64,000 bases of DNA from Candidatus Dependentiae bacterium (GCA_018266175.1 JAFEAY010000021.1:124001-188000); one strand, 5' to 3'; counted from the first letter of the stretch, positions 1 through 64,000 are shown. Notes: a model not told the origin generated them from the letters alone. A program made the numbers and translations.

Positions 1-37
1 CAATTTTGGCTCTGACGCATCGTAAGGATAATTACTC

Positions 38-1330
38 ATGTTTTTTCGTATAACTATTATTTGCTTTGCTGCATTTACAACAAGCACGCTCAACGCAGCA
101 GAAGTTCGACAAGCATCTGATGTTTTTAAAAAATGGTCTTCTTGGCAACAGGTTCTTCCTGACCATAATCTGGCACAAATATTTTGCCAAACAAATAGAG
201 CCCCAGCAATCAAGAAATGTTATGAGCACAACCTCACTAAGCTTCGACCATTTTCAGACTTTTTAACACCGCTGAGCGATAATACCATCAACAAACATGG
301 TCACCACATTTCAACAGTGCTGCCAAATATTTTTACAAACAATCTAGAGGATCTAACCACTCAAGCAGAAAATAATATCCACAATTTTATAAAGTTACTT
401 AAAGTTAATGGTTTTACCGATGTATCGAATGCCTCAATGATTGAACAAATTAATGCTCACACAGCACTTGCAGCGCTCATACTTGCACATGACAACGAAC
501 AAACTCATCTAGAACTTATGTTTGCCCTTGCAAATCGTTTTTTTGAATTCTGCTTTTCTCCGCAAACAGCACCTACATTTCAGCAGCTTTTTTTAAATAA
601 ACAAGACCATGCAATTGTCAAAATGATGTATGCAGTCATGTGGGATAAGCTTGCAGGAAGCGGCTGGAAGCATTGGCATCAAGAAAGTTTAAATGCTCTT
701 AAAGAAGAAGCCGATCACGGCAAGACGATTGTCTATCTTGCTGGAGGGAGTGACATCTATCAAATGATCCGTCATGGCATTTATTCCATCCACGTTATTG
801 ATCCACAACTCCCTACACAACCAAAATACTACGCCGACCAGTGGGATTGGCTCATTAAGAATAGCACGAGCATTAATGCTGGCTTGGGTGATAAAATTAT
901 ATTTAACGAGCTCAATATTATTATGAAGCGAACTTATTTTCATGAAACAGGAGAGTTTTTCTCTATACAACTTTCAAATGGTTCGCATGCTTACTTAGCG
1001 CAAAGCGTCACAGAATGGACCGTGTTAGATTTAGAAGAAAACATTTTGGGCAAAATAACCTTTGAACGCCGCCCAATATGTCAAAAAGATTTTAGCCTAC
1101 AAGCGAACACAACATTACTCATGTCTTTTAATGAGCTCTATTTTATTGCACTTCCACAAAACCTTGGGGGATGGGGAATTGAGCCAGCCCAATTCCCTAG
1201 AAATTTTCAGATGATTATTAAGCAACTCCGAAAACCAGTTACCAAGACGATGATTGGCGCCATGCGTAACGCAGCCCTGTTGAATGCATCTGATCTAAAA
1301 TTTATCGACTTAGGAACCTGCGTGAATTAA
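38..1330 (+). CDS. Exported protein of unknown function with a possible Rossmann-like segment
   Basis: The 430-aa product begins with a clear Sec signal peptide (about residues 1-20, ending near LNAAE). The ATG has an AAGGA ribosome site at 24-28. I do not recognise the family. Around residues 230-265 the motif YLAGGSDIYQ is followed by a hydrophobic strand ending in IDPQLP and YYADQW. This looks like the first two strands of a nucleotide- or SAM-binding fold, but the full methyltransferase motif set is not visible. The 3' end overlaps the convergent permease gene by 29 bases. An exported enzyme-like protein is the most that can be said. Confidence 0.8.
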   Translation: MFFRITIICFAAFTTSTLNAAEVRQASDVFKKWSSWQQVLPDHNLAQIFCQTNRAPAIKKCYEHNLTKLRPFSDFLTPLSDNTINKHGHHISTVLPNIFTNNLEDLTTQAENNIHNFIKLLKVNGFTDVSNASMIEQINAHTALAALILAHDNEQTHLELMFALANRFFEFCFSPQTAPTFQQLFLNKQDHAIVKMMYAVMWDKLAGSGWKHWHQESLNALKEEADHGKTIVYLAGGSDIYQMIRHGIYSIHVIDPQLPTQPKYYADQWDWLIKNSTSINAGLGDKIIFNELNIIMKRTYFHETGEFFSIQLSNGSHAYLAQSVTEWTVLDLEENILGKITFERRPICQKDFSLQANTTLLMSFNELYFIALPQNLGGWGIEPAQFPRNFQMIIKQLRKPVTKTMIGAMRNAALLNASDLKFIDLGTCVN

Positions 1331-2585
1331 GCAGCTGTGCAAGAACATAGAGTATAACACCTGCAAGCATAACAACCATAAATGGCATATACGCAAGTAT
1401 GCCATCTTGCCATAAACCTTCCGCACAAATGTAAATAAGCACTGCACAGCTTGCAAGAGCAGCAACACTTACCAATGATGCACGCAAACGGAGTGCTGAA
1501 AAAACACACAATGCGTAGGCAAGCAGTACACCAAAATCACCCACAGTAACCAATGCGTGACTCGTTTGTAACGCAAAAACTGCCGCCATCACTAAGAACG
1601 ATTGCACCAACACGCAAACCCATGGAACTCCATGTCGATTTTTAATACTTATATATGAAGAGGCTGGAATTGATCGTTCCTGTGCCATGGCATAAAGGTT
1701 CCAATTATTGTAGTAAAACATGCCGTAAAATCCGGCAAGAAATGATGTGAGGATAGAACAGAAAACAATATTGTTTCCCCACGCAATAAGATAGTGGTTT
1801 GACGTTAAACGAGGCAAAATATTAAAAAATGCATTTACTGAAGAGTCACCACTACAAACCAAAATTCCCTGAAATAAGGTATAGACTGAAACAATAATGA
1901 AAAATGATATCAAAATAGCGCGTGAACCTGCACGATGCCCACCTTTAATTTGATCGATAATGGCACAACAAGCCTCAATGCCAATATAAGCAAAAAGAAC
2001 GAATGGAATGCCCGAAAGTAAACCGCTGATATCATATGAAATTTCACCCATTACCGGAACACTGCACACCGCCGGTGCTGCAATCAAAAGCAACAAAAAA
2101 GGAATCGATTTAATGACGGTGAAAGTGATTTGTAGGCGCTCAAAAAAAGCAACGTTGAGTAAATTAAAAAGCGTGAACAGTATCACCAATAATGCATCAA
2201 CCCAAGCATCCGAGATATTCCACGCCACTAAACAAGCAGAAATATTTGCTGACTGGTGAAGCTGGTGGCTAAAGGCGTGAATAACCGCTGCGTTTCCTGC
2301 AACTGTTCCAATAAAATAACCCCAACCACTCAAAAATCCCCAGATGTTACCCAAACGCTCTTTGCTGTACACATAAATGCCGCCAGCTGTTGGATATTCT
2401 CGTGCTAACCGAGCAAGAACTAATACCAAAGGCAGCAAAAGCAAGCCACACAAAAGCCAGGCTAATGGTGCAAGCATACCACCAAGCGCTGCAATACGCG
2501 GAGCGCCTAAAAAGAAGGCGCTCCCAATTACTATATTAATATTGATAACAATAGCGATCCAAAAGGGGATCTGAGGAGATTGCAT
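1302..2585 (-). CDS. APC-family amino-acid permease
   Basis: A polytopic inner-membrane protein of 427 aa with about 12 hydrophobic segments. The first helix carries the helix-breaking glycine motif typical of APC transporters (IVIGSAFFLG, residues 18-27). It is followed by a conserved loop, REYPTAGGIYVYSKE, which matches the family's PxxGGxY signature. The family imports amino acids or polyamines by proton symport or exchange; the substrate cannot be read from sequence. It lies 5 nt downstream of a second permease. Its ribosome site (AAGGAT) overlaps that gene's stop codon, so the two are probably translationally coupled. Confidence 0.9.
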   Translation of the reverse strand: MQSPQIPFWIAIVININIVIGSAFFLGAPRIAALGGMLAPLAWLLCGLLLLPLVLVLARLAREYPTAGGIYVYSKERLGNIWGFLSGWGYFIGTVAGNAAVIHAFSHQLHQSANISACLVAWNISDAWVDALLVILFTLFNLLNVAFFERLQITFTVIKSIPFLLLLIAAPAVCSVPVMGEISYDISGLLSGIPFVLFAYIGIEACCAIIDQIKGGHRAGSRAILISFFIIVSVYTLFQGILVCSGDSSVNAFFNILPRLTSNHYLIAWGNNIVFCSILTSFLAGFYGMFYYNNWNLYAMAQERSIPASSYISIKNRHGVPWVCVLVQSFLVMAAVFALQTSHALVTVGDFGVLLAYALCVFSALRLRASLVSVAALASCAVLIYICAEGLWQDGILAYMPFMVVMLAGVILYVLAQLLNSRRFLSR

Positions 2586-2590
2586 TATCC

Positions 2591-3886
2591 TTATCCTTGC
2601 ATCTGAGATTTTCTAATTTTAAACATAGCGTACCCTGCAAGAAGACCAAGAGTTAATGGGGCAGAATAGACAAACCGCATCATAGGATCTGGGCTTAAGG
2701 TTGTCCAGTTAAAATAGTTCAAGAAAAGCCATGATGCAAAGCCAAGTTTAACAATAGCAAGTTGCAGATAGTTTCTGCTCTTCCAGTAATGAAAAAAGAG
2801 CGCAAGGAGTGTTAAGAAAAATGCAATACTAATACCTAAGCAGGTAAACGCAATAAGCGCCGCTTCAACACCAACAAACATTACTAAACAGAAAACCAGG
2901 ATGCTGTTTAAAAAGATAATCCGAATTGGACGACCATTTGCATTGGTCTCGCTCAACCATGCGGAACCGAATACAAGCTTACGACTAACCAACGAACCAA
3001 AGCTTGAAACGTTTGCAACACATGAACCATACGATGCGTTCATATAAATGAGCAAAATAGCATATGAAATTAAAGTCTGAATAACAAAGGTCAGCCCGCT
3101 ATTAAGACCCAAAAAGCGTGGAAATTCTATGGCACCAAAGGCAATAAGATTTTCGGTTCCCATGATGTACGTCATGCTCAAATGAAAGAGCGTATACAAT
3201 GCTGCGGTAATAAAAAATGCGGTCATCATGACGCGTGGAACACGAGAGGTTCCACCTTCAATTAAATGACCAATACTTGTGCAACATTCCCAGCCATTGT
3301 AAGCAAAAATTGCAAACGGTATTGTTGAGCCAACACGCAAGAGATCAGACATTGGAAATGTAAGTGATGGTGACCAGTAGAAAACAATCAACGCAACACC
3401 AAAGAAAAGAGGCATTATCTTAAAGATGGTTGCCCAACTTTGAATGCGACTAATTACTTCAATGCTCATGAGGTTGAGGAGTGCGAGCAACACAAAAAAT
3501 CCAATGTAAAAAATGACGGGATTATGCTCAACAAAGCCTATACCTATTTGTTTAATAAGCACATCTTTAATGACCATTGCCTGCGTGGAAACAGCACCTA
3601 TGTAGCCCAAGAAAAATCCCCAGATAGCAAGAAACCCTGCCGTTGGATTGATACCTTGAGAACAGTAGGTATAAAAACCACCTTCTCCTGGAAAAATAAG
3701 CGCCGCCTGTGATACGTTCCAAATAATTGGAAACAGCAAAACTGCAACAAGTGGCCAACCCAAAAATCCCCAAGTACCGGCATACTGTGCCATAAATTTA
3801 GGACCAATAAAAATACCTGCACCAATCATGATGTTCAAGCCCATCAAGACGGCTGCACTGAACGAAATCTTTCCATGTGATGACAT
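2591..3886 (-). CDS. APC-family amino-acid permease, first gene of a two-permease operon
   Basis: A 431-aa polytopic membrane protein with the APC first-helix signature IGAGIF (residues 21-26) and the loop FPGEGGFYTY. It has about 12 transmembrane segments and the family's usual length. An AAGGAT ribosome site lies 8 nt before the ATG. It is related to the downstream permease and to the one at 41014-42291, giving three APC carriers in 64 kb. This fits a cell that takes amino acids from its surroundings. Substrate is unknown. Confidence 0.9.
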   Translation of the reverse strand: MSSHGKISFSAAVLMGLNIMIGAGIFIGPKFMAQYAGTWGFLGWPLVAVLLFPIIWNVSQAALIFPGEGGFYTYCSQGINPTAGFLAIWGFFLGYIGAVSTQAMVIKDVLIKQIGIGFVEHNPVIFYIGFFVLLALLNLMSIEVISRIQSWATIFKIMPLFFGVALIVFYWSPSLTFPMSDLLRVGSTIPFAIFAYNGWECCTSIGHLIEGGTSRVPRVMMTAFFITAALYTLFHLSMTYIMGTENLIAFGAIEFPRFLGLNSGLTFVIQTLISYAILLIYMNASYGSCVANVSSFGSLVSRKLVFGSAWLSETNANGRPIRIIFLNSILVFCLVMFVGVEAALIAFTCLGISIAFFLTLLALFFHYWKSRNYLQLAIVKLGFASWLFLNYFNWTTLSPDPMMRFVYSAPLTLGLLAGYAMFKIRKSQMQG

Positions 3887-4001
3887 AAAAAAAATCCTTA
3901 TAGGTTTAAAAAATTTTACAATTACTCATGTTTTAAAGTATAGCTGAGCACCTGATTAAAACAACTAATCGTAAAGTAACACCGTAGAAAGCTCCCTTAT
4001 A

Positions 4002-4029
4002 TTGACTTATTGATCTTTTTTTCTAAAAC
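4002..4029 (+). promoter_or_regulatory. Candidate sigma-70 promoter
   Basis: TTGACT (4002-4007), a 16-nt spacer and TAAAAC (4024-4029) lie about 50 nt before the start of the first paralogue of the exported cluster. The -35 box is good and the -10 weak. Confidence 0.4.
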
Positions 4030-4078
4030 TAACCGAAGGTCGTTGGTTGTCAAAAGTCATAGGATAAGGAGATTCCTG

Positions 4079-5047
4079 ATGTCAGTATTTCGTACATATT
4101 TTAGCAGCTGTCTAGCTCTTGCAGTCTTTTCATGCGCAACAGTACAAGCAGAAAAATTTGAGTTTACGCTGCACGATTTCCAGATCAAAAAAGATTGTGC
4201 TGCTTTTGGATTAAACTTAGATGCAGAATGGCAAGCGCTCTTTGATGAAAGCGGCACTATTCAAGAAAATAATCGCTCTGAATTATTGCAAAAAATATGC
4301 AACACTTTTGAAAAAATTACTGTTGAACCGCCTAGCTCTGTAATACCATCAACTGATCATGGTTTTTCTTCTATTTTTGATTCTTTAAATTATGCGCCTA
4401 TAAGCGAGCAAAGCGCCGATCATACCACCAACAGCCAAAACTTTAATGCCCTGCTCGAAGATAAACACCAAGATCGAGTAATTAATTGTGCTGATAATCA
4501 AATTAATTACCATGCATTATTAGTAGAAATCGGTGCAAGTATTTGGAGCTATATGACTCAAGAAGCAATTACAGCTCGCTTAGAGGCTGATAGAAATGTA
4601 ACAATTGGACACTTACACATTTACATCAAACTTATTTTTGATACTGAAGAAAGAACTATTACACTTCAAACGGCACCACATGCAGCGCAAGATTGCTTTG
4701 TGATAACATACTCTCAAGAGGATCTTGCGAGTTGGGTTAGAGAAGACGATGCTTCAGAAGAGCTGGACCTAAAAGACGATCTCCTACCAGCTCCAAAGCA
4801 ATTTTTTTTAAGCTCTTCAGCTCCACGGACATCAAGAATGAGAAGCTGCTGTGGTCGTTTTACAAAATTAGCAACCTTGTCAGTCATTACCATTGGACTG
4901 GGTGTTTTGGCTAATTCATATATGAATGGCACGCTGCCTGACATGGTAGACATCGAAGCGCTCGGTGCTTATGTCGAGGAATTAGGTGTAACCGGTTACA
5001 TAGAACAACTCACTGAGTACTTTGGTAATTTAACGATTACTCAGTAA
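4079..5047 (+). CDS. Exported protein of a local paralogous family, copy 1, with C-terminal membrane segment
   Basis: A 322-aa protein of no recognised family. I chose the ATG at 4079 because AAGGAG lies 7 nt upstream and a signal peptide follows directly (cleavage near VQAEK); an upstream in-frame ATG at 4010 lacks both. After the signal comes a short conserved segment (FTLHDFQIKK, then FGLNLDAEW) shared with the next two genes. A middle region (HLHIYIKLIFDTEE, then LQTAPHAAQD) is closely matched in copy 3. Near the C-terminus a single hydrophobic helix suggests anchoring in the inner membrane with most of the chain outside the cytoplasm. Confidence 0.8.
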   Translation: MSVFRTYFSSCLALAVFSCATVQAEKFEFTLHDFQIKKDCAAFGLNLDAEWQALFDESGTIQENNRSELLQKICNTFEKITVEPPSSVIPSTDHGFSSIFDSLNYAPISEQSADHTTNSQNFNALLEDKHQDRVINCADNQINYHALLVEIGASIWSYMTQEAITARLEADRNVTIGHLHIYIKLIFDTEERTITLQTAPHAAQDCFVITYSQEDLASWVREDDASEELDLKDDLLPAPKQFFLSSSAPRTSRMRSCCGRFTKLATLSVITIGLGVLANSYMNGTLPDMVDIEALGAYVEELGVTGYIEQLTEYFGNLTITQ

Positions 5048-5131
5048 CAACTCAATTAAGTTATTACGCTTATTTTTGTGCGCTTGTCGGGGAAAACCAG
5101 ACAAGCGCCTTCTTTTTCTTGGAGATTATTT

Positions 5132-5881
5132 ATGAACACGTTATATCGAGTATTGTTTATTTTCTGCGCAGTATTTTATGCCACAACGACAACAGCTCGT
5201 GAAGCAATTAATATTAAAATAACCGATCAGCAAGTTCGACAGCTTTTCCTTGATCAAGGACTAGATATTCGTGCGCGATGGAACAACATATTTTACGATA
5301 AAGATTTTTCAAACCAAGAAGATCTGCAACGTATTGAATCGGATTTTAACCAACTGATTACAGAAATTGCAGGAATTTCTACTCGAACTTTTGATCAGGA
5401 ATCCTCAGTATCGCTTGAAGAACTAGCACAAGCTATCGGAATAAAAGATGCAAGTAATTGCACGGTAGCCATGCGCCGCCAAAGCGTGGAAAACTGCTCA
5501 TACTGCAGAAATAAGTCAGCACGAGGGATGCGCGCTCCCAAAGCATTGCATTACTACACCATTCAAAAAAACGCGGACCAAAGTTGCAATCCTCAAGAAT
5601 TTTTTAAGGTAATTTGCTTAATCACCCAATACCATCTTGAATTCGCATTGTATAAAAATATGTCACACGATTGGCAACATGCGGTTACTCAGCTTCCTCG
5701 GTTAGGAATTTTGGTCAGTACCTGCATAGATCAACCAATTTTTATGTCTGGAAATTTACCCGAAGAAAACAATTCACATATTTCAGACGATGATTCAACA
5801 ACGCATCTTGAGCAAGGAACCCCAGAGCCATCATGTTTTTCAGGGCCATGGCAAGCTTTAGTATCATTTTTTACCCGATAA
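5132..5881 (+). CDS. Exported protein of the local paralogous family, copy 2 (no membrane anchor)
   Basis: A 249-aa protein with a signal peptide (residues 1-23, ending TTTAREA). The ATG at 5132 is preceded by GGAG; the longer frame from 5078 would put a non-signal stretch in front. The mature N-terminus (ITDQQVRQLF, then QGLDIRARW) aligns by eye with its two neighbours. The middle has several cysteines including a CSYC motif, and the C-terminal hydrophobic helix of copies 1 and 3 is missing. It is the most divergent of the three. Function unknown. Confidence 0.75.
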   Translation: MNTLYRVLFIFCAVFYATTTTAREAINIKITDQQVRQLFLDQGLDIRARWNNIFYDKDFSNQEDLQRIESDFNQLITEIAGISTRTFDQESSVSLEELAQAIGIKDASNCTVAMRRQSVENCSYCRNKSARGMRAPKALHYYTIQKNADQSCNPQEFFKVICLITQYHLEFALYKNMSHDWQHAVTQLPRLGILVSTCIDQPIFMSGNLPEENNSHISDDDSTTHLEQGTPEPSCFSGPWQALVSFFTR

Positions 5882-5971
5882 AAAATCCATTCAGAATTGA
5901 CTTTCTTTGCCGATTATTTAGGCTACGAGCCAAGTATTGAAGATTTTAAAAATCACAAAAAAGGAGATGTC

Positions 5972-6778
5972 ATGTTTAAAATTGCAAAGCTTTCTTTATT
6001 TATTTTTACCATATTTTTTAGTCAAATTGCACGACTAAATGCAGATGTAATTGAAGTAGTTCTTCATGACCAACAAATTAAACAGCTCTTGGCTCAGAAT
6101 GGATTAAATTTTGATATGCATTGCGAAATGGAAGCCGCCGATAGTCATGATAAAAAAACAAGCTTAATAACACTGATCACAGTAATATTTGAGACTAAAA
6201 TATTTAATCCAAATGCTTCGTTATTCCCAGAATCTGAAGAAGATCTTGTAGCGGTTCTACGTGATGAACTTAAAATACCAGAACTGACCGAACATGAGAG
6301 TAATCAAACCAATCAAGAACTCTTTAACTCATTACTCCAAGACGTCAAAATCCATTCAAAAACAATCAGGTCAGAGCCCCACTACCAATCATTAACTCCT
6401 ATCAATGAAGATTTGCTTTCACTTGACGATTTATACAGAGCCATTGGCGATGCAATTTGCTCATATCTGTGCTTTATAGATCAAAGCTTAGCTCATCTCT
6501 ATATCAAAATTATTCTGGATACAGAGACAAACACAGTCACCGTGCAAGCAGCTCCAAACCAAAATCAAGATGGTTTTACTCGTACCTACGAAAAAGAAAC
6601 GATTGAAAATCTAGTTGCTCAAGCTGAAGGGAAAGGTGCTTACAAACTTGGCCATGAGCTCCAAGAACCTCAACGATCAGCTTTTTCCTGTTTTTCATAT
6701 GTAGCTATTCCTGTTGTTGTTGCCGCAATAAGCCTTGCAGCCTATGCAACATGTGATGAAAGCTCTGATCCACAATAG
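5972..6778 (+). CDS. Exported protein of the local paralogous family, copy 3, with C-terminal membrane segment
   Basis: A 268-aa protein starting at the ATG with AAGGAG at 5961-5966. The frame extends upstream to 5897, but the signal peptide begins here. The mature start (VLHDQQIKQLL, then NGLNFDMH) and a core (HLYIKIILDTET, then VQAAPNQNQDG) match copy 1. A hydrophobic helix near the C-terminus (IPVVVAAISLAAYAT) probably anchors it. It is followed directly by a strong terminator, so the three paralogues likely form one transcription unit from the promoter near 4002. Confidence 0.8.
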   Translation: MFKIAKLSLFIFTIFFSQIARLNADVIEVVLHDQQIKQLLAQNGLNFDMHCEMEAADSHDKKTSLITLITVIFETKIFNPNASLFPESEEDLVAVLRDELKIPELTEHESNQTNQELFNSLLQDVKIHSKTIRSEPHYQSLTPINEDLLSLDDLYRAIGDAICSYLCFIDQSLAHLYIKIILDTETNTVTVQAAPNQNQDGFTRTYEKETIENLVAQAEGKGAYKLGHELQEPQRSAFSCFSYVAIPVVVAAISLAAYATCDESSDPQ

Positions 6779-6804
6779 AGCTATTCTTCTATAAAACGCA
6801 TTAA

Positions 6805-6843
6805 AAAAGCCCACCTTAAATGAACCTCTGGTGGGCTTTTCTC
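6805..6843 (+). terminator. Rho-independent terminator of the three-paralogue unit
   Basis: Perfect 11-bp arms AAAAGCCCACC (6805-6815) and GGTGGGCTTTT (6830-6840) end in a T tract, 27 nt after the stop codon. Confidence 0.9.
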
Positions 6844-6864
6844 TTATTTGTCTACGTTGATTTA

Positions 6865-6894
6865 TTGACACTCAAGATCTGCAACTTTTATGAT
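6865..6894 (+). promoter_or_regulatory. Strong candidate sigma-70 promoter
   Basis: Consensus TTGACA (6865-6870), an 18-nt spacer and TATGAT (6889-6894, one mismatch to TATAAT) lie 45 nt before the next gene and just after a terminator. Confidence 0.65.
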
Positions 6895-6938
6895 CACATC
6901 TAGGGGAGTTTTTGTTGGGGATTTAAAAGGAGAAAATC

Positions 6939-7799
6939 ATGAAATCTCATTACTGGAAAATTTTTCGCATTGCCATGTATTGCTCAACACTCTGTATGCC
7001 ATCAGCACTTATTTGTATGGATGCAAGTGGCGATGAATTTGAAGACCATGATAATCACCATGCAATTGAAATGGATGACATGGCTGACCTTGAAGCTGGG
7101 AAGCATTTTACCTTGCAAAATACACAGGTTGCCGTTATTACCGGTGAGAGTATTGGCAACTTTATCACGCAGAATAAAAACATTTCGGTATTTAATCCAC
7201 AAAATCGAACTGCTTTAGATTTAATAAGAAACTGCAATCTCAAAGCGTTTAAAAATTTAGCCCAGCAAGATGTTATAAGAATTATTGATGGAGTAAATGG
7301 TCTTTATGAGCAAGATGTCTGTGATCAATTTGCTTTTCATCGCATAGACATGACAAGCCCATTAGCTCATGATCAAATTTTGCATGCTCTTGGAAATATA
7401 ACAGGACAATACTGGTCGCAAGATGAACGTCCTTACGGTTTTAATATTATTATTTTATTACGAAATCATACTGAGCTTTGGCTGTGCGAAATTCCATCAA
7501 AGAGCGAACTTGCAGCTATCAAAAAAAAGCGTCTTAGAGCTGGAGAAGAAGCTTCTCCATTTGAAGGAAAAGAAGCTGAAGTAGTCTCAGCAATGACAAT
7601 GTTTGAACCTCTTTTGAGTAAATTATTTCTTGAAGGCCGTTCGCAAGAAGTACAGGAACGACGCAAAGCGTGTTGGTCATGTACCAAAGGTGCAGCAGTT
7701 ATTCTTGTTATTATTATAGTTGCTGGATTTATGTTTGTTGGTGCAGCAACCGGTTTAATTGGTGCGATAAATAGCATTCAAGATAGCGCCAGTAGCTAA
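6939..7799 (+). CDS. Exported, C-terminally membrane-anchored protein of unknown function
   Basis: A 286-aa protein with a signal peptide (about residues 1-27), an acidic histidine-containing N-terminus and a long single hydrophobic helix near the C-terminus (VILVIIIVAGFMFVG). AAGGAG lies just upstream of the ATG. The gene has its own promoter and terminator. The topology resembles copies 1 and 3 of the preceding family (signal, soluble body, C-terminal helix), but I see no convincing sequence match. Just before the helix there is a basic CWSC motif (residues about 246-249). Function unknown. Confidence 0.8.
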   Translation: MKSHYWKIFRIAMYCSTLCMPSALICMDASGDEFEDHDNHHAIEMDDMADLEAGKHFTLQNTQVAVITGESIGNFITQNKNISVFNPQNRTALDLIRNCNLKAFKNLAQQDVIRIIDGVNGLYEQDVCDQFAFHRIDMTSPLAHDQILHALGNITGQYWSQDERPYGFNIIILLRNHTELWLCEIPSKSELAAIKKKRLRAGEEASPFEGKEAEVVSAMTMFEPLLSKLFLEGRSQEVQERRKACWSCTKGAAVILVIIIVAGFMFVGAATGLIGAINSIQDSASS

Positions 7800-7845
7800 A
7801 CACCGATATCAAGCTCCTACCGCCTTCTTGCAAAATTAAGAACCT

Positions 7846-7894
7846 ATGCTACGATAATTTGCGATACGAATTATCGTAGCATTCTTTATTTTTT
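7846..7894 (+). terminator. Rho-independent terminator
   Basis: Perfect 14-bp inverted repeat (7846-7859 and 7869-7882, loop TGCGATACG) followed by a T-rich run. It closes the single-gene unit upstream. Confidence 0.85.
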
Positions 7895-7954
7895 AACACT
7901 GATTTTTAATTTTGGAAGTAAGGGAATAAACAATATCGGAAGGATAATGACCCT

Positions 7955-9007
7955 ATGAAAACAACCAACATGTTACTTACCCGTGGATCAGTAATGATCG
8001 TTGCTTTGTCGCTTTTTGCAGGCTGTGGCTCATTGAGCAAATCTAAAAAAGAAGAAAAAGCTGCGCCGGTTGCAAGTACACAAAGTGCTTCATCTGAAAG
8101 TGGCGCTACGCTCTGTAGCATCAATGGCAAACCGGTTATTCATGAAGCTGATTTTATGAAAAGCATTGCCCAAGTTCTTCAAGCAAATCCTTTCTGGCGC
8201 GGTGCCGGCGGTGCAGATGCACTTCCACTTGCAATCAAACGTAAATTTCTTGATGAAATGGTTAAACAAGAACTCATTATTGCTGATGCACAAAAGAATG
8301 ATGTTGAAGCAGATCCTGCATTCCAAAAAGAACTTGAAGAGATGCTTAAGCTTGTTAAGCGCTCATTGATTGTTCAATTCTTTGAAAAGAAAATATTTGA
8401 TGGCATCGAAGTAACAGACTCTGATGTTAAAAAGCACTACAACGAAAACAAAGATCGCTATGTTAAAGTTGCTGGCGGCGTGCTTGTTTGCTCAGTAGCA
8501 TTTGATAACGATGCTGCAGCTGAAGCATTTAAAGCAAAAGCTCCTACCGATATGCAAGCATTTGAAAAACTTGCAAAACAAGAAACTGCAGGCAGCTTCA
8601 ATGATTACGGTCGCGTAAGCAAAGATGCGCGTGGTGAAGCCGGTGTTGAAATAGCTCCAAAAGCACTCAAGAGCGCGGCTCTTGCGTTGAGCGACTTCCC
8701 AGCAGTTGGCAAAGCAAAAGTAGGCAAACAATTCCATGTTTTCTGTGCTGCTGATCCAAAAGAAACTGAATTCTTTGGTCTTGATGAAATTCGCACACAA
8801 GTTGAAGGCATTTTAAAAAATAATCTCTTCAGAGACAAACTTGATGATCGTCTTAAGTCTCTTTCTGGATCATTTGAAGTTACAATCAACGAAGATTACT
8901 TCAATGAAAAAGGAAAAGAAGCTCCACAAGATGAAGCTGATCAAGGTGCTCCTTCAGTAGAAGAAATGTCACTTGAAAGTGAGATGGATGCTTCTGCAGC
9001 TGCATAA
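7955..9007 (+). CDS. PrsA/SurA-type periplasmic foldase lipoprotein
   Basis: A 350-aa lipoprotein: the signal sequence ends in the lipobox LFAGC (Cys24), so the mature protein should be lipid-anchored. The body (about residues 50-150) has the SurA/PrsA N-terminal chaperone pattern, with an opening like INGKPVIHEADF, a long helical stretch and FLDEMVKQELII. About residues 165-260 resemble a parvulin peptidyl-prolyl isomerase domain (ETAGSFNDYGRVSK, FPAVGKAKVGKQFHV), but the family's catalytic residues are not clearly conserved, so chaperone activity is safer than isomerase. It likely helps outer-membrane or exported proteins fold, as does the second such gene downstream. Confidence 0.75.
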   Translation: MKTTNMLLTRGSVMIVALSLFAGCGSLSKSKKEEKAAPVASTQSASSESGATLCSINGKPVIHEADFMKSIAQVLQANPFWRGAGGADALPLAIKRKFLDEMVKQELIIADAQKNDVEADPAFQKELEEMLKLVKRSLIVQFFEKKIFDGIEVTDSDVKKHYNENKDRYVKVAGGVLVCSVAFDNDAAAEAFKAKAPTDMQAFEKLAKQETAGSFNDYGRVSKDARGEAGVEIAPKALKSAALALSDFPAVGKAKVGKQFHVFCAADPKETEFFGLDEIRTQVEGILKNNLFRDKLDDRLKSLSGSFEVTINEDYFNEKGKEAPQDEADQGAPSVEEMSLESEMDASAAA

Positions 9008-9028
9008 ACTGATTCGATAACGAATATT

Positions 9029-9064
9029 AAAAAAGGCGGGCTTTAATGGGCTCGCCTTTTTTAG
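9029..9064 (+). terminator. Rho-independent terminator
   Basis: Arms AAAAAAGGCGGGC (9029-9041) and GCTCGCCTTTTTT (9050-9062) pair along their whole length with one G-U wobble. Confidence 0.85.
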
Positions 9065-9073
9065 TGTCTGAGC

Positions 9074-9103
9074 TTGTCAGGTAGGCCAATTATAACGTAT
9101 GCT
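9074..9103 (+). promoter_or_regulatory. Candidate promoter of the SurA-like gene
   Basis: TTGTCA (9074-9079), an 18-nt spacer and TATGCT (9098-9103), placed between a terminator and the next start codon. Confidence 0.45.
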
Positions 9104-9161
9104 AATTGCAGCCTGATAACCTATTCAGGTTTAAATAACTTCAAAGAAATTGAGGCCCATC

Positions 9162-10136
9162 ATGAATAAAAAAAATATCATTATTTTGCTTGTAAGCATC
9201 ATTGTACTCCCCCTTGGAGCAGAAGATACAATCAGTCGATTTGAAAAAACAAAGTTACCGTCACGCTTAAAAAAATCTCGTCCATCTATTCAGCGTGTAG
9301 ACATGGTAAGTACTGCAACAACAGCTCAAATGACCAAGAGCGCACCAAAAAAAGTTACACCAACACGTAAGCGATGGGTTATTGATAAAATAGTTCGCCG
9401 TGTTAACGGTGCAAATATTTTGCAGTCTGATCTCAATCTTCCACGCATTTCCAAAGAAGGCGGCCGTTACACGCTTGAAGAATTGACGATGGAAGAACTT
9501 CTTATTCAGAAGGCTGGCGAGCTGCACATGCTCCCAACACCCGCAGACATCGAACGACAACTCGTTACCTTTAAAATTCAAAACAATCTCACCGGCATGA
9601 GAGAAGAAGAATTTGAGGATCAACTCAAAGAAAGCGGTTTCTCGCTTATTGCTTACAAAACTCAACTTGGTCGATTGATTGCATCAGAAAATGTACGTCG
9701 CGTTGAATTGAGCGAACGACTAGTTATAACATCGCAAGAAGTTGAAAAATTTTATGAAAATAATCCAAGTTATTTACCGGAAGCATATCATCTTTCAATC
9801 TGTACAATACCTGCTGATAAAATAAAAAACGCTCAAGAATTTATTGCATCACATGATGCTTCATGGCATGACTTGGGGCTCATTGAAAAAGAAGAGATCG
9901 GTGAAAATTTTTCCTTTGTTCTAGGCATGCAAACGGGGCAGATTTCCAAGCCATTCAAAATTGATGGTCAACGTAAAGTGATTAAACTTTTAGCAAAGCA
10001 AGATCGACGCCTTAAGACACTTGATGAACGCTACATTGAAATCGAACGAGAGCTTCAAGATAAAAGAAAATCTGAGCACTTGGAACAGCTTGAAAAAGAA
10101 TTGCATGACAAGGCGTCAGTCATTGACTTGAAGTAA
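9162..10136 (+). CDS. SurA-like periplasmic chaperone
   Basis: A 324-aa protein with a signal peptide (residues 1-20, cleavage near LGAED). I prefer the ATG at 9162 with GAGG at 9152-9155 over a TTG four codons earlier. Residues about 75-190 follow the SurA N-terminal pattern: VDKIVRRVNGANILQSDL in outline, an acidic LTMEELLIQKA helix, and a second helical block ending in VITSQEVEKFY, which normally leads into the parvulin domain. That domain looks shortened here. The likely role is escorting outer-membrane proteins to the BamA machine encoded at 22038-24503. It forms a foldase pair with the upstream lipoprotein. Confidence 0.75.
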   Translation: MNKKNIIILLVSIIVLPLGAEDTISRFEKTKLPSRLKKSRPSIQRVDMVSTATTAQMTKSAPKKVTPTRKRWVIDKIVRRVNGANILQSDLNLPRISKEGGRYTLEELTMEELLIQKAGELHMLPTPADIERQLVTFKIQNNLTGMREEEFEDQLKESGFSLIAYKTQLGRLIASENVRRVELSERLVITSQEVEKFYENNPSYLPEAYHLSICTIPADKIKNAQEFIASHDASWHDLGLIEKEEIGENFSFVLGMQTGQISKPFKIDGQRKVIKLLAKQDRRLKTLDERYIEIERELQDKRKSEHLEQLEKELHDKASVIDLK

Positions 10137-10162
10137 CGGATAACGTACGTTACTTGCATTCT
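10131..10162 (+). terminator. Possible weak terminator overlapping the surA-like stop codon
   Basis: AAGTAACG (10131-10138) and CGTTACTT (10148-10155) form an 8-bp stem that includes the stop codon. The following T run is poor, so this is tentative. Confidence 0.3.
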
Positions 10163-10220
10163 TCCCCCCCTTTGCTATCTTTGAGTTGTTATTTACTTCA
10201 AAAAGTGAGAATGAGAGAAG

Positions 10221-11426
10221 ATGAGGCCAATTATTATTGTGGTGGGCACTCGCCCTGAAGCAATTAAACTAGCTCCGCTCTACCTGGCATTAACCAGAGA
10301 AAACATTCCAACTTTGTTGTGCGCAACTTTTCAGCACTCCGAACTCTTGGCTCAGGTTTTTGATCTTTTTCAAATTACTCCAGACATCAGATTAGATGTC
10401 ATGCGAGAAAATCAGGATCTCTTTTTTCTTACCTGCACTATTCTTGAAAAGATTGGTCGCGTTTACCAAGAATACAAACCAAGCTTAGTACTTGTTCAGG
10501 GAGATACAACGACGACTTTTGCTGCAGCACTCGCTGCATTCTATCTCAAAATTCCTGTAGGACATGTTGAAGCAGGACTACGTTCCGGCAATAAATATTC
10601 TCCTTTCCCTGAAGAAGTAAATCGTGTTTTTACCAGTACCTGTGCATCATTTCACTTTGCACCAACAGCACTTAATGTTGCCAACCTTTTAAAAGAAGGG
10701 ATTGCCCGAGAATCTATTTCTTGTACAGGCAATACCGCTGTTGATGCACTTTTTTGGATTAGAGATCGGATTAACAGACAGCAGATTAGTATCTGTCCAA
10801 AACTGATAGAGCAGATTGAAAATTGTAAAAAAAATAAACAGCAAATTGTGCTTGTAACAGCACATCGTCGAGAGTCTTTTAACGGAGGTCTTGAACAAAT
10901 TTTTTCAAGCATCAAAAAATTTGCGACTCAACATCCTGATGTAACTTTTTTTTATCCATTTCATCCAAACCCACATGTCCTCAAAGCAATTGAGGCCTCG
11001 TGCATCAAGGATATTCAAAATATACATCTTATGCCTCCACTTCTCTATAAAGACCTTGTTTACTTGCTCATGGCATGCAATTGGGTAGTTTCAGATTCGG
11101 GTGGGATACAAGAAGAAGCAATCAGTTTGGGTAAATCTGTTATTGTGGTACGCGAGTATACGGAACGCCCAGAAGGCATCTGGGAAGGCATGTTGACACT
11201 TGCAGGAACAGACGAAAAAAGTATATTACATGAAATGTTAACTTTGTATGCTCAACAAAAAAACAACCACACAGACTCCTTGGTCTATGGGGACGGAAAA
11301 GCATGCGACCGTATTGTAGCAATCATAAAGAACCTGATACAACCAAGCCACTCAACATTGAATGAAAACAGTGCATTGAAAACGGCTTGTGCAGAGACAG
11401 AAAAAATTATGAGTAGGCACCAGTAA
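10221..11426 (+). CDS. wecB: UDP-N-acetylglucosamine 2-epimerase (non-hydrolysing)
   Basis: A 401-aa cytosolic enzyme that interconverts UDP-GlcNAc and UDP-ManNAc. Family motifs are intact: GTRPEAIK (residues 9-16), QGDTTTTFA, HVEAGLRSG followed by PFPEEVNR, TAHRRES, and SDSGGIQEEA near the C-terminus. Length is normal apart from a tail of about 30 residues. It is the first gene of a three-gene unit with a UDP-ManNAc dehydrogenase 26 nt downstream. Together they give UDP-ManNAcA, a building block of surface glycans. The ribosome site before the ATG is weak (GAGAAG). Confidence 0.93.
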   Translation: MRPIIIVVGTRPEAIKLAPLYLALTRENIPTLLCATFQHSELLAQVFDLFQITPDIRLDVMRENQDLFFLTCTILEKIGRVYQEYKPSLVLVQGDTTTTFAAALAAFYLKIPVGHVEAGLRSGNKYSPFPEEVNRVFTSTCASFHFAPTALNVANLLKEGIARESISCTGNTAVDALFWIRDRINRQQISICPKLIEQIENCKKNKQQIVLVTAHRRESFNGGLEQIFSSIKKFATQHPDVTFFYPFHPNPHVLKAIEASCIKDIQNIHLMPPLLYKDLVYLLMACNWVVSDSGGIQEEAISLGKSVIVVREYTERPEGIWEGMLTLAGTDEKSILHEMLTLYAQQKNNHTDSLVYGDGKACDRIVAIIKNLIQPSHSTLNENSALKTACAETEKIMSRHQ

Positions 11427-11452
11427 CACTTTCTTTAGAGATGGAGAGGCTA

Positions 11453-12760
11453 ATGAAGCGCGTTTCGGTATTAGGGCTTGGTTATATTGGTTTGCCGACA
11501 GCCATTCTTGCTGCTCAAGCAGGATATAATGTAAGTGGCTTTGATACCAATCAAGAAAAAGTAAAAAAAATAAACACTGGAAATCCGACTATTTTTGAAC
11601 CAGAAATTACTGAACGCCTCTGGGAAACGCTCAAAGATAATAATTTTAAAGCTTACACAGATTTGCAATATGCTGACTACTTTGTTATTGCAGTTCCAAC
11701 ACCTTTTAAAGAAAATAAAACAGCAGATCTGAGTTATGTATTCGCTGCAGGAGAGTTTATTGCTCAGCGTCTTCGCCCTGGGAACTTAGTTATTCTTGAG
11801 TCAACCGTTCCTGTTGGTACAACAGAAAAATTAACGCTCCAACTGGAAGAGCTGTCTGGCCTCAAAGTTGGTATTGATTTTTTTGTTGCACACTGCCCGG
11901 AACGAGTCCTTCCTGGAAGAATATTTAAAGAACTTGTTACCAATGATCGTATTGTTGGTGGGATCTGTCAACGCTCATGCGAGCTCTCTCAAGCTTTTTA
12001 TGCAAAATTTGTGAAAGGTTTTATCCACGTCTCTGATGATAAAACGGCAGAGATGGTGAAGCTCATTGAAAATAGCTCACGCGATGTGATGATTGCATTT
12101 GCAAACCAAGTTGCTGGCATGTGCGAGCAAGCCGGCCTTGACCCTCATCACGTTATTGAACTTGCAAATAAGCATCCACGCGTAAAAATTCTCAAGCCAA
12201 CATGTGGCGTTGGAGGACATTGCATAGCAATTGATCCATTTTTCTTAATTGAAACCTTCCCTGAAGAAACATCACTGCTTAAGACAGCACGTATGATTAA
12301 TGACACAAAACCCTTTAAGGTTCTGGAAACAATTTTCAACAAAGCTCAAGAGCTTAAAAATCTTGGTGTTGAAAAACCACACATTTTGACACTTGGCCTG
12401 ACGTACAAGCAAGATGTTGATGATATTCGTGAATCGCCAGCACTTAAAATAGCGCAAGAGCTCGGACAAAAAAACTCATTTTTCGATCTTCAGGTTTTTG
12501 ATCCTAATGTTCCACAAGCAACGATTAGTGCGCTTGATTTTAAATCACCTCAAAGCTTGCTCAAAGGAATTGCTTGGGCTGATATGGTTGTTATTTTAGT
12601 CAAACACAAAGAATTTTTTCACATCAGAGAAGAAATTCTTTCAGATAAAGTTGTTATTGATAGCTGCGGGCTGCTCTACGATTTACGAACCCGTCACACA
12701 CAAGACTTTCTTGAAGGCGCTATTAAAACGAGTTATAACCTCGTGCGAAGCGATCCATAA
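11453..12760 (+). CDS. wecC: UDP-N-acetyl-D-mannosamine dehydrogenase
   Basis: A 435-aa NAD-dependent enzyme oxidising UDP-ManNAc to UDP-ManNAcA in two steps through a thioester. It has an N-terminal Rossmann motif (GLGYIGLP, residues 8-15), the family's ESTVPVGTT segment and the catalytic cysteine in GVGGHCIAIDP (Cys257). The C-terminal UDP-binding domain includes GLTYKQDVDDIRESPA. I start at 11453, where GGAG (11443-11446) sits 6 nt away; the ATG at 11441 lacks a ribosome site. Adjacency to wecB supports the ManNAc assignment over UDP-Glc or UDP-Gal dehydrogenases. Confidence 0.9.
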   Translation: MKRVSVLGLGYIGLPTAILAAQAGYNVSGFDTNQEKVKKINTGNPTIFEPEITERLWETLKDNNFKAYTDLQYADYFVIAVPTPFKENKTADLSYVFAAGEFIAQRLRPGNLVILESTVPVGTTEKLTLQLEELSGLKVGIDFFVAHCPERVLPGRIFKELVTNDRIVGGICQRSCELSQAFYAKFVKGFIHVSDDKTAEMVKLIENSSRDVMIAFANQVAGMCEQAGLDPHHVIELANKHPRVKILKPTCGVGGHCIAIDPFFLIETFPEETSLLKTARMINDTKPFKVLETIFNKAQELKNLGVEKPHILTLGLTYKQDVDDIRESPALKIAQELGQKNSFFDLQVFDPNVPQATISALDFKSPQSLLKGIAWADMVVILVKHKEFFHIREEILSDKVVIDSCGLLYDLRTRHTQDFLEGAIKTSYNLVRSDP

Positions 12761-12786
12761 AACTACTAAAAGGAGTAAGAGAATCG

Positions 12787-15015
12787 ATGAAGCAAGTATT
12801 CCTCCAGCGCGGAAATGTTCAACTGCATGACATTGCTATGCCACTTGAACATGAAAATAACATCATAGTAAAAGTTCATTATTCTTTTATTAGTACAGGT
12901 ACTGAAGGTGCAACGCTTGTCGCCTCAGGACAATCGCTTTTTAGTAAGTTTACTCAAAATGCTCAAAATCATGCGCAAAAGGTTCTTGGCGCACTCAAAG
13001 AAAATGGAGTTGCGGGCACTATTGCGCTCATCAAAGAAAAAATCAATCAGGTAATGCCACTTGGATATTCGTGCGCAGGCCAAGTAGTTCATATTGGCAA
13101 AAATGTTACCAACTTTCGGATTGGTGATTATGTAGCCTGTGCAGGCGCAGCATATGCTCATCACGCAGACCTGGTAACAATACCACAAAATCTTGCCGTG
13201 AAGATTTATGATCAAGCAATACTCAAGCAAGCAAGCTTAACCACTATTGGCTCTATTGCTTTGCAAGGAGTCAGGCGTGCACAACTACAACTGGGTGAAA
13301 CGGTCTGCGTACTTGGTCTTGGTTTGATTGGCCAAATAACGGTTCAACTTGTTAAGCTCGCCGGCTGCAAAGTGATTGCATCAGATTTGATTGATACAAA
13401 AGTAGATCTTGCCCGAAGCTTTGGTGCGTCCCACAGCTTTAATGCTCTTAAAAATAACATTGTTGATGAAGTAGCATTTGCAACAGCTCACAAAGGTGTT
13501 GATGTTACGATTATTGCAGCATCATCTGAATCAGGAAAAATTATTGATCATGCCATGCACATTACCCGCCGAAAAGGAAAAGTCGTTTTGGTTGGTGATG
13601 TGAAGATAGATTTTAATCGTGAACAATTTTATACCAAAGAGATCGATTTTCTCATCTCTTGTTCCTATGGTCCAGGTCGATATGACAAATCATACGAAAT
13701 TGATGGAAAAGATTACCCATACGATTATGTTCGCTGGACTGAAAATCGCAACATGGAACTTTTCATTAAACTCTTGGAAGAAAAAAAGGTTAACGTTGAC
13801 CCACTTATCTCGCATGAATTTGATCTGAATAACGTTGAACAAGCCTATGAATGTTTACAAAAAAGTGATGCTTTGGGTATTGTTCTTTCATATTCATCTT
13901 CCAGTAACCAGCAAAATTTTACGGCACTTGATCAGCTCCTTGAGCCCGACCAAACCAAGAGATTTGTTACTATTGATAAGAAAATTAAGGTTGGCGTTAT
14001 TGGAGCCGGTGGCTTTGCTAAAGTAAAACTATTACCGATCATCAACACCATAAAAAATTGCCATATCCACACAATCATCGATTCTGACGCATCAACAACA
14101 CTTAATGTCGCTCGTCAATATGGCGCACACCGCATTAATAATGATTACAAAAAAATGCTTGCCGATGATGATGTGAATGTCATTGTTATAGCAACTCCTC
14201 ATGCACTTCACATGCAACAGACCATTGATTGCTTAGCTGCGGGGAAAGCGGTTTTTTGCGAAAAACCAGTAGCAGTAAATATTGAACAACTCAATCAACT
14301 TGGCACCTTTCTTACTGCTCATCCAGATGCTATGTACTGTGCCGATTTTAACCGTCCTTTTGCACCATTTATGCAATCAACAAAAGCTGCTCTTGGTTTG
14401 CGAAGCAATCCTATTCAAGTTATGTATCGGGTTAATGCGGGATATTTAGGGCAAGACCATTGGATTCAAAGCAAAGAACATGGCGGTAGAATTATTGGCG
14501 AAGCGTGCCATATGTTTGAACTCTTTTGTTTCCTTACCGATGCTCTTCCTATTTCCGTTGCCGTGTCATCAACAAACCCTCGTAATAAAGACCTTGGCCA
14601 TGACAATTTTGCAACACATATCACCATGAGTGATGGTTCATTATGCTCGTTGGTGTATAGTACCCTTGGCAGCAATGCCCTTGGCAAAGAGTACATGGAA
14701 ATATTCTTTGATGGCAAAACTATCAAGATGAATGATTTTTATGAACTGACCGGTTACGGTATGCCGCTTTCTTTTAATCAAAAATCAATGTCTCAAGACA
14801 AAGGACATGAAAATTTGATTAATGCGTTCTTTCAAGCAACGCGTACAGAGGGTGCTGCATCGCCTATCCCATTACAACGAATCCTTGCAGCAACGCAAGT
14901 GAGCATTGTTGCAGATCGCTTAGCTGCTCGAGGTGGTGGTTTTGAGTATCTGAATATGGAATATCAGATTGTACATACAACGGACGAACAAAAGAACCTG
15001 CATGAACAACAATAA
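12787..15015 (+). CDS. Two-domain oxidoreductase: medium-chain dehydrogenase fused to Gfo/Idh/MocA dehydrogenase
   Basis: A 742-aa fusion. Residues about 1-365 are a medium-chain (zinc-type) dehydrogenase with nucleotide motif VLGLGLIGQI (about 175-184). Residues about 398-742 are a Gfo/Idh/MocA oxidoreductase starting at VGVIGAGGFAK and carrying CEKPVAVN and a GGRIIGEACH segment. Such two-domain proteins are known from surface-polysaccharide gene clusters, where they are thought to act on sugar nucleotides. Here it follows wecB and wecC by 26 nt with AAAGGAG before the ATG, so it probably modifies or branches from UDP-ManNAc(A). The actual reaction is not established. Confidence 0.85.
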   Translation: MKQVFLQRGNVQLHDIAMPLEHENNIIVKVHYSFISTGTEGATLVASGQSLFSKFTQNAQNHAQKVLGALKENGVAGTIALIKEKINQVMPLGYSCAGQVVHIGKNVTNFRIGDYVACAGAAYAHHADLVTIPQNLAVKIYDQAILKQASLTTIGSIALQGVRRAQLQLGETVCVLGLGLIGQITVQLVKLAGCKVIASDLIDTKVDLARSFGASHSFNALKNNIVDEVAFATAHKGVDVTIIAASSESGKIIDHAMHITRRKGKVVLVGDVKIDFNREQFYTKEIDFLISCSYGPGRYDKSYEIDGKDYPYDYVRWTENRNMELFIKLLEEKKVNVDPLISHEFDLNNVEQAYECLQKSDALGIVLSYSSSSNQQNFTALDQLLEPDQTKRFVTIDKKIKVGVIGAGGFAKVKLLPIINTIKNCHIHTIIDSDASTTLNVARQYGAHRINNDYKKMLADDDVNVIVIATPHALHMQQTIDCLAAGKAVFCEKPVAVNIEQLNQLGTFLTAHPDAMYCADFNRPFAPFMQSTKAALGLRSNPIQVMYRVNAGYLGQDHWIQSKEHGGRIIGEACHMFELFCFLTDALPISVAVSSTNPRNKDLGHDNFATHITMSDGSLCSLVYSTLGSNALGKEYMEIFFDGKTIKMNDFYELTGYGMPLSFNQKSMSQDKGHENLINAFFQATRTEGAASPIPLQRILAATQVSIVADRLAARGGGFEYLNMEYQIVHTTDEQKNLHEQQ

Positions 15016-15143
15016 AAGATAAAATTTTAACTCAATCAAGAACAAGCTCAATCAAGCTTCTTGCTATCACTTAGAGTTGACCTCAAGCACTGAAGACTCC
15101 TATTTACTTACAATTTCAATTAAAAGTAAAAAATAATTATTAA

Positions 15144-15171
15144 TTGACTTATAGGAATCTTAATGTAGCAT
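15144..15171 (+). promoter_or_regulatory. Candidate promoter
   Basis: TTGACT (15144-15149), a 16-nt spacer and TAGCAT (15166-15171) in the gap before the exported membrane protein. The start, TTGACTTAT, is the same as in the candidate at 4002. Apart from this, the gap at 15016-15222 shows nothing notable. Confidence 0.4.
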
Positions 15172-15222
15172 AAACCCTCATAATTATTATTTTTTTTGCT
15201 ACTTAAACTCAAGGATTTATTG

Positions 15223-16134
15223 ATGAATCGAAATATGCTTAACCTCTTTTTTGTAATGAGTATTCTTGCATGCAGCACACCAGCTACCGCTTATGGGCTA
15301 GCAGAAGAAACGTTAATCAATTCAGGCCTTGCTGTGATGAATGATAATAAAATTACCGATAATAAACTTACACAGGATCTAGATAAACTCATTGCACTTC
15401 TCCAAAAATCTTCACAATCAACGCTTGAAAACAAAGCCGCTGCCACATGTAGCGCTCTTGGACTTGGAGGCCTAGCTGGATTATTTGTTGGAAGTACATA
15501 TCGGTTAAGTCAAAGAAAAACGGTTACAAATCCTTGGTTTGGCGAGCATATCGATATGTCAGATTTTGTAAGTTCAACGGCAAAGGTAGGCGTTCCGGTT
15601 GGCTTAGTTGTAGCTGGACTATCATTCTTGGTTCTGAAAAAAATAATCGAACCTAAAAATAGTTCATCGCTTAATAGCTTTGCTCAAAAGCTCAATGATT
15701 TTAAATCTGAATTATCCCGTAATGAAACATTAACTGAGATCAACCAAATCAAGCTTGAAAAAATCATTACGCTTCTTACACATGTTTTTGAAAAAAGTAG
15801 CGCAAATTCCACTGCAACTATTATCAAGAAAATAGTGGCAATGTTGAGTGGAGGAGTTATTTCTGGTACTTCAAGTTTTACTAGTTATCTTGGTTTCGCC
15901 CTGATTTTTGCACAATTGAATGAAACACTAAAAGATCACTTTAATTATGATGAAGATCTTTTAATCCAATTACCATTGGCACACGCATTACCAGCTTTCT
16001 TAGCTGGAGCAGGGCTCACCTCTCTAGTTGCAAATAAAATTCTTGAGCCGGAACTGCTTAACCTCGAGGGAATTGAGCAAGCAAGTATCAACGCGCTGTA
16101 TGACTTTTTACCAAATAAAGCATCAGTCGCTTAA
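15223..16134 (+). CDS. Exported polytopic membrane protein of unknown function
   Basis: A 303-aa protein. The ATG at 15223 has AAGGA at 15211-15215 and is followed by a signal peptide ending near ATAYG. The chain then alternates soluble heptad-like stretches with glycine-rich hydrophobic segments at roughly residues 75-95, 120-145, 215-240 and 255-275. The block looks like an internal duplication: helix pair, then K(I/K)IEP- or KILEP-type segment, twice. The layout recalls the small paralogues at 51111-52214, but homology is only suggested. Function unknown. Confidence 0.75.
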   Translation: MNRNMLNLFFVMSILACSTPATAYGLAEETLINSGLAVMNDNKITDNKLTQDLDKLIALLQKSSQSTLENKAAATCSALGLGGLAGLFVGSTYRLSQRKTVTNPWFGEHIDMSDFVSSTAKVGVPVGLVVAGLSFLVLKKIIEPKNSSSLNSFAQKLNDFKSELSRNETLTEINQIKLEKIITLLTHVFEKSSANSTATIIKKIVAMLSGGVISGTSSFTSYLGFALIFAQLNETLKDHFNYDEDLLIQLPLAHALPAFLAGAGLTSLVANKILEPELLNLEGIEQASINALYDFLPNKASVA

Positions 16135-16154
16135 GCAAAAAAAATCTTATGATT

Positions 16155-16187
16155 GGGTTGCTGCTTCACAACAGCAACCCTTTTTTA
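16155..16187 (+). terminator. Rho-independent terminator
   Basis: Perfect 9-bp stem GGGTTGCTG (16155-16163) / CAGCAACCC (16172-16180) followed by six Ts. Confidence 0.9.
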
Positions 16188-16215
16188 TTCTCATAACTAA
16201 ATCTAAAACTCTCAA

Positions 16216-16255
16216 ACTTGAAGCACTTCAAGTGGTTATTAATGCGTTGTATACT
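16216..16255 (+). promoter_or_regulatory. Candidate waaA promoter with an operator-like palindrome
   Basis: ACTTGAAG (16216-16223) and CTTCAAGT (16226-16233) form an 8+8 inverted repeat with a 2-nt centre. A TATACT -10 box (16250-16255) lies 17 nt after the position where a -35 box would overlap the right arm (TTCAAG, 16227-16232). A repressor or activator site is plausible; no regulator is known. Confidence 0.4.
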
Positions 16256-16300
16256 CTCTTAGGTAAAAAAACGTAAAAATAATTAAAATGGGTTTTTATT

Positions 16301-17668
16301 ATGCTCACGCTATTTATATTCTTGCTCTATCAATTCGTTCAACTATTCATCTTGCCAATAGTTATTCCTTACACATTTATCACACAAATTAATGCTCAAG
16401 AGGTCTGTGCTTTGGTTAAAGAGCAGTCGGGATTTGTTCCACAAACCGACAGCTCACAGCATGTGGTCTGGATTCATGGCCTCAACGCCGGTGAAATTTT
16501 ATCGATTCAAGCACTGGTTGAAAAAATTAAACATGAAATTCCAGGAAGTGCTTGTTACATAACTTCAAGCACGCAAGAGGGCAAAAATATTGCTGAAAAA
16601 ACAATTAAGGCCGATTACGTCAGCATGCTGCCTCATGATAACATTGCATCAATGTCGCTGGCTTTTGCTCGTATTAACCCGACAGCTATTATTGCTCTTG
16701 AGCACGAAGTATGGCCAACCATGGTCATGTACGCACATATGAAAAATATTCCCATCTATTTGCTCAATGCTCAAATGACCAGCTGCACCGCAAAGAATTT
16801 ACAGAATAATAATCCTCTTTATCACAATCTTTTTAGTAATTTTTCTGAAATTTTTGCTCAAAGCATGCAGGACAAAAAACTCTTTGAAGAGGCCGGAATT
16901 GCGTCTCACATGGTTACTTCTCTTGGCAACATCAAAGCATTTAATGTCATGCCAAAAAAAGAATCTCTCTTGCTCGGGCACGCAGACAAGCTTGAGCAAT
17001 TTAACAAAGAGAAGCAATCAACCATCATGCTTGTTGGCTCAGTGCACAAGGGAGAAGTTGACCATTACCTCAATGTTTTCACCACACTGAAAAAAGATAA
17101 TCCTTCACTCAAGCTTATTCTTGCTCCAAGATTTAAAGACTGGCATGATGAACTAATTCAAAAAGTAACACTCACAAAACTACCATTTTTTATATGGAGT
17201 GACGGTTCTCTAAAAATTTCAAATCTCAGCGAGCTTATTTCAGAACTTGGAGAAAAAGTTCTTGTTGATAACGATATTGTGGTGGTAAATACCTTTGGCA
17301 CGCTGTTTATGCTCAGCTCGATTGCAGACCTCTACTTCCCCGGCGGCACATTTGTTCCTGTTGGCGGACATAACGTTCTAGAACCAGCAGCCTGGGGAAA
17401 CCCAATGATTATTGGACCTCATGATGAAAACACGCGAGAAATTGTTAACTTGCTTGCCGAGCAGCAAGCTATTATCAAAGTACAAACTCCTGAAGAGCTT
17501 TTTGAACAAACCGAAGCACTGCTTAAGAATCAAAAGAAACGACGTAAACTTGGAAATCATGCTCTTACATGGATTACGCATGAAGCTGTTTATGTTGAAG
17601 CTGGACTTGAAAAAGTTGTTTCACTGATACAGGATACAATCACTCATAATTTGCAAGAATATGCTTGA
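16301..17668 (+). CDS. waaA: 3-deoxy-D-manno-octulosonic-acid (Kdo) transferase
   Basis: A 455-aa inner-membrane-associated glycosyltransferase adding Kdo to lipid A precursor. It has an N-terminal membrane anchor (residues 1-25) and an HGLNAGEI motif holding the catalytic Glu (about Glu65, the usual ASVGE position). ALEHEVWPTM corresponds to the family's ETELWPN, and GGHNVLEPAAWGNP near the C-terminus is diagnostic. Length is close to that of other WaaA proteins. It stands alone between two terminators and implies that the cell makes a lipid A-Kdo outer membrane. Confidence 0.92.
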   Translation: MLTLFIFLLYQFVQLFILPIVIPYTFITQINAQEVCALVKEQSGFVPQTDSSQHVVWIHGLNAGEILSIQALVEKIKHEIPGSACYITSSTQEGKNIAEKTIKADYVSMLPHDNIASMSLAFARINPTAIIALEHEVWPTMVMYAHMKNIPIYLLNAQMTSCTAKNLQNNNPLYHNLFSNFSEIFAQSMQDKKLFEEAGIASHMVTSLGNIKAFNVMPKKESLLLGHADKLEQFNKEKQSTIMLVGSVHKGEVDHYLNVFTTLKKDNPSLKLILAPRFKDWHDELIQKVTLTKLPFFIWSDGSLKISNLSELISELGEKVLVDNDIVVVNTFGTLFMLSSIADLYFPGGTFVPVGGHNVLEPAAWGNPMIIGPHDENTREIVNLLAEQQAIIKVQTPEELFEQTEALLKNQKKRRKLGNHALTWITHEAVYVEAGLEKVVSLIQDTITHNLQEYA

Positions 17669-17694
17669 ATAAGAATATTATTAAGTGATATTAG

Positions 17695-17736
17695 AAAGGG
17701 CTATAACTTTAAAATCATAGCCCTTTTAAATTTTTC
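17695..17736. terminator. Bidirectional terminator between waaA and the convergent ankyrin gene
   Basis: AAAGGGCTAT (17695-17704) pairs with ATAGCCCTTT (17717-17726). An A-rich left flank and T-rich right flank let it serve both strands. Confidence 0.8.
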
Positions 17737-17750
17737 TCAAACAATAACAT

Positions 17751-18653
17751 TTAAGCAATAATACAGGATGCTTTTTGATTAAGTAATTGCTCAATTGCCT
17801 CAACAGCATCTCGAGCATTAATGTATTTTTTTAATAGAGATGGCTTATGTTCTTTTAACCAAGTAAGTGCATTGGGAATTTCACGCTGAATATTCAAATC
17901 CAATTTACACGCCAAAAGCATTTCAAAAATTTCACTCGCCTTTTGCATATCTTCCGGAGATCCTGCATAGGGAAAGGACTTTAAGGTAAGCATAAGAATC
18001 TTGGCATCAACTTTTACATCACTCTTCTGCAAAAGAAATAATACTGATTCTTTTGCTCGCGCAAATACTGCTAAATGCAAGGGAGTGTAACCTAAATGAT
18101 TATGCTGAAAGACACGAATTTCTCCGAAAGACATTACGCCAAATACGCTATGGCTTATATCGGAAATAAAACAATAACAACCGGCAGAATCTTTACAATA
18201 TGTTATCGGAAAAGATGTCCCCAGATTAACATAATCACCCCCACCCAGAATCAATTCAAGCATTGGAACATTATTATAACGAGCTGCAAGATGAATTAAC
18301 GGGCTATAAAAGTCTGCCACTGGCAATTTAAGATCTTCACATGAAAGTGCAAATTCAACAATTTGCTCAAAGGCAATATCTTCGCAGCTTTTTTGAGCGA
18401 GTATTTTTACGACAGTTTCAATTCCATGTCGGGCAATAATTCGAGCAAATAAATAGTTATTGTATTCACCTGATTTACACATAACACGTGATTGAGCCGC
18501 AGGGCTCGTACGCATATCTTTTTCACACTGCGCTTGGTACACAACAAAATCTGCTACGATGGTTGCAATAAATGCTTCAGACTGGGAGTAAACAGTGCTC
18601 ATCATGACGCTGGCGCTCAATGCAAGAACCAAGGTTAAGAATCTATTCTTCAT
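17751..18653 (-). CDS. Exported ankyrin-repeat protein
   Basis: A 300-aa protein. The start at 18653 gives a classic signal peptide (MKNRFLTLVLALSASV, cleaved near VYSQS); the longer frame to 18752 overlaps the end of mutL and has no signal. Two ankyrin-type repeats are visible: SPLIHLAARYNNVPMLELIL (about residues 135-154) and GYTPLHLAVFARAKESVLFL (about 205-224), joined by a cysteine-rich insert. A third, degenerate repeat may follow. Ankyrin repeats bind proteins; on an exported protein of a host-dependent bacterium a host or envelope target is plausible but unproven. Confidence 0.82.
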   Translation of the reverse strand: MKNRFLTLVLALSASVMMSTVYSQSEAFIATIVADFVVYQAQCEKDMRTSPAAQSRVMCKSGEYNNYLFARIIARHGIETVVKILAQKSCEDIAFEQIVEFALSCEDLKLPVADFYSPLIHLAARYNNVPMLELILGGGDYVNLGTSFPITYCKDSAGCYCFISDISHSVFGVMSFGEIRVFQHNHLGYTPLHLAVFARAKESVLFLLQKSDVKVDAKILMLTLKSFPYAGSPEDMQKASEIFEMLLACKLDLNIQREIPNALTWLKEHKPSLLKKYINARDAVEAIEQLLNQKASCIIA

Positions 18654-18681
18654 AATACTTTCTACATAAAAACGTGGTGAT

Positions 18682-20622
18682 TTAACGACGACGAAAATTT
18701 TTCTCAATAGTAGGTTTGCCAAGAGTCCACATAGTTGGACGACCATGAACACAAATAAAGCGATTCTGAACGATCATAAGGTCACTCACAAGTTGGTGCA
18801 TAAAAATAGGCTCTAACAAATCGCCCGCTTTCACGGCTGCTTTGCAGGCCATATGACTATGTGTAAACTCATTAAGTTTCTTGCGAAAAAATTCACGATC
18901 AATTGCTTCATGCTCTTGAATAAATTCTATAACTTCAAAGACTAGATCTTTCAAATCATGCTGGGCAATTAAAGGAGGACTGGTTTTAATAACAACCTCC
19001 AACACTCCAAATTGTTCAAGGAGAATACCCTGTTCTTCGAAAAAATCAAATACCGTTTGCAAAATTTTCATCTGTTCGCTACTTACTCGAATCACTTCAG
19101 GAAAGAGTAAAACAGTACCCTCTTTATGCTGAAAGTTTTTAAGGAACTTTTCATATAAAACGCGTTCGTGAGCTGCATGCTGATCGATGATAATAAGCTG
19201 GTCATTACTTTGAATAAGAATATAGGTTGTAAAAAGCTGCCCAATAATTGAAAATGAAGTAACAACTTCGCTTTCTTTTTCTCTTGCTAAAGAAGAAAAA
19301 AGCTTTTCTTGGTTTTCTTGAACAACAGCTTCTTGAATAATAATATCGCGCGATTGCTTGGATTGTTGAATAGGATTCTGCAATTGTACAGCACTTAAAT
19401 TAAGCAAAGTATCCCAATTAACCGGCGATTTTGCTTGATACATGTGAGATGGTAGCTGAGTGCCAGATGAATATTTATTTACTAAAAAGTTTTTATTAAC
19501 AGAATGTGATTCGTCTTTCTCCCCGATTCCAGATGACTGCTCAAAACTCATCTGAGGAGTTGGAGTTTCAAAGTTTAATTCAGAAATTAATGTCGTATCT
19601 GGCTGGAGTATACGATTAAGCTGTTGCTCAAGCGTTGCTTTAACCGCATTAAAAATTTGTGCGTCAACCGTTGCAGGTTTAATAAACCGAACTTCCTCTT
19701 TTTTAGGATGTACGTTGATATCAACGTGAGCTGGGTCAACCTGCAAAAAGATGAATGCTGCTGGAAATTTTCCGGGAGGTAAGACATTCAAATACCCTTT
19801 TAAAAGGGCCTTACCGAGCTCTTGATTTTTAATCCAGCGTCCATTTACAAAGAAAAAAATATGAGTACGACCATATTTCCAAAACTGGTGTCTAGAAATA
19901 AGCCCTGAATAACTTAACCATGGCAATTGTTTTTCAGGCTGTTCAAGCTGGATAAGATTTTGCGCTAAATCATGATCCCAAACTTGCATAACTCTCTCTT
20001 TAAGTGTTGCAGCTGGAGGTGCATTGATTACAAGCTTATCGTCATGAAAAAGTTTAAAATGAAGGGTATGATGACTTAAACAGAATGCCTGAACAATTGC
20101 TTGAAGTTGATTCCATTCGGTGCTGTCAGCTTTTAAAAATTTTTTTCTTACGGGGATATTATAGAAAAGATCTCGGATTGCTAAATCTGTACCAATAGGG
20201 CACGCAATAACCTCTTCTCTGATGATAGCACCCTGCTGAAAATCAAGCTTAACCCCAACACCTGATGTATCATCATGCAAGCGAGTAATCAAGGTAACTT
20301 TACTCACCGCAGAAATACTGGCAAGCGCTTCACCCCGAAACCCGTATGATCTCACCGCATAGACTTCGTCAAGTGAAGAAACCTTACTGGTTGCATGGGG
20401 CAAAAAGCACATATTCGCATCATCTGCGCTCATACCACAGCCATTATCAACAACTCGAATGAGTTGTTTACCAGCTTGCTCAACCCATATTGATATTTGA
20501 GTAGCTCCAGCATCAATTGAATTTTCAAGTAATTCTTTAAGAATATGAGCTGGGCGCTCTACAACCTCACCTGCAGCAATTTTTTGCGCTTCATGAGGAG
20601 GTAGAATCTTGATAATATTCAC
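18682..20622 (-). CDS. mutL: DNA mismatch repair protein MutL
   Basis: A 646-aa protein with the GHKL ATPase domain: the ENSIDAG motif (about residues 33-39), DNGCGM (59-64), and GFRGEAL (94-100). The C-terminal dimerisation/endonuclease domain holds the metal-binding motif DQHAAHE (from residue 480), ACKAAVKAGD (592-601) and CVHGRP (624-629). The full DQHA(X)2E(X)4E motif means the latent nicking endonuclease should be active, unlike in E. coli MutL. Its start overlaps the end of the lptA-like gene by 4 nt (ATGA), so translation is coupled. No mutS lies in the window. Confidence 0.95.
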   Translation of the reverse strand: MNIIKILPPHEAQKIAAGEVVERPAHILKELLENSIDAGATQISIWVEQAGKQLIRVVDNGCGMSADDANMCFLPHATSKVSSLDEVYAVRSYGFRGEALASISAVSKVTLITRLHDDTSGVGVKLDFQQGAIIREEVIACPIGTDLAIRDLFYNIPVRKKFLKADSTEWNQLQAIVQAFCLSHHTLHFKLFHDDKLVINAPPAATLKERVMQVWDHDLAQNLIQLEQPEKQLPWLSYSGLISRHQFWKYGRTHIFFFVNGRWIKNQELGKALLKGYLNVLPPGKFPAAFIFLQVDPAHVDINVHPKKEEVRFIKPATVDAQIFNAVKATLEQQLNRILQPDTTLISELNFETPTPQMSFEQSSGIGEKDESHSVNKNFLVNKYSSGTQLPSHMYQAKSPVNWDTLLNLSAVQLQNPIQQSKQSRDIIIQEAVVQENQEKLFSSLAREKESEVVTSFSIIGQLFTTYILIQSNDQLIIIDQHAAHERVLYEKFLKNFQHKEGTVLLFPEVIRVSSEQMKILQTVFDFFEEQGILLEQFGVLEVVIKTSPPLIAQHDLKDLVFEVIEFIQEHEAIDREFFRKKLNEFTHSHMACKAAVKAGDLLEPIFMHQLVSDLMIVQNRFICVHGRPTMWTLGKPTIEKNFRRR

Positions 20623-21284
20623 GATTGCTTAACAGCTCCCTTTTTTGGTTGCTGTTGACGCTGTTTTTTATCGGTTTTATTTCTGATAATTGGATGATCT
20701 TGAAGATCAATGACAGTGCTTACCGGACTCTTTGAAGAACCTGCAAGAAGGATTTGTTGTGAATCAAGTCTAATCGTTGCAGCATCACTTTTAACTTGTA
20801 CAGGAACATCTTTAGGTGATTTTTTTTTGTGCTCAATCTGAACATTACCACGTAATGAGCACAAACGTTGATCAACTAAAATGTCCGCATAATCTGCAGT
20901 AGCTTTAAATTCATCTTTATTGATAACAACATGTTTTGAAAAAGTAATTTTTTTAAATTGAGATAAAGCCTTAGATTTTTGATCTGAACTTTTGTTCCCA
21001 CTTTTTTCTGGCAATGTTTTTGATGGAGACTTATTCAAGTTACAAATCACTTCAAGCTCTTGAGATGTTACTGTTGAATGATCTGCAAATTCAACATGCA
21101 CATCATCAAGATACGTGAGAACTATATCTTTTGAATCTGTTTTATTTTTGCCACAAGTAGCTCGAGAGCTTTTGATGGTAATCTTGCTCAAGGGGTCAAT
21201 CGATAAACAAAATATTGTGTCAACAAATAAAAAACCTGCTCCAAAAAGAATAAGACTTTTCATTTTAACAGCTTTTGACATCAT
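20619..21284 (-). CDS. LptA/OstA-like periplasmic LPS-transport protein
   Basis: A 221-aa exported protein with an N-terminal signal sequence (about residues 8-26). The body shows the repeating short beta-strand pattern of the OstA/LptA family: FADHSTVTSQELEVIC, then after a lysine-rich linker ITFSKHVVINKDEFKATADYA and SLRGNVQIEHK. These proteins form a beta-jellyroll bridge carrying LPS across the periplasm. The tail is very basic. It could equally be an LptC- or LptA-type fragment. AAGGGG precedes the ATG by 6 nt. Context (bamA upstream, waaA nearby) fits outer-membrane assembly. Confidence 0.65.
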   Translation of the reverse strand: MMSKAVKMKSLILFGAGFLFVDTIFCLSIDPLSKITIKSSRATCGKNKTDSKDIVLTYLDDVHVEFADHSTVTSQELEVICNLNKSPSKTLPEKSGNKSSDQKSKALSQFKKITFSKHVVINKDEFKATADYADILVDQRLCSLRGNVQIEHKKKSPKDVPVQVKSDAATIRLDSQQILLAGSSKSPVSTVIDLQDHPIIRNKTDKKQRQQQPKKGAVKQS

Positions 21285-21313
21285 CTAAGTACCCCTTGCT
21301 CAATTAATTCTTT

Positions 21314-21832
21314 TTATACTGCTTCTGCTGCCGGAAGATTAGGAAAGGCTTCGCGATATTGATCACGAGCCCATTTTGCAAATGTATTACCATGTTTGTA
21401 TAATTCTAACGACCCTGGAATAAGCACTTCGCTGCCGGTCCAACAGGTAATCAACATAACTACTTCCAAGGTATTCAAGAAAAGTTTACCTGACTTTTTC
21501 AAGATATTTTTTAAAGTAACGTTACGTGCATACCAATTTGGATCTTGTTGTCTAAAAAGCTTGAGTTGAGCTTGAGCATCAGTTGGGGTTAAAGCCCCAG
21601 TTTCAGGATCAATATAAATCAAAGCAAATGCTGCATTTGGAAACTCTTCTTTAAGAGCAACATCTTCACCATTTTTTAGAAGCTCAGCATACACTTCAAG
21701 GCTCATTGTTTCTTGGCACACAAAGCTGCTATTTTCTACATCAATAATTGCAACATATAAGTTGGATTGAGCTAATGCTCTACCAAAAATTGCTGTTGCC
21801 ACAATTGCCATTACAAACATCATACGTTTCAT
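21314..21832 (-). CDS. Small exported protein of unknown function
   Basis: A 172-aa protein with a signal peptide (cleavage near RALAQ). One hydrophobic stretch around residues 115-130 could be a membrane segment. I recognise no domain. It lies between the bamA terminator and the lptA-like gene, 29 nt before the latter, so it may be the first gene of the lptA-mutL transcript. AGGAAA precedes the ATG. The 205-nt gap upstream holds the bamA terminator and nothing else I can name. Confidence 0.75.
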   Translation of the reverse strand: MKRMMFVMAIVATAIFGRALAQSNLYVAIIDVENSSFVCQETMSLEVYAELLKNGEDVALKEEFPNAAFALIYIDPETGALTPTDAQAQLKLFRQQDPNWYARNVTLKNILKKSGKLFLNTLEVVMLITCWTGSEVLIPGSLELYKHGNTFAKWARDQYREAFPNLPAAEAV

Positions 21833-21969
21833 GAGCGTTTTCCTGTCACTTAAAAAGTGCTTCTACAATAACTATTAACACACCACACACCATTACCGTT
21901 TTCAATTCACCATCTTTATAGAAGCGAAAGGAATTGTAGATCTGATAAGGACAAAAAGCAAGATAAAAA

Positions 21970-22008
21970 TAAGAAAAAATGCAGCGGAGATGCAAAATCT
22001 CCGCTGCA
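21970..22008 (-). terminator. Rho-independent terminator of bamA
   Basis: Perfect 12-bp stem (21980-21991 and 21997-22008) with a 5-nt loop. On the minus strand it is followed by a T-rich run (21970-21979). Confidence 0.88.
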
Positions 22009-22037
22009 CAAAAAAACAATTATAAATGATGGCAACT

Positions 22038-24503
22038 TTACCAAGCGTAATTCATACTCAAATGGAACTCATGTGGCGACTCGCCATCCTTCTTTTTACG
22101 ATCAAGTTTAAAGCCCCAATCAATCTTTGCCGGCATCGGTTTAAGCAAGTTCAAACCAAAACCAACTGCATGACGAAGATCAAATTTATCACGCTTAATC
22201 GATGAGCGATCCGGAATATCCGACTTTGGCGTATTCCATCCGGCACCTGAATCATAGAAGAAGTGAGCCTTCATTGAATAGTCAGGAATAAGGGGGAACA
22301 CAAGCTCCATATTAAAGAGAACCGCATTTTGTGCACCAATTGGGTCGCCGGTTGTCCATGCTGGTCCAATACTGCCCCAAACGAATCCACGAACTGTTGT
22401 CTGACCGCCCATATGGAAAAGCTCTTTATATGGAATTATTTTTCCTGATTCTGGAGATCGAATAGCACCACCTTTTCCATGCAATGCAAGAACGAGATAA
22501 TCGGTACCAATTAATGAAGTATAATAACTCGCCTCAAGCTCAGCTTTAATAAAGCTATAGCGTGAGTTAAATTCAGGTGGAGCAGTTTTAGTGGTAACTG
22601 CCCAACGATAACCTTCGCTTGGGTATACCTGGTGATTACGCGTATCCTTAATCAAATCAAGGCCAAGCCAGAACAAGGTGCCTCTTTGGAAAGTACGTTT
22701 TACAATCAGTGAAAAGTCATCTAATTGCTGTTGTGTGCCAAAAAAGCGCGGGTTGGGTTGCGGGTTATTATTTTTAATATTTTCAATACCTATATCAAGA
22801 ATTAACTGCAGGCGCTTATCAATAAATGGTAACGCAAATCCAAAGCGAGCGTCGATTCCTGCAACCTTTTCAACGGGAGTTGGTGTTACGCTGCGCCATT
22901 CTTCAAGCTCATTCCAGCGTTTGTAAAAGTAATAGGCACCTGAGATGTCACTATCAAAAATGTGTGGATCGGTAAAATTTGCTTCAATACGCTGAAGTCG
23001 ACGCCAACTTGATTGAACCATACCACCAACGTCGTAGCCTAAACCAAAAAGATTAGCTTTGCTTACCGTCAACGAACCACGTAATGAAGGCTTTGCGGCA
23101 TAACGATCGCTTCCATAACTGAGCATAAAATTAAAGTTGCCGGTTTTTGCTTCTTGAACATTCATCTCAAGGTCTGCAAGCTCATCTGAAACTCGATGAA
23201 TTTTCCAGTTTACACCCTCACGCTCGAAAAAGCTTAAGTATTCAACACCTGAGCGAGAGCGGTTCAGTTTCTTAGAAGTAATCAAGTCACCCTCAATAAT
23301 ATCAAGCTGACGTCTAATTACTTTGTCTCGCGTGTAGCTATTTCCCGTAATATTAATTCGATTCACATAGAGCTTCTTGCCACGATCAGCATGAAAAGAG
23401 ATATCAACTTCATTCGATTCTTCATCAGGCTTTACCTGAGGATAAACATCAGCATAAATATAACCCTTCTCACCCCATATATCCCGCAGGCGGTTCATTG
23501 AGCTGACCAGCTTGGTTTGAGAGTAGGGCTCACCCTCTTTGATTGAAATAAGAGGAGCTAATTCATCGTGTGTAAAAATATCGTCGCCTGGAGATCGAAC
23601 ACTGCGCACAATAAATTGCTCACCCTCTTGAATATGAAAGGTAACCGAAATATCCTGCTTATTCTCAGAGAACTCAACATCTGCTCGCGGAACCTTGACC
23701 ATCAAGTAGCCGTGATCGCGATAGAAATATTCAATGCGGTGCTTATCCATTTCAAGCATGTCGTCTTGATAGGTTCCTGCGCTATCTAAAAAACCAAAGA
23801 GCCAATTTTCACGCGTAAATAAAATAGAACGAAGCTTGCGATCTGGAATTTTTTTGTTCCCTTTAAAAAAGACACGCACAACCGTTGATTGTGGACCTTC
23901 TGTAATAGTAAAAATGGCAGCCGCTTTATCAGGATTATCTTTATTCACTTGAATACGCGAAGAAATTTTGACCATGTGTCTATTTTCTTCTTTATAAAGC
24001 TTAATGATTCCAAGCTCTATCTTGCGGACCGTTTCTTCGTCAACTGCTGACATTTTTTCAAGATTAAGTTTTTCTTTGATAGTTTTTGTTCGAACAGCCT
24101 TGTTTCCCTCAAACTCAAACCGATCAAGAAGCTTCTTTTCTTCCACAATAATATGAAGGTTCATGCTTTTTTTGCTGAGCTTTTCGCCTTCAAGTTTAAC
24201 TTGCCGAAAGCACCCAAGTCCATAGATATTATGAATGGCAATACTACTTTTTGTAGCATCAAAAACTCCACCCTTTTGGTAAGGTAATCGCTTAAGAATA
24301 ACTTCTGTTTTTATGTGCTTATTACCAGAAATAGTAATATCGTTAATAGTAAGACCATCTCGAACTACTCTATTCAAATCTTGTTTTTCAGATTCCTCTT
24401 TTTCTTGATCTTGAGCATTTACAGCACTTTGCAAGAATATCCCTGAAACAGCGATAAGCATGCATGTGTGAAAAAAAAATTTCAGATTTTTAAGTGGCAT
24501 CAT
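22038..24503 (-). CDS. bamA: Outer-membrane protein assembly factor BamA (Omp85)
   Basis: An 821-aa outer-membrane protein with a signal peptide, about five POTRA repeats (residues about 45-435; for example INDITISGNKHIKTE and VNRINITGNSYTRDKVI) and a 16-strand barrel domain. The barrel carries the VRGF motif (TTVRGFVWG) that plugs the pore, and the chain ends in an aromatic residue (NYAW), the usual outer-membrane sorting signal. I start at the ATG behind AGGAG; an upstream in-frame TTG lies before that site. It inserts beta-barrel proteins delivered by SurA-like chaperones. Its own terminator follows. Confidence 0.95.
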   Translation of the reverse strand: MMPLKNLKFFFHTCMLIAVSGIFLQSAVNAQDQEKEESEKQDLNRVVRDGLTINDITISGNKHIKTEVILKRLPYQKGGVFDATKSSIAIHNIYGLGCFRQVKLEGEKLSKKSMNLHIIVEEKKLLDRFEFEGNKAVRTKTIKEKLNLEKMSAVDEETVRKIELGIIKLYKEENRHMVKISSRIQVNKDNPDKAAAIFTITEGPQSTVVRVFFKGNKKIPDRKLRSILFTRENWLFGFLDSAGTYQDDMLEMDKHRIEYFYRDHGYLMVKVPRADVEFSENKQDISVTFHIQEGEQFIVRSVRSPGDDIFTHDELAPLISIKEGEPYSQTKLVSSMNRLRDIWGEKGYIYADVYPQVKPDEESNEVDISFHADRGKKLYVNRINITGNSYTRDKVIRRQLDIIEGDLITSKKLNRSRSGVEYLSFFEREGVNWKIHRVSDELADLEMNVQEAKTGNFNFMLSYGSDRYAAKPSLRGSLTVSKANLFGLGYDVGGMVQSSWRRLQRIEANFTDPHIFDSDISGAYYFYKRWNELEEWRSVTPTPVEKVAGIDARFGFALPFIDKRLQLILDIGIENIKNNNPQPNPRFFGTQQQLDDFSLIVKRTFQRGTLFWLGLDLIKDTRNHQVYPSEGYRWAVTTKTAPPEFNSRYSFIKAELEASYYTSLIGTDYLVLALHGKGGAIRSPESGKIIPYKELFHMGGQTTVRGFVWGSIGPAWTTGDPIGAQNAVLFNMELVFPLIPDYSMKAHFFYDSGAGWNTPKSDIPDRSSIKRDKFDLRHAVGFGLNLLKPMPAKIDWGFKLDRKKKDGESPHEFHLSMNYAW

Positions 24504-24611
24504 TCTCTCCTGTTGCAACCCTTTACTCTCAACGCGGCACAGGGTGCTGCCTTTTGACAGTCTGTATAGGAAACTATGATACCCAGAGGTGAAAAAAAAG
24601 CAAAGCCATGT

Positions 24612-26150
24612 TTAATCAACCACATGCTTATAAATAGAATCAAATTCTTCTTTTTTTGTTTTTAGAGCAGGCTTCCAACTATTCAAATGAACTTTTATCA
24701 TCTCAATTAAGTTGCGTGGAATTTTTTGTTCAGCACGAATAATTGTTTGTTCGTGATCTGCAAGGCTGGCCTTAACAAATTTATTATTCAAACGAATATT
24801 AATATCAATATCATGCATTTGCTTAAACGGCTCAAGAAGCTTTAAAAACATTGGAGTAAGAATCATGATAGGCAAAGGCAATAACCCAACTTGATGCTGA
24901 GACCCAGAAGAATAATCTGGCCATGAAATAAACCAAAACTCTTTGTGCGTAGGATCAGCAGATGTTCGCTCAACCGATTTTTTTCCAAAAAACATTTTCT
25001 GCCACCATGAAGATGATGCTGGTGCGGAAATATGATTTGTTGTTGTTAATTTTTTATCCATCTCCTGAGTAATTATTCCTGGACGCTTGCTCCACTGACG
25101 ACCAATCATAATTCGAGCCTGAATAATTTGAGGAAACTCCATCTGTCCATCTTTGGAAGAAGAAAACCTCTCATGAGAAAGTCGCTGATCACTGAAATAA
25201 CGTCGAGTAGAAACCCAGTCAAACCGCTGAATAAAATCTTCACCTGAATAAAAATTAAAAATCTTTTTAAAGATAGGAAAGGAACAAAAACCTTGAGTTT
25301 CTGGTTGAATAGGAGCTCCAAACAAAATAAGCTCATCAATGACCAAATTTTTTGATTCTGGAACATAATCCAAAACTTTTTGACCAGTTTTGGGTGGCAT
25401 ATTTGCCCTACTTGGTAACCCTTTTATAATTTCAAGCATGGCACGAATTGAACGATCGGTATCTTCGTCTTCAGAAAATTTTTGTTCATGATTAAATGAT
25501 TTAAGACTGAGCACCGTACTTATTGCTGCAAGATTAAGGCTCAAATTTCCACCATGACTGTGCGTAACAAGTCGTATTTTTGGATTTTTACCTTGCTCTT
25601 TAAGTCTCAAAAGCTCTTTTACTAATGCATTATACAAACGAATAGCTTCGTAGCGCCTACTGTTCTGACTCATCAGACCAGTCCAGCCAAAGGTATAAAA
25701 AAACTGTTCACCACGTTCGGGAGAAAGGTGTTCATCAATAACATCATAAGCTTTAATAAGTGGATATGCGGAATATTTTTTACCTTTAGTTGCTTGCAGA
25801 TTAAATGATGGAGATATACGCGTAAGGCCACGACCAAGAACAGGTTGCTCACTAAAAAATAGATCATCCTCTCGCAGTCTACGACTCACTTCTCGATAAG
25901 AAGAACCTCGAACATTGTCATCAAGTACACGTGGAATACTTAAAAGCCCAAGCGTTGAGCCAAATGAACCATGTATAAAAACGGTCATCCATGCCTGATC
26001 ACTCTGAATAACAACATCATTTTTTTGGTCTGAAATACTTTGAGTAGAAGAAAAATAGTGTTTTCGAACAATACTCGTTATGCGATACCCCAAAAGACTG
26101 AGGGCTGCTATCAAAAGCACATAGCGAATAAGCACCTGAAATTGAATCAT
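24612..26150 (-). CDS. Membrane-anchored alpha/beta-hydrolase (lipase-like)
   Basis: A 512-aa protein with one N-terminal membrane helix (residues 5-22). The ATG at 26150 has AAGGAG 7 nt upstream; a longer frame to 26345 adds an unlikely second helix. The oxyanion-type motif VFIHGSFGS (57-65) and the nucleophile elbow THSHGG (197-202, Ser199) mark an alpha/beta-hydrolase fold as in lipases and acyl-transferring enzymes. The C-terminal 150 residues match nothing I know. Substrate could be a lipid or ester in the envelope or host. It lies 108 nt upstream of bamA on the same strand. Confidence 0.75.
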   Translation of the reverse strand: MIQFQVLIRYVLLIAALSLLGYRITSIVRKHYFSSTQSISDQKNDVVIQSDQAWMTVFIHGSFGSTLGLLSIPRVLDDNVRGSSYREVSRRLREDDLFFSEQPVLGRGLTRISPSFNLQATKGKKYSAYPLIKAYDVIDEHLSPERGEQFFYTFGWTGLMSQNSRRYEAIRLYNALVKELLRLKEQGKNPKIRLVTHSHGGNLSLNLAAISTVLSLKSFNHEQKFSEDEDTDRSIRAMLEIIKGLPSRANMPPKTGQKVLDYVPESKNLVIDELILFGAPIQPETQGFCSFPIFKKIFNFYSGEDFIQRFDWVSTRRYFSDQRLSHERFSSSKDGQMEFPQIIQARIMIGRQWSKRPGIITQEMDKKLTTTNHISAPASSSWWQKMFFGKKSVERTSADPTHKEFWFISWPDYSSGSQHQVGLLPLPIMILTPMFLKLLEPFKQMHDIDINIRLNNKFVKASLADHEQTIIRAEQKIPRNLIEMIKVHLNSWKPALKTKKEEFDSIYKHVVD

Positions 26151-26418
26151 GCCCGGTCTCCTTCTTTTTGTACAACAAACAACTCTTTGGATCTTAGCAC
26201 TATTCATCGCCAAGTAAAATAATGCACTGATTAACAAAATAATTAATAAGCAAGTCAAGAGTCTTAATCTTTTATTCAACCAAATGATCAACCCATCGGA
26301 CTCTTTTTTGCAAATTGTTATTTTCTTGTATTCGGCTGGAAGCATTTTTTATAGTGAGGGATAGGAGACTAATCGGCAGCCTCCTGGATGCTCGATTCGA
26401 AGAAGGGTGGGTTATATC

Positions 26419-29256
26419 ATGAAAAAAATATTTTACTTAATCGTATGTGTTGTTTTAACGATAGGAAATACGTTAAATATTTCAAGTCTTTGGGCAAAGC
26501 GAACTGGAAAAAAACATAAAAAAATGAATACCCAACCTGTCTTGGGTGCCGCTTCACTTCTTGGTTCAACAACCTCTTTTGATAATGGGGTAATGACCGA
26601 TCTTTTGCAAGCTGCTCAAGTTAAAGCACGAGAATTGGAAGAAGAGGTTAGCGAGCGAACCAAACTCTTACATGAAAAAGCCGAAGAGCGCTACCAGAAA
26701 ATGCAGGAAGAGGTTGCTCAGCGAACAAAAGAAATTCAAGAACTTGCAAAAAAACAATCTGAAGAGCTTACCAAAAAATTCAAGGAACAGGCTCAACAAG
26801 TGCAAGTTGAAGTTCAACAAACATCAACAGCATTGCGACATCAAGCTGCACAACAAGTGGTCTCTTTACTGAACCAAGCAGAAGAAGAAGCAATCAAACG
26901 AAAACGCCAAGAAGAAGAAGATGCCATTAGACGCAAACGCGAAGCTGAAGAAGAAGAACTCAGGCGCCGCAGGGAAGAACGGGCGCAAGCGCTTACCGAT
27001 AAACTTGAGCAGTCCTTTGAGAAACCGCTGCTTGCGAGTTCAAGCTTCTTTCAAACAACTCCGCTATCACCACTCGGGGAGTCTCTGACGCGCGTTGAAA
27101 AAACATGGAAAGATAAAACATCTCATGAATTTCATAATAATATGTCGCTCATGAAAAAAATCATCTTAGAAGGCGAATCTGAAACCGAAGCGCAAGATTT
27201 TATGAAACGCTTTGCGCGTCAAAGTCGTTGGTTTGATGCAACTATTAGCAATACAACCTATGTCTGCGATGAGCACTACAAAGAAATCGTAAAACGAGCA
27301 ACGCGTCTGCGTAATGTTGTACAAGCACAAAAATCAGCTGATCAATTTCTGGAAGATCTTGCAAAAGAAAAAAATCTCACCATGGAAGAAACAAAAAAAG
27401 TTCGACTTGCTGTGCTTTACGAACTTAATGCTCAACTAAGTCGGGCTGCGGCAAATAACCGTAGCACAAACCCGAGCGACACAGAATTAAAAAAAATTGT
27501 TCATCAAGCCATGGATGAAACGATTGGTAATCCTGAAGATCGTCCACCTCAACTTATTGCTCTTAAACGCACTCCTCAACCGCAATCTACTGATACTTCC
27601 GGAACAATCCCTTTAGCAATCTCATCAAACATACAAAGTGACCTTGAAGTACTTACTCAAGAAATTAAAGATTTAAAAAATACACTGACGCGTGAAATAA
27701 AAAAACGTAAGCAAACGAAGAAAAAATTAAAAGATAAAGATTCAAAAATTATTGAGCTTGAACAACGGCTTATGCAGGCTCAAGCAAGCATTACTAAATA
27801 CAAAGATACAATACCTAGTCCAGAGCATAAACTCGCTTTAGAAGTTCAACATACTGCACAAAGCCAAGCGGCATCTCAAGAGCAAAAAGAAACTATTAAC
27901 ACATTACAAAAAGAGCTTGATCAAGCAAAACAAGATATTGAGCAACTCACCGGAAAAGCATCCGGCGATTTATCTGAACTGAGGCGGGAAATGGAATCTC
28001 TCTCTGGATCCGAAACAGAATTACGCAAAAAATTTGCTCAATCATTGGAACAAGAAAAACAGAATAACTTAGAACTTGAACGCAAGGCACGAGAAGCTCT
28101 TGAAGAAAATGCGGTCGTTCAAAAAAAACTGACACGTGCGCAAGAAGAAAAAATAGCCGCGGTCAGTGAGATAAAGCAAGAAGTGAAGGGTAAACTTGAA
28201 GATGTGAATAAACAACTTTTAAACACACAAGTTGATGCTCTTCAGGCAACTGAAAAAGCATCTAAGCTTGAGGGTAAAGTAAAAGAAACTGAAGGCAAAG
28301 TTCTGCAATTAACTCAAGAGAAGTTACAACTTATTCAAGCAAAAGAACAAGAAGTTAAACAGACCGAAGATAAGCTTATCCAGCGCTTCAAGAGTAAACT
28401 TGAAGATACTCAAGTTCAAAATCTTAATCTGCAAGTCGAACAGCGAAAAACAGAACAAACAGTCGCTCATCTGAAAGATAAAGTTCAAGAAGCTGAACAA
28501 ACAGCTGCACATTTCAAAGACAAAGTTCAGCAAGTTGAACAAGAAAAAAATAAGACACTAACCCTTACTCAAAAACAACTGCAGGATCAATTTAAGAAAA
28601 CATTAGATGAAAAAGAAAGTGCTCATCTATCAGCCCAGAAAAAATTGCAATCACAGATTCAACAAACGCAACAAGAATTAAAAACTCAACAAGAAAATGC
28701 CCGCCAAGAACAAGCGGCCGCAATTGAACAGACAAAAACCGAAGTAATTTCGGAGTTCAGGCCAAAGCTTGAAGAAAAAGAAAAAACTAATCTTGAGCTT
28801 GAAATTGCTGCACGTAAAGCACGTGAAGAAACAAGGAGCTTGAAAACAAAATTAACCTCTTCTCTTGAAGAAAAAGAACAAGCAATTGCTCAAACAGAGT
28901 CAAAAATGAAGGAACAATTTAAACCTAAACTTGAACAGGCGCGTCAAGAACAACTGCAAGCAGAACTTGAGTCTTTTTCGGTTAAAGAAAAAAACCGTAA
29001 TCTTAAAGGACGTGTTGAGCAACTCGAAAATAAATACCAAGAAGCTATTGTTGAACAAGCAACGATAAAAAATACCGCAAAGTCCCTGATTGAAAATGCC
29101 AACAAAGAAAACCTTGAAGCTTCTCTTGAAACAAGCCGTCTGCAAGAAAAAATAAACGCTACAACTCAAAATTCTCGAAATGAAAACATAAAATTCATAC
29201 ATGAAAAAGTCATTCCTACATTAGAGATGCTCGATCAAGACCTTGAAGGTATGTAA
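26419..29256 (+). CDS. Very long exported coiled-coil protein
   Basis: A 945-aa protein with a signal peptide (about residues 1-26). From about residue 55 to 190, and again from about 410 to the end, it is almost pure charged heptad sequence rich in Glu, Lys and Gln, so it should form a rod of long coiled coils. A less regular segment (about 200-390) with Trp and Cys may be globular. I start at the ATG at 26419; a GTG four codons earlier sits directly on the purine-rich site. Possible roles are an envelope spacer, surface fibre or host-interacting tether. No enzymatic motif is present. Confidence 0.85.
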   Translation: MKKIFYLIVCVVLTIGNTLNISSLWAKRTGKKHKKMNTQPVLGAASLLGSTTSFDNGVMTDLLQAAQVKARELEEEVSERTKLLHEKAEERYQKMQEEVAQRTKEIQELAKKQSEELTKKFKEQAQQVQVEVQQTSTALRHQAAQQVVSLLNQAEEEAIKRKRQEEEDAIRRKREAEEEELRRRREERAQALTDKLEQSFEKPLLASSSFFQTTPLSPLGESLTRVEKTWKDKTSHEFHNNMSLMKKIILEGESETEAQDFMKRFARQSRWFDATISNTTYVCDEHYKEIVKRATRLRNVVQAQKSADQFLEDLAKEKNLTMEETKKVRLAVLYELNAQLSRAAANNRSTNPSDTELKKIVHQAMDETIGNPEDRPPQLIALKRTPQPQSTDTSGTIPLAISSNIQSDLEVLTQEIKDLKNTLTREIKKRKQTKKKLKDKDSKIIELEQRLMQAQASITKYKDTIPSPEHKLALEVQHTAQSQAASQEQKETINTLQKELDQAKQDIEQLTGKASGDLSELRREMESLSGSETELRKKFAQSLEQEKQNNLELERKAREALEENAVVQKKLTRAQEEKIAAVSEIKQEVKGKLEDVNKQLLNTQVDALQATEKASKLEGKVKETEGKVLQLTQEKLQLIQAKEQEVKQTEDKLIQRFKSKLEDTQVQNLNLQVEQRKTEQTVAHLKDKVQEAEQTAAHFKDKVQQVEQEKNKTLTLTQKQLQDQFKKTLDEKESAHLSAQKKLQSQIQQTQQELKTQQENARQEQAAAIEQTKTEVISEFRPKLEEKEKTNLELEIAARKAREETRSLKTKLTSSLEEKEQAIAQTESKMKEQFKPKLEQARQEQLQAELESFSVKEKNRNLKGRVEQLENKYQEAIVEQATIKNTAKSLIENANKENLEASLETSRLQEKINATTQNSRNENIKFIHEKVIPTLEMLDQDLEGM

Positions 29257-29394
29257 AATAACCCTAAAATTTTGTCCGTTTAAATATTTCAAATGAAAAA
29301 AACAATAAAAGTGATCGTAGAAAAAAGCTGCTGGCTTAAGCAAAAACCCATTTTTTTTACAACTCAAGAAAACTGTTTACACTAGGAGAGGGGA

Positions 29395-29466
29395 ATGGCC
29401 TTCTCAATGGATAGCGCTGCTTTCATTTTTTTTGGCGATTCTTTCCTAAAAATGGAAAAAAGGTGA
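29395..29466 (+). CDS. Possible 23-residue leader peptide before the zinc-ribbon gene
   Basis: ATG at 29395 is preceded by AGGAG (29384-29388) at ideal 6-nt spacing. The frame runs 23 codons and its TGA (29464-29466) overlaps the GAGGAGG ribosome site of the next gene. The peptide (MAFSMDSAAFIFFGDSFLKM, then EKR) resembles nothing I know. The arrangement suggests translational coupling or a leader peptide. It may be chance, but the ribosome site is better than many here. The rest of the gap at 29257-29394 shows nothing clear. Confidence 0.4.
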   Translation: MAFSMDSAAFIFFGDSFLKMEKR

Positions 29467-29478
29467 GGAGGAATATAT

Positions 29479-29661
29479 ATGAAATGCCCAAAGTGCAGTG
29501 GCTTAATGGTCATGCAATCTTTTTTTGACCATTTCATTAACTTTGAGGGATGGAAGTGTCTTAACTGTGGAAAAATTATTGAAAAACGAGAAAGGACTAT
29601 TAGTGATGATGCATTTAGCCTTTTTTATAAACGACAAAAACTAAAGAAAGATTACGATTAA
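29479..29661 (+). CDS. Small zinc-ribbon protein
   Basis: A 60-aa cytosolic protein with two CxxC pairs (CPKC at residues 3-6, CLNC at about 27-30) that should bind one zinc ion. The C-terminal half is highly basic and could contact nucleic acid. A strong GAGGAGG ribosome site precedes the ATG. Only 6 nt separate it from tsaB, which lacks a ribosome site of its own and probably depends on this gene's translation. Exact function unknown. Confidence 0.75.
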   Translation: MKCPKCSGLMVMQSFFDHFINFEGWKCLNCGKIIEKRERTISDDAFSLFYKRQKLKKDYD

Positions 29662-29667
29662 CCGCTC

Positions 29668-30372
29668 ATGAAAAAAATTTATTTGGGAATCCAAGCAACC
29701 TACAATACGACTGACATTGCGCTTTTTGAAGATGAGAACTGTCTTGAACAATTTTTTCGAGCCGATCTCAAAGCATCTTCTCATCTCATTCCCTATCTGG
29801 ATTCTCTGCTACGCAACAATGGCAAGACTCTTTCAGATCTTGCGTTTATTGCACTTGATAAAGGCCCAGGAGCTTTTACAACATTACGTGTTACCATTGC
29901 CACGTTAAATGGGATCGCATTTGCTCATAAAATACCACTTATCGGTATTGACGGACTCGAGGCGCTTACTTATGAACAACTTTATACGTTAACAGCGCCT
30001 CAAAAAAATTTTCCGATTACGATTGCTTCTCTCTTAAATGCGTATAGCAATGACGTTTATTTTATGATTTCTGAGATTAATAACGGATTTGCCACTCAAA
30101 TTGATTATGGCTGTAAAAATATCGATATCGTCCTCGAGTCACTTGCATCACGAGCTTCTGAACAAAAAATATTCTTTACGGGAAATGGAGCATTATTACA
30201 TCAAGAACGTATCTCAACAAAATTCACACGCTGTGAAATTACTCCTACATCGACAGCAAATGCAAAAACCATTGCTCACTTAGGGCTTAGCAATTTTATA
30301 GAGCACAAAAACTGCGTTGATAAAATACTTCCTAACTATGTTAAAACACAGCTTTTTAATATAAAAAAGTGA
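29668..30372 (+). CDS. tsaB: tRNA threonylcarbamoyladenosine (t6A) biosynthesis protein TsaB
   Basis: A 234-aa ASKHA-fold protein, the non-catalytic partner of TsaD in making t6A37 of ANN-decoding tRNAs. The signature GPGAFTTLR (residues 66-74) and the following TLNGIAFAHKIPLIGID match the family. Length is typical. No ribosome site is visible, and the gene starts 6 nt after the zinc-ribbon stop codon, suggesting coupling. Its stop codon lies one nt from the end of the convergent rsmE. Confidence 0.88.
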   Translation: MKKIYLGIQATYNTTDIALFEDENCLEQFFRADLKASSHLIPYLDSLLRNNGKTLSDLAFIALDKGPGAFTTLRVTIATLNGIAFAHKIPLIGIDGLEALTYEQLYTLTAPQKNFPITIASLLNAYSNDVYFMISEINNGFATQIDYGCKNIDIVLESLASRASEQKIFFTGNGALLHQERISTKFTRCEITPTSTANAKTIAHLGLSNFIEHKNCVDKILPNYVKTQLFNIKK

Positions 30373-30373
30373 G

Positions 30374-31141
30374 TCAACGAGACAAGCTGCTGACAAATGA
30401 ACCAAGCCCTATAGCAACGGCATCAACTGCGCGTAAGACCGTTGGCGTCAAAACTGTGCACGAAAAACCATGTTGATCAAGTGCTGCAATTTCTTGAGGT
30501 ACAAGCCCACCTTCTGGGCCCCAAAATAAAGTGATTATTGACGGTTGCTTGACGCTATGCTCATTAAGCTGATCAAGCAAAGGCTCTCCATGAACATCAA
30601 AATAAATTGAGCTTTGGTCTTGGGTTGTACAAAATGGAGATGTAATAAATTGATCAAAAGGAAGAGGATTTTCTATTTTAGGTAAAACAAATTGCTTTGA
30701 TTGCTCAGCGGCAGCTATCATAACTTTTATGAGCCGCTCTTCTTCTTTCTGACCAGCCCAAGAACGTTGAACTTTGCTTGTAATCACCGGAACAAGATGA
30801 GTTGCTCCCATTGCTGCTGCATAGTATGCAACTTCTTGAAGGGCATCTTTTTTTAAAAGACCAATACACAGATTTATTCGTGGCTTGAGCTGTTTGTGCA
30901 TTGTTTGCTCAAGCAACGTCGCAGTGATTATTTTTTTATTTTGGAAAGTTGGCGATTCTAGCTGAATCAGCTGTGATTGAACATCATCAAATATAATAAC
31001 ATTCTCTCCTGCACGTAAGCGCAAAACACGAGTAACGCGCATGCACAAATCTTCATCGAGGATTTTAATAATCTGCCCAACTGCACTACTGGGCAGGAGT
31101 TGATTACTGTAAAGGGCAAAGCAGTGAGAAGAACTATTCAT
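30374..31141 (-). CDS. rsmE: 16S rRNA (uracil1498-N3)-methyltransferase
   Basis: A 255-aa SPOUT-class methyltransferase modifying U1498 of 16S rRNA. It has an N-terminal PUA-like region (RVTRVLRLRAGENVIIFD), GLLKKDALQEV, and the SAM-binding knot motif GPEGG (208-212). The usual LRTETA near the C-terminus reads LRAVDA (236-241), a notable departure at the knot, although the rest fits well. The gene starts one nt after the upstream stop codon without a clear ribosome site, implying coupling. Confidence 0.88.
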   Translation of the reverse strand: MNSSSHCFALYSNQLLPSSAVGQIIKILDEDLCMRVTRVLRLRAGENVIIFDDVQSQLIQLESPTFQNKKIITATLLEQTMHKQLKPRINLCIGLLKKDALQEVAYYAAAMGATHLVPVITSKVQRSWAGQKEEERLIKVMIAAAEQSKQFVLPKIENPLPFDQFITSPFCTTQDQSSIYFDVHGEPLLDQLNEHSVKQPSIITLFWGPEGGLVPQEIAALDQHGFSCTVLTPTVLRAVDAVAIGLGSFVSSLSR

Positions 31142-31142
31142 A

Positions 31143-31580
31143 TTACTGAGCAGGATTTACATTTTTAGGAGTATGACATTTATAAAGAATGCACAGTGCA
31201 CCCAATACTACGGCACTCAGTACCACAGTACCAAGAATGCAAGTCTTATGCTCATTGGCCTTAATTTTTAAATACTCGTAAGCAAGCTGAACTTTTGCTT
31301 CAAGGGGAATATCCATCTGAGGATTCTCTTGTTCAAATGCTTGTATTTCTGCAAAAAGATCATCCGGATTCATATCACCTAAATCAAAATCGGAGTCAGG
31401 AAACTGATCAGGAGCTTCAAGAAAGCGGTCATCAACGAGGTCTTGAAAGTATTCTTGATCACTTGAAGCTTGAGAAGCTGATAATTCAAGGTGTTCAATG
31501 TGAACTTCTTGGGCTGTACACAACGGCTGTAATGAAAGTCCTGCTAGTGATCCAAGTAAAACTATTGCTCGAATATTCAT
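31143..31580 (-). CDS. Small exported protein with C-terminal membrane helix
   Basis: A 145-aa protein. The ATG at 31580 has GAAGGA just upstream and starts a good signal peptide (cleavage near CTAQE). The mature part is strongly acidic (residues about 35-85), then has a helix (about 112-130) likely to span the membrane, ending in a short basic tail. The same layout (signal, soluble body, C-terminal anchor) occurs in the 4079-7799 proteins, without recognisable sequence identity. It precedes rsmE on the same transcript. Function unknown. Confidence 0.75.
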   Translation of the reverse strand: MNIRAIVLLGSLAGLSLQPLCTAQEVHIEHLELSASQASSDQEYFQDLVDDRFLEAPDQFPDSDFDLGDMNPDDLFAEIQAFEQENPQMDIPLEAKVQLAYEYLKIKANEHKTCILGTVVLSAVVLGALCILYKCHTPKNVNPAQ

Positions 31581-31697
31581 AGTCATTCCTTCTAGGATAT
31601 GCTGTTTCTCATGTAAAAGCTTTACCCCGCCAGAAGCGTTCAAGTAAAGTTAACGCATTGTAACCCAAGATGATTATTTTGTAAAAAAGGGGGCCTT

Positions 31698-33266
31698 ATG
31701 CCGCATAATTACGCAGACAAACCTCTGGCACTTATTATTCTTGATGGCTTTGGCTTAAGCCCCCACCAGCCTGGGAATGCCGTAACTACGGCTTGCATGC
31801 CAACCTGGGAGAAGCTTTGGAAAAATTACCCACATGCCTCATTACAAGCATCAGGTGAGGCTGTTGGCCTTTTGCCCGGTTTTATAGGAAATTCCGAGGT
31901 TGGACATCTTACCCTTGGTGCCGGCAGGGTTATTCCTTCAGTATTCAAAGAATTTCACCAGGCCCTCGTTGATGGATCACTCTACTTCCATCCGGTCTTA
32001 AATAAGAGATTTTCAACACTCGCTCAAGAAAGTGGACGACTTCACATTATGGGACTTGTTTCTGATGGTGGGGTTCATAGCCATGAAGCTCATCTGCATG
32101 CGTTGATAAAACGAGCTGCTGAATTGGGGATACAAGAAATTTTCGTTCATGCTTTTCTTGATGGAAGAGATGTTGCTCCAAAGTCTGCATCCATCTTTTT
32201 AGACCGCTTAGATCGCCTTTTTATTGAAGTCGGTAAAGGAAAACTGGCAAGTATTCAGGGGCGTTTTTTTGCCATGGACCGTGATAACAACTGGGAAAGA
32301 ACTGAGCAATGCTACCGCATGCTAACTCAAGGTAGTCCAGCAACTCTAAAATCGTGGCATCAACTACTTGAATCCTTTTACGCAGAAAATATTACTGACG
32401 AATTTATTCCACCAACACTTCTGATAGAACAAGGAAAAATACAGCCCCATGATGGAGTACTTTTTTTTAACTTTAGACCCGATCGTGCACGACAACTAAC
32501 ACGAGCCTTTCTTGATCCAAGCTTTAAAGAGTTTAAGCGAACAATTACAAGAAATAATCTTGCTTGGTTTATCACCACAACGCGTTATTCCTATGAATTT
32601 TGCTATTGGAATAATGACATTTTGTTTCAAGATTCCTCAATACAATCAACGCTACTTGATGAAATGCATAGTCAGACAAATGGACAGCTCAAAACTTTTG
32701 TGATTGCCGAAACCGAAAAATATGCCCATGTTACGTACTTTTTTCGAGGCATGCGTGAAATTTTTAAACCGGAAGAAATCTATATCTTAGTACCTTCGAT
32801 TAAATCAAAAAATTATAGTAAATATCCGGAGATGTCGGCAGAAAAAATCACTCAACACGTCGTTAAGTCTTTAAAAAAAGATGCAGCCGATTTCTATTTA
32901 ATTAATTATGCAAATGCCGATATGGTTGGACATTCTGGGGATTTTAAAGCAACCGTTCAAGCGTGTGAATGCCTTGATCAACAACTTTCAATACTGTACG
33001 AAGAAATTGTTATTAAACGAGATGGAACACTATTTATTACTGCTGATCATGGAAACGCTGAACATAAAATTGATACTCAAACAGGGCAACCACTCACCGC
33101 TCATACAACTAATCCAGTTCCCTTAATTATGGTCAACCAGTCTTGGACTGGTCGATTAATAGATCAAACGCAAAAACTCGGATTAAGTAATATTGCTCCA
33201 ACAATTTTAGAGCATTATGGCTTACAAATTCCAAAAGAAATGTCTCATCCAATAATTCTTGAATAA
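31698..33266 (+). CDS. gpmI: 2,3-bisphosphoglycerate-independent phosphoglycerate mutase
   Basis: A 522-aa cytosolic glycolytic enzyme interconverting 3- and 2-phosphoglycerate with two Mn ions. Motifs are all in place: LDGFGLS (metal), GNSEVGH with the phosphorylated serine (about Ser66), DGGVHSH, DGRDVAPKS, FRPDRARQ, ADMVGHSG and ADHGNAEH. Length is standard. A strong AAGGGGG site precedes the ATG. It implies that lower glycolysis is kept. Confidence 0.96.
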   Translation: MPHNYADKPLALIILDGFGLSPHQPGNAVTTACMPTWEKLWKNYPHASLQASGEAVGLLPGFIGNSEVGHLTLGAGRVIPSVFKEFHQALVDGSLYFHPVLNKRFSTLAQESGRLHIMGLVSDGGVHSHEAHLHALIKRAAELGIQEIFVHAFLDGRDVAPKSASIFLDRLDRLFIEVGKGKLASIQGRFFAMDRDNNWERTEQCYRMLTQGSPATLKSWHQLLESFYAENITDEFIPPTLLIEQGKIQPHDGVLFFNFRPDRARQLTRAFLDPSFKEFKRTITRNNLAWFITTTRYSYEFCYWNNDILFQDSSIQSTLLDEMHSQTNGQLKTFVIAETEKYAHVTYFFRGMREIFKPEEIYILVPSIKSKNYSKYPEMSAEKITQHVVKSLKKDAADFYLINYANADMVGHSGDFKATVQACECLDQQLSILYEEIVIKRDGTLFITADHGNAEHKIDTQTGQPLTAHTTNPVPLIMVNQSWTGRLIDQTQKLGLSNIAPTILEHYGLQIPKEMSHPIILE

Positions 33267-33338
33267 AATTTTAAAACCAGCAGAAGATCTTGACATCTAG
33301 GGCAATTTTCAGCAATCCTTAAATAAAAAGGATTTGAA

Positions 33339-34319
33339 ATGTTTTCATCACGGTCATTAAAAATGTTTGCTTTTGCAGCATTTTCACTCAACCTTCTTAC
33401 GTTACAAGCTCAAGTAACAAACCAAGGTATTTATCAAAAAAAAAGTTCCTTCCAATTAAAAAATCAATCGACACAAGATCGAGTTCTTTGCGTAACTATT
33501 CCAAAATGCGGAACACATCTTCTGGTAAAATGTATTACCGAATTAAACATTCCTGGGCTTTCTTATAACTATACCAAAGAAGCAAAAACAACCTCGATAC
33601 AAAGAATACGAAAAATTAATAAAAGACCTCCTCCAAATCATTTTAAGGGTGTTTATTACGACACACTTAAAGGCATACTCCCCAAAATATTGACCAGTAA
33701 TTTAATTCATCGCACTCCTCAAAAACTCTTTTTTACTCATTGTCCATATCTGCCACAATTTGACCGATTCTTACAATCTCGAACTTTTTCTAATTTTTTA
33801 ATGATACGAGACCCTCGCGCGATGGTTGTATCTTTTGCATTTATGGTCCACAAAAGCAAAGAGGGAAAAACTGCCAATCTTGATAAAACAATTCTCAGCT
33901 TAATCAATGGCAATCAAAAAGATTATGTTCCTTGGGCTGTGGAGCAACACGAAATGTATCCACTGATATGGGAAATTGGATTATATAATTTTTATAAAAT
34001 GTATCTTCCATGGGCCACATCAAAAAAATTTATGCTTATAAAATTTGAAGATCTTATTGGGGAAAAAGGGGGAGGCTCAACTCAAAAACAAGTTCAAACC
34101 ATCATGAACATAGGACAACACTTAGGCGTGAAAATGACTCCACAAAAAACTCAAACGCTTGTAGATAACCTTTTTGGTGGAACTTGGACATTTAGAGAAG
34201 GCCAAATAGATTCATGGAAAAACTATTTCACCCCAGAAATCAAACATGCTTTTAAAAAAAATAAAGACCTCACCAAACTCTTGATTGAGTTGGGATATGA
34301 ACAAGATATTAACTGGTAA
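33339..34319 (+). CDS. Exported SULT-type sulfotransferase, copy 1
   Basis: A 326-aa protein starting with a signal peptide (about residues 1-25, cleavage near LQAQV). The body matches PAPS-dependent sulfotransferases of the cytosolic SULT type: 5'-phosphosulfate loop IPKCGTHLL (54-62), likely catalytic His134 in FFTHCPY, 3'-phosphate loop RDPRAMVVSFAF (157-168), a KFEDL segment (235-239), and the closing PAPS loop FREGQIDSWKNYFT (285-298), equivalent to RKGxxGDWKNHFT. All active-site elements are present, so it is probably active. PAPS is a cytosolic metabolite, so a signal peptide is unexpected. A TTGACA lies at 33290-33295, but no good -10 box follows. Confidence 0.85.
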   Translation: MFSSRSLKMFAFAAFSLNLLTLQAQVTNQGIYQKKSSFQLKNQSTQDRVLCVTIPKCGTHLLVKCITELNIPGLSYNYTKEAKTTSIQRIRKINKRPPPNHFKGVYYDTLKGILPKILTSNLIHRTPQKLFFTHCPYLPQFDRFLQSRTFSNFLMIRDPRAMVVSFAFMVHKSKEGKTANLDKTILSLINGNQKDYVPWAVEQHEMYPLIWEIGLYNFYKMYLPWATSKKFMLIKFEDLIGEKGGGSTQKQVQTIMNIGQHLGVKMTPQKTQTLVDNLFGGTWTFREGQIDSWKNYFTPEIKHAFKKNKDLTKLLIELGYEQDINW

Positions 34320-34379
34320 AACAACAATAGACTTGAAGCTTTATCGCTTGAGTCTAATTTTGAACAGAAGGAGATTTTA

Positions 34380-35393
34380 ATGTTTTTATTTATACGGCTG
34401 AAAGTAATCATCTATCTTATATGCGCTTCATTTTTTTTAAGTACTCAAGCAGATAATGAACAACAGATACCTCCAACTATTCAAAATATCTACACAAAAG
34501 CTCATCTTCCAATTAGAACTATACGCTATGGAAATGGAAGTGGGAATGTATTACTCATTTGTATACCCAAGTGCGGAACTCATTTACTCACAAAATGCAT
34601 ATCATTATTTAAAGAAGATGGACTTTCTCTTAATTATAAAAAAGAGATAAAGCCACCACCAGCACGCTTAGCTCAAATCAGAAAACTCAACCGACATATG
34701 CCTCCCAACCACTATAAAGGTGAATTTTACCCTGGATACTTAGGAGCATCTCCTTATAGTTTAATAAGTAGATTAACCATGAAAACATCAAATCGCAGAC
34801 TGTTATGGACACATAATGTTCATAATACTCGATTTGAAAATGCTCTGGTAAAAATTAATACGGCAAATTTTTTAATGATACGAGACCCTCGAGCAATGGT
34901 TGTTTCATTTGCTTTTATGATCCACAAAAGCTTTGAAGGTAAGACTGCTAATTTTCAGAATATTCTTACAGATTTGATTACAGGAAGAAAACAACATTAC
35001 ATCAGATGGGGAGTAGAGATTCAACAAGCTTATCCACTCCTTTGGGAAGTAGGATTAGCAAAGTTTTATGAATTGTACCTTCCTTGGATTAAGGCAAAAA
35101 ACTTTATGCTCATTCGCTTTGAAGATCTTGTTGGTGGAAAAGGTGGTGGATCAGACGCCAAGCAGCTTGAAGCTATGATTAATATCGGAAAACATATAAA
35201 TATTAACATGAACGAACAGCAAATCAAAAACGTTATTAATAATCTTTATGGTGGAACATGGACCTTCAGAGAGGGGCAAATTGACTCATGGAAGAAATAC
35301 TTCACCCCGGAAATTAAATCTTTATTCAAAAGCCAACCAGGCCTCAATCAACTCCTTATCAAGCTTGGCTATGAAAAAGATACTAATTGGTAA
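34380..35393 (+). CDS. Exported SULT-type sulfotransferase, copy 2
   Basis: A 337-aa tandem paralogue of the preceding gene, with the same motifs: IPKCGTHLL (62-70), His145 in LLWTHNVH, RDPRAMVVSFAF (168-179), RFEDL (246-250) and FREGQIDSWKKYFT (296-309). A signal peptide (residues 1-24, ending STQAD) is present although its sequence differs from copy 1, so export has been kept by selection. GAAGGAG precedes the ATG. The acceptor-binding stretch between the loops (about residues 75-140) is the most divergent part, suggesting different acceptors. Confidence 0.85.
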   Translation: MFLFIRLKVIIYLICASFFLSTQADNEQQIPPTIQNIYTKAHLPIRTIRYGNGSGNVLLICIPKCGTHLLTKCISLFKEDGLSLNYKKEIKPPPARLAQIRKLNRHMPPNHYKGEFYPGYLGASPYSLISRLTMKTSNRRLLWTHNVHNTRFENALVKINTANFLMIRDPRAMVVSFAFMIHKSFEGKTANFQNILTDLITGRKQHYIRWGVEIQQAYPLLWEVGLAKFYELYLPWIKAKNFMLIRFEDLVGGKGGGSDAKQLEAMINIGKHININMNEQQIKNVINNLYGGTWTFREGQIDSWKKYFTPEIKSLFKSQPGLNQLLIKLGYEKDTNW

Positions 35394-35421
35394 ATAAAAA
35401 CCTTACAGAAAAGTTGTTCCT

Positions 35422-36741
35422 ATGAAAAACAAAATACTTTTTTACTCCGTTGTTGTTTCTTTTTTTAGCTTTTATAATTATGCCCATTCACTGCATGACA
35501 TAAATCTTATTGGCTATTTAAATAACTACGACAGCCTTGCACGACACACATCAAGTTTTATTAACACACTCCCTCAATCTTTAAAAATAAATATTTTTAA
35601 AACGAAGAGATGTTCAGGCAAAGGACTTCCAGAAAGACATCAGAAAATAATTGCTTCAGGTATTAATTTATTTAATAAGCAAGAGCTCAAGCTTCTCTTA
35701 GCAAAAGGCCTTCACCTGTCTGGCATATCGATATACACCGATAGTTGGTGGCATAGTAATGAATGGAATAACTATAAATCAGTACCAAATAACAGCATTA
35801 AATTCGCATATTGCGTCGTAGAATCGACAAAGGTTCCAAAAGATATCGTTGAAAAGTTTAATAAAAATTTTGATGCGGTTATTGTTGTTGATGAATGGTT
35901 TGTTGATGTTTGTAAAAACTCTGGCGTCACTATTCCAGTGTTTGCATTACCGCTTGCGTTGGACTCAGACCTAAACTCACTCCTATCAAGACCTTTAAAG
36001 AAAAAACGTAATAGCCCATTTACCTTTGGGTGCTCCGGATTATTTAGCCCACGAAAAAACCAAACACTCCTCATGAGAGCTTTTGATCAAGAATTTAGAG
36101 ATGATCAAGATGTTCATTTAATTATACATGGAAAAAGTGAGCGCTATTTCAAAAAAATTGAACAGCTCGCACGCCACTTGCGTCACCCTGGCATCAAACT
36201 TTTTAGAAAAAATCTACCACGAACAGAATACGAAAACTTTATTGCAAACTTAAGCTGCTATGCATTAATCTCAAAAGGTGAAGGTTTTTCGATAACGCCG
36301 CGAGAAGCTCTTGCCGCTGGAGTTCCTTGCATTCTTTCAAATAATACCGGACATAAAGTAATTTGTGATGCAAATGTTGTGTATTCTGTTGCATCAAATA
36401 TCCAAGAACCTACCTTTATTTTTGTAGGCAATAAACTTTCAAAAATGGATGGAATGCAGTTTAACTGCCATATCAGAGATGTGAGAAAAGCATTGCGAGA
36501 CGTTTACAATAATTATGAGAATTATCTTAAACGGGCACAAAGTGGGCGTGATTGGGCTAAAAAATATCTTGCCGAAAATCTAAAATGGAGATATCTCAAT
36601 CTTGTTAACCCTAAAAAAGTTATTCTAGGATCTCAAAATAAAATCACTGATGATTTTTTCATGACAAATTCAAAAGCTCTTTTCAGTAAATACCAAGAGC
36701 TATGCGGAAAAAATGCTCAGTATGAGATATTAATAAAATAA
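35422..36741 (+). CDS. Exported GT4-type glycosyltransferase, copy 1
   Basis: A 439-aa protein with a signal peptide (about residues 1-23) and a GT-B fold. The C-terminal domain has FGCSGLFSPRKNQTLL (203-217) and the donor-binding EX7E motif in KGEGFSITPRE (Glu287, Glu295) with GVPCILSNN after it, as in retaining GT4 enzymes. The N-terminal acceptor domain is unusual (HWW/DSWW motif at about 107-110). It lies 28 nt after the second sulfotransferase. Nucleotide sugars are not normally found outside the cytoplasm, so either the signal acts as a membrane anchor or the enzyme works in the host. Confidence 0.8.
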   Translation: MKNKILFYSVVVSFFSFYNYAHSLHDINLIGYLNNYDSLARHTSSFINTLPQSLKINIFKTKRCSGKGLPERHQKIIASGINLFNKQELKLLLAKGLHLSGISIYTDSWWHSNEWNNYKSVPNNSIKFAYCVVESTKVPKDIVEKFNKNFDAVIVVDEWFVDVCKNSGVTIPVFALPLALDSDLNSLLSRPLKKKRNSPFTFGCSGLFSPRKNQTLLMRAFDQEFRDDQDVHLIIHGKSERYFKKIEQLARHLRHPGIKLFRKNLPRTEYENFIANLSCYALISKGEGFSITPREALAAGVPCILSNNTGHKVICDANVVYSVASNIQEPTFIFVGNKLSKMDGMQFNCHIRDVRKALRDVYNNYENYLKRAQSGRDWAKKYLAENLKWRYLNLVNPKKVILGSQNKITDDFFMTNSKALFSKYQELCGKNAQYEILIK

Positions 36742-36787
36742 GAAAAATGATTTTTTCTGAAATTTCCTTAAACCATGAGTTTTGAAT

Positions 36788-38098
36788 ATGCAAAAATATC
36801 TTTTTGTTTCACTGCTTGCGTTACTTCCATTGAGTATTCCTAGCGCTTTATTATCGTATGATATAAATCTTATTGGTTTTCTTAACGACATTCAAAGCAT
36901 TTCTCGACACACATCCAGCTTCATAAGCTGTTTGCCTGATACTGATTCAATAAAGCTTTTTCAAACAAATAAATGCTCGCCTAAAGATCTGACTGCTGCT
37001 CAAAAAAAAATACTTCAACACAGTATTGATTTAAAAGATAAATTCAATCTATCACAGCTTATTAATAATGGACTTCGCCTTTCAGGCATAACCATATGTA
37101 CTGAACACTGGTGGAATAAGACCAATTGGAGGGCGTATAAAGCTATTCCTGATGATAGCATTATTAAGTACCATTATTGTGTCACTGAAAGAACTAAGCT
37201 TGCTTCAGAATGGATCGCCAAACTTAATAGTAACTTTGATGCTCTTATTGTTGCGGATGATTGGCTGATTGATATTTACAAAAGCTCAGGGGTAAAATTA
37301 CCAATATTTACATTACCATTGGCACTGGACTTACATTCACTCTTATCAAGACCAATTAAACGATCTGTTAAAAAGCATTTCACCTTTGGTTTTTCTGGAA
37401 TATTTTACCCAAGAAAAAATCAAAAACTTCTTATTAATGCGTTTCATGAAGAATTTAAAAATGAACCGAATGTTCAACTTGTGCTACAAGGACGACATAC
37501 TGGAGCTAGCTACATCAAAGAAATACAAGATCTTTTAAGCAGTCTAAACAACAAAAATATTACGATCATACAAAAGAAATTTTCTCGCCAAGAATATGAA
37601 AATTTCCTGGCAAAAATTGACTGCTATGTGCTTCTTTCAAAAGGCGAAGGCTTTTCAATAACCCCACGGGAGGCGCTTGCCTTGGGCACTCCATGCATTC
37701 TTTCAAATAATACTGCACACAAAGTTATTTGTGAGAGCGGTTGCGCATACCCTGTAGCTGCAAATATCATACGATCCTCGTTTTGCTATATAACAGGACA
37801 CTACCTTGGACATGACTTCAATTGCACAATAAAAGATGCACGTAAGGCTTTGCGGGAGGTTTATGAAAATTATAACCGCTATACAGAGCAAGCAAAGCAT
37901 GGACGCGCATGGGTTCAACAATATTTACCCGAAAATTTAAGTACAAAATATCTTAATTTAGTTAAACCAAAGAAGGTAATCCTTGGTAATGAAAACAAAA
38001 TTACCGAAAACTACCTCATGACTAATTCAAAGGTAATTTTCGGTAAATATCGTAAGCTCTGCGGATCAAGCGATACACTATTTGAGGTTGCAAAATAA
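36788..38098 (+). CDS. Exported GT4-type glycosyltransferase, copy 2
   Basis: A 436-aa tandem paralogue of the preceding gene, matching along its whole length: DINLIGFLND, RHTSSFIS, SGIFYPRKNQ, KGEGFSITPRE (Glu287, Glu295) and a shared C-terminus (KVILGNENKITE). It has its own signal peptide (residues 1-23, ending LLSYD). The ATG at 36788 is used; a TTG two codons upstream is possible. The ribosome site is weak. Its stop codon is 9 nt from the end of the convergent phosphatase gene. Confidence 0.8.
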   Translation: MQKYLFVSLLALLPLSIPSALLSYDINLIGFLNDIQSISRHTSSFISCLPDTDSIKLFQTNKCSPKDLTAAQKKILQHSIDLKDKFNLSQLINNGLRLSGITICTEHWWNKTNWRAYKAIPDDSIIKYHYCVTERTKLASEWIAKLNSNFDALIVADDWLIDIYKSSGVKLPIFTLPLALDLHSLLSRPIKRSVKKHFTFGFSGIFYPRKNQKLLINAFHEEFKNEPNVQLVLQGRHTGASYIKEIQDLLSSLNNKNITIIQKKFSRQEYENFLAKIDCYVLLSKGEGFSITPREALALGTPCILSNNTAHKVICESGCAYPVAANIIRSSFCYITGHYLGHDFNCTIKDARKALREVYENYNRYTEQAKHGRAWVQQYLPENLSTKYLNLVKPKKVILGNENKITENYLMTNSKVIFGKYRKLCGSSDTLFEVAK

Positions 38099-38107
38099 TT
38101 ACTCACT

Positions 38108-39532
38108 CTATTCTTTCACTAACCCCTGCTCGCAATTCCAGCTCTTACTCTGGCATGCATGCCACCAATGCGAATAGGACCATTCCTCAAAGTTGGGGGA
38201 AGCGGTTTTTATTACCACAAAAGAGTCAAATAAAAAATCACATGGAACATGCTGCTCTGTACTACAAAAGGTCGTTGAGGCTGTTGCACTAAAAAGTGTG
38301 TTTACAAGGCCACCCCACGAACGCACAAGCCCTTTGTTTTCAACAAGCTCCTGATAAAGCTTGCCATGATGTTGGTGCCCACGCATAACAGCATGCACAC
38401 CAACAGATCGATTTTTACAATCAAGGAGTGCTCTGGTTATATTTTTACCAAGCGTCCATGAGCGCGTCATGCGCAAAGCGTCTGGATCTTGGGCATACAC
38501 ATCAAAGTCATGCCACAGGAAGCCAAACTTTTTAAGCCACAAATCGGGGGACATATTTTTTTCATCAATCCAGCGCATGCCCTTTTTTAAAGCTTTGTTT
38601 TTTGTAAGAACAAAGTCTTGCTGTTGCCGTGTACCGAACTGGAGTGATTCAATTTTTTTTCCAAAAAAACTCTTGTATTTAAGTTCTTCAATTTTTTGAA
38701 ATTCAATTTTTTCAGATCCTAATAATAATTCAGATGGATCAAAGCCAACATCTGGACCGCCGTGACAACACAAAATAAAGTCTTGCTCTCCCTGATCATT
38801 CTTGCAACCAATGTAGTTTGCCATAGGGAGAAGGTTGAAAAATCGTTCGATAGCTGAGATATCGCATCCACTACCATATTTAACATGCGCTTCCTGCCCA
38901 AAGCCCCAAATACGATTAACTGCGACGTTTTCGTGATTACCTCGCACAATAAATACTCGCTCTGGATTTGCAATTTTCAGCTTCATCAAAAGATATAAAA
39001 CCTCCAAGCTGTAGGCACCTCGATCAACGTAATCACCAAGAAACGTGAGATAAAAATATGGATGATCTTGTGCAATAGAAAAGTCATCACACAAATAACC
39101 CAACGCGCATAAATGTTTGAGACAACGCACTAATGAATGAGCTGAGCCATGCAAGTCTCCCCATAATGCAATTTCGCTTGCTGGGGAAACAATTGTTTTT
39201 TGAACATAAGGAAGAAAGTAGTTACTGGCAGAGACATTCTGTTTAGATGGAGTCATACGCCTGTGTAGCCATTTTTGCTGGCTACACAGATTTTCTGTTA
39301 ATACTGGGATACATTTTTTTATTAGTGCCAAAAATTCTTGCTGAGAAAAAATAGGTCGTAATGATTTATGACGCTTAAAAGATACACGCTCTGGTTGCTG
39401 CATTAACACCTGTTCAAAATTTGACAGCATGCTCAAGTCATGAGCATAAACAACGGCACTTGATAGGAAAACGACTAACAAAAGAACTATCCATAAGAAT
39501 ACCTTTTGTTTATCAAAAATTCTGCTCAACAT
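38108..39532 (-). CDS. Exported PPP-family phosphatase (metallophosphoesterase)
   Basis: A 474-aa protein with a signal peptide (about residues 9-30, ending VYAHD). It carries the PPP-family metal-binding set in order: GDLHG (125-129), GDYVDRG (166-172), RGNHE (197-201), HGG (257-259) and RGHQ (384-387). This is the signature of eukaryote-type serine/threonine phosphatases and of bacterial ApaH/PrpA relatives. The 90-residue N-terminal extension and long C-terminal part are unusual. It starts inside the stop codon of the ATP-grasp-like gene (TAATG, 1-nt overlap), so the two are made together. The substrate is probably extracytoplasmic. Confidence 0.85.
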   Translation of the reverse strand: MLSRIFDKQKVFLWIVLLLVVFLSSAVVYAHDLSMLSNFEQVLMQQPERVSFKRHKSLRPIFSQQEFLALIKKCIPVLTENLCSQQKWLHRRMTPSKQNVSASNYFLPYVQKTIVSPASEIALWGDLHGSAHSLVRCLKHLCALGYLCDDFSIAQDHPYFYLTFLGDYVDRGAYSLEVLYLLMKLKIANPERVFIVRGNHENVAVNRIWGFGQEAHVKYGSGCDISAIERFFNLLPMANYIGCKNDQGEQDFILCCHGGPDVGFDPSELLLGSEKIEFQKIEELKYKSFFGKKIESLQFGTRQQQDFVLTKNKALKKGMRWIDEKNMSPDLWLKKFGFLWHDFDVYAQDPDALRMTRSWTLGKNITRALLDCKNRSVGVHAVMRGHQHHGKLYQELVENKGLVRSWGGLVNTLFSATASTTFCSTEQHVPCDFLFDSFVVIKTASPNFEEWSYSHWWHACQSKSWNCEQGLVKE

Positions 39533-40878
39533 TAAGCTCGCCCCCCCTTACTCACTCGAATCATCTTTGCATAAATCTTTGCAAATGCTGGAAGAGCAAT
39601 CGCTTTGACATTTGCAAAGTCATCCGCGCTCACCAAAATTCCGGTAAAGCCAGGTTGCTTCACAGAAATAGTTTTGTGTTTTTCAGTTAATGATCCATGA
39701 TCACTCAGTGATTTATGAGGAATCTTCCAGTAAGCTCCAAGAATATTCACATACACCTTACCTTGATCATGACGAGCAACCCAAACGATGCGCATTGAAG
39801 GGTCATAAACTTTACTTTTAATCGTTAGAGGTTTTGAAGGTTCATAGGCTTCAACCATAAATTCATCGTTGCGGTCCAAGTTCCAATATTCATATAATTT
39901 CGTCTTAATCGGCATAACGCCAAGATTTTTTCCCTTACCCGATGCTTTTGATTGATAACCGAGCAAAACTCTCTTGAGTTCTTTATCAAGATTATCGTTA
40001 TCGGTAATAATTATTCCATTACTTCTGCCTGAATTAACCGGCTTAATAACAAACATTTCTGATTCAAGATCTTTGCAAATTTTTTGGGCCAGACCTTGAG
40101 AGTAATTCTTTTTGTACACGCCCCATTTTGGTTTATATTGAGCAAGTTCTTTATCCGATAACAACTGAGCAAGTACTTTTTTATCAGCGGCATAAGTCCA
40201 TGAAGCTTCATCAAGTACTAAAAAATCCTGATGTTTTTTCTTAAACGTATTGAGCATACTTTGATGAACAGGTGAGCGATTATCATTATAAACGTAGATA
40301 ATAATTCCCTTATAAGATCCTAAATCACTGATAGAGCTGCTTTTTTTAGTCGCAGCAAGTTGATTAAAAAATCGATCTTTTTCAAGCGCTCGCAACGTCG
40401 AAGCATGACGTCCGCCCATGGCAATAAACTGAGTCCAAGCATATGATTTACCTAGGATAGATTCACCTTTAACATCAGCTTGATTAACCCGAGGCTTCAT
40501 GCCGACGAACCAAACAGGCAAGCCTAATTGAGGTAAAGAGTTCCAAAATAAATTCCAGTAAGGCTTAACCATTCGCTCAACTTTTCCATTGATCAAAATT
40601 TCACCGGGAGCTGTGCCTGAATTTTTTGCTTCTCCAAATTCGCAAATCTTAAGCGCGCCTTCTCGATACTTAACATCTGCAAACATGTAGGTGACATCTG
40701 CTCGTTTACCAATACAATCTTTACAATCAAGAACATACGTTTCATCTAAAAAAGATAAATACTTATGCTCAATGCCTTTAAGGGAAAGCGATGGCACACG
40801 CGATGATAATGAAAATAAACTGCTGAAAATCAAAAAGTAGGCGAATAAATTACTCGCAAAAAGAATTCTGCTCTTCAT
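39532..40878 (-). CDS. Exported protein resembling an ATP-grasp ligase
   Basis: A 448-aa protein with an N-terminal signal sequence (about residues 1-25). The C-terminal half shows an ATP-grasp pattern: FVIKPVNSGRSNGIII (lysine plus glycine-rich loop), EFMVEAYEPSKPL as the hinge strand, and YDPSMRIVWV. These recall glutathione-synthase or tubulin-tyrosine-ligase-like enzymes, which join an amino acid to a carboxylate; subclass is uncertain. The N-terminal region has a CKDC pair. An AAGGAG site precedes the ATG. It is coupled to the downstream phosphatase. An ATP-using enzyme with a signal peptide is odd. Confidence 0.6.
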   Translation of the reverse strand: MKSRILFASNLFAYFLIFSSLFSLSSRVPSLSLKGIEHKYLSFLDETYVLDCKDCIGKRADVTYMFADVKYREGALKICEFGEAKNSGTAPGEILINGKVERMVKPYWNLFWNSLPQLGLPVWFVGMKPRVNQADVKGESILGKSYAWTQFIAMGGRHASTLRALEKDRFFNQLAATKKSSSISDLGSYKGIIIYVYNDNRSPVHQSMLNTFKKKHQDFLVLDEASWTYAADKKVLAQLLSDKELAQYKPKWGVYKKNYSQGLAQKICKDLESEMFVIKPVNSGRSNGIIITDNDNLDKELKRVLLGYQSKASGKGKNLGVMPIKTKLYEYWNLDRNDEFMVEAYEPSKPLTIKSKVYDPSMRIVWVARHDQGKVYVNILGAYWKIPHKSLSDHGSLTEKHKTISVKQPGFTGILVSADDFANVKAIALPAFAKIYAKMIRVSKGGRA

Positions 40879-41013
40879 GAAAAATCTCCTTTTTTACAAA
40901 CCTCACATTACCCTTTTTATGGGAAAAGTTTTGATCATAAAAAAAGGAGAGTCAACAAGTGCTTGTAAAGCAAACAGTTTGAGCAGTTTATTCAAATCAG
41001 TTTACATGAAAAG

Positions 41014-42291
41014 TCATGCAATTTTTACAAATCGACGAATAAACATGCTCGCAATCCCAATAAACAAAATTGCTGCAAATGAGAATGAAACGCCGGAGTT
41101 AATAATCCGAAGGAGCGCCAGTGACAACACACATAATGAACTTGCAATACCTAACTGAGGAATCCATGCAGGCATAGAAGTAGCTTTAAACCATTTCACT
41201 GCGCTCAGAGCAGCAAGTGTTGTGAAAAAATATGAAACAACCTGAGCAAAAACAGTCATATTTTGTAAAGAAATTTGATCGGTTGTAATGGCAAGAAAAG
41301 CACATGAAATAGCTCCATGCGCCAATAAGCTTCCCCAGGGAACATTGTTTGCACTCACTCGAGTCAAAAATGATTTAAAAGGTAAGTGATTGTTATTTGC
41401 TAACGTAAAAAGATTCCAACAATTGCTCGTCAATATTCCAAAACAGGTTCCCAAGATCGCAACAAATACCATTGCTCCAAAACAAGATCCAAAAATTGGA
41501 TTCAACGGCATAGCAACCTCAAAAAGCTTATTCAAGGGTGAGTCGATTATTTGTAAAGATAGACCTAAAACTCCAAAAACCGCTAATTGAAAAAGCAGGC
41601 TTAATGTAGCGACAACGCCAAACGATGTAAGAATAACTCGCTTAATATTTCTCTTAGAATCTTGAATCAGATGACCAACAGCACAAATCATTTCAAATCC
41701 AAGAAAAGCAAAAACTGCTATTGGAAGCGAAAGAAAGACATTTCCAAGGTCAGTAAAAACAACCTGAAAATTGTTTCCATTAAAAAGTGTAAAGCCAACT
41801 GCAAAGGCTGCTAAAAGCGGAATTATGCGCATAGCAGTAAAAATATATTGCGAACGACCGCCAATAAAAACACCTGCTAAATTAAGCCCGATGAGTAAAA
41901 AAATAAGAGCAAAATCACACACCAAAATGGGAATGTTTGCCAAAGCTGGAATAGCACCTTGTAGAAATTGCATAAATTTATGCGCCATAAGTGCCGCGGA
42001 ACTTGTTTTGCCAACAAAATAACTCCAGCAGCTTAAAAAGCCAAAAACTGGTCCTAAATACGAACGACCAAAAACATATATCCCACCGGAAACTGGATGC
42101 AAACGAGCAAGTTCAGCGGTACAGTAAATAATTGGCAGTAAAACTATAGCTGCAAGAATATACCCCACAAAACCAAGTGGACCTGCAATAATGGTTAACG
42201 GTTTTGGATTGATAAAAAGCCCAGCACCAACCATTGAATTAAGACAAATAAGCGTGGCAATAAAAGGCCCTATCTTGTTTTTTGCATGCAT
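41014..42291 (-). CDS. APC-family amino-acid permease (third copy)
   Basis: A 425-aa polytopic membrane protein with the first-helix motif VGAGLF (21-26), the loop HPVSGGIYVFGRSYLG and about 12 hydrophobic segments. It resembles the two permeases at 1302-3886 in length and motifs. It is upstream of the ATP-grasp-like gene on the same strand, separated by 135 nt with no terminator visible, so they could share a transcript. Substrate unknown. Confidence 0.9.
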   Translation of the reverse strand: MHAKNKIGPFIATLICLNSMVGAGLFINPKPLTIIAGPLGFVGYILAAIVLLPIIYCTAELARLHPVSGGIYVFGRSYLGPVFGFLSCWSYFVGKTSSAALMAHKFMQFLQGAIPALANIPILVCDFALIFLLIGLNLAGVFIGGRSQYIFTAMRIIPLLAAFAVGFTLFNGNNFQVVFTDLGNVFLSLPIAVFAFLGFEMICAVGHLIQDSKRNIKRVILTSFGVVATLSLLFQLAVFGVLGLSLQIIDSPLNKLFEVAMPLNPIFGSCFGAMVFVAILGTCFGILTSNCWNLFTLANNNHLPFKSFLTRVSANNVPWGSLLAHGAISCAFLAITTDQISLQNMTVFAQVVSYFFTTLAALSAVKWFKATSMPAWIPQLGIASSLCVLSLALLRIINSGVSFSFAAILFIGIASMFIRRFVKIA

Positions 42292-42393
42292 ACCTGCAAG
42301 CCCTTTCTACAAAAAAAATTATATCTGTATGTGCTCGCGTAAGATCATCTATGTAAGATTATCAAAAACTCCACTTCTGGAAGAAAGAATATT

Positions 42394-42978
42394 CTATTGA
42401 CAAGAATTTCGATCATTTCTTCCAAAAAGTATCACGAGCGCCAGCAGTTTGCAAGCATCGCCAATGATAAATGGATAGAGCCCAGCCTTAAGCACATGAG
42501 CTGTTGGAACAAAGATCCAGAGCTGCGCGAGGCCACATCCAAAATAAATAATCGCACAACAAAAGAGTTTGGCCAGTAAGAGAGGCCGAGAATGTGAATT
42601 TACTGAGCGCATGAGACACAACAACATTGCAAGACCAAATCCGAAAGTATAACCTCCCGTTGGACCAAATAGGTAAGAAACCCCTGCACGCAAACCAAGA
42701 AAAACCGGAATTCCTGAAGCACCCTGCATCAAATACAATCCATATGCATACACAGCATGAATCCCTAAAAGGTGAGCCGCTACCAGTAATGGAAAGGGGT
42801 TAAGTACCAAGGGGACTAACGTAAAGGGAAGCGGAATAACCACCTGTGCACCAAGTGCGAAAATCCATGAAAGTGCAAAATATCCAGCAGTTCGGTGTGA
42901 AATAGAAGCCTGATCAAACCACTGTTTGATCGCGGCAGTATCGCAGATTGTAATCAAATTTTTAACACATGAAATCAT
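42394..42978 (-). CDS. bioY: Biotin transporter substrate-binding subunit BioY
   Basis: A 194-aa membrane protein with about six helices. The BioY signature GPTGGY (105-110), the early LGAQVVIPLPFTLVP segment and the late PFIIGDACKL are all present. BioY is the S-component of an ECF vitamin importer and sometimes works alone. No ECF ATPase or transmembrane partner is in the window. AAGGAG precedes the ATG. It suggests dependence on external biotin. It is divergent from hppA across a 201-nt gap. Confidence 0.9.
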   Translation of the reverse strand: MISCVKNLITICDTAAIKQWFDQASISHRTAGYFALSWIFALGAQVVIPLPFTLVPLVLNPFPLLVAAHLLGIHAVYAYGLYLMQGASGIPVFLGLRAGVSYLFGPTGGYTFGFGLAMLLCLMRSVNSHSRPLLLAKLFCCAIIYFGCGLAQLWIFVPTAHVLKAGLYPFIIGDACKLLALVILFGRNDRNSCQ

Positions 42979-43119
42979 TACTTTCTCCTTGAAATAGGCC
43001 TGAGGTTTATCCGGTCAATTGTGCGCCAGAGTAGCACAAGCAAAAACCTCATGCAAAAGGGCTACTCTTAACAGAGAGAGACAGGCTCTTCTTTACAAAT
43101 TTTCATTCACCTTTTAAAA

Positions 43120-43146
43120 TTGAACACGTAGTTTTTATGAGATAAT
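43120..43146 (+). promoter_or_regulatory. Candidate hppA promoter
   Basis: TTGAAC (43120-43125), a short 15-nt spacer and GATAAT (43141-43146), 34 nt before the hppA start. The rest of the gap to bioY shows nothing clear. Confidence 0.35.
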
Positions 43147-43179
43147 CAAGGCAAATGTTACTATTTAGGAGTTTTTTGT

Positions 43180-45168
43180 ATGGATGTGATTCATTACTTT
43201 CTTATTTTTTCTGGAATTTCAGCAATCGGCCTTGCGCTGACTGCCGCTATTTTTGCAAAAATATCTCAGTTCAAAAACACTGATGCAAGATCAGCTCATA
43301 TTGCACTGCTTATTCGCAATGGAGCAATGACTTTCTTACGCAAAGAATACTCTGTACTAGCAATTGTTATTATTGTTGCCGCAATTATTCTCACGCTGGC
43401 GTTTGACACAACATGCGCTCTTTCTTACACCTGCGGTGCTCTTTCTTCAATGCTTGCAGGATTTATTGGTATGAAGGCTGCAACCAGAGCTAACGAAGCA
43501 ACAACGATTGCTGCTCGTGACCAAGGTGAACGCGCTGCGTTTCTGACCGCATTACTTGGCGGTTCAGTCATGGGCTTTACCGTAGCAACCATGGGCCTCT
43601 TCTTCTTGGGTCTGTTATTTTATTTGTTTGCAACTTCTATTCACTTCAACTTTGTTCAAGTTCTGACCTGCTTTGGCTTGGGTGCAAGCTCTATCGCTTT
43701 GTTTGCACGTGTTGGTGGCGGTATTTTTACCAAAGCTGCTGACGTTGGTGCAGATTTGGTTGGAAAAATTGAAATGGATATTCCTGAAGACGACCCACGC
43801 AACCCTGCAGTTATTGCGGATAACGTTGGTGACTGCGTTGGTGACACGGCTGGCATGGGTGCTGATATCTATGAATCATATGTTGGTTCAGTTATCGGAG
43901 CTATCGCTTTATCAGTAAATTTATATCCAGGCAATATGGCCATGCTTGCACTTCCTATCGTGCTCTGTGGTCTTGGACTTGTCTCATCAATTCTTGGATT
44001 TTTCTCAATTTTCCTACTCAGATCTAGCTTAGGTGCAATGCTTCACAAGGGAACATATGTTGCTATTCTTTTCTTCATTTTAGGATCATACGGTTATCTT
44101 TCATGCGCAGGCATTAGCATGGACCTTTTTGGCTCCATCGTTCTTGGTGCACTTTCAGGCGTAATCATTGGCCTTGTCACTGATCATTACACAAGTGGCG
44201 CTCCAATTAAAAAGCTAGCAGAAGCTTCTAACTCTGGCGCAGGAACAAACTTAATTTATGGACTTGCAATTGGATTTGAATCTATTGTTATTCCTGTTTG
44301 CTCAATTGCTATTATTGTTTTTATTGCTCATAGCTTTTTCGGCGGCCTTTACGGCGTTGCATTGGCAGCAGTTTCTATGCTTGCAACCGTTGGTATCACC
44401 ATGACCGTTGATGCGTACGGCCCTATTGCAGATAACGCTGGTGGTATTTCTGAAATGTCCGGCTTTGGACCCGATGTACGTAAGATCACCGATAAGCTTG
44501 ATGCACTTGGTAACATGACCGCAGCTCTTGGTAAAGGTTTTGCAATTGGTTCTGCAGTATTTGCATCACTTGCAATTTTCACCGCATACTGCCTTGAAGC
44601 AAAAATTCCTCGCCTTGATTTGCTTGAACCACTCGTTATTACCGGCTTATTTATTGGTGGATCTCTTCCATTCTTGCTTTCATCATTCACCATGAAGGCT
44701 GTTGGTAAAGCTGCATGGAAAATGGTTATTGAGGTACGTCGTCAATTCAAAGAAATTGATGGACTTCTTGAAGGCAAAGCTGAACCTGATTATGAACGCT
44801 GCATCGGAATTAGTACTAACGCTGCACTGTATGAAATGATTTTGCCTGGCGTTGTGACTATTGGCGCTCCAATTCTTATTAAATTTGCATTTGGCGCAAA
44901 TGGCAACATGGTGCTTGGTGGATTCCTTGCAGGCGCTACACTGTGCGGCGTTGTTCTTGCATTGACCATGGCAAATGCTGGTGGTGCATGGGATAATGCT
45001 AAAAAGTATATCGAAGCGGGTAACTTTGGTGGTAAAGGCTCTGCTGCTCACAAAGCTGCAGTTGTTGGCGACACTGTTGGGGATCCATTCAAAGATACAT
45101 CTGGACCATCGCTTAATATTTTGATTAAGCTTATGTCGATCTTGGCATTGTTGCTTGCAACAATTTAA
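43180..45168 (+). CDS. hppA: K+-dependent membrane-bound ion-pumping pyrophosphatase
   Basis: A 662-aa protein with about 16 helices that couples pyrophosphate hydrolysis to H+ or Na+ export across the inner membrane. Catalytic motifs are intact: DVGADLVGK (188-196), DNVGDCVGD (214-222), [10 protein letters not shown] and the C-terminal [15 protein letters not shown]. The K+-dependence switch reads [10 protein letters not shown] (444-453), with Ala448 and Gly451 where K+-independent pumps have Lys and Thr. It is therefore the K+-dependent class; H+ versus Na+ cannot be decided by eye. AGGAG precedes the ATG and a strong terminator follows. Confidence 0.95.
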
Positions 45169-45178
45169 GAAATCAAAT

Positions 45179-45212
45179 AAAAAAGGGCTCGCATTGTTAC
45201 GAGCCCTTTTTT
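45179..45212. terminator. Bidirectional rho-independent terminator
   Basis: Perfect 13-bp arms AAAAAAGGGCTCG (45179-45191) and CGAGCCCTTTTTT (45200-45212) between convergent genes. Confidence 0.92.
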
Positions 45213-45241
45213 ATTTGATAAATCATTTTTTTGTTTAAAAT

Positions 45242-45940
45242 CTAACTTTTATTTAAACGAGTCTTCTTAGGCTTAGGTTTTGATTTTGCCTTAACCTTTG
45301 AGTTAAGCTGGCCAGTCTTAAATAGTTTACTGCAATCATGTATCATTTGATCTGGGCTTTTTTCTTCAAAGTCATCTTCTAAAATATAATCCATAAGAGC
45401 ATCGAATAATATTTTATAAGCAGCTTCAAATGAACTCATACATATCTCAAGATTAACCTCAAAATGCTTCCCGGTTATTCCTCTTTTTGCGCGTTCTTCA
45501 GGTGGTAAAAAATACCCAGAGGTCAAAACAGTAAGTCTACGGAGCGTCAAAGCAATGCAAGAAAATGCTTCTTGAGCAAGAGGGTGTAATTTATCTTCAT
45601 CATCACTATATCCAAGATCAATTAATTCTTGGGATAAGCCAAATTCTGTTTTATCTTGAGAAAGTTTTTTAAAAAACTCTTCTTCTGTCAGCTTGCATGA
45701 CTCCTGCTTCTTACAAAAATCGCTTACTCTTATTTTCCAAAACATTCTCCACGCTAAAAGCTCCCTATGGATCTCGACAAAAAATACTTTGTGAATATCA
45801 GGCTCATCTCTTATCTGTTTGATTACATCAACAATAATGTGTGACATAAATTTTTCATACCGCTTCTGAATATTCTCAAGACCATGCTGCGCATCTACTT
45901 GATATACAGAGCTCATACACAAAGCACTCAGTAGAACCAT
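45242..45940 (-). CDS. Exported protein of unknown function with a signal peptide apparently frameshifted at an A7 tract
   Basis: The open frame from ATG at 45940 encodes about 232 residues beginning MVLLSALCMSSV, the hydrophobic core of a signal peptide lacking its basic start. The only good ribosome site (AAAGGG, 45964-45969) serves an ATG at 45955-45957 that reads ATG, seven As and then stops after five codons. One more A would fuse it in frame to give MKKNILMVLLSALCMSSV, a textbook signal peptide cleaved near VDAQ. So the true gene probably starts at 45957. The mature part is mostly helical, with a very basic tail of Lys-Pro repeats. Function unknown. Confidence 0.65.
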   Translation of the reverse strand: MVLLSALCMSSVYQVDAQHGLENIQKRYEKFMSHIIVDVIKQIRDEPDIHKVFFVEIHRELLAWRMFWKIRVSDFCKKQESCKLTEEEFFKKLSQDKTEFGLSQELIDLGYSDDEDKLHPLAQEAFSCIALTLRRLTVLTSGYFLPPEERAKRGITGKHFEVNLEICMSSFEAAYKILFDALMDYILEDDFEEKSPDQMIHDCSKLFKTGQLNSKVKAKSKPKPKKTRLNKS

Positions 45941-46113
45941 CAAAATATTTTTTTCATAAAGAACCCTTTAATTTGGTATAGTATTTTTACAGGAGTTGCA
46001 TTATACGAGAAATATAGATTGTGTAAAACCCTCGGCTACAAGTTACTTTCACATAAAACTATGTTGAGGCTCTATAAAATTTGTCTCACATCAAAAAAGA
46101 GAAGCTCTTTATT

Positions 46114-46914
46114 ATGAAGCAATCAAGAAACTTTTTTTTTAAGATTTTCGTTGGATTCTTTTTGGTTACATCATCTATAGAAGCAGCAATGCTCCCCAAT
46201 ATAGAACCTGACCTTACAAATCTTTCATCAGAAGAAGCCTACAACGTCATGAAATCTGCACTCGAAATTGGCTATCGTCGATTTGATTTTTCAAGCATTG
46301 GAAACCATGGCAATATCGTTAAGCAAGCAATTCAAGAATACAACGCTCATGATATATTGATTTCTTGTGCAAAGCTGAAAGATCTTTCAATTGCTCAGGA
46401 AATATCGAGCAATCCCGTTGGGATTGTTTGGTCAGAAGTGGGAATTGGTAAAGGAAAGTTGAGAAAACTTCAAAAAGAGAAAAAAGCTGTCACTCAAGGG
46501 GTTGCTCAGTCACTGATTGACCCTCAGTTTTTTGCCTACTCTGTATACCTCCCCTTTAAATTTATAATACTTGGCGATCAAATCAATGTTGAAAGTTTAT
46601 TCAGACAGGTTGTAACCTTAGAAAACTTGAGTAGTAAAAAAAAGATAACTCCATTTATTTCTTTGCCTATCAAAGATGATCATTACCTCAACGTAGATCG
46701 TGGGTTTTTACATATTGCACAAAGACTCAACTGTAAAACCTACCAAGTCATCTTTTCACTGCTTAATCAAATGGGAATATTTGTTATTCCTCTGGTAAAT
46801 AAGCCAATAACTCAAGAGCTTCACACAGAAATTATGCAAGCTTTTGATTTTAAATTTATAGGAAAAGATTGGAAGTCTATTACTCATTTACTCACCCCCA
46901 GAGCTCGCTTATAA
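46114..46914 (+). CDS. Exported, degenerate aldo/keto-reductase-like protein
   Basis: A 266-aa protein. The ATG at 46114 begins a signal peptide (cleavage near IEAAM); an upstream TTG at 46081 is less likely. The opening (AYNVMKSALEIGYRRFDFSS) matches the AKR pattern GYRxxDTA including the Asp. A later segment, QVIFSLLNQMGIFVIPLVNK, resembles the family's NADPH-side helix and strand. However, the Tyr of YGNE is missing (SIGNHGN) and I see no catalytic Lys or His. It therefore looks like a TIM-barrel AKR relative that lost catalysis and gained export. Confidence 0.65.
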   Translation: MKQSRNFFFKIFVGFFLVTSSIEAAMLPNIEPDLTNLSSEEAYNVMKSALEIGYRRFDFSSIGNHGNIVKQAIQEYNAHDILISCAKLKDLSIAQEISSNPVGIVWSEVGIGKGKLRKLQKEKKAVTQGVAQSLIDPQFFAYSVYLPFKFIILGDQINVESLFRQVVTLENLSSKKKITPFISLPIKDDHYLNVDRGFLHIAQRLNCKTYQVIFSLLNQMGIFVIPLVNKPITQELHTEIMQAFDFKFIGKDWKSITHLLTPRARL

Positions 46915-46946
46915 GCATCGTTAATAGGACTGATTGCTCTTGGATT

Positions 46947-48185
46947 TCAAAGTTTGCTACCCCACCAGCTATCTAGATTTGGAAGATAACTACTGACACC
47001 AGGAATCAAATTACTCGCCTCTGGAAGCGAGTTCCAAGCTTGTTCAACGATTGATCCCTCAGGAATATCTTCAAAAAGAGACAAGTTGCCGTTTTTGCTG
47101 ATTGTTGCACAATATTTACCATTACCAGACCAAGCAATATAATCAGCACCAACTGCTTTGAAATCTAATATCGAAAAGTCTGTTGTATTAACAAAAAATA
47201 TAACCTGATTAGCAAGCCCTACGGCAAGAATCTTTCCTCCAGGCTGAAGAGCCATTGAGTTAATTTCTACATTATTACATAAAGATATCTCTTGAACTTT
47301 TATGTATGCTTTCTCGTAACTAAAATATGATGAATACTGTTCTCGAAAAACAAGAATTCTACCATCGCTTAACCCAACAAAAATACATAAAGGACTCAAA
47401 GCTAAAGATCTGCAAATACCAGAAGCTCCTTCAGGTAAATAATCAAATTCGATTGTTGATGAAGTATTACTGAGCGATCCGACAATAAGCTTAAGTTGCT
47501 CTGTTGCAACAGCATAACGATCACTAAACCGATCAAGATCGCATGCAAGTAAATTATAATTAAAATTGAATGTTCTTAAATGAAAACCTTGTTGCATAAT
47601 AAAAATCTGTCCTGAATACATAGTCAACACAAGCTGCTTTGTTATTGGAGAAAAATTTAATCCTCTTATTTTATTCACACAAAAATCAAAAACTCGTGAC
47701 ATTCTATCGACTTTTTCCATCGATTTAATATCGTTTTCTTGAGCTTTTCTGCATTCATTTTGAATATCAATAAATTGAGGTGCTTCTTGTTCTTCTGAAT
47801 GAATGATACCTACATTTAATTCATCATCTTCTTCAACAGAGAGAACCTCGTTATATTTCAAAAAATTAACTATTCCTCTTTCATCGGCATGCACATAGAT
47901 ATCCAGAGAAGGCAAAGCTGAGAAAATTGCTTTTAAGGCTGAACCATAGATATATGAAGAACTTAATAATTCCTGCTTTTGAATATCATAATATGATCGT
48001 TGATTTTCGCCGTGCAGTGCAATCACTTTTTTTGAATCGCAAGACCAGCCAAGGGACCGAATTTCTGCAACTTCTCTTGATAGAAGGCACATATTAAAAT
48101 CAGAAACAATTTGCTCTATTTTGGCTTCAAGTATATTTACAATTCCCAAGACTATCCAAAGAAAGCACAGTTTTTTGATTATCAT
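46947..48185 (-). CDS. Exported WD40-like beta-propeller protein
   Basis: A 412-aa protein. The ATG at 48185 starts a signal peptide (MIIKKLCFLWIVLGIVNI, ending LEAK) behind GGTGGGG. Several blade-like repeats follow: LGWSCDSKKVIALHGENQ, LNFSPITKQLVLTMYSGQ, LALSPLCIFVGLSDGRILVF, ALQPGGKILAVGLANQVIFF and AWSGNGKYCATISKNGNLSL. These have the strand pattern of WD40 or quinoprotein-like propellers, which act as binding platforms. An acidic insert lies at about residues 90-140. An extracytoplasmic binding role is inferred. Confidence 0.7.
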   Translation of the reverse strand: MIIKKLCFLWIVLGIVNILEAKIEQIVSDFNMCLLSREVAEIRSLGWSCDSKKVIALHGENQRSYYDIQKQELLSSSYIYGSALKAIFSALPSLDIYVHADERGIVNFLKYNEVLSVEEDDELNVGIIHSEEQEAPQFIDIQNECRKAQENDIKSMEKVDRMSRVFDFCVNKIRGLNFSPITKQLVLTMYSGQIFIMQQGFHLRTFNFNYNLLACDLDRFSDRYAVATEQLKLIVGSLSNTSSTIEFDYLPEGASGICRSLALSPLCIFVGLSDGRILVFREQYSSYFSYEKAYIKVQEISLCNNVEINSMALQPGGKILAVGLANQVIFFVNTTDFSILDFKAVGADYIAWSGNGKYCATISKNGNLSLFEDIPEGSIVEQAWNSLPEASNLIPGVSSYLPNLDSWWGSKL

Positions 48186-48368
48186 TATGAAACCCCACCG
48201 TGATACCACATAAAACTTACCTAAAAATATCTTAACAAGATGGCTAACCCGGAACAATAAAATGATCAAGAATCTAACTCAAGATAAGAGATCTTTACAT
48301 CTCCTGCTCATTTTTTTAACACTAAGAGATAAATAATCGATTATAATTATTGAAAAAAAGGGTATTCT

Positions 48369-51050
48369 ATGAAGAAAATAATGCAACTCCTTATGCTTGT
48401 TTGTGTTCTGATATTGCAATCCTTAAGCGCTTCAATGAGTGCTTCAAACATTGGTCAACGGTTTATTATTACCCTTCCTGAGAATCAAGATCTTAAGCAA
48501 TTGGCACAGTGGCTTGAGCAAATCAAGCCTGGTGGCGTTATGCTTACCGCGCCACACATGAGCAACCGTGCACAGACAAAAAAACTCTGCACATTTTTGC
48601 AAAATACCGCACGTAAACTTGAGATCCACCCTCTTTTTATTTGCGTTGACTGGGAAGGAGGCATTGTCTCACGCCCAAACGAAAGCGGCGGATTTTTTTC
48701 TGTGCCAAGCCCTTGGTCTCTTGCTCAGGCAGGCCGACCCGCATGCTTTCTTGCCGGCATGCTCATTGGCCATCAACTGCACAGTGTTGGCGTGAATGTG
48801 AATTTTGCACCATCACTGGACCTCTTTACACCGCAAAATTATATTCTTGCAACGCGCTGCTTTGATTCAAATTCAGAAAAAACAGCCGAGTGTGGGATCG
48901 CTTTTGCTCAAGGTCTTCTGAGTCAAGGAGTACTTCCAGTCGTTAAACACTTTCCTGGCCTTGGACTTGGCGTAAAAGATACACACCTTGATCAGACTAT
49001 TATTTCGGTTGATAAAGACCTCTTTGATGAGCATAAACAACCGTTTGAACGTGCATTACAAGCCGGAATTCCTATGATTATGGCTGGGCATGCTATCTAT
49101 AATCAATTTGGCGATCAGCCGGTAACGCTCAACAAAAATGCTACCGATTATCTGAAAAAAATTAACCCTGATGCTCTGTTAATCACTGATGATTTTTGTA
49201 TGCAAGGAGTTCGAGAAAATAGAATGTTGGAAGACGCGTTTAAGGAGTCGCTCAATGCTGGGTATCACCTGATTATTTTCTCGCCTGCACATGCTCCAGA
49301 ATTTATAAAAAAAAACTCTTCTCAGATTCAGCTTCAAAAACTTTTAAACGATCTTTCTTTGATTTGTGACAAAACTCAAATAGGTAATGGCATTAAGCAC
49401 ATTAGCCGCATTAAAGAAAAATATCTTGCTCAAAAAATGTCTTTCGCTGATCTTGACGAAAAAAAGCTCAGTGTATTTATTGCAAAACGCTGCTTACAAA
49501 CAGATGACATTAAGCACCAACTCACAGGCCCTGTAGCGCTTATTTCTTTACGATTACCTAAAATTCGTACTGCTGAAGCCTGGTTCATAGACAACAAACA
49601 AAGTTATTTGTGTCAAAAACTCAATACAAAAAACATTCAAGTAGATGAGCACATTCTTGATCCAACAAGTAAAGACAGCATTCAAGAACTTGAATCGCTT
49701 ATTGCTGAGTTTAAAAAAAAATCAACACAAAAAATTCTAGTTCAAACCATGTTTTACGGTGGGGGTGCATGGAATGCAATCCAAAAACAATGGCTTGAAA
49801 AGCTTGCACCATTGCAAGATCAGCTGATCATAATTTCACTTGGACACCCCTACGAACAAACAATACTACCTGATGCAACGGTTATTCATATTGGATCATT
49901 TCAAAAACCATTACTCGATAATTTAGTTGAAGCTCTCCAGAGAAAACCACTTCAAACAGGCGCAGATAAACTTGCTGCAAAACCTGAAGCGTTTTTAACA
50001 GGAAAAAAATTTGGTCTTTTATGTCATAGATGCAGTGTTGCCCAGAAAAATGGTATATTAAAATTTTTGCCAGACATTTTAAAAGAGTGGGCTGATCAGC
50101 AAAAAGAACCAACCCAGCTTGCTGCTCTTTTTTCTCCAGAACATGGCTTACTCGGAACACAAGAAGCGTTTGCGTTTATCAACTCAGAGCATAAAAGCCA
50201 ATGGGGTTGTCCAAACTATTCACTGCATGGCAATAACAAAAAACCAACGCCTGATATGCTCAAAAATCTTGATCTGCTGATTATCGATTTACAAGAAGTT
50301 GGAACACGCTGCTTTACCTACTTAAGCTCAATGAAGCTTGTTCTTGAAGCGGCTGCTGAGCAGAAAGTTCCTGTTTTAGTACTCGATCGACCAAATCCAC
50401 TCGCACTGTGGGGAGCTGCTGGCCCAGACCTTGAATCAGAGCATGAATCGTTTCTTGGAAAAGTTCAGACGAAATTTTTGCATGGATTAACAATTGGGAA
50501 ACTTGCCCAAATTATGAACCAAGAAATTAATGCACAACTCCAGGTGCTTTTATGCGAAAACATTGCCCAAGATCATTTTTTATCAAAAGTGTTTATTCCA
50601 CCCTCACCAAACATCATGAGTATTGATCATGCCTATGCATATCCAATGACCGTTTTTATTGAGGGAGTTAACTACTCAGAAGGACGCGGTACCAATTACC
50701 CTTTTCTGCAAATAGGTGCCCCCTGGGTTGATGCAGACCAACTTGCAGGAACGCTCAATCAAAAAAAACTATCTGGGATTTTCTTTGAAGCAATCAGCTT
50801 TACTCCTCGCTCTATTCCTGGAGTAGCAGATAAGCCTAAACATCAAGATAAGTTATGCCATGGCGTTTTTATCCATATCCACAATCGAGAAAAAACAGAA
50901 CCAATGATAGTCGCAAAAACTATTTTAGAAACTCTTTTTACGCTTTATCCTGAAAAAACTCAATGGATTACTTATGGCAAACGATACGCTCTAGACTTGC
51001 TCGCAGGAACAAGCTCGTGGCGAAAGCATATTGATATCGGCAGAGCCTAG
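48369..51050 (+). CDS. Exported NagZ-NamZ fusion: beta-N-acetylglucosaminidase plus exo-N-acetylmuramidase
   Basis: An 893-aa protein with a signal peptide (about residues 1-22). Residues about 28-350 are a GH3 NagZ-type domain: DWEGGIVSR, KHFPG (193-197) with the DTH acid/base dyad (204-206) and nucleophile Asp274 in LLITDDFCMQG. Residues about 548-893 are the DUF1343/GH171 (NamZ) domain: FSPEHGLLG, YSLHG, KPTPDMLKNLDLL, LDRPNPLA, a HGLTIGKLA segment, PPSPN and EGVNYSEGRGTNYPF. NamZ removes MurNAc and NagZ removes GlcNAc from sugar-chain ends, so one polypeptide could dismantle peptidoglycan glycan strands. A 200-residue linker domain lies between. Confidence 0.88.
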   Translation: MKKIMQLLMLVCVLILQSLSASMSASNIGQRFIITLPENQDLKQLAQWLEQIKPGGVMLTAPHMSNRAQTKKLCTFLQNTARKLEIHPLFICVDWEGGIVSRPNESGGFFSVPSPWSLAQAGRPACFLAGMLIGHQLHSVGVNVNFAPSLDLFTPQNYILATRCFDSNSEKTAECGIAFAQGLLSQGVLPVVKHFPGLGLGVKDTHLDQTIISVDKDLFDEHKQPFERALQAGIPMIMAGHAIYNQFGDQPVTLNKNATDYLKKINPDALLITDDFCMQGVRENRMLEDAFKESLNAGYHLIIFSPAHAPEFIKKNSSQIQLQKLLNDLSLICDKTQIGNGIKHISRIKEKYLAQKMSFADLDEKKLSVFIAKRCLQTDDIKHQLTGPVALISLRLPKIRTAEAWFIDNKQSYLCQKLNTKNIQVDEHILDPTSKDSIQELESLIAEFKKKSTQKILVQTMFYGGGAWNAIQKQWLEKLAPLQDQLIIISLGHPYEQTILPDATVIHIGSFQKPLLDNLVEALQRKPLQTGADKLAAKPEAFLTGKKFGLLCHRCSVAQKNGILKFLPDILKEWADQQKEPTQLAALFSPEHGLLGTQEAFAFINSEHKSQWGCPNYSLHGNNKKPTPDMLKNLDLLIIDLQEVGTRCFTYLSSMKLVLEAAAEQKVPVLVLDRPNPLALWGAAGPDLESEHESFLGKVQTKFLHGLTIGKLAQIMNQEINAQLQVLLCENIAQDHFLSKVFIPPSPNIMSIDHAYAYPMTVFIEGVNYSEGRGTNYPFLQIGAPWVDADQLAGTLNQKKLSGIFFEAISFTPRSIPGVADKPKHQDKLCHGVFIHIHNREKTEPMIVAKTILETLFTLYPEKTQWITYGKRYALDLLAGTSSWRKHIDIGRA

Positions 51051-51063
51051 AAAATTATTTCTA

Positions 51064-51092
51064 TTGACAAATTCAATTCATTTTACTAACGT
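51064..51092 (+). promoter_or_regulatory. Candidate promoter of the two small membrane paralogues
   Basis: Consensus TTGACA (51064-51069) with TAACGT (51087-51092) after a 17-nt spacer. The -10 box is weak. Confidence 0.4.
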
Positions 51093-51110
51093 ATCAGAAA
51101 CAAATCATTA

Positions 51111-51665
51111 ATGAATCATATTTCTTACATGAAAGATTTCATGAAAATTTTACGCAATAGTATTTTCATACTCATTATCATACTTACAAGTACTCCATTA
51201 TTTTCGCTTACTGCAGATACTAATCAGATCAATCACGGAGAGAAAGAAGATATTGAGACACTTACTCAGGAAGCTCGCGCTCTCATCAAAGCACTAGGAA
51301 ATAAATATATAGATTTTGTTCGTACTGATGAGTCTAAAAGTATATTGAATCCGATGCTTAAATATCTGGCTATGGTGCCCGCTTCTGTGTTTATTGGAGC
51401 TGGAGTAGGACTTGGTGCAGCAGCATGCATAAACAGCAGTCCTGATAGATCAGTTGAATTTATTGATGTAGCAGCAAAACTCCTTTTTTTTGCGATAATA
51501 ACGCCATGTGCAAGTGGGATTATTTATTTTATTTTAATGAAACTTCTTCAAGATCCTCATGTAAGCACAGACAGCCTTAAAGAAGTTATAGCTGAACTTC
51601 GGCAGATTGACAGTCATATTTCAGCTGCTGTACGAGCATCTGCTAGACGTGCAAGCTCAAAATAA
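51111..51665 (+). CDS. Small exported two-helix membrane protein, tandem paralogue 1
   Basis: Up to 184 aa. The ATG at 51141 (behind GAAAG) may be the real start, since it begins directly with the signal peptide MKILRNSIFILIIILTS. After the signal come a charged helix, a glycine-rich membrane helix (SVFIGAGVGLGAAA), a second helix (IIYFILMKLL), then QDPHVSTDSLKEVIAELRQI and a short helix. The next gene has the same plan and much of the same sequence. Function unknown; the two may associate. Confidence 0.75.
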   Translation: MNHISYMKDFMKILRNSIFILIIILTSTPLFSLTADTNQINHGEKEDIETLTQEARALIKALGNKYIDFVRTDESKSILNPMLKYLAMVPASVFIGAGVGLGAAACINSSPDRSVEFIDVAAKLLFFAIITPCASGIIYFILMKLLQDPHVSTDSLKEVIAELRQIDSHISAAVRASARRASSK

Positions 51666-51671
51666 CTATTA

Positions 51672-52214
51672 ATGACGAAAGATCCTATGAAATATTTACA
51701 TACCAATGATTTTATACTGATTATTATCCTTGCAGGAATGTCACAGTTTTCACTTACTGCAGATATTGCTGGAATAAATCAGGGCAGCGCAATAAATCTT
51801 GAGAATCAGATTGAAAATGCGCATATTCTTATCAAAAAATTAAAAACTAAATATGGCACTGATAAGCCTCAGAGCCCTTTAAATCCTATACTTAAGCAGC
51901 TTGCTATGATATCAGCAGCCACAGCTGTTGGAGCTGGAACTGCATATTCAGTAACAGATAAAATACATGATTTCGGCAATAGGTGGGATTTGTTCCCGAT
52001 GCTCCAGAACTTTCCCTTCGAAAATCTAGATCACCAAATCGTTGCTTTTATCTGTGGCCTTGGAACAGTCGGGCTTGGTGTAGGAAGTATTACTTATTTA
52101 ATCTTAATCAAGCTTTTTCAAGATCCTTACGTAAACACACAAGAGCTTAAAGACGTTGTAGCTGAACTTCGCGAGATTGAAAAACAAATTATATCCGCTG
52201 TGCAGCTACAATAA
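51672..52214 (+). CDS. Small exported two-helix membrane protein, tandem paralogue 2
   Basis: Up to 180 aa (the ATG at 51687 is an alternative start). It matches paralogue 1 in LTADI, LNPILKQLAMISA, the glycine-rich helix, ITYLILIKLFQDPYVNT and LKDVVAELREIEKQI. It starts 6 nt after paralogue 1 stops, so they form an operon. Its stop codon abuts the stop codon of the convergent MltA-like gene with no gap. Function unknown. Confidence 0.75.
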   Translation: MTKDPMKYLHTNDFILIIILAGMSQFSLTADIAGINQGSAINLENQIENAHILIKKLKTKYGTDKPQSPLNPILKQLAMISAATAVGAGTAYSVTDKIHDFGNRWDLFPMLQNFPFENLDHQIVAFICGLGTVGLGVGSITYLILIKLFQDPYVNTQELKDVVAELREIEKQIISAVQLQ

Positions 52215-53333
52215 TTATCGATACAAAATAAATGCATCGGCAAATTGCGGCGATGTTTTCATATACTGAGAAAAATGTTGCCGGCTGGTAAAAAGGCCGG
52301 CAAATAAATCAAGTTGATAGAGATTATTTGAAAATGCACTTCCAGTATCTGCAAGAACCCCAAGTTTTAATGAATTTTTACCGGTGATCGGATCTGGATA
52401 CTTTAACGCAATCAGTTTTCCAATCCCTAAATTTTCAATATCTCCAGCAAACACAACCTGTGCACGCTGAGCAATCAACTTTGCGGCCTCGTTGGCTGGA
52501 GCACCTGAGCACGCAACACGCCTATAAAACCAGTAACGTTTTTGATCTTTGGGATCTTTAATAGCCTTGTCGTAAACAATACCATTATCACAGTCAAGTC
52601 CAAAAACATCGACATTTCCATTAGGCATTCGAACAGCAATAGTCCCCTGCATAAGCGCATCTTCAATTCCATCCCGACTCAACCAAACTAAAGGCTTTGC
52701 CTTTCCATATCGCACCGCTGAGTCAAGTGCTCCTGCAAGTACCTGATGTTTGGTGTATTTTTTTTGCAAACCAGGATCTCTCAATTGATAAAGAGCATAG
52801 GGGAAGTTGGTTGTTTTAACAGAACTTCCTTCAACGCAAAATACCGCATAATTTGTCAGCCTAATGCGTCCATCAGTCGGAAAATCAGAATTATTTTTAG
52901 ATGCCTGCCTTGAATCTGCAGCCCATTTTAATGCTTTAAAATTTTCCTGAATAAACTCAGGGTCAAGAATTCTAAAATTTCCTGAGGGCAAATCTCGCTC
53001 AATAGTTGCAGCCACAAATTCAAGGGTCTGCCGGACGGTTTGGCACGAAAGCCAGTCATTAGTTGGATACAAACTTGCAGAAGCACTGTATGTATCAAAA
53101 TAACGCAAAGTATCTTTTATTATAGTAAGCAAAGCGCGCGGCTCAGTTACAACCTCCTGCATAGCATTAAAAGCCCGCCTTACAGGCGAAAAAAAATGTC
53201 GAGCCTGTGTAATCTTTTCAGCTGCAACAGCCCCAAGCTTTCCAGAGTAAAGATTATCAATATGAAAAGCCGAACAATAACCTAAACTTATTGTAATAAT
53301 AAAAAGAATAGCCGCAGTACATTTGATGGTCAT
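52215..53333 (-). CDS. MltA-like lytic murein transglycosylase
   Basis: A 372-aa exported protein. The ATG at 53333 has GGGGAGG upstream and a signal peptide ending near YCSAF. Two MltA hallmarks are seen: a segment PLVWLSRDGIEDALMQGTIA followed by a GxxYDKAI stretch (family pattern: D, then QGSG, then NG..Y), and the C-terminal 3D-type motif LADTGSAF with LDLFAGLF, which holds the catalytic aspartate. MltA cleaves glycan strands to 1,6-anhydroMurNAc ends. The QGSG of the family is QGTI here. Neighbouring NagZ-NamZ would process the products. Confidence 0.7.
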   Translation of the reverse strand: MTIKCTAAILFIITISLGYCSAFHIDNLYSGKLGAVAAEKITQARHFFSPVRRAFNAMQEVVTEPRALLTIIKDTLRYFDTYSASASLYPTNDWLSCQTVRQTLEFVAATIERDLPSGNFRILDPEFIQENFKALKWAADSRQASKNNSDFPTDGRIRLTNYAVFCVEGSSVKTTNFPYALYQLRDPGLQKKYTKHQVLAGALDSAVRYGKAKPLVWLSRDGIEDALMQGTIAVRMPNGNVDVFGLDCDNGIVYDKAIKDPKDQKRYWFYRRVACSGAPANEAAKLIAQRAQVVFAGDIENLGIGKLIALKYPDPITGKNSLKLGVLADTGSAFSNNLYQLDLFAGLFTSRQHFSQYMKTSPQFADAFILYR

Positions 53334-53481
53334 AAAAATCCTCCCCAGAATCAAAACGGATGACCCTTTTCTATAACCAGCTCATCAAAAAATAATACTG
53401 CGTGTCAATATTTAATAAAATTTGCACTAACTACAGCAATCAATCATAAGCTATTTAATATTTCAAACTGAAACAATTAAT

Positions 53482-54408
53482 CTAATAAGCCTCTTCTTTA
53501 CCGGAAGCTTGAGGCAACTGGCGCTCGATTGCTTGTTGAATCTCTTGAAACTGCCCCTTCAAAATCTGAGCTTGATTGCGGACATCTTGAAGTTGGCTAT
53601 TCACACTATTAAATTGCTTATCAAGGCGCATAAATTGCTCAGAATTTATTTGCTCCTGATTGCGTGCTTGCATGAACTGAGCGCTACCTTGCTGAGTTTT
53701 TTGATTTACAGCACCAGATAAACTTCGCCTTATTGCTCTTTGAACCTGCAAACGTTGAGCTGTATTAATTCGTTGCGCATTAATTTTTGCTAGCTTATCA
53801 GTAAGATCATTCGCTAGCTTATCTTTTTCAAAAAGAGCATTTTTTGCTGTTTGCAACTGCTGAAGCAATGATTGAGCCTGTATTGCTTTTTGTTCTTTTT
53901 CTGGCGAAGAATACCTCTTCTGCCTAATACCATCAGCTTTTACCTTAAAATTCTTCCATACTTTTTGTTGCATCTTTAAATATTCTTGTTCTTGCAGAAT
54001 CGCTAACATATGTTGTTTACGACTATCTTCATTTAAGCGTTCTTCTAATATTTTTTGAGATTTTTTTTGAATGTCAGTTAAAATTCGATCTTCAATTTCT
54101 GGGCCTGTACTTTGAAAATCATTTGAAACTATTTTACTTTTTGCTATTTTTTCAGCCTCAAATTCTGTCGCTAATGTACTCAGAGACTCACTCTCTTTTT
54201 TATGAGCTATAAAATCTGTCACATCTTCACGCTCTTCTTTTGTATCAAAAGAATTTGAAAAATCGGTGGTTTGAAAAGCACTATGGAGGCTTTCAACAAT
54301 TTCACTCGGATTATCCTCATAAACAAATGGCTCAAATGAAGCAATCAAATCAACAACAAAAATCTTAGCTAATAAAAGCAATATTATTGGGTAGCTTATG
54401 GTTTTCAT
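53482..54408 (-). CDS. Exported coiled-coil protein
   Basis: A 308-aa protein. The ATG at 54408 has AAGGAG 7 nt upstream and starts a signal peptide (MKTISYPIILLLLAKIFVV). The longer frame to 54585 overlaps the divergent RecO-like gene and adds an unlikely segment. An acidic stretch (about residues 25-100) is followed by almost continuous Gln- and Lys-rich heptads up to the C-terminus, with a Gln-rich repeat region near residues 230-300. The protein is probably a rod-like oligomer. No enzymatic motif is visible. Confidence 0.78.
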   Translation of the reverse strand: MKTISYPIILLLLAKIFVVDLIASFEPFVYEDNPSEIVESLHSAFQTTDFSNSFDTKEEREDVTDFIAHKKESESLSTLATEFEAEKIAKSKIVSNDFQSTGPEIEDRILTDIQKKSQKILEERLNEDSRKQHMLAILQEQEYLKMQQKVWKNFKVKADGIRQKRYSSPEKEQKAIQAQSLLQQLQTAKNALFEKDKLANDLTDKLAKINAQRINTAQRLQVQRAIRRSLSGAVNQKTQQGSAQFMQARNQEQINSEQFMRLDKQFNSVNSQLQDVRNQAQILKGQFQEIQQAIERQLPQASGKEEAY

Positions 54409-54574
54409 TAAAATCTCCTTTTTGGAATGATAGGTAATAATCCAGGATTCTATTTTTTCAGGAATTAATTGATCTTTGCAATCTTTTTTAAACAAAGCTA
54501 ACACCCAGGAAAGTCTCATGATAAAATAAAAAAGAAATAAAAATATCACAAAATAGCAAGTCGTACTGGATTTT

Positions 54575-55216
54575 ATGGATAACACGAGAGAACAAGGCTT
54601 TATTGTGCGGCGTTTTCTGCCTCATAAACAAAAAATAAGCGTCATAACTAACACTATGGGTAAAATTTCCCTGGTTATTAAAAATCCTATAGTTTGTAGC
54701 CGGTTCTGGCCAGGAATGCTTATCAACTTTGCATTATCTGAAAAAAATAACACCTTTCACCTAGCCCAAGAATTAGAAATTATCGATCTTTTTGCCTATT
54801 CATCGCCAGATGATACTCAATGGACACAGCAACTATTAGAACTTTGCTACTTTTTTGTTCCAGCAAATAGCATGTGTGATGATATTTATCACTTCCTCTC
54901 TCAATGCCTTTGGCTTGCACGTCAAAAAGATCGCTTTTCCTCTTTACCGGAAGAACTTTATCTCATGAGTTTTATTCGTTTTTTTATACTGGTTGGCTTC
55001 TATCCAGCAGATCATATTCTTCAGCTTGGAATTTTATTTGAAAACTTCCTTACAAGCTCTATTGACTTTAATGACCCTCAAAACATAAAATCAGTCAAAG
55101 AATACCTTTATGCTCTCCATGAGAAAAGCATTCAAGATGCGCATCTATGGATAGCAGATTGCATAAAAAGCCATCCTAATTTTGCATCATTCAAAACGAT
55201 GGATATACTACGATGA
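54575..55216 (+). CDS. RecO-like protein (possible DNA repair mediator)
   Basis: A 213-aa cytosolic protein. The start QGFIVRRFLPHKQKISVITN followed by MGKISLVIKNP resembles the OB-fold opening of RecO (GFVLxxxxxxExSxLxxxFT, then GxxxxxAKG). The middle LLELCYFFVPA and the helix MSFIRFFILVGFYP match RecO's helical domain by pattern (xFExRLLxxLGY). The zinc-binding cysteines of many RecO proteins are absent. The family assignment is by eye only. It overlaps the MscS gene by 4 nt (ATGA). Confidence 0.5.
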   Translation: MDNTREQGFIVRRFLPHKQKISVITNTMGKISLVIKNPIVCSRFWPGMLINFALSEKNNTFHLAQELEIIDLFAYSSPDDTQWTQQLLELCYFFVPANSMCDDIYHFLSQCLWLARQKDRFSSLPEELYLMSFIRFFILVGFYPADHILQLGILFENFLTSSIDFNDPQNIKSVKEYLYALHEKSIQDAHLWIADCIKSHPNFASFKTMDILR

Positions 55217-58200
55217 TTAATAGAAAAAAGCTTAAGATTATAGGGGTTGACATGCGTCGATTATCCACGCTCAAAGTTATTATAGTTGCAATGACACTCC
55301 TTGTTTATTTGCCAGGTCACTGCCTTCTTCCATTTGCTGAAGTAGACAAAGCTGTTGCTCTTACTTTTTTTAGCGCAATTGAACAGCGAAAAAAACGAAT
55401 TGAGGAACTTGAAAAACAGCTTACGGCTTTCAAAAAACGAGCTGAAAATGAAAATGTTTCTCTCACTAAAACAATTACCAAAGTTAAACTTGATATTAAC
55501 AATGTTCAATTGTTACTTAAAAAAGCATCCGATGAAAAATCAACCGATGTTGATTATTTAAATAAGAAATTGATGCTCCTTTACGACCGCAAACAAAACA
55601 TTAGCCGAACTCAGGAACTTTGGAAAAATGGAACTGAGTTTATTGAAAAAAATATAAAAATCGATCGTGAAATCATTGAATTCCTACAAGCAAAAAAGGA
55701 AGATCTTAAGCCTGTATATTCATGGAAAGAGTTTCGCGATGCACAAATTCGAGTATCCGAGTTTTCTGCAAAAATTGACGCTTCACGAAGCAGGCGCGAT
55801 CACCTTGCAAAACAACGTGATGCTGAACGAGAAAAAGTGGTCACATTACTTAAGCATATCGAAGTAAAAAATAGAGAGCGAGACAAGGTTATTGCCGGAG
55901 CTCAAAGTGGCACAACTTCTATTCAAAAAAATGAAATATCTCATGATGCGGATCTCTTGCATGAAGAAATTAATACCCTGGAAGAGCAGGCTCAATTTGC
56001 ACGATTGACTATTGATGCACTTAATCTAGAGGCAAAGCTACAAGATGATGAAATCGATTTTTTCAACTATCGCCTTAACGACTTTAAATCAGTACTCGGT
56101 TTTATTGAAAAACGACTTGTTCTTGACTATGACGATGTGGAACTTGCTCGTAGCGAATGGAACCATGAAGCTCAAAAAACTCTTCAAATAAAAGAAGATA
56201 TTGATTTTGCAACAGAGTCTAAAAAAGATGAAAAAATTAAGATAGGAATTGAACTTGATCAAGTACGCACAGAAGTAAGCAACCTTAAAACTGCAGGCAA
56301 AAAAAATGATGCTTCAACTAAGAAACTTTCCTCTCTACTGAAAAAGCTTGAAACTAAATTTGCTGTTATTGAAAAAGAACTCGCGCTTTTTGAAGCAAAA
56401 AAAACCCTTGCTGAAATGAGCAGAAGCATCAAAGAACAACAGTTCAATATGATTGATCTTCAGTATCGCCTACGTCGACCGATTGAAAAAACCGACCTTA
56501 TCCAGCTCTTAACCAACTTTAAAACACAAAAAGAGTTTGCTGTAAGCATCTTAAAGAGCTTAAATAACAAACGAAATGAATCGTATTCTGAAAGCACACG
56601 TTCAACCGAGTCAATGCAAGCCCGCGAAGAAAAGATCAAAGATCAAGAGAATACTATCTTCAAAGATAAAGCACTTATCTTTGAAGAAACCTTAAGAAAT
56701 ATTCGTGAGGCTAAAAAAAATCTTGATCAACTTATTGTTTTAAGAGAACAATACTTAGGCGTTAATTCTGACCTGATTAACACACAAGAAAAAATCATTA
56801 ATCAATACGATCTTATTTTGAATGACCTAGAACACCGCGTTAAAACCATGAGTATTTGGAAGCGATCTTCAAAGGCTATTACGTTTAATGAATTTACAAG
56901 CGCAATTAACGAAGCTGATACGCTTTTTAGACGAATGTTTTGGGAGACGCCTCGCTATTTTTCACCAATAACGGTTGTTCATCTTGTGAAAGACTGGGTT
57001 ATCTATGATACATCACTTTTTTTCTTTTTTATCATATTCTTCTTAGGAGCATTTGTTGGAAGTCGCTTTTTACTGAAAAAATCTGGTCAACGAACACGTA
57101 ATCAATTAACAAGAACTCACCCTTCAGAACGAGCATTCTTTTATAATAACATCATCTTGGCATGCATTAATTTTGCTCTTGAACATTTTATTCTTTTATT
57201 TACTTGGTTTTTTCTTTACCTCCACATACTTTTTAAATTCTCTTATATTTTTGCTGGGCTCAAAAGATTTGCTGCTCCTTTTTATTTATCAGCATTCTTT
57301 ATCTTCTCGATTCCAATTTTAGTCTATCTTTCTCATCAGCTCCTCTCTGCACTGAAAGATCTTAATAAAAAATTGAGCTATCTCTTTTTTGCAGAAAAGT
57401 TACAGGATCGACTCATCTCACTATTGACCATGTTCTTCTATTCAACCGCAATTTTAATTCCACTTCGACTTGCTCTGATTTCTTATGCGCAAGCACCATC
57501 ACAATTTGCGGTCGTTATTCTTGCGGCTTATTCGCTCATTTTAATTATTATTTTGGCTCTTTTTGTCAGCAAAGAATATGCTTTAACCCTCATCCCGGTT
57601 AAACACCCTATTTTAATGTGGCTTAAACGCTCAATTGATCGACACTACTATCCGGTTTTCTTTTTTGTTATCGCTTTATTAATTCTTTCAAACCCTTATA
57701 TTGGTTATTCAAACCTTGCATGGTATTTATCGTTTGTTGTTCCCTCTTCGGTACTTCTTGTATTAGCAATTTTTTCACTCCATCACTATATCCGAAAATA
57801 CTCCGTCTTTTTGTTTATGAAAGAAGAAGACGATGAGATTAGTGATAAGTTTGAATATGCTAAAACCTACTATGGTTTTTTTGTTATTTTCACGTTTATA
57901 GTACTTTTATTTGTAGCATTTTTACTTGTATCACGCTTGTGGGGATACAATTATGGACCTGCTGATATCTGGAAGCTTTTAGCTGAAGAATGGGTAATCA
58001 AGATTGATGGTTCAACATCGCTGGGGTTCGTACAATTTATAGTACTTACTTCTTTTATTGCGGGTGGATTTCTTATCTCCTCACTCACGCATAAATTTGT
58101 TTTCAATAAACTTTTTGATATTTTGCGCACAGAGCCTGGAACTCAAAACACATTCTCACGCATTTTTCATTACACCACTATTGGCATGGCAATTATGCTT

Positions 58201-58854
58201 GGCTTTACTGCTATCAAGCTTGGTCAATTTATAGGTTGGGTCGGCGGCTTTCTGATCATTGGTATCGGTTTGGCACTCAAAGATTTGGTCGTCGACTTTG
58301 TTGCAGGATTTTTTGTTCTTATTGAGCGACCAATTGAAATTGGTAACTATATTTCAGTTGATGACGTCGAAGGAACAGTGCGTAAAATTGCTGCACGTTC
58401 AACGATTATTACAACCGGAAGAAATCAATCGGTTATCATTCCAAATAAAGATTTAGTAAATAAACAGATTATTAATTGGGGCCATGGGCGATTTGCAATT
58501 GGAGTTGAATTATACATTCGTGTAGAACATGATGCTGACCCTGAACTGGTACGAAAAATCATCACTTCTGTGCTGCAAAGCAACCCTCTGATCTTACGCG
58601 TTCCAAATATTGTTGTTCGCCTTGAGGGACTTGAAGAAAACGCACTCTACTTCCTGGCTCGTGGATTTATTAGCGCCCGTCGAGTGAAAGATCAATTTGA
58701 GATTGCTTCAGGTTTGCGTATTGAAGTAGTCAAAGCATTTAGAGAACATCGAATAACACTTGCACAGCCTCAACGAGTTATACACATGGCTGCAGATCGA
58801 GAAAACGAGCAAAAGCCTGTAAGCCCATTAGAAATTAAGTTTGATCGGCCATAA
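55213..58854 (+). CDS. Very large MscS-family mechanosensitive channel with coiled-coil N-terminus
   Basis: A 1213-aa inner-membrane protein. After a signal or first helix (about residues 18-36) there is a periplasmic region of about 550 residues made largely of coiled coils, then several membrane helices (about 610-960). The canonical MscS pore helix and beta domain follow (IGIGLALKDLVVDFVAGF from about residue 1015, IERPIEIGNYISVDDVEG, IIPNKDLVNKQIINW), with an alpha/beta tail. This plan matches the large MscK/MscM-like class. It releases solutes on osmotic down-shock. Translation is coupled to the RecO-like gene. Confidence 0.9.
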   Translation: MINRKKLKIIGVDMRRLSTLKVIIVAMTLLVYLPGHCLLPFAEVDKAVALTFFSAIEQRKKRIEELEKQLTAFKKRAENENVSLTKTITKVKLDINNVQLLLKKASDEKSTDVDYLNKKLMLLYDRKQNISRTQELWKNGTEFIEKNIKIDREIIEFLQAKKEDLKPVYSWKEFRDAQIRVSEFSAKIDASRSRRDHLAKQRDAEREKVVTLLKHIEVKNRERDKVIAGAQSGTTSIQKNEISHDADLLHEEINTLEEQAQFARLTIDALNLEAKLQDDEIDFFNYRLNDFKSVLGFIEKRLVLDYDDVELARSEWNHEAQKTLQIKEDIDFATESKKDEKIKIGIELDQVRTEVSNLKTAGKKNDASTKKLSSLLKKLETKFAVIEKELALFEAKKTLAEMSRSIKEQQFNMIDLQYRLRRPIEKTDLIQLLTNFKTQKEFAVSILKSLNNKRNESYSESTRSTESMQAREEKIKDQENTIFKDKALIFEETLRNIREAKKNLDQLIVLREQYLGVNSDLINTQEKIINQYDLILNDLEHRVKTMSIWKRSSKAITFNEFTSAINEADTLFRRMFWETPRYFSPITVVHLVKDWVIYDTSLFFFFIIFFLGAFVGSRFLLKKSGQRTRNQLTRTHPSERAFFYNNIILACINFALEHFILLFTWFFLYLHILFKFSYIFAGLKRFAAPFYLSAFFIFSIPILVYLSHQLLSALKDLNKKLSYLFFAEKLQDRLISLLTMFFYSTAILIPLRLALISYAQAPSQFAVVILAAYSLILIIILALFVSKEYALTLIPVKHPILMWLKRSIDRHYYPVFFFVIALLILSNPYIGYSNLAWYLSFVVPSSVLLVLAIFSLHHYIRKYSVFLFMKEEDDEISDKFEYAKTYYGFFVIFTFIVLLFVAFLLVSRLWGYNYGPADIWKLLAEEWVIKIDGSTSLGFVQFIVLTSFIAGGFLISSLTHKFVFNKLFDILRTEPGTQNTFSRIFHYTTIGMAIMLGFTAIKLGQFIGWVGGFLIIGIGLALKDLVVDFVAGFFVLIERPIEIGNYISVDDVEGTVRKIAARSTIITTGRNQSVIIPNKDLVNKQIINWGHGRFAIGVELYIRVEHDADPELVRKIITSVLQSNPLILRVPNIVVRLEGLEENALYFLARGFISARRVKDQFEIASGLRIEVVKAFREHRITLAQPQRVIHMAADRENEQKPVSPLEIKFDRP

Positions 58855-58909
58855 GATCTAGTAATAACTTATTCGAATAAAAAAATTGTTGATTTCGGAA
58901 AAAGATTTT

Positions 58910-59287
58910 TGGTGGAGGCGATGGGAGTTGAACCCATGTCCGCAAAAGAAAACGGTTAAAGCACTACATGCTTAGCTCTTGAATATACTCTTACCCAACC
59001 TCAAGAGCAGGAAAAGATAAGAGCCGGTTTTGTGTACAATCTTGCTACAAAACTAAAAATCCTCACAAGAAGGTTCTGTTGAATTATACGAGTAAGCCTA
59101 GCTAACAGACACGCCAAACTTACAAGTATCACAAGTTACCCTAATTTAGGCGTAAGCTTGGATCATGCTGTTTCCAGCATTGTTATATACGTTTGCACGT
59201 ATGTTTCTGAACGTTTTTTACGAGCCACATTCAAAACTCGGCATGCTCTTTAAACGTATCCAATCACGTCAAGACCAGTACGCCCCC
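58910..59287 (-). ncRNA. ssrA: Transfer-messenger RNA (tmRNA, SsrA)
   Basis: A 378-nt gene. The 5' end GGGGGCG (59287-59281) pairs with CGCCTCC near the 3' end, which continues A-CCA with CCA encoded (58910-58912). The T-arm GGTTCAACTCCC and acceptor stem form the tRNA-like half. The tag reading frame lies in the first third. tmRNA with SmpB rescues stalled ribosomes and marks the incomplete protein for degradation. It is convergent with the MscS gene and has its own promoter. Confidence 0.95.
59146..59196 (-). other. tmRNA tag-peptide reading frame
   Basis: Starting at GCA (59196-59194), the frame reads ANVYNNAGNSMIQAYA and ends at TAA (59148-59146). It begins Ala-Asn and ends in the small/hydrophobic AYA expected of a protease-recognised tag (E. 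coli: ANDENYALAA). The other two frames give tags without such an ending. Confidence 0.8.
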
Positions 59288-59314
59288 AAAATCTTTCAAA
59301 GAACTTATGAATAA

Positions 59315-59343
59315 AGTATGAATAAAGATTTTCAGTATGTCAA
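59315..59343 (-). promoter_or_regulatory. tmRNA promoter
   Basis: On the minus strand: TTGACA (59343-59338), exactly 17 nt, then CATACT (59320-59315). It lies about 28 nt before the mature 5' end, leaving room for an RNase P-trimmed leader. Confidence 0.7.
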
Positions 59344-59399
59344 GAACTGACCCTGGGCTGAACGCTTACAGGGCCAATTCTTCACTGAATTTTTTAGGA

Positions 59400-60281
59400 T
59401 TACCAGAATTTTAAGCTTGATAAAATACCGCTTGAATCTACTACTGGTTTCATAAGATCAACACAGTTGAGGTCTTGAATTAAATGAGATACCTGTGAGC
59501 ATGTCGATGGCTGCATAAGATTGGTACAGCTTAATTTATCGATAAGCTGAGAAACATCTGCACAGTTAAGATTTTGCGCCGCTTCTTCTAAAGGCGTTTT
59601 AATAACTAAGGATCCACAGTTTGTTTGAAAATTTTCGCACATGAATTGCTTGAGCGTTACCGCATACTCTGGGCAATGCTCTAAAAATAAAGCTATTTGT
59701 TCTGCTGCATCTGAAGCAAAATTAATTGAACCAGCTAAGATACTTTGGATAAACGGGTGAGACGTGAACCCATCTGGTGCTGTATACCACATACAGAGAA
59801 TTCCAATTACAGCAGTCAAAATAACAGGAGCTGCAACAAACTTATTTTTTATGTTTGCAAGCAAAGCATTCATAACAACCACAAGTGAACCGACCGCTGC
59901 TTTACCCCAATGACTTTGAATAAATTGTATAATTACAGGAAAGTGCTCATGGCTTGTAAACCCTTGCGTAGGACATGTTGATATCAAGTACATCATGTAT
60001 GCACCAAGAGAAATTCCTGTCACGAAACTGGTAGTTTTTGCTCGTGAATAAAGAGACTCTATTGCCGTAACTGGAAGATAAAGGACATTTGAAACAGCCT
60101 TAACTCCATGAACCGGCATAGCCAAAGCTCCGCAGCTCGCTTGGTAAAATGAACCAAGAGTCTGCATCGTTGCATGCTTAAGACCTGATACCTTGCCATA
60201 TTCGGGGGCCATAGCAACTACTCTTTCAGGGGCAGACCCAAGTGCAAAAATAATCGCAAAAGCGATGAATTGTTTCTTCAT
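59400..60281 (-). CDS. Exported polytopic membrane protein with a C-terminal cysteine repeat
   Basis: A 293-aa protein starting at the ATG behind GGAGG. It has a signal peptide (cleavage near VVAMA) and three hydrophobic helices (about residues 85-108, 128-145 and 150-170). The C-terminus carries two copies of a cysteine motif: VSQLIDKLSCTNLMQP and VSHLIQDLNCVDLMKP, 29 residues apart. There are other cysteines that could form disulfides in the periplasm. Family and function are not recognised. Confidence 0.75.
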   Translation of the reverse strand: MKKQFIAFAIIFALGSAPERVVAMAPEYGKVSGLKHATMQTLGSFYQASCGALAMPVHGVKAVSNVLYLPVTAIESLYSRAKTTSFVTGISLGAYMMYLISTCPTQGFTSHEHFPVIIQFIQSHWGKAAVGSLVVVMNALLANIKNKFVAAPVILTAVIGILCMWYTAPDGFTSHPFIQSILAGSINFASDAAEQIALFLEHCPEYAVTLKQFMCENFQTNCGSLVIKTPLEEAAQNLNCADVSQLIDKLSCTNLMQPSTCSQVSHLIQDLNCVDLMKPVVDSSGILSSLKFW

Positions 60282-60407
60282 GATAACCTCCACGTAAGAA
60301 ACGGAATAATCTGTAAAAATAACCTCTATTTGAATCCATATTTCTTAACTCTACCAAATTCAAAACAAGAGCTCAAAGGCCTACTTATTCAATCTGAACA
60401 GAAAAGA

Positions 60408-60457
60408 ATATAAAACGGACGAAGTTTTCCAATGAGAAAACTTCGTCCGTTTTATAT
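60408..60457 (-). terminator. Long perfect hairpin, probable terminator
   Basis: Two 22-nt arms (60408-60429 and 60436-60457) pair perfectly around the loop CAATGA, with A/T-rich ends that supply a T run on either strand. It lies 37 nt after the minus-strand gene at 60495. Confidence 0.85.
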
Positions 60458-60494
60458 GAAAAATTTTTATATAATTTTTATAAAATACTTATGC

Positions 60495-60974
60495 TTAAGC
60501 AAAGACATTAAGTGATTCAATTATTGAATGCCAGACCTCTGGATCAAGATCCTGAGCGACAATATACCCTTCATACGCACCACCAGCAGCGAGTAAACCT
60601 GCAACAAATAAAGCTGCCTCTTTTGGATGTTCATAACCCTGAATGAGAGGTATTGCAATCAAATTGCCCCCCAAACGAATAAAACTGTACCCGAGGAGAA
60701 CAGAATGTTTTATTGTTCCTTTTGCTGAACGAAAAACATCGACGATCTGCAAAATAAAGTGTTTAAGAGGAATAAATGGTATTTTTACCAAATTCCAACC
60801 CACAAGCGTTGCATGTTTTCCGATATCTTTGGTCGTCACACATGCATCACCAAAAGTACCAAAAGAATAGCGCTCATCAGAATCAGTAAATTGCTCTTGA
60901 TTATTGGTATCGAGCGCATTAAGCCCAGAAATCCCAAGAATCAAAACGCCAACCATAAATATAATCTTTTTCAT
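60495..60974 (-). CDS. Small exported membrane protein of unknown function
   Basis: A 159-aa protein with a signal peptide (MKKIIFMVGVLILGISGLNA), an acidic stretch, then two amphipathic or membrane-like segments including a clear helix near the end (AALFVAGLLAAGGAYEG). GGGGTAGAG precedes the ATG. It is followed by a very long terminator, so it forms a single-gene unit. I do not recognise the family. Its mix of signal peptide and short helices recalls the neighbouring gene at 59400-60281 (both have VHG- or PLKH-type stretches after the signal), which is not conclusive. Confidence 0.72.
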   Translation of the reverse strand: MKKIIFMVGVLILGISGLNALDTNNQEQFTDSDERYSFGTFGDACVTTKDIGKHATLVGWNLVKIPFIPLKHFILQIVDVFRSAKGTIKHSVLLGYSFIRLGGNLIAIPLIQGYEHPKEAALFVAGLLAAGGAYEGYIVAQDLDPEVWHSIIESLNVFA

Positions 60975-61153
60975 CTCTACCCCAACCCGAGTTTTATTGT
61001 AAACCGCTGTAAATCTATTATTTATCCCTATAAATACTATAGGGAATCGAGTTTAGGGCTATTTCTTCTTTTTGCAAACGCCCCCCAGGCATGGTAAAGT
61101 AAGAAACGAGTATAGTAAAAACGTTTTCAGCTCACAGGAAGTCTTAAAAGTCC

Positions 61154-62035
61154 ATGCACAAGGCAAAACCAAAAAACAAACCTAAATCTCTCAAAGCAAT
61201 AGCTCGAGCAAAAGCAAAATACCTCCCAAAAGCTCCACCTCCAGAACCAGGGTATCCTGTCCGAAAAAAAGCTTTTGGTCAGCACTTCCTACGTAAAAGC
61301 TCTGTTGTTGATCATATGATTGAGAAGGTTACCATTACACCGGCAAGCTCTACAGTTGTAGAAATTGGCTGTGGTGATGGCTTTTTGACCTCAGCTATCC
61401 TTAAACAAACAGAATGCAAAGAACTTTTAGTTTTTGAAATCGACCCGGACTGGGCTACCTATGTAAAAAACAAAGTAAGAGACCTGCGACTCAATCTTCA
61501 ACTTCAAAATATCTTGGAAGTTGATTTTCAGACGCTTACGGATAAAGCACCATTGATCATGCTTGCTAACTTGCCGTATCAAATTACCTTTCCTATCATT
61601 TTTTTGATTCAAAAAAATAAGCATCTTTTCCAAGAAGGCGTCATTATGATTCAAGAAGAAGTTGCTCGGAAAATTGTCGCTTCGCACGGAAAAGGCTACT
61701 CTTCAACGTCACTTTTTTTACAATATCATTTTGAACTTGAGCTCATGGAAAAAGTTGAACCGGGCGCATTTGCTCCACCACCCAAAGTATTTTCTCGTCT
61801 TTTATACTTCAGACCAAAGCTTGATGTAAAACCTATCCCTCAAGAAGATGGCTTTTGGAAATTTTTAAAATTGTGCTTCCGTTCTCCACGTCAAACGCTG
61901 CGTAATAACTTACGAACAACCCATTATAATTTGGCAGAATTCCCTGAAAATATTTTGAAAAAACGTGCTCAAGAATTTTCTTTTGATGATTTCCTTCAAC
62001 TCTGGAATTTAATTATATCTTTCAAAGATAAATAA
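61154..62035 (+). CDS. rsmA: 16S rRNA dimethyladenosine transferase (RsmA/KsgA)
   Basis: A 293-aa SAM-dependent enzyme dimethylating A1518 and A1519 of 16S rRNA. Motifs: FGQHFL (41-46), EIGCGDGFL (70-78), the acidic loop FEIDPDWA, and catalytic NLPY (139-142), with PPPKVFSRLL near the C-terminus. It has an extra basic tail of about 38 residues at the front (lysine- and proline-rich), which may add RNA affinity. The AGGA site (61136-61139) is 14 nt from the ATG, farther than usual, so a shorter start is conceivable, but no better Met exists before FGQHFL. Confidence 0.93.
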   Translation: MHKAKPKNKPKSLKAIARAKAKYLPKAPPPEPGYPVRKKAFGQHFLRKSSVVDHMIEKVTITPASSTVVEIGCGDGFLTSAILKQTECKELLVFEIDPDWATYVKNKVRDLRLNLQLQNILEVDFQTLTDKAPLIMLANLPYQITFPIIFLIQKNKHLFQEGVIMIQEEVARKIVASHGKGYSSTSLFLQYHFELELMEKVEPGAFAPPPKVFSRLLYFRPKLDVKPIPQEDGFWKFLKLCFRSPRQTLRNNLRTTHYNLAEFPENILKKRAQEFSFDDFLQLWNLIISFKDK

Positions 62036-62111
62036 TAGATATTTGCGTTTCAGTTATCCATTAAGATATCCTGCATTCATGCTCATACAAATCATAAGAA
62101 AAGGACTTTTT

Positions 62112-62804
62112 ATGAAAATTTACTTGCATTGTGCAGGATTATTTCTTTTACAATCTTGTTTATTAGCAAACCCAGTCGAGACTCAAGACCTACAAAAAAG
62201 AGATATTTTTTCTTGGTTTGGAGGAGAAATTATTCAGTTCCTTACTGGAAACGAAAATAGCGTTGAAGAGCAAATAACTCATTTTCTTGAAAATAGAATT
62301 CACATTATCAACATAGTTGAATTTTATATGACACATAAAGATACTTTACATGCTTTGGTTGGACAAAAAAGCTCATCTCTTCAAGTAAATAAAAAATCAG
62401 AATCTCAATTTCCAACCAAAGGCTTTACAGATCTTGCTTCATTTTACCTAGAGAACAGAAATACCATTCAGCGCGCAGTTGAGTACTTTGCTCAAGATAA
62501 AGAAAAAATTGAATCAGCACTCGATTTTTTTAAACAAAATGAAATAAAACTTAGATCTCTCATTCAAAAGAGCAATACACCAGAAGAACTTCTTCAAATC
62601 ACATCAAAAAACAATGATCTAAATCATGCAATTATTCCAGATTCAACATCAAGAAGTTTTAGTAACATTGTATCGCTTTTTTCTGAAAATCAGTCAGAAA
62701 TTGAATCGGGCGTAAAATTTTTTGAAGAACGAGAGTCCGATATGATTGCAGCTGTAAACTTTTTTTATGAAAATAAAAATATATTGATAACAAAGCTTGG
62801 TTAA
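62112..62804 (+). CDS. Exported protein made of 14-residue repeats
   Basis: A 230-aa protein; the ATG at 62112 has AAGGA upstream and begins a signal peptide (cleavage near LLANP). Most of the mature part is eight copies of a 14-residue unit with pattern FF-x-EN-xxx-I-xx-AV-x at residues 57-70, 71-84, 111-124, 125-138, 139-152, 189-202, 203-216 and 217-230. They lie in blocks of two, three and three separated by linkers of 26 and 36 residues. Two heptads per unit suggest helical packing. No known family comes to mind. Confidence 0.78.
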   Translation: MKIYLHCAGLFLLQSCLLANPVETQDLQKRDIFSWFGGEIIQFLTGNENSVEEQITHFLENRIHIINIVEFYMTHKDTLHALVGQKSSSLQVNKKSESQFPTKGFTDLASFYLENRNTIQRAVEYFAQDKEKIESALDFFKQNEIKLRSLIQKSNTPEELLQITSKNNDLNHAIIPDSTSRSFSNIVSLFSENQSEIESGVKFFEERESDMIAAVNFFYENKNILITKLG

Positions 62805-62815
62805 TCATTTTATTC

Positions 62816-64000: not shown

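Follow-up and report, generated by a model that had tools for sequence, protein, structure and literature searches.

Six adjacent genes of a Candidatus Dependentiae genome are best read as part of a Sec-exported set of glycan-modifying enzymes that would act outside the bacterial cytoplasm, on donors either supplied by the host or made locally, and we put the probability of this reading at about two in three. It is drawn from sequence, and is preferred because the signals of these proteins are conserved and the residues of their donor sites are intact. Both points favour the exported modification system that an earlier, sequence-only reading of this DNA had proposed, although the row of six signal-bearing genes on which that reading leaned proves unremarkable and the donors are not always those of the host. 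The genes lie at positions 33339-40878 of the window, by which we mean the whole 64,000-nucleotide stretch of DNA analysed (G000:C21:124001-188000). The genome, G000, is 1.83 Mb in size and 95% complete. The bacterium lives obligately inside host cells. The features are as follows:

33339..34319, plus strand: SULT1, SULT-type PAPS-dependent sulfotransferase, 326 aa (PF00685, 35.2 bits)
34380..35393, plus strand: SULT2, paralogue of SULT1 (PF00685, 30.2 bits)
35422..36741, plus strand: GT1, GT4-type glycosyltransferase (PF00534, 59 bits; PF13692)
36782..38098, plus strand: GT2, GT4-type glycosyltransferase, paralogue of GT1 (PF00534, 65 bits)
38108..39532, minus strand: PPP-family phosphatase (PF00149, 68.7 bits)
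39532..40878, minus strand: AGR, ATP-grasp protein akin to 'sugar-transfer associated ATP-grasp' (family profile matches)

All six are intact ORFs at these coordinates. The plus-strand unit runs SULT1, SULT2, GT1, GT2, its genes separated by 60, 28 and 40 bases; the two sulfotransferases are 50-52% identical and the two glycosyltransferases 52% (paralogue search), and GT2 starts at a TTG, with an alternative ATG two codons later. The minus-strand unit consists of AGR then PPP, which share one base, and it converges on the plus-strand unit across a gap of 9 bases. Thus, the 'contiguous island of six' stands as six adjacent ORFs but not as one operon. We reject a single six-protein system, because the units are convergent and because the PPP and AGR families are common elsewhere without SULT or GT4, and describe the locus instead as [SULT-SULT-GT4-GT4] and [ATP-grasp-PPP]. 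Specifically, the PPP family is multicopy across the phylum and is not tied to SULT or GT4, and there are large paralogous expansions of AGR, PPP and GT4 in arrays. When gene order is compared among relatives, the clustering of SULT with GT4 genes recurs in two genomes, G060 and G042. Elsewhere in the window, positions 48369-51050 encode a signal-bearing protein in which a GH3 N-terminal domain is fused to NamZ muramidase domains, and positions 46947-48269 a WD40-repeat protein with a signal-like N-terminus.

The assignment of five of the proteins as two SULTs, two GT4 enzymes and one PPP phosphatase is borne out by Pfam matches above cut-off and by intact motifs. Both sulfotransferases exceed the curated PF00685 cut-off of 22 bits, and, in the PDB, the SULT profile matches cytosolic SULTs of animals (E 7e-19). 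Residues K64, H145, R168, S176, G299 and W304 are invariant in one SULT alignment (A5) and the catalytic H145 is conserved at 90% or more in another (A2), the PAPS-ligand columns K64, R168, S176 and G299 being, like H145, invariant or nearly so. The AlphaFold model of SULT2 (pLDDT 81.6) shows a signal helix at residues 2-26, a low-confidence linker and then a SULT fold that, using Foldseek, matches PAP-bound SULT2-type / SULT2A-type structures. GT1 and GT2 both contain the EX7E motif EGFSITPREA, and the phosphatase retains the motifs GDLHG, GDYVDRG, RGNHE, HGG and GHQHHG and matches PP1/PP2A-type structures in the PDB (E 1.7e-18).

The sixth protein is ATP-grasp-like at the level of its family, whereas AGR alone has no meaningful Pfam match and its single-sequence AlphaFold model has a pLDDT of 34. 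Of 31 family members, 11 match PF14397, 'sugar-transfer associated ATP-grasp' (best 1.2e-5), which points towards glycan chemistry, and the family profile has just two PDB matches below E=0.05, D-Ala-D-Ala ligase (0.0055) and TTLL7 (0.029), which are both ATP-grasp proteins. The family has seven matches in G000, the window gene included; five tandem paralogues are seen at G000:C3:148945-154911 (L143:8945-14911). In G060, AGR paralogues flank a signal-bearing PAPS synthase in the order AGR-AGR-PAPS synthase-AGR, and in G054 they lie a few kb from a SULT-PAPS synthase pair.

Signal peptides were scored with a home-made von Heijne-type matrix combined with core hydrophobicity and charge, using a threshold of 5. 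The scorer passed about 2% of internal segments compared to 58% of ORF N-termini, and 21 of 22 cytosolic controls were negative. A false positive was a UDP-sugar dehydrogenase with a Rossmann N-terminus and, since the scorer flags one such enzyme, the length of sequence ahead of the domain was used as an independent measure for SULT and for GDP-mannose 4,6-dehydratase (GMD). Two window enzymes encoded at 10221-12760, a UDP-GlcNAc 2-epimerase and a UDP-sugar dehydrogenase, have catalytic domains that begin near the N-terminus, that of the dehydrogenase at residue 7, which leaves no space for a signal.

The claim that all six island proteins begin with Sec-type signals is upheld by this scorer: each passes the threshold, with a basic n-region and a hydrophobic core of 10-19 aa, and none of the six N-termini has a twin arginine or a lipobox. 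The charge of +1 to +3 ahead of the core predicts an N-in/C-out orientation rather than anchors that face the cytoplasm. Predicted signals span approximately residues 1-24 in SULT1 (...LQA/QV, fair cleavage site), 1-24 in SULT2 (...TQA/DN, good), 1-23 in GT1 (...AHS/LH, fair), 1-25 in GT2 (fair) and 1-30 in PPP (...VYA/HD, good), which has the highest score of the six. AGR is the weakest, with a signal or signal-anchor at about residues 1-25 and without a clear cleavage site.

That six such genes in a row would make misprediction unlikely, as the sequence-only reading had argued, does not hold. Signals were scored in 31 of the 49 window genes, and the window contains a second run of six. At signal rates of 44-58%, a set of 1500 genes should contain 6-24 runs of at least six, where the background rate was taken from the window and from sampled stretches of genomes; in Chromulinavorax, 44% of CDS carry signal peptides (PMC6561590). 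We therefore discard the run as evidence for export, several being expected per genome, and as signals are so common in the window and the phylum, the weight rests on the types of enzyme that bear them.

It is here that the relatives are informative. The scorer passed 23 of 30 SULT, 24 of 32 GT4, 26 of 32 PPP and 27 of 36 AGR relatives (a few genes being counted twice in overlapping loci), so that about 20-25% score below threshold, and the signals are kept while their sequences diverge. The listed Dependentiae SULTs have 19-65 residues, with signal-like sequence, ahead of the PAPS-binding (PSB) strand, whereas two Omnitrophota relatives start 3-4 residues ahead of it. Homologues that both lack signals and are unclustered, which would speak against export, were thus not what we found within the phylum. 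Two SULT relatives from Chlamydiae are extended at the N-terminus by hydrophobic sequence, which in one of them scores as a signal. These signal-like N-termini (L215:3275-4129 and L214:5758-6501) belong to a Parachlamydiaceae and to another Chlamydiae MAG, and thus, judging by these, export of SULT-type enzymes may extend to other bacteria that dwell in protists.

If the island sulfotransferases are active, their PAPS would come from the host, as no APS kinase or PAPS synthase was found in G000, an absence that is probable rather than certain given that the genome is 95% complete. APS-kinase matches in G000 are partial (26.5 bits or less) and were dismissed as generic P-loops. G000 has three signal-bearing sulfotransferases, the two in the island and one at C21:50505. 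Among 101 Dependentiae genomes, six contain a full-length PAPS synthase, a fusion of ATP sulfurylase and APS kinase, and all six copies score as signal-bearing, with bodies that are 57-68% identical:

G059:C6:33689-35389 (L130): PAPS synthase, signal-bearing
G042:C31:7127-8848 (L126): PAPS synthase, signal-bearing
L131, L160, L164 and L165: PAPS synthases, signal-bearing

All six of these genomes fall among the 15 with SULT relatives (among the matches listed), an overlap with a chance probability of about 4e-6, ignoring phylogeny, and in several genomes the synthase is near SULT or glycosyltransferase genes. In G042, a signal-bearing, eukaryote-like Exostosin GT47 (L126:1365-2264, contig C31) lies two genes ahead of two SULTs and also near the PAPS synthase, a neighbourhood reminiscent of glycosaminoglycan synthesis. 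A giant protein of 24,597 aa around the G054 PAPS synthase is an artefact, the frame arising from a stretch of about 72 kb of N in the contig (L160-L163, G054:C2:86001-161277).

A similar pattern is found for GMD, which among the matches listed is bimodal. The 12 short forms have 5-7 aa before the Rossmann motif and none carries a signal, whereas the 22 extended forms have 24-68 aa and 20 of them were scored as having one; catalytic motifs are intact in all but one of the listed enzymes. On the GMD tree, the extended label requires 4 changes, compared to 10 with shuffled labels. One genome (G100:C10) encodes tandem GMDs, one extended and signal-like and the other cytosolic in form (L189, 279-1418 and 1423-2496). 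Since a short cytosolic GMD thus exists in the phylum, and even in the same genome, the extended form probably acts in another location. In other families, signal-bearing enzymes around the SULTs or PAPS synthase include RmlB, RmlD, UXS-like and CapD-like enzymes, and NTP-transferase, FkbM, GT2-type, GT47 and DXD enzymes. The proposal that the host supplies the donors is therefore consistent with G000, where no PAPS synthase was found, but less so with the six relatives that have a signal-bearing PAPS synthase and the many with a signal-bearing GMD.

A serious alternative, which we consider rather unlikely, is that the enzymes are periplasmic or surface proteins that modify the envelope or capsule of the bacterium itself, with host donors of about 400-600 Da entering via outer membrane porins. 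What makes it serious is that nucleotide translocases are present in all 15 SULT genomes, G000 included (among the matches listed), indicating that nucleotides from the host pass through the outer membrane and reach the inner one. Moreover, genes for GT4, GT2-type, FkbM, RmlB/RmlD and GMD enzymes are typical of envelope-glycan synthesis, and we saw no dedicated signal for effector secretion. However, ordinary envelope synthesis would need no export, as the short cytosolic GMD illustrates, and periplasmic NAD(P)-dependent dehydratases and PAPS synthase would be, to our knowledge, unprecedented.

It is far less probable that the N-termini are anchors that stay uncleaved, or result from wrongly called starts, and that the enzymes are cytoplasmic. 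Such an error is conceivable for a home-made scorer that can take a Rossmann strand for a signal, and the weak cleavage site of AGR would fit it, but the charge distribution places the C-terminus outside, and the extension precedes a complete domain, persists in relatives despite divergence in sequence, and is missing from cytosolic homologues. We regard as equally implausible the view that the proteins are exported but enzymatically dead, serving as binding proteins or decoys: the expansions of AGR, PPP and GT4 do resemble effector families drifting to binding roles, yet the PAPS-site and catalytic residues of the SULTs and the motifs of PPP, GMD and PAPS synthase are conserved.

Taken as exported and active enzymes, the proteins would cross the inner membrane unfolded via Sec, after which they would be released or retained at the cell surface; an outer membrane channel of the secretin type is present. 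Secretin matches were found in seven of the seven genomes checked, three of them in G000, and these could be type IV pilus secretins. The proteins would fold wherever they can reach host nucleotides, and the host cell would be their source of PAPS, nucleotide sugars and ATP, while in some relatives exported PAPS synthase and sugar-nucleotide enzymes would produce the donors locally. The enzymes would in this way assemble a glycan and add sulfate to it, possibly also attaching another group by ligation. They most likely act in the cytosol of the host or on the side of the bacterial surface that faces it, and the data suggest that Dependentiae alter glycans beyond their own cells, probably within the host. 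Our confidence falls just short of even for a broader and more tentative proposal, that Dependentiae, and perhaps some Chlamydiae, place in the host a donor-to-product pathway of sulfation and glycosylation. In it, exported PAPS synthase would activate sulfate, exported GMD, RmlB, UXS-like enzymes and NTP transferases would convert sugar nucleotides, and glycosyltransferases, sulfotransferases and an ATP-grasp ligase would follow, every enzyme being Sec-signal-bearing.

If this is the case, a bacterium that exports ATP-, NAD(P)-, PAPS- and nucleotide-sugar-dependent enzymes would carry out biosynthesis in the host cytoplasm, much as giant viruses do, and could supply PAPS synthases and dehydratases able to withstand Sec export. 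It would also offer a concrete handle on how obligate parasites use their very large predicted secretomes. In the literature searched, no paper mentioned both Dependentiae and sulfotransferase, and no exported donor synthesis was found in the Dependentiae genome papers searched.

The Dependentiae SULTs share the PSB loop, catalytic His, 3'-phosphate site and FRxGxxGxW motif with eukaryotic cytosolic SULTs and bacterial PF00685 proteins, and differ from cytosolic SULTs in having a cleavable-type signal peptide. Among pathogens, Legionella Lgt/SetA and NleB/SseK are injected or secreted glycosyltransferase effectors that modify host targets with nucleotide sugars of the host. They differ from the Dependentiae enzymes in fold and secretion route, and we know of no sulfotransferase, PAPS synthase or sugar-nucleotide enzymes that accompany them. 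Babela has signal-bearing ankyrin proteins that are believed to enter the amoeba cytoplasm (PMC4378268). The closest precedent is Chlamydia trachomatis, whose secreted glycogen synthase GlgA uses host UDP-glucose in the inclusion (PMC4829429): in both cases a donor-dependent glycosyltransferase works outside the bacterium on a host nucleotide sugar, export being predicted for Dependentiae. C. trachomatis, however, uses type 3 secretion into a vacuole and makes glycogen, whereas Dependentiae have Sec-type signals, predicted sulfation and, in relatives, signal-bearing PAPS synthase and GMD. Giant viruses (chloroviruses and mimiviruses) carry sugar-nucleotide enzymes and glycosyltransferases into protist cells (PMC9614988) and are likewise parasites of protists with their own glycosylation enzymes acting in the host, as we propose for Dependentiae, but their proteins are translated in the host while those of Dependentiae would need to be exported from the bacterium. 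Compared to these precedents, the new elements would be sulfation and the export of donor synthesis.
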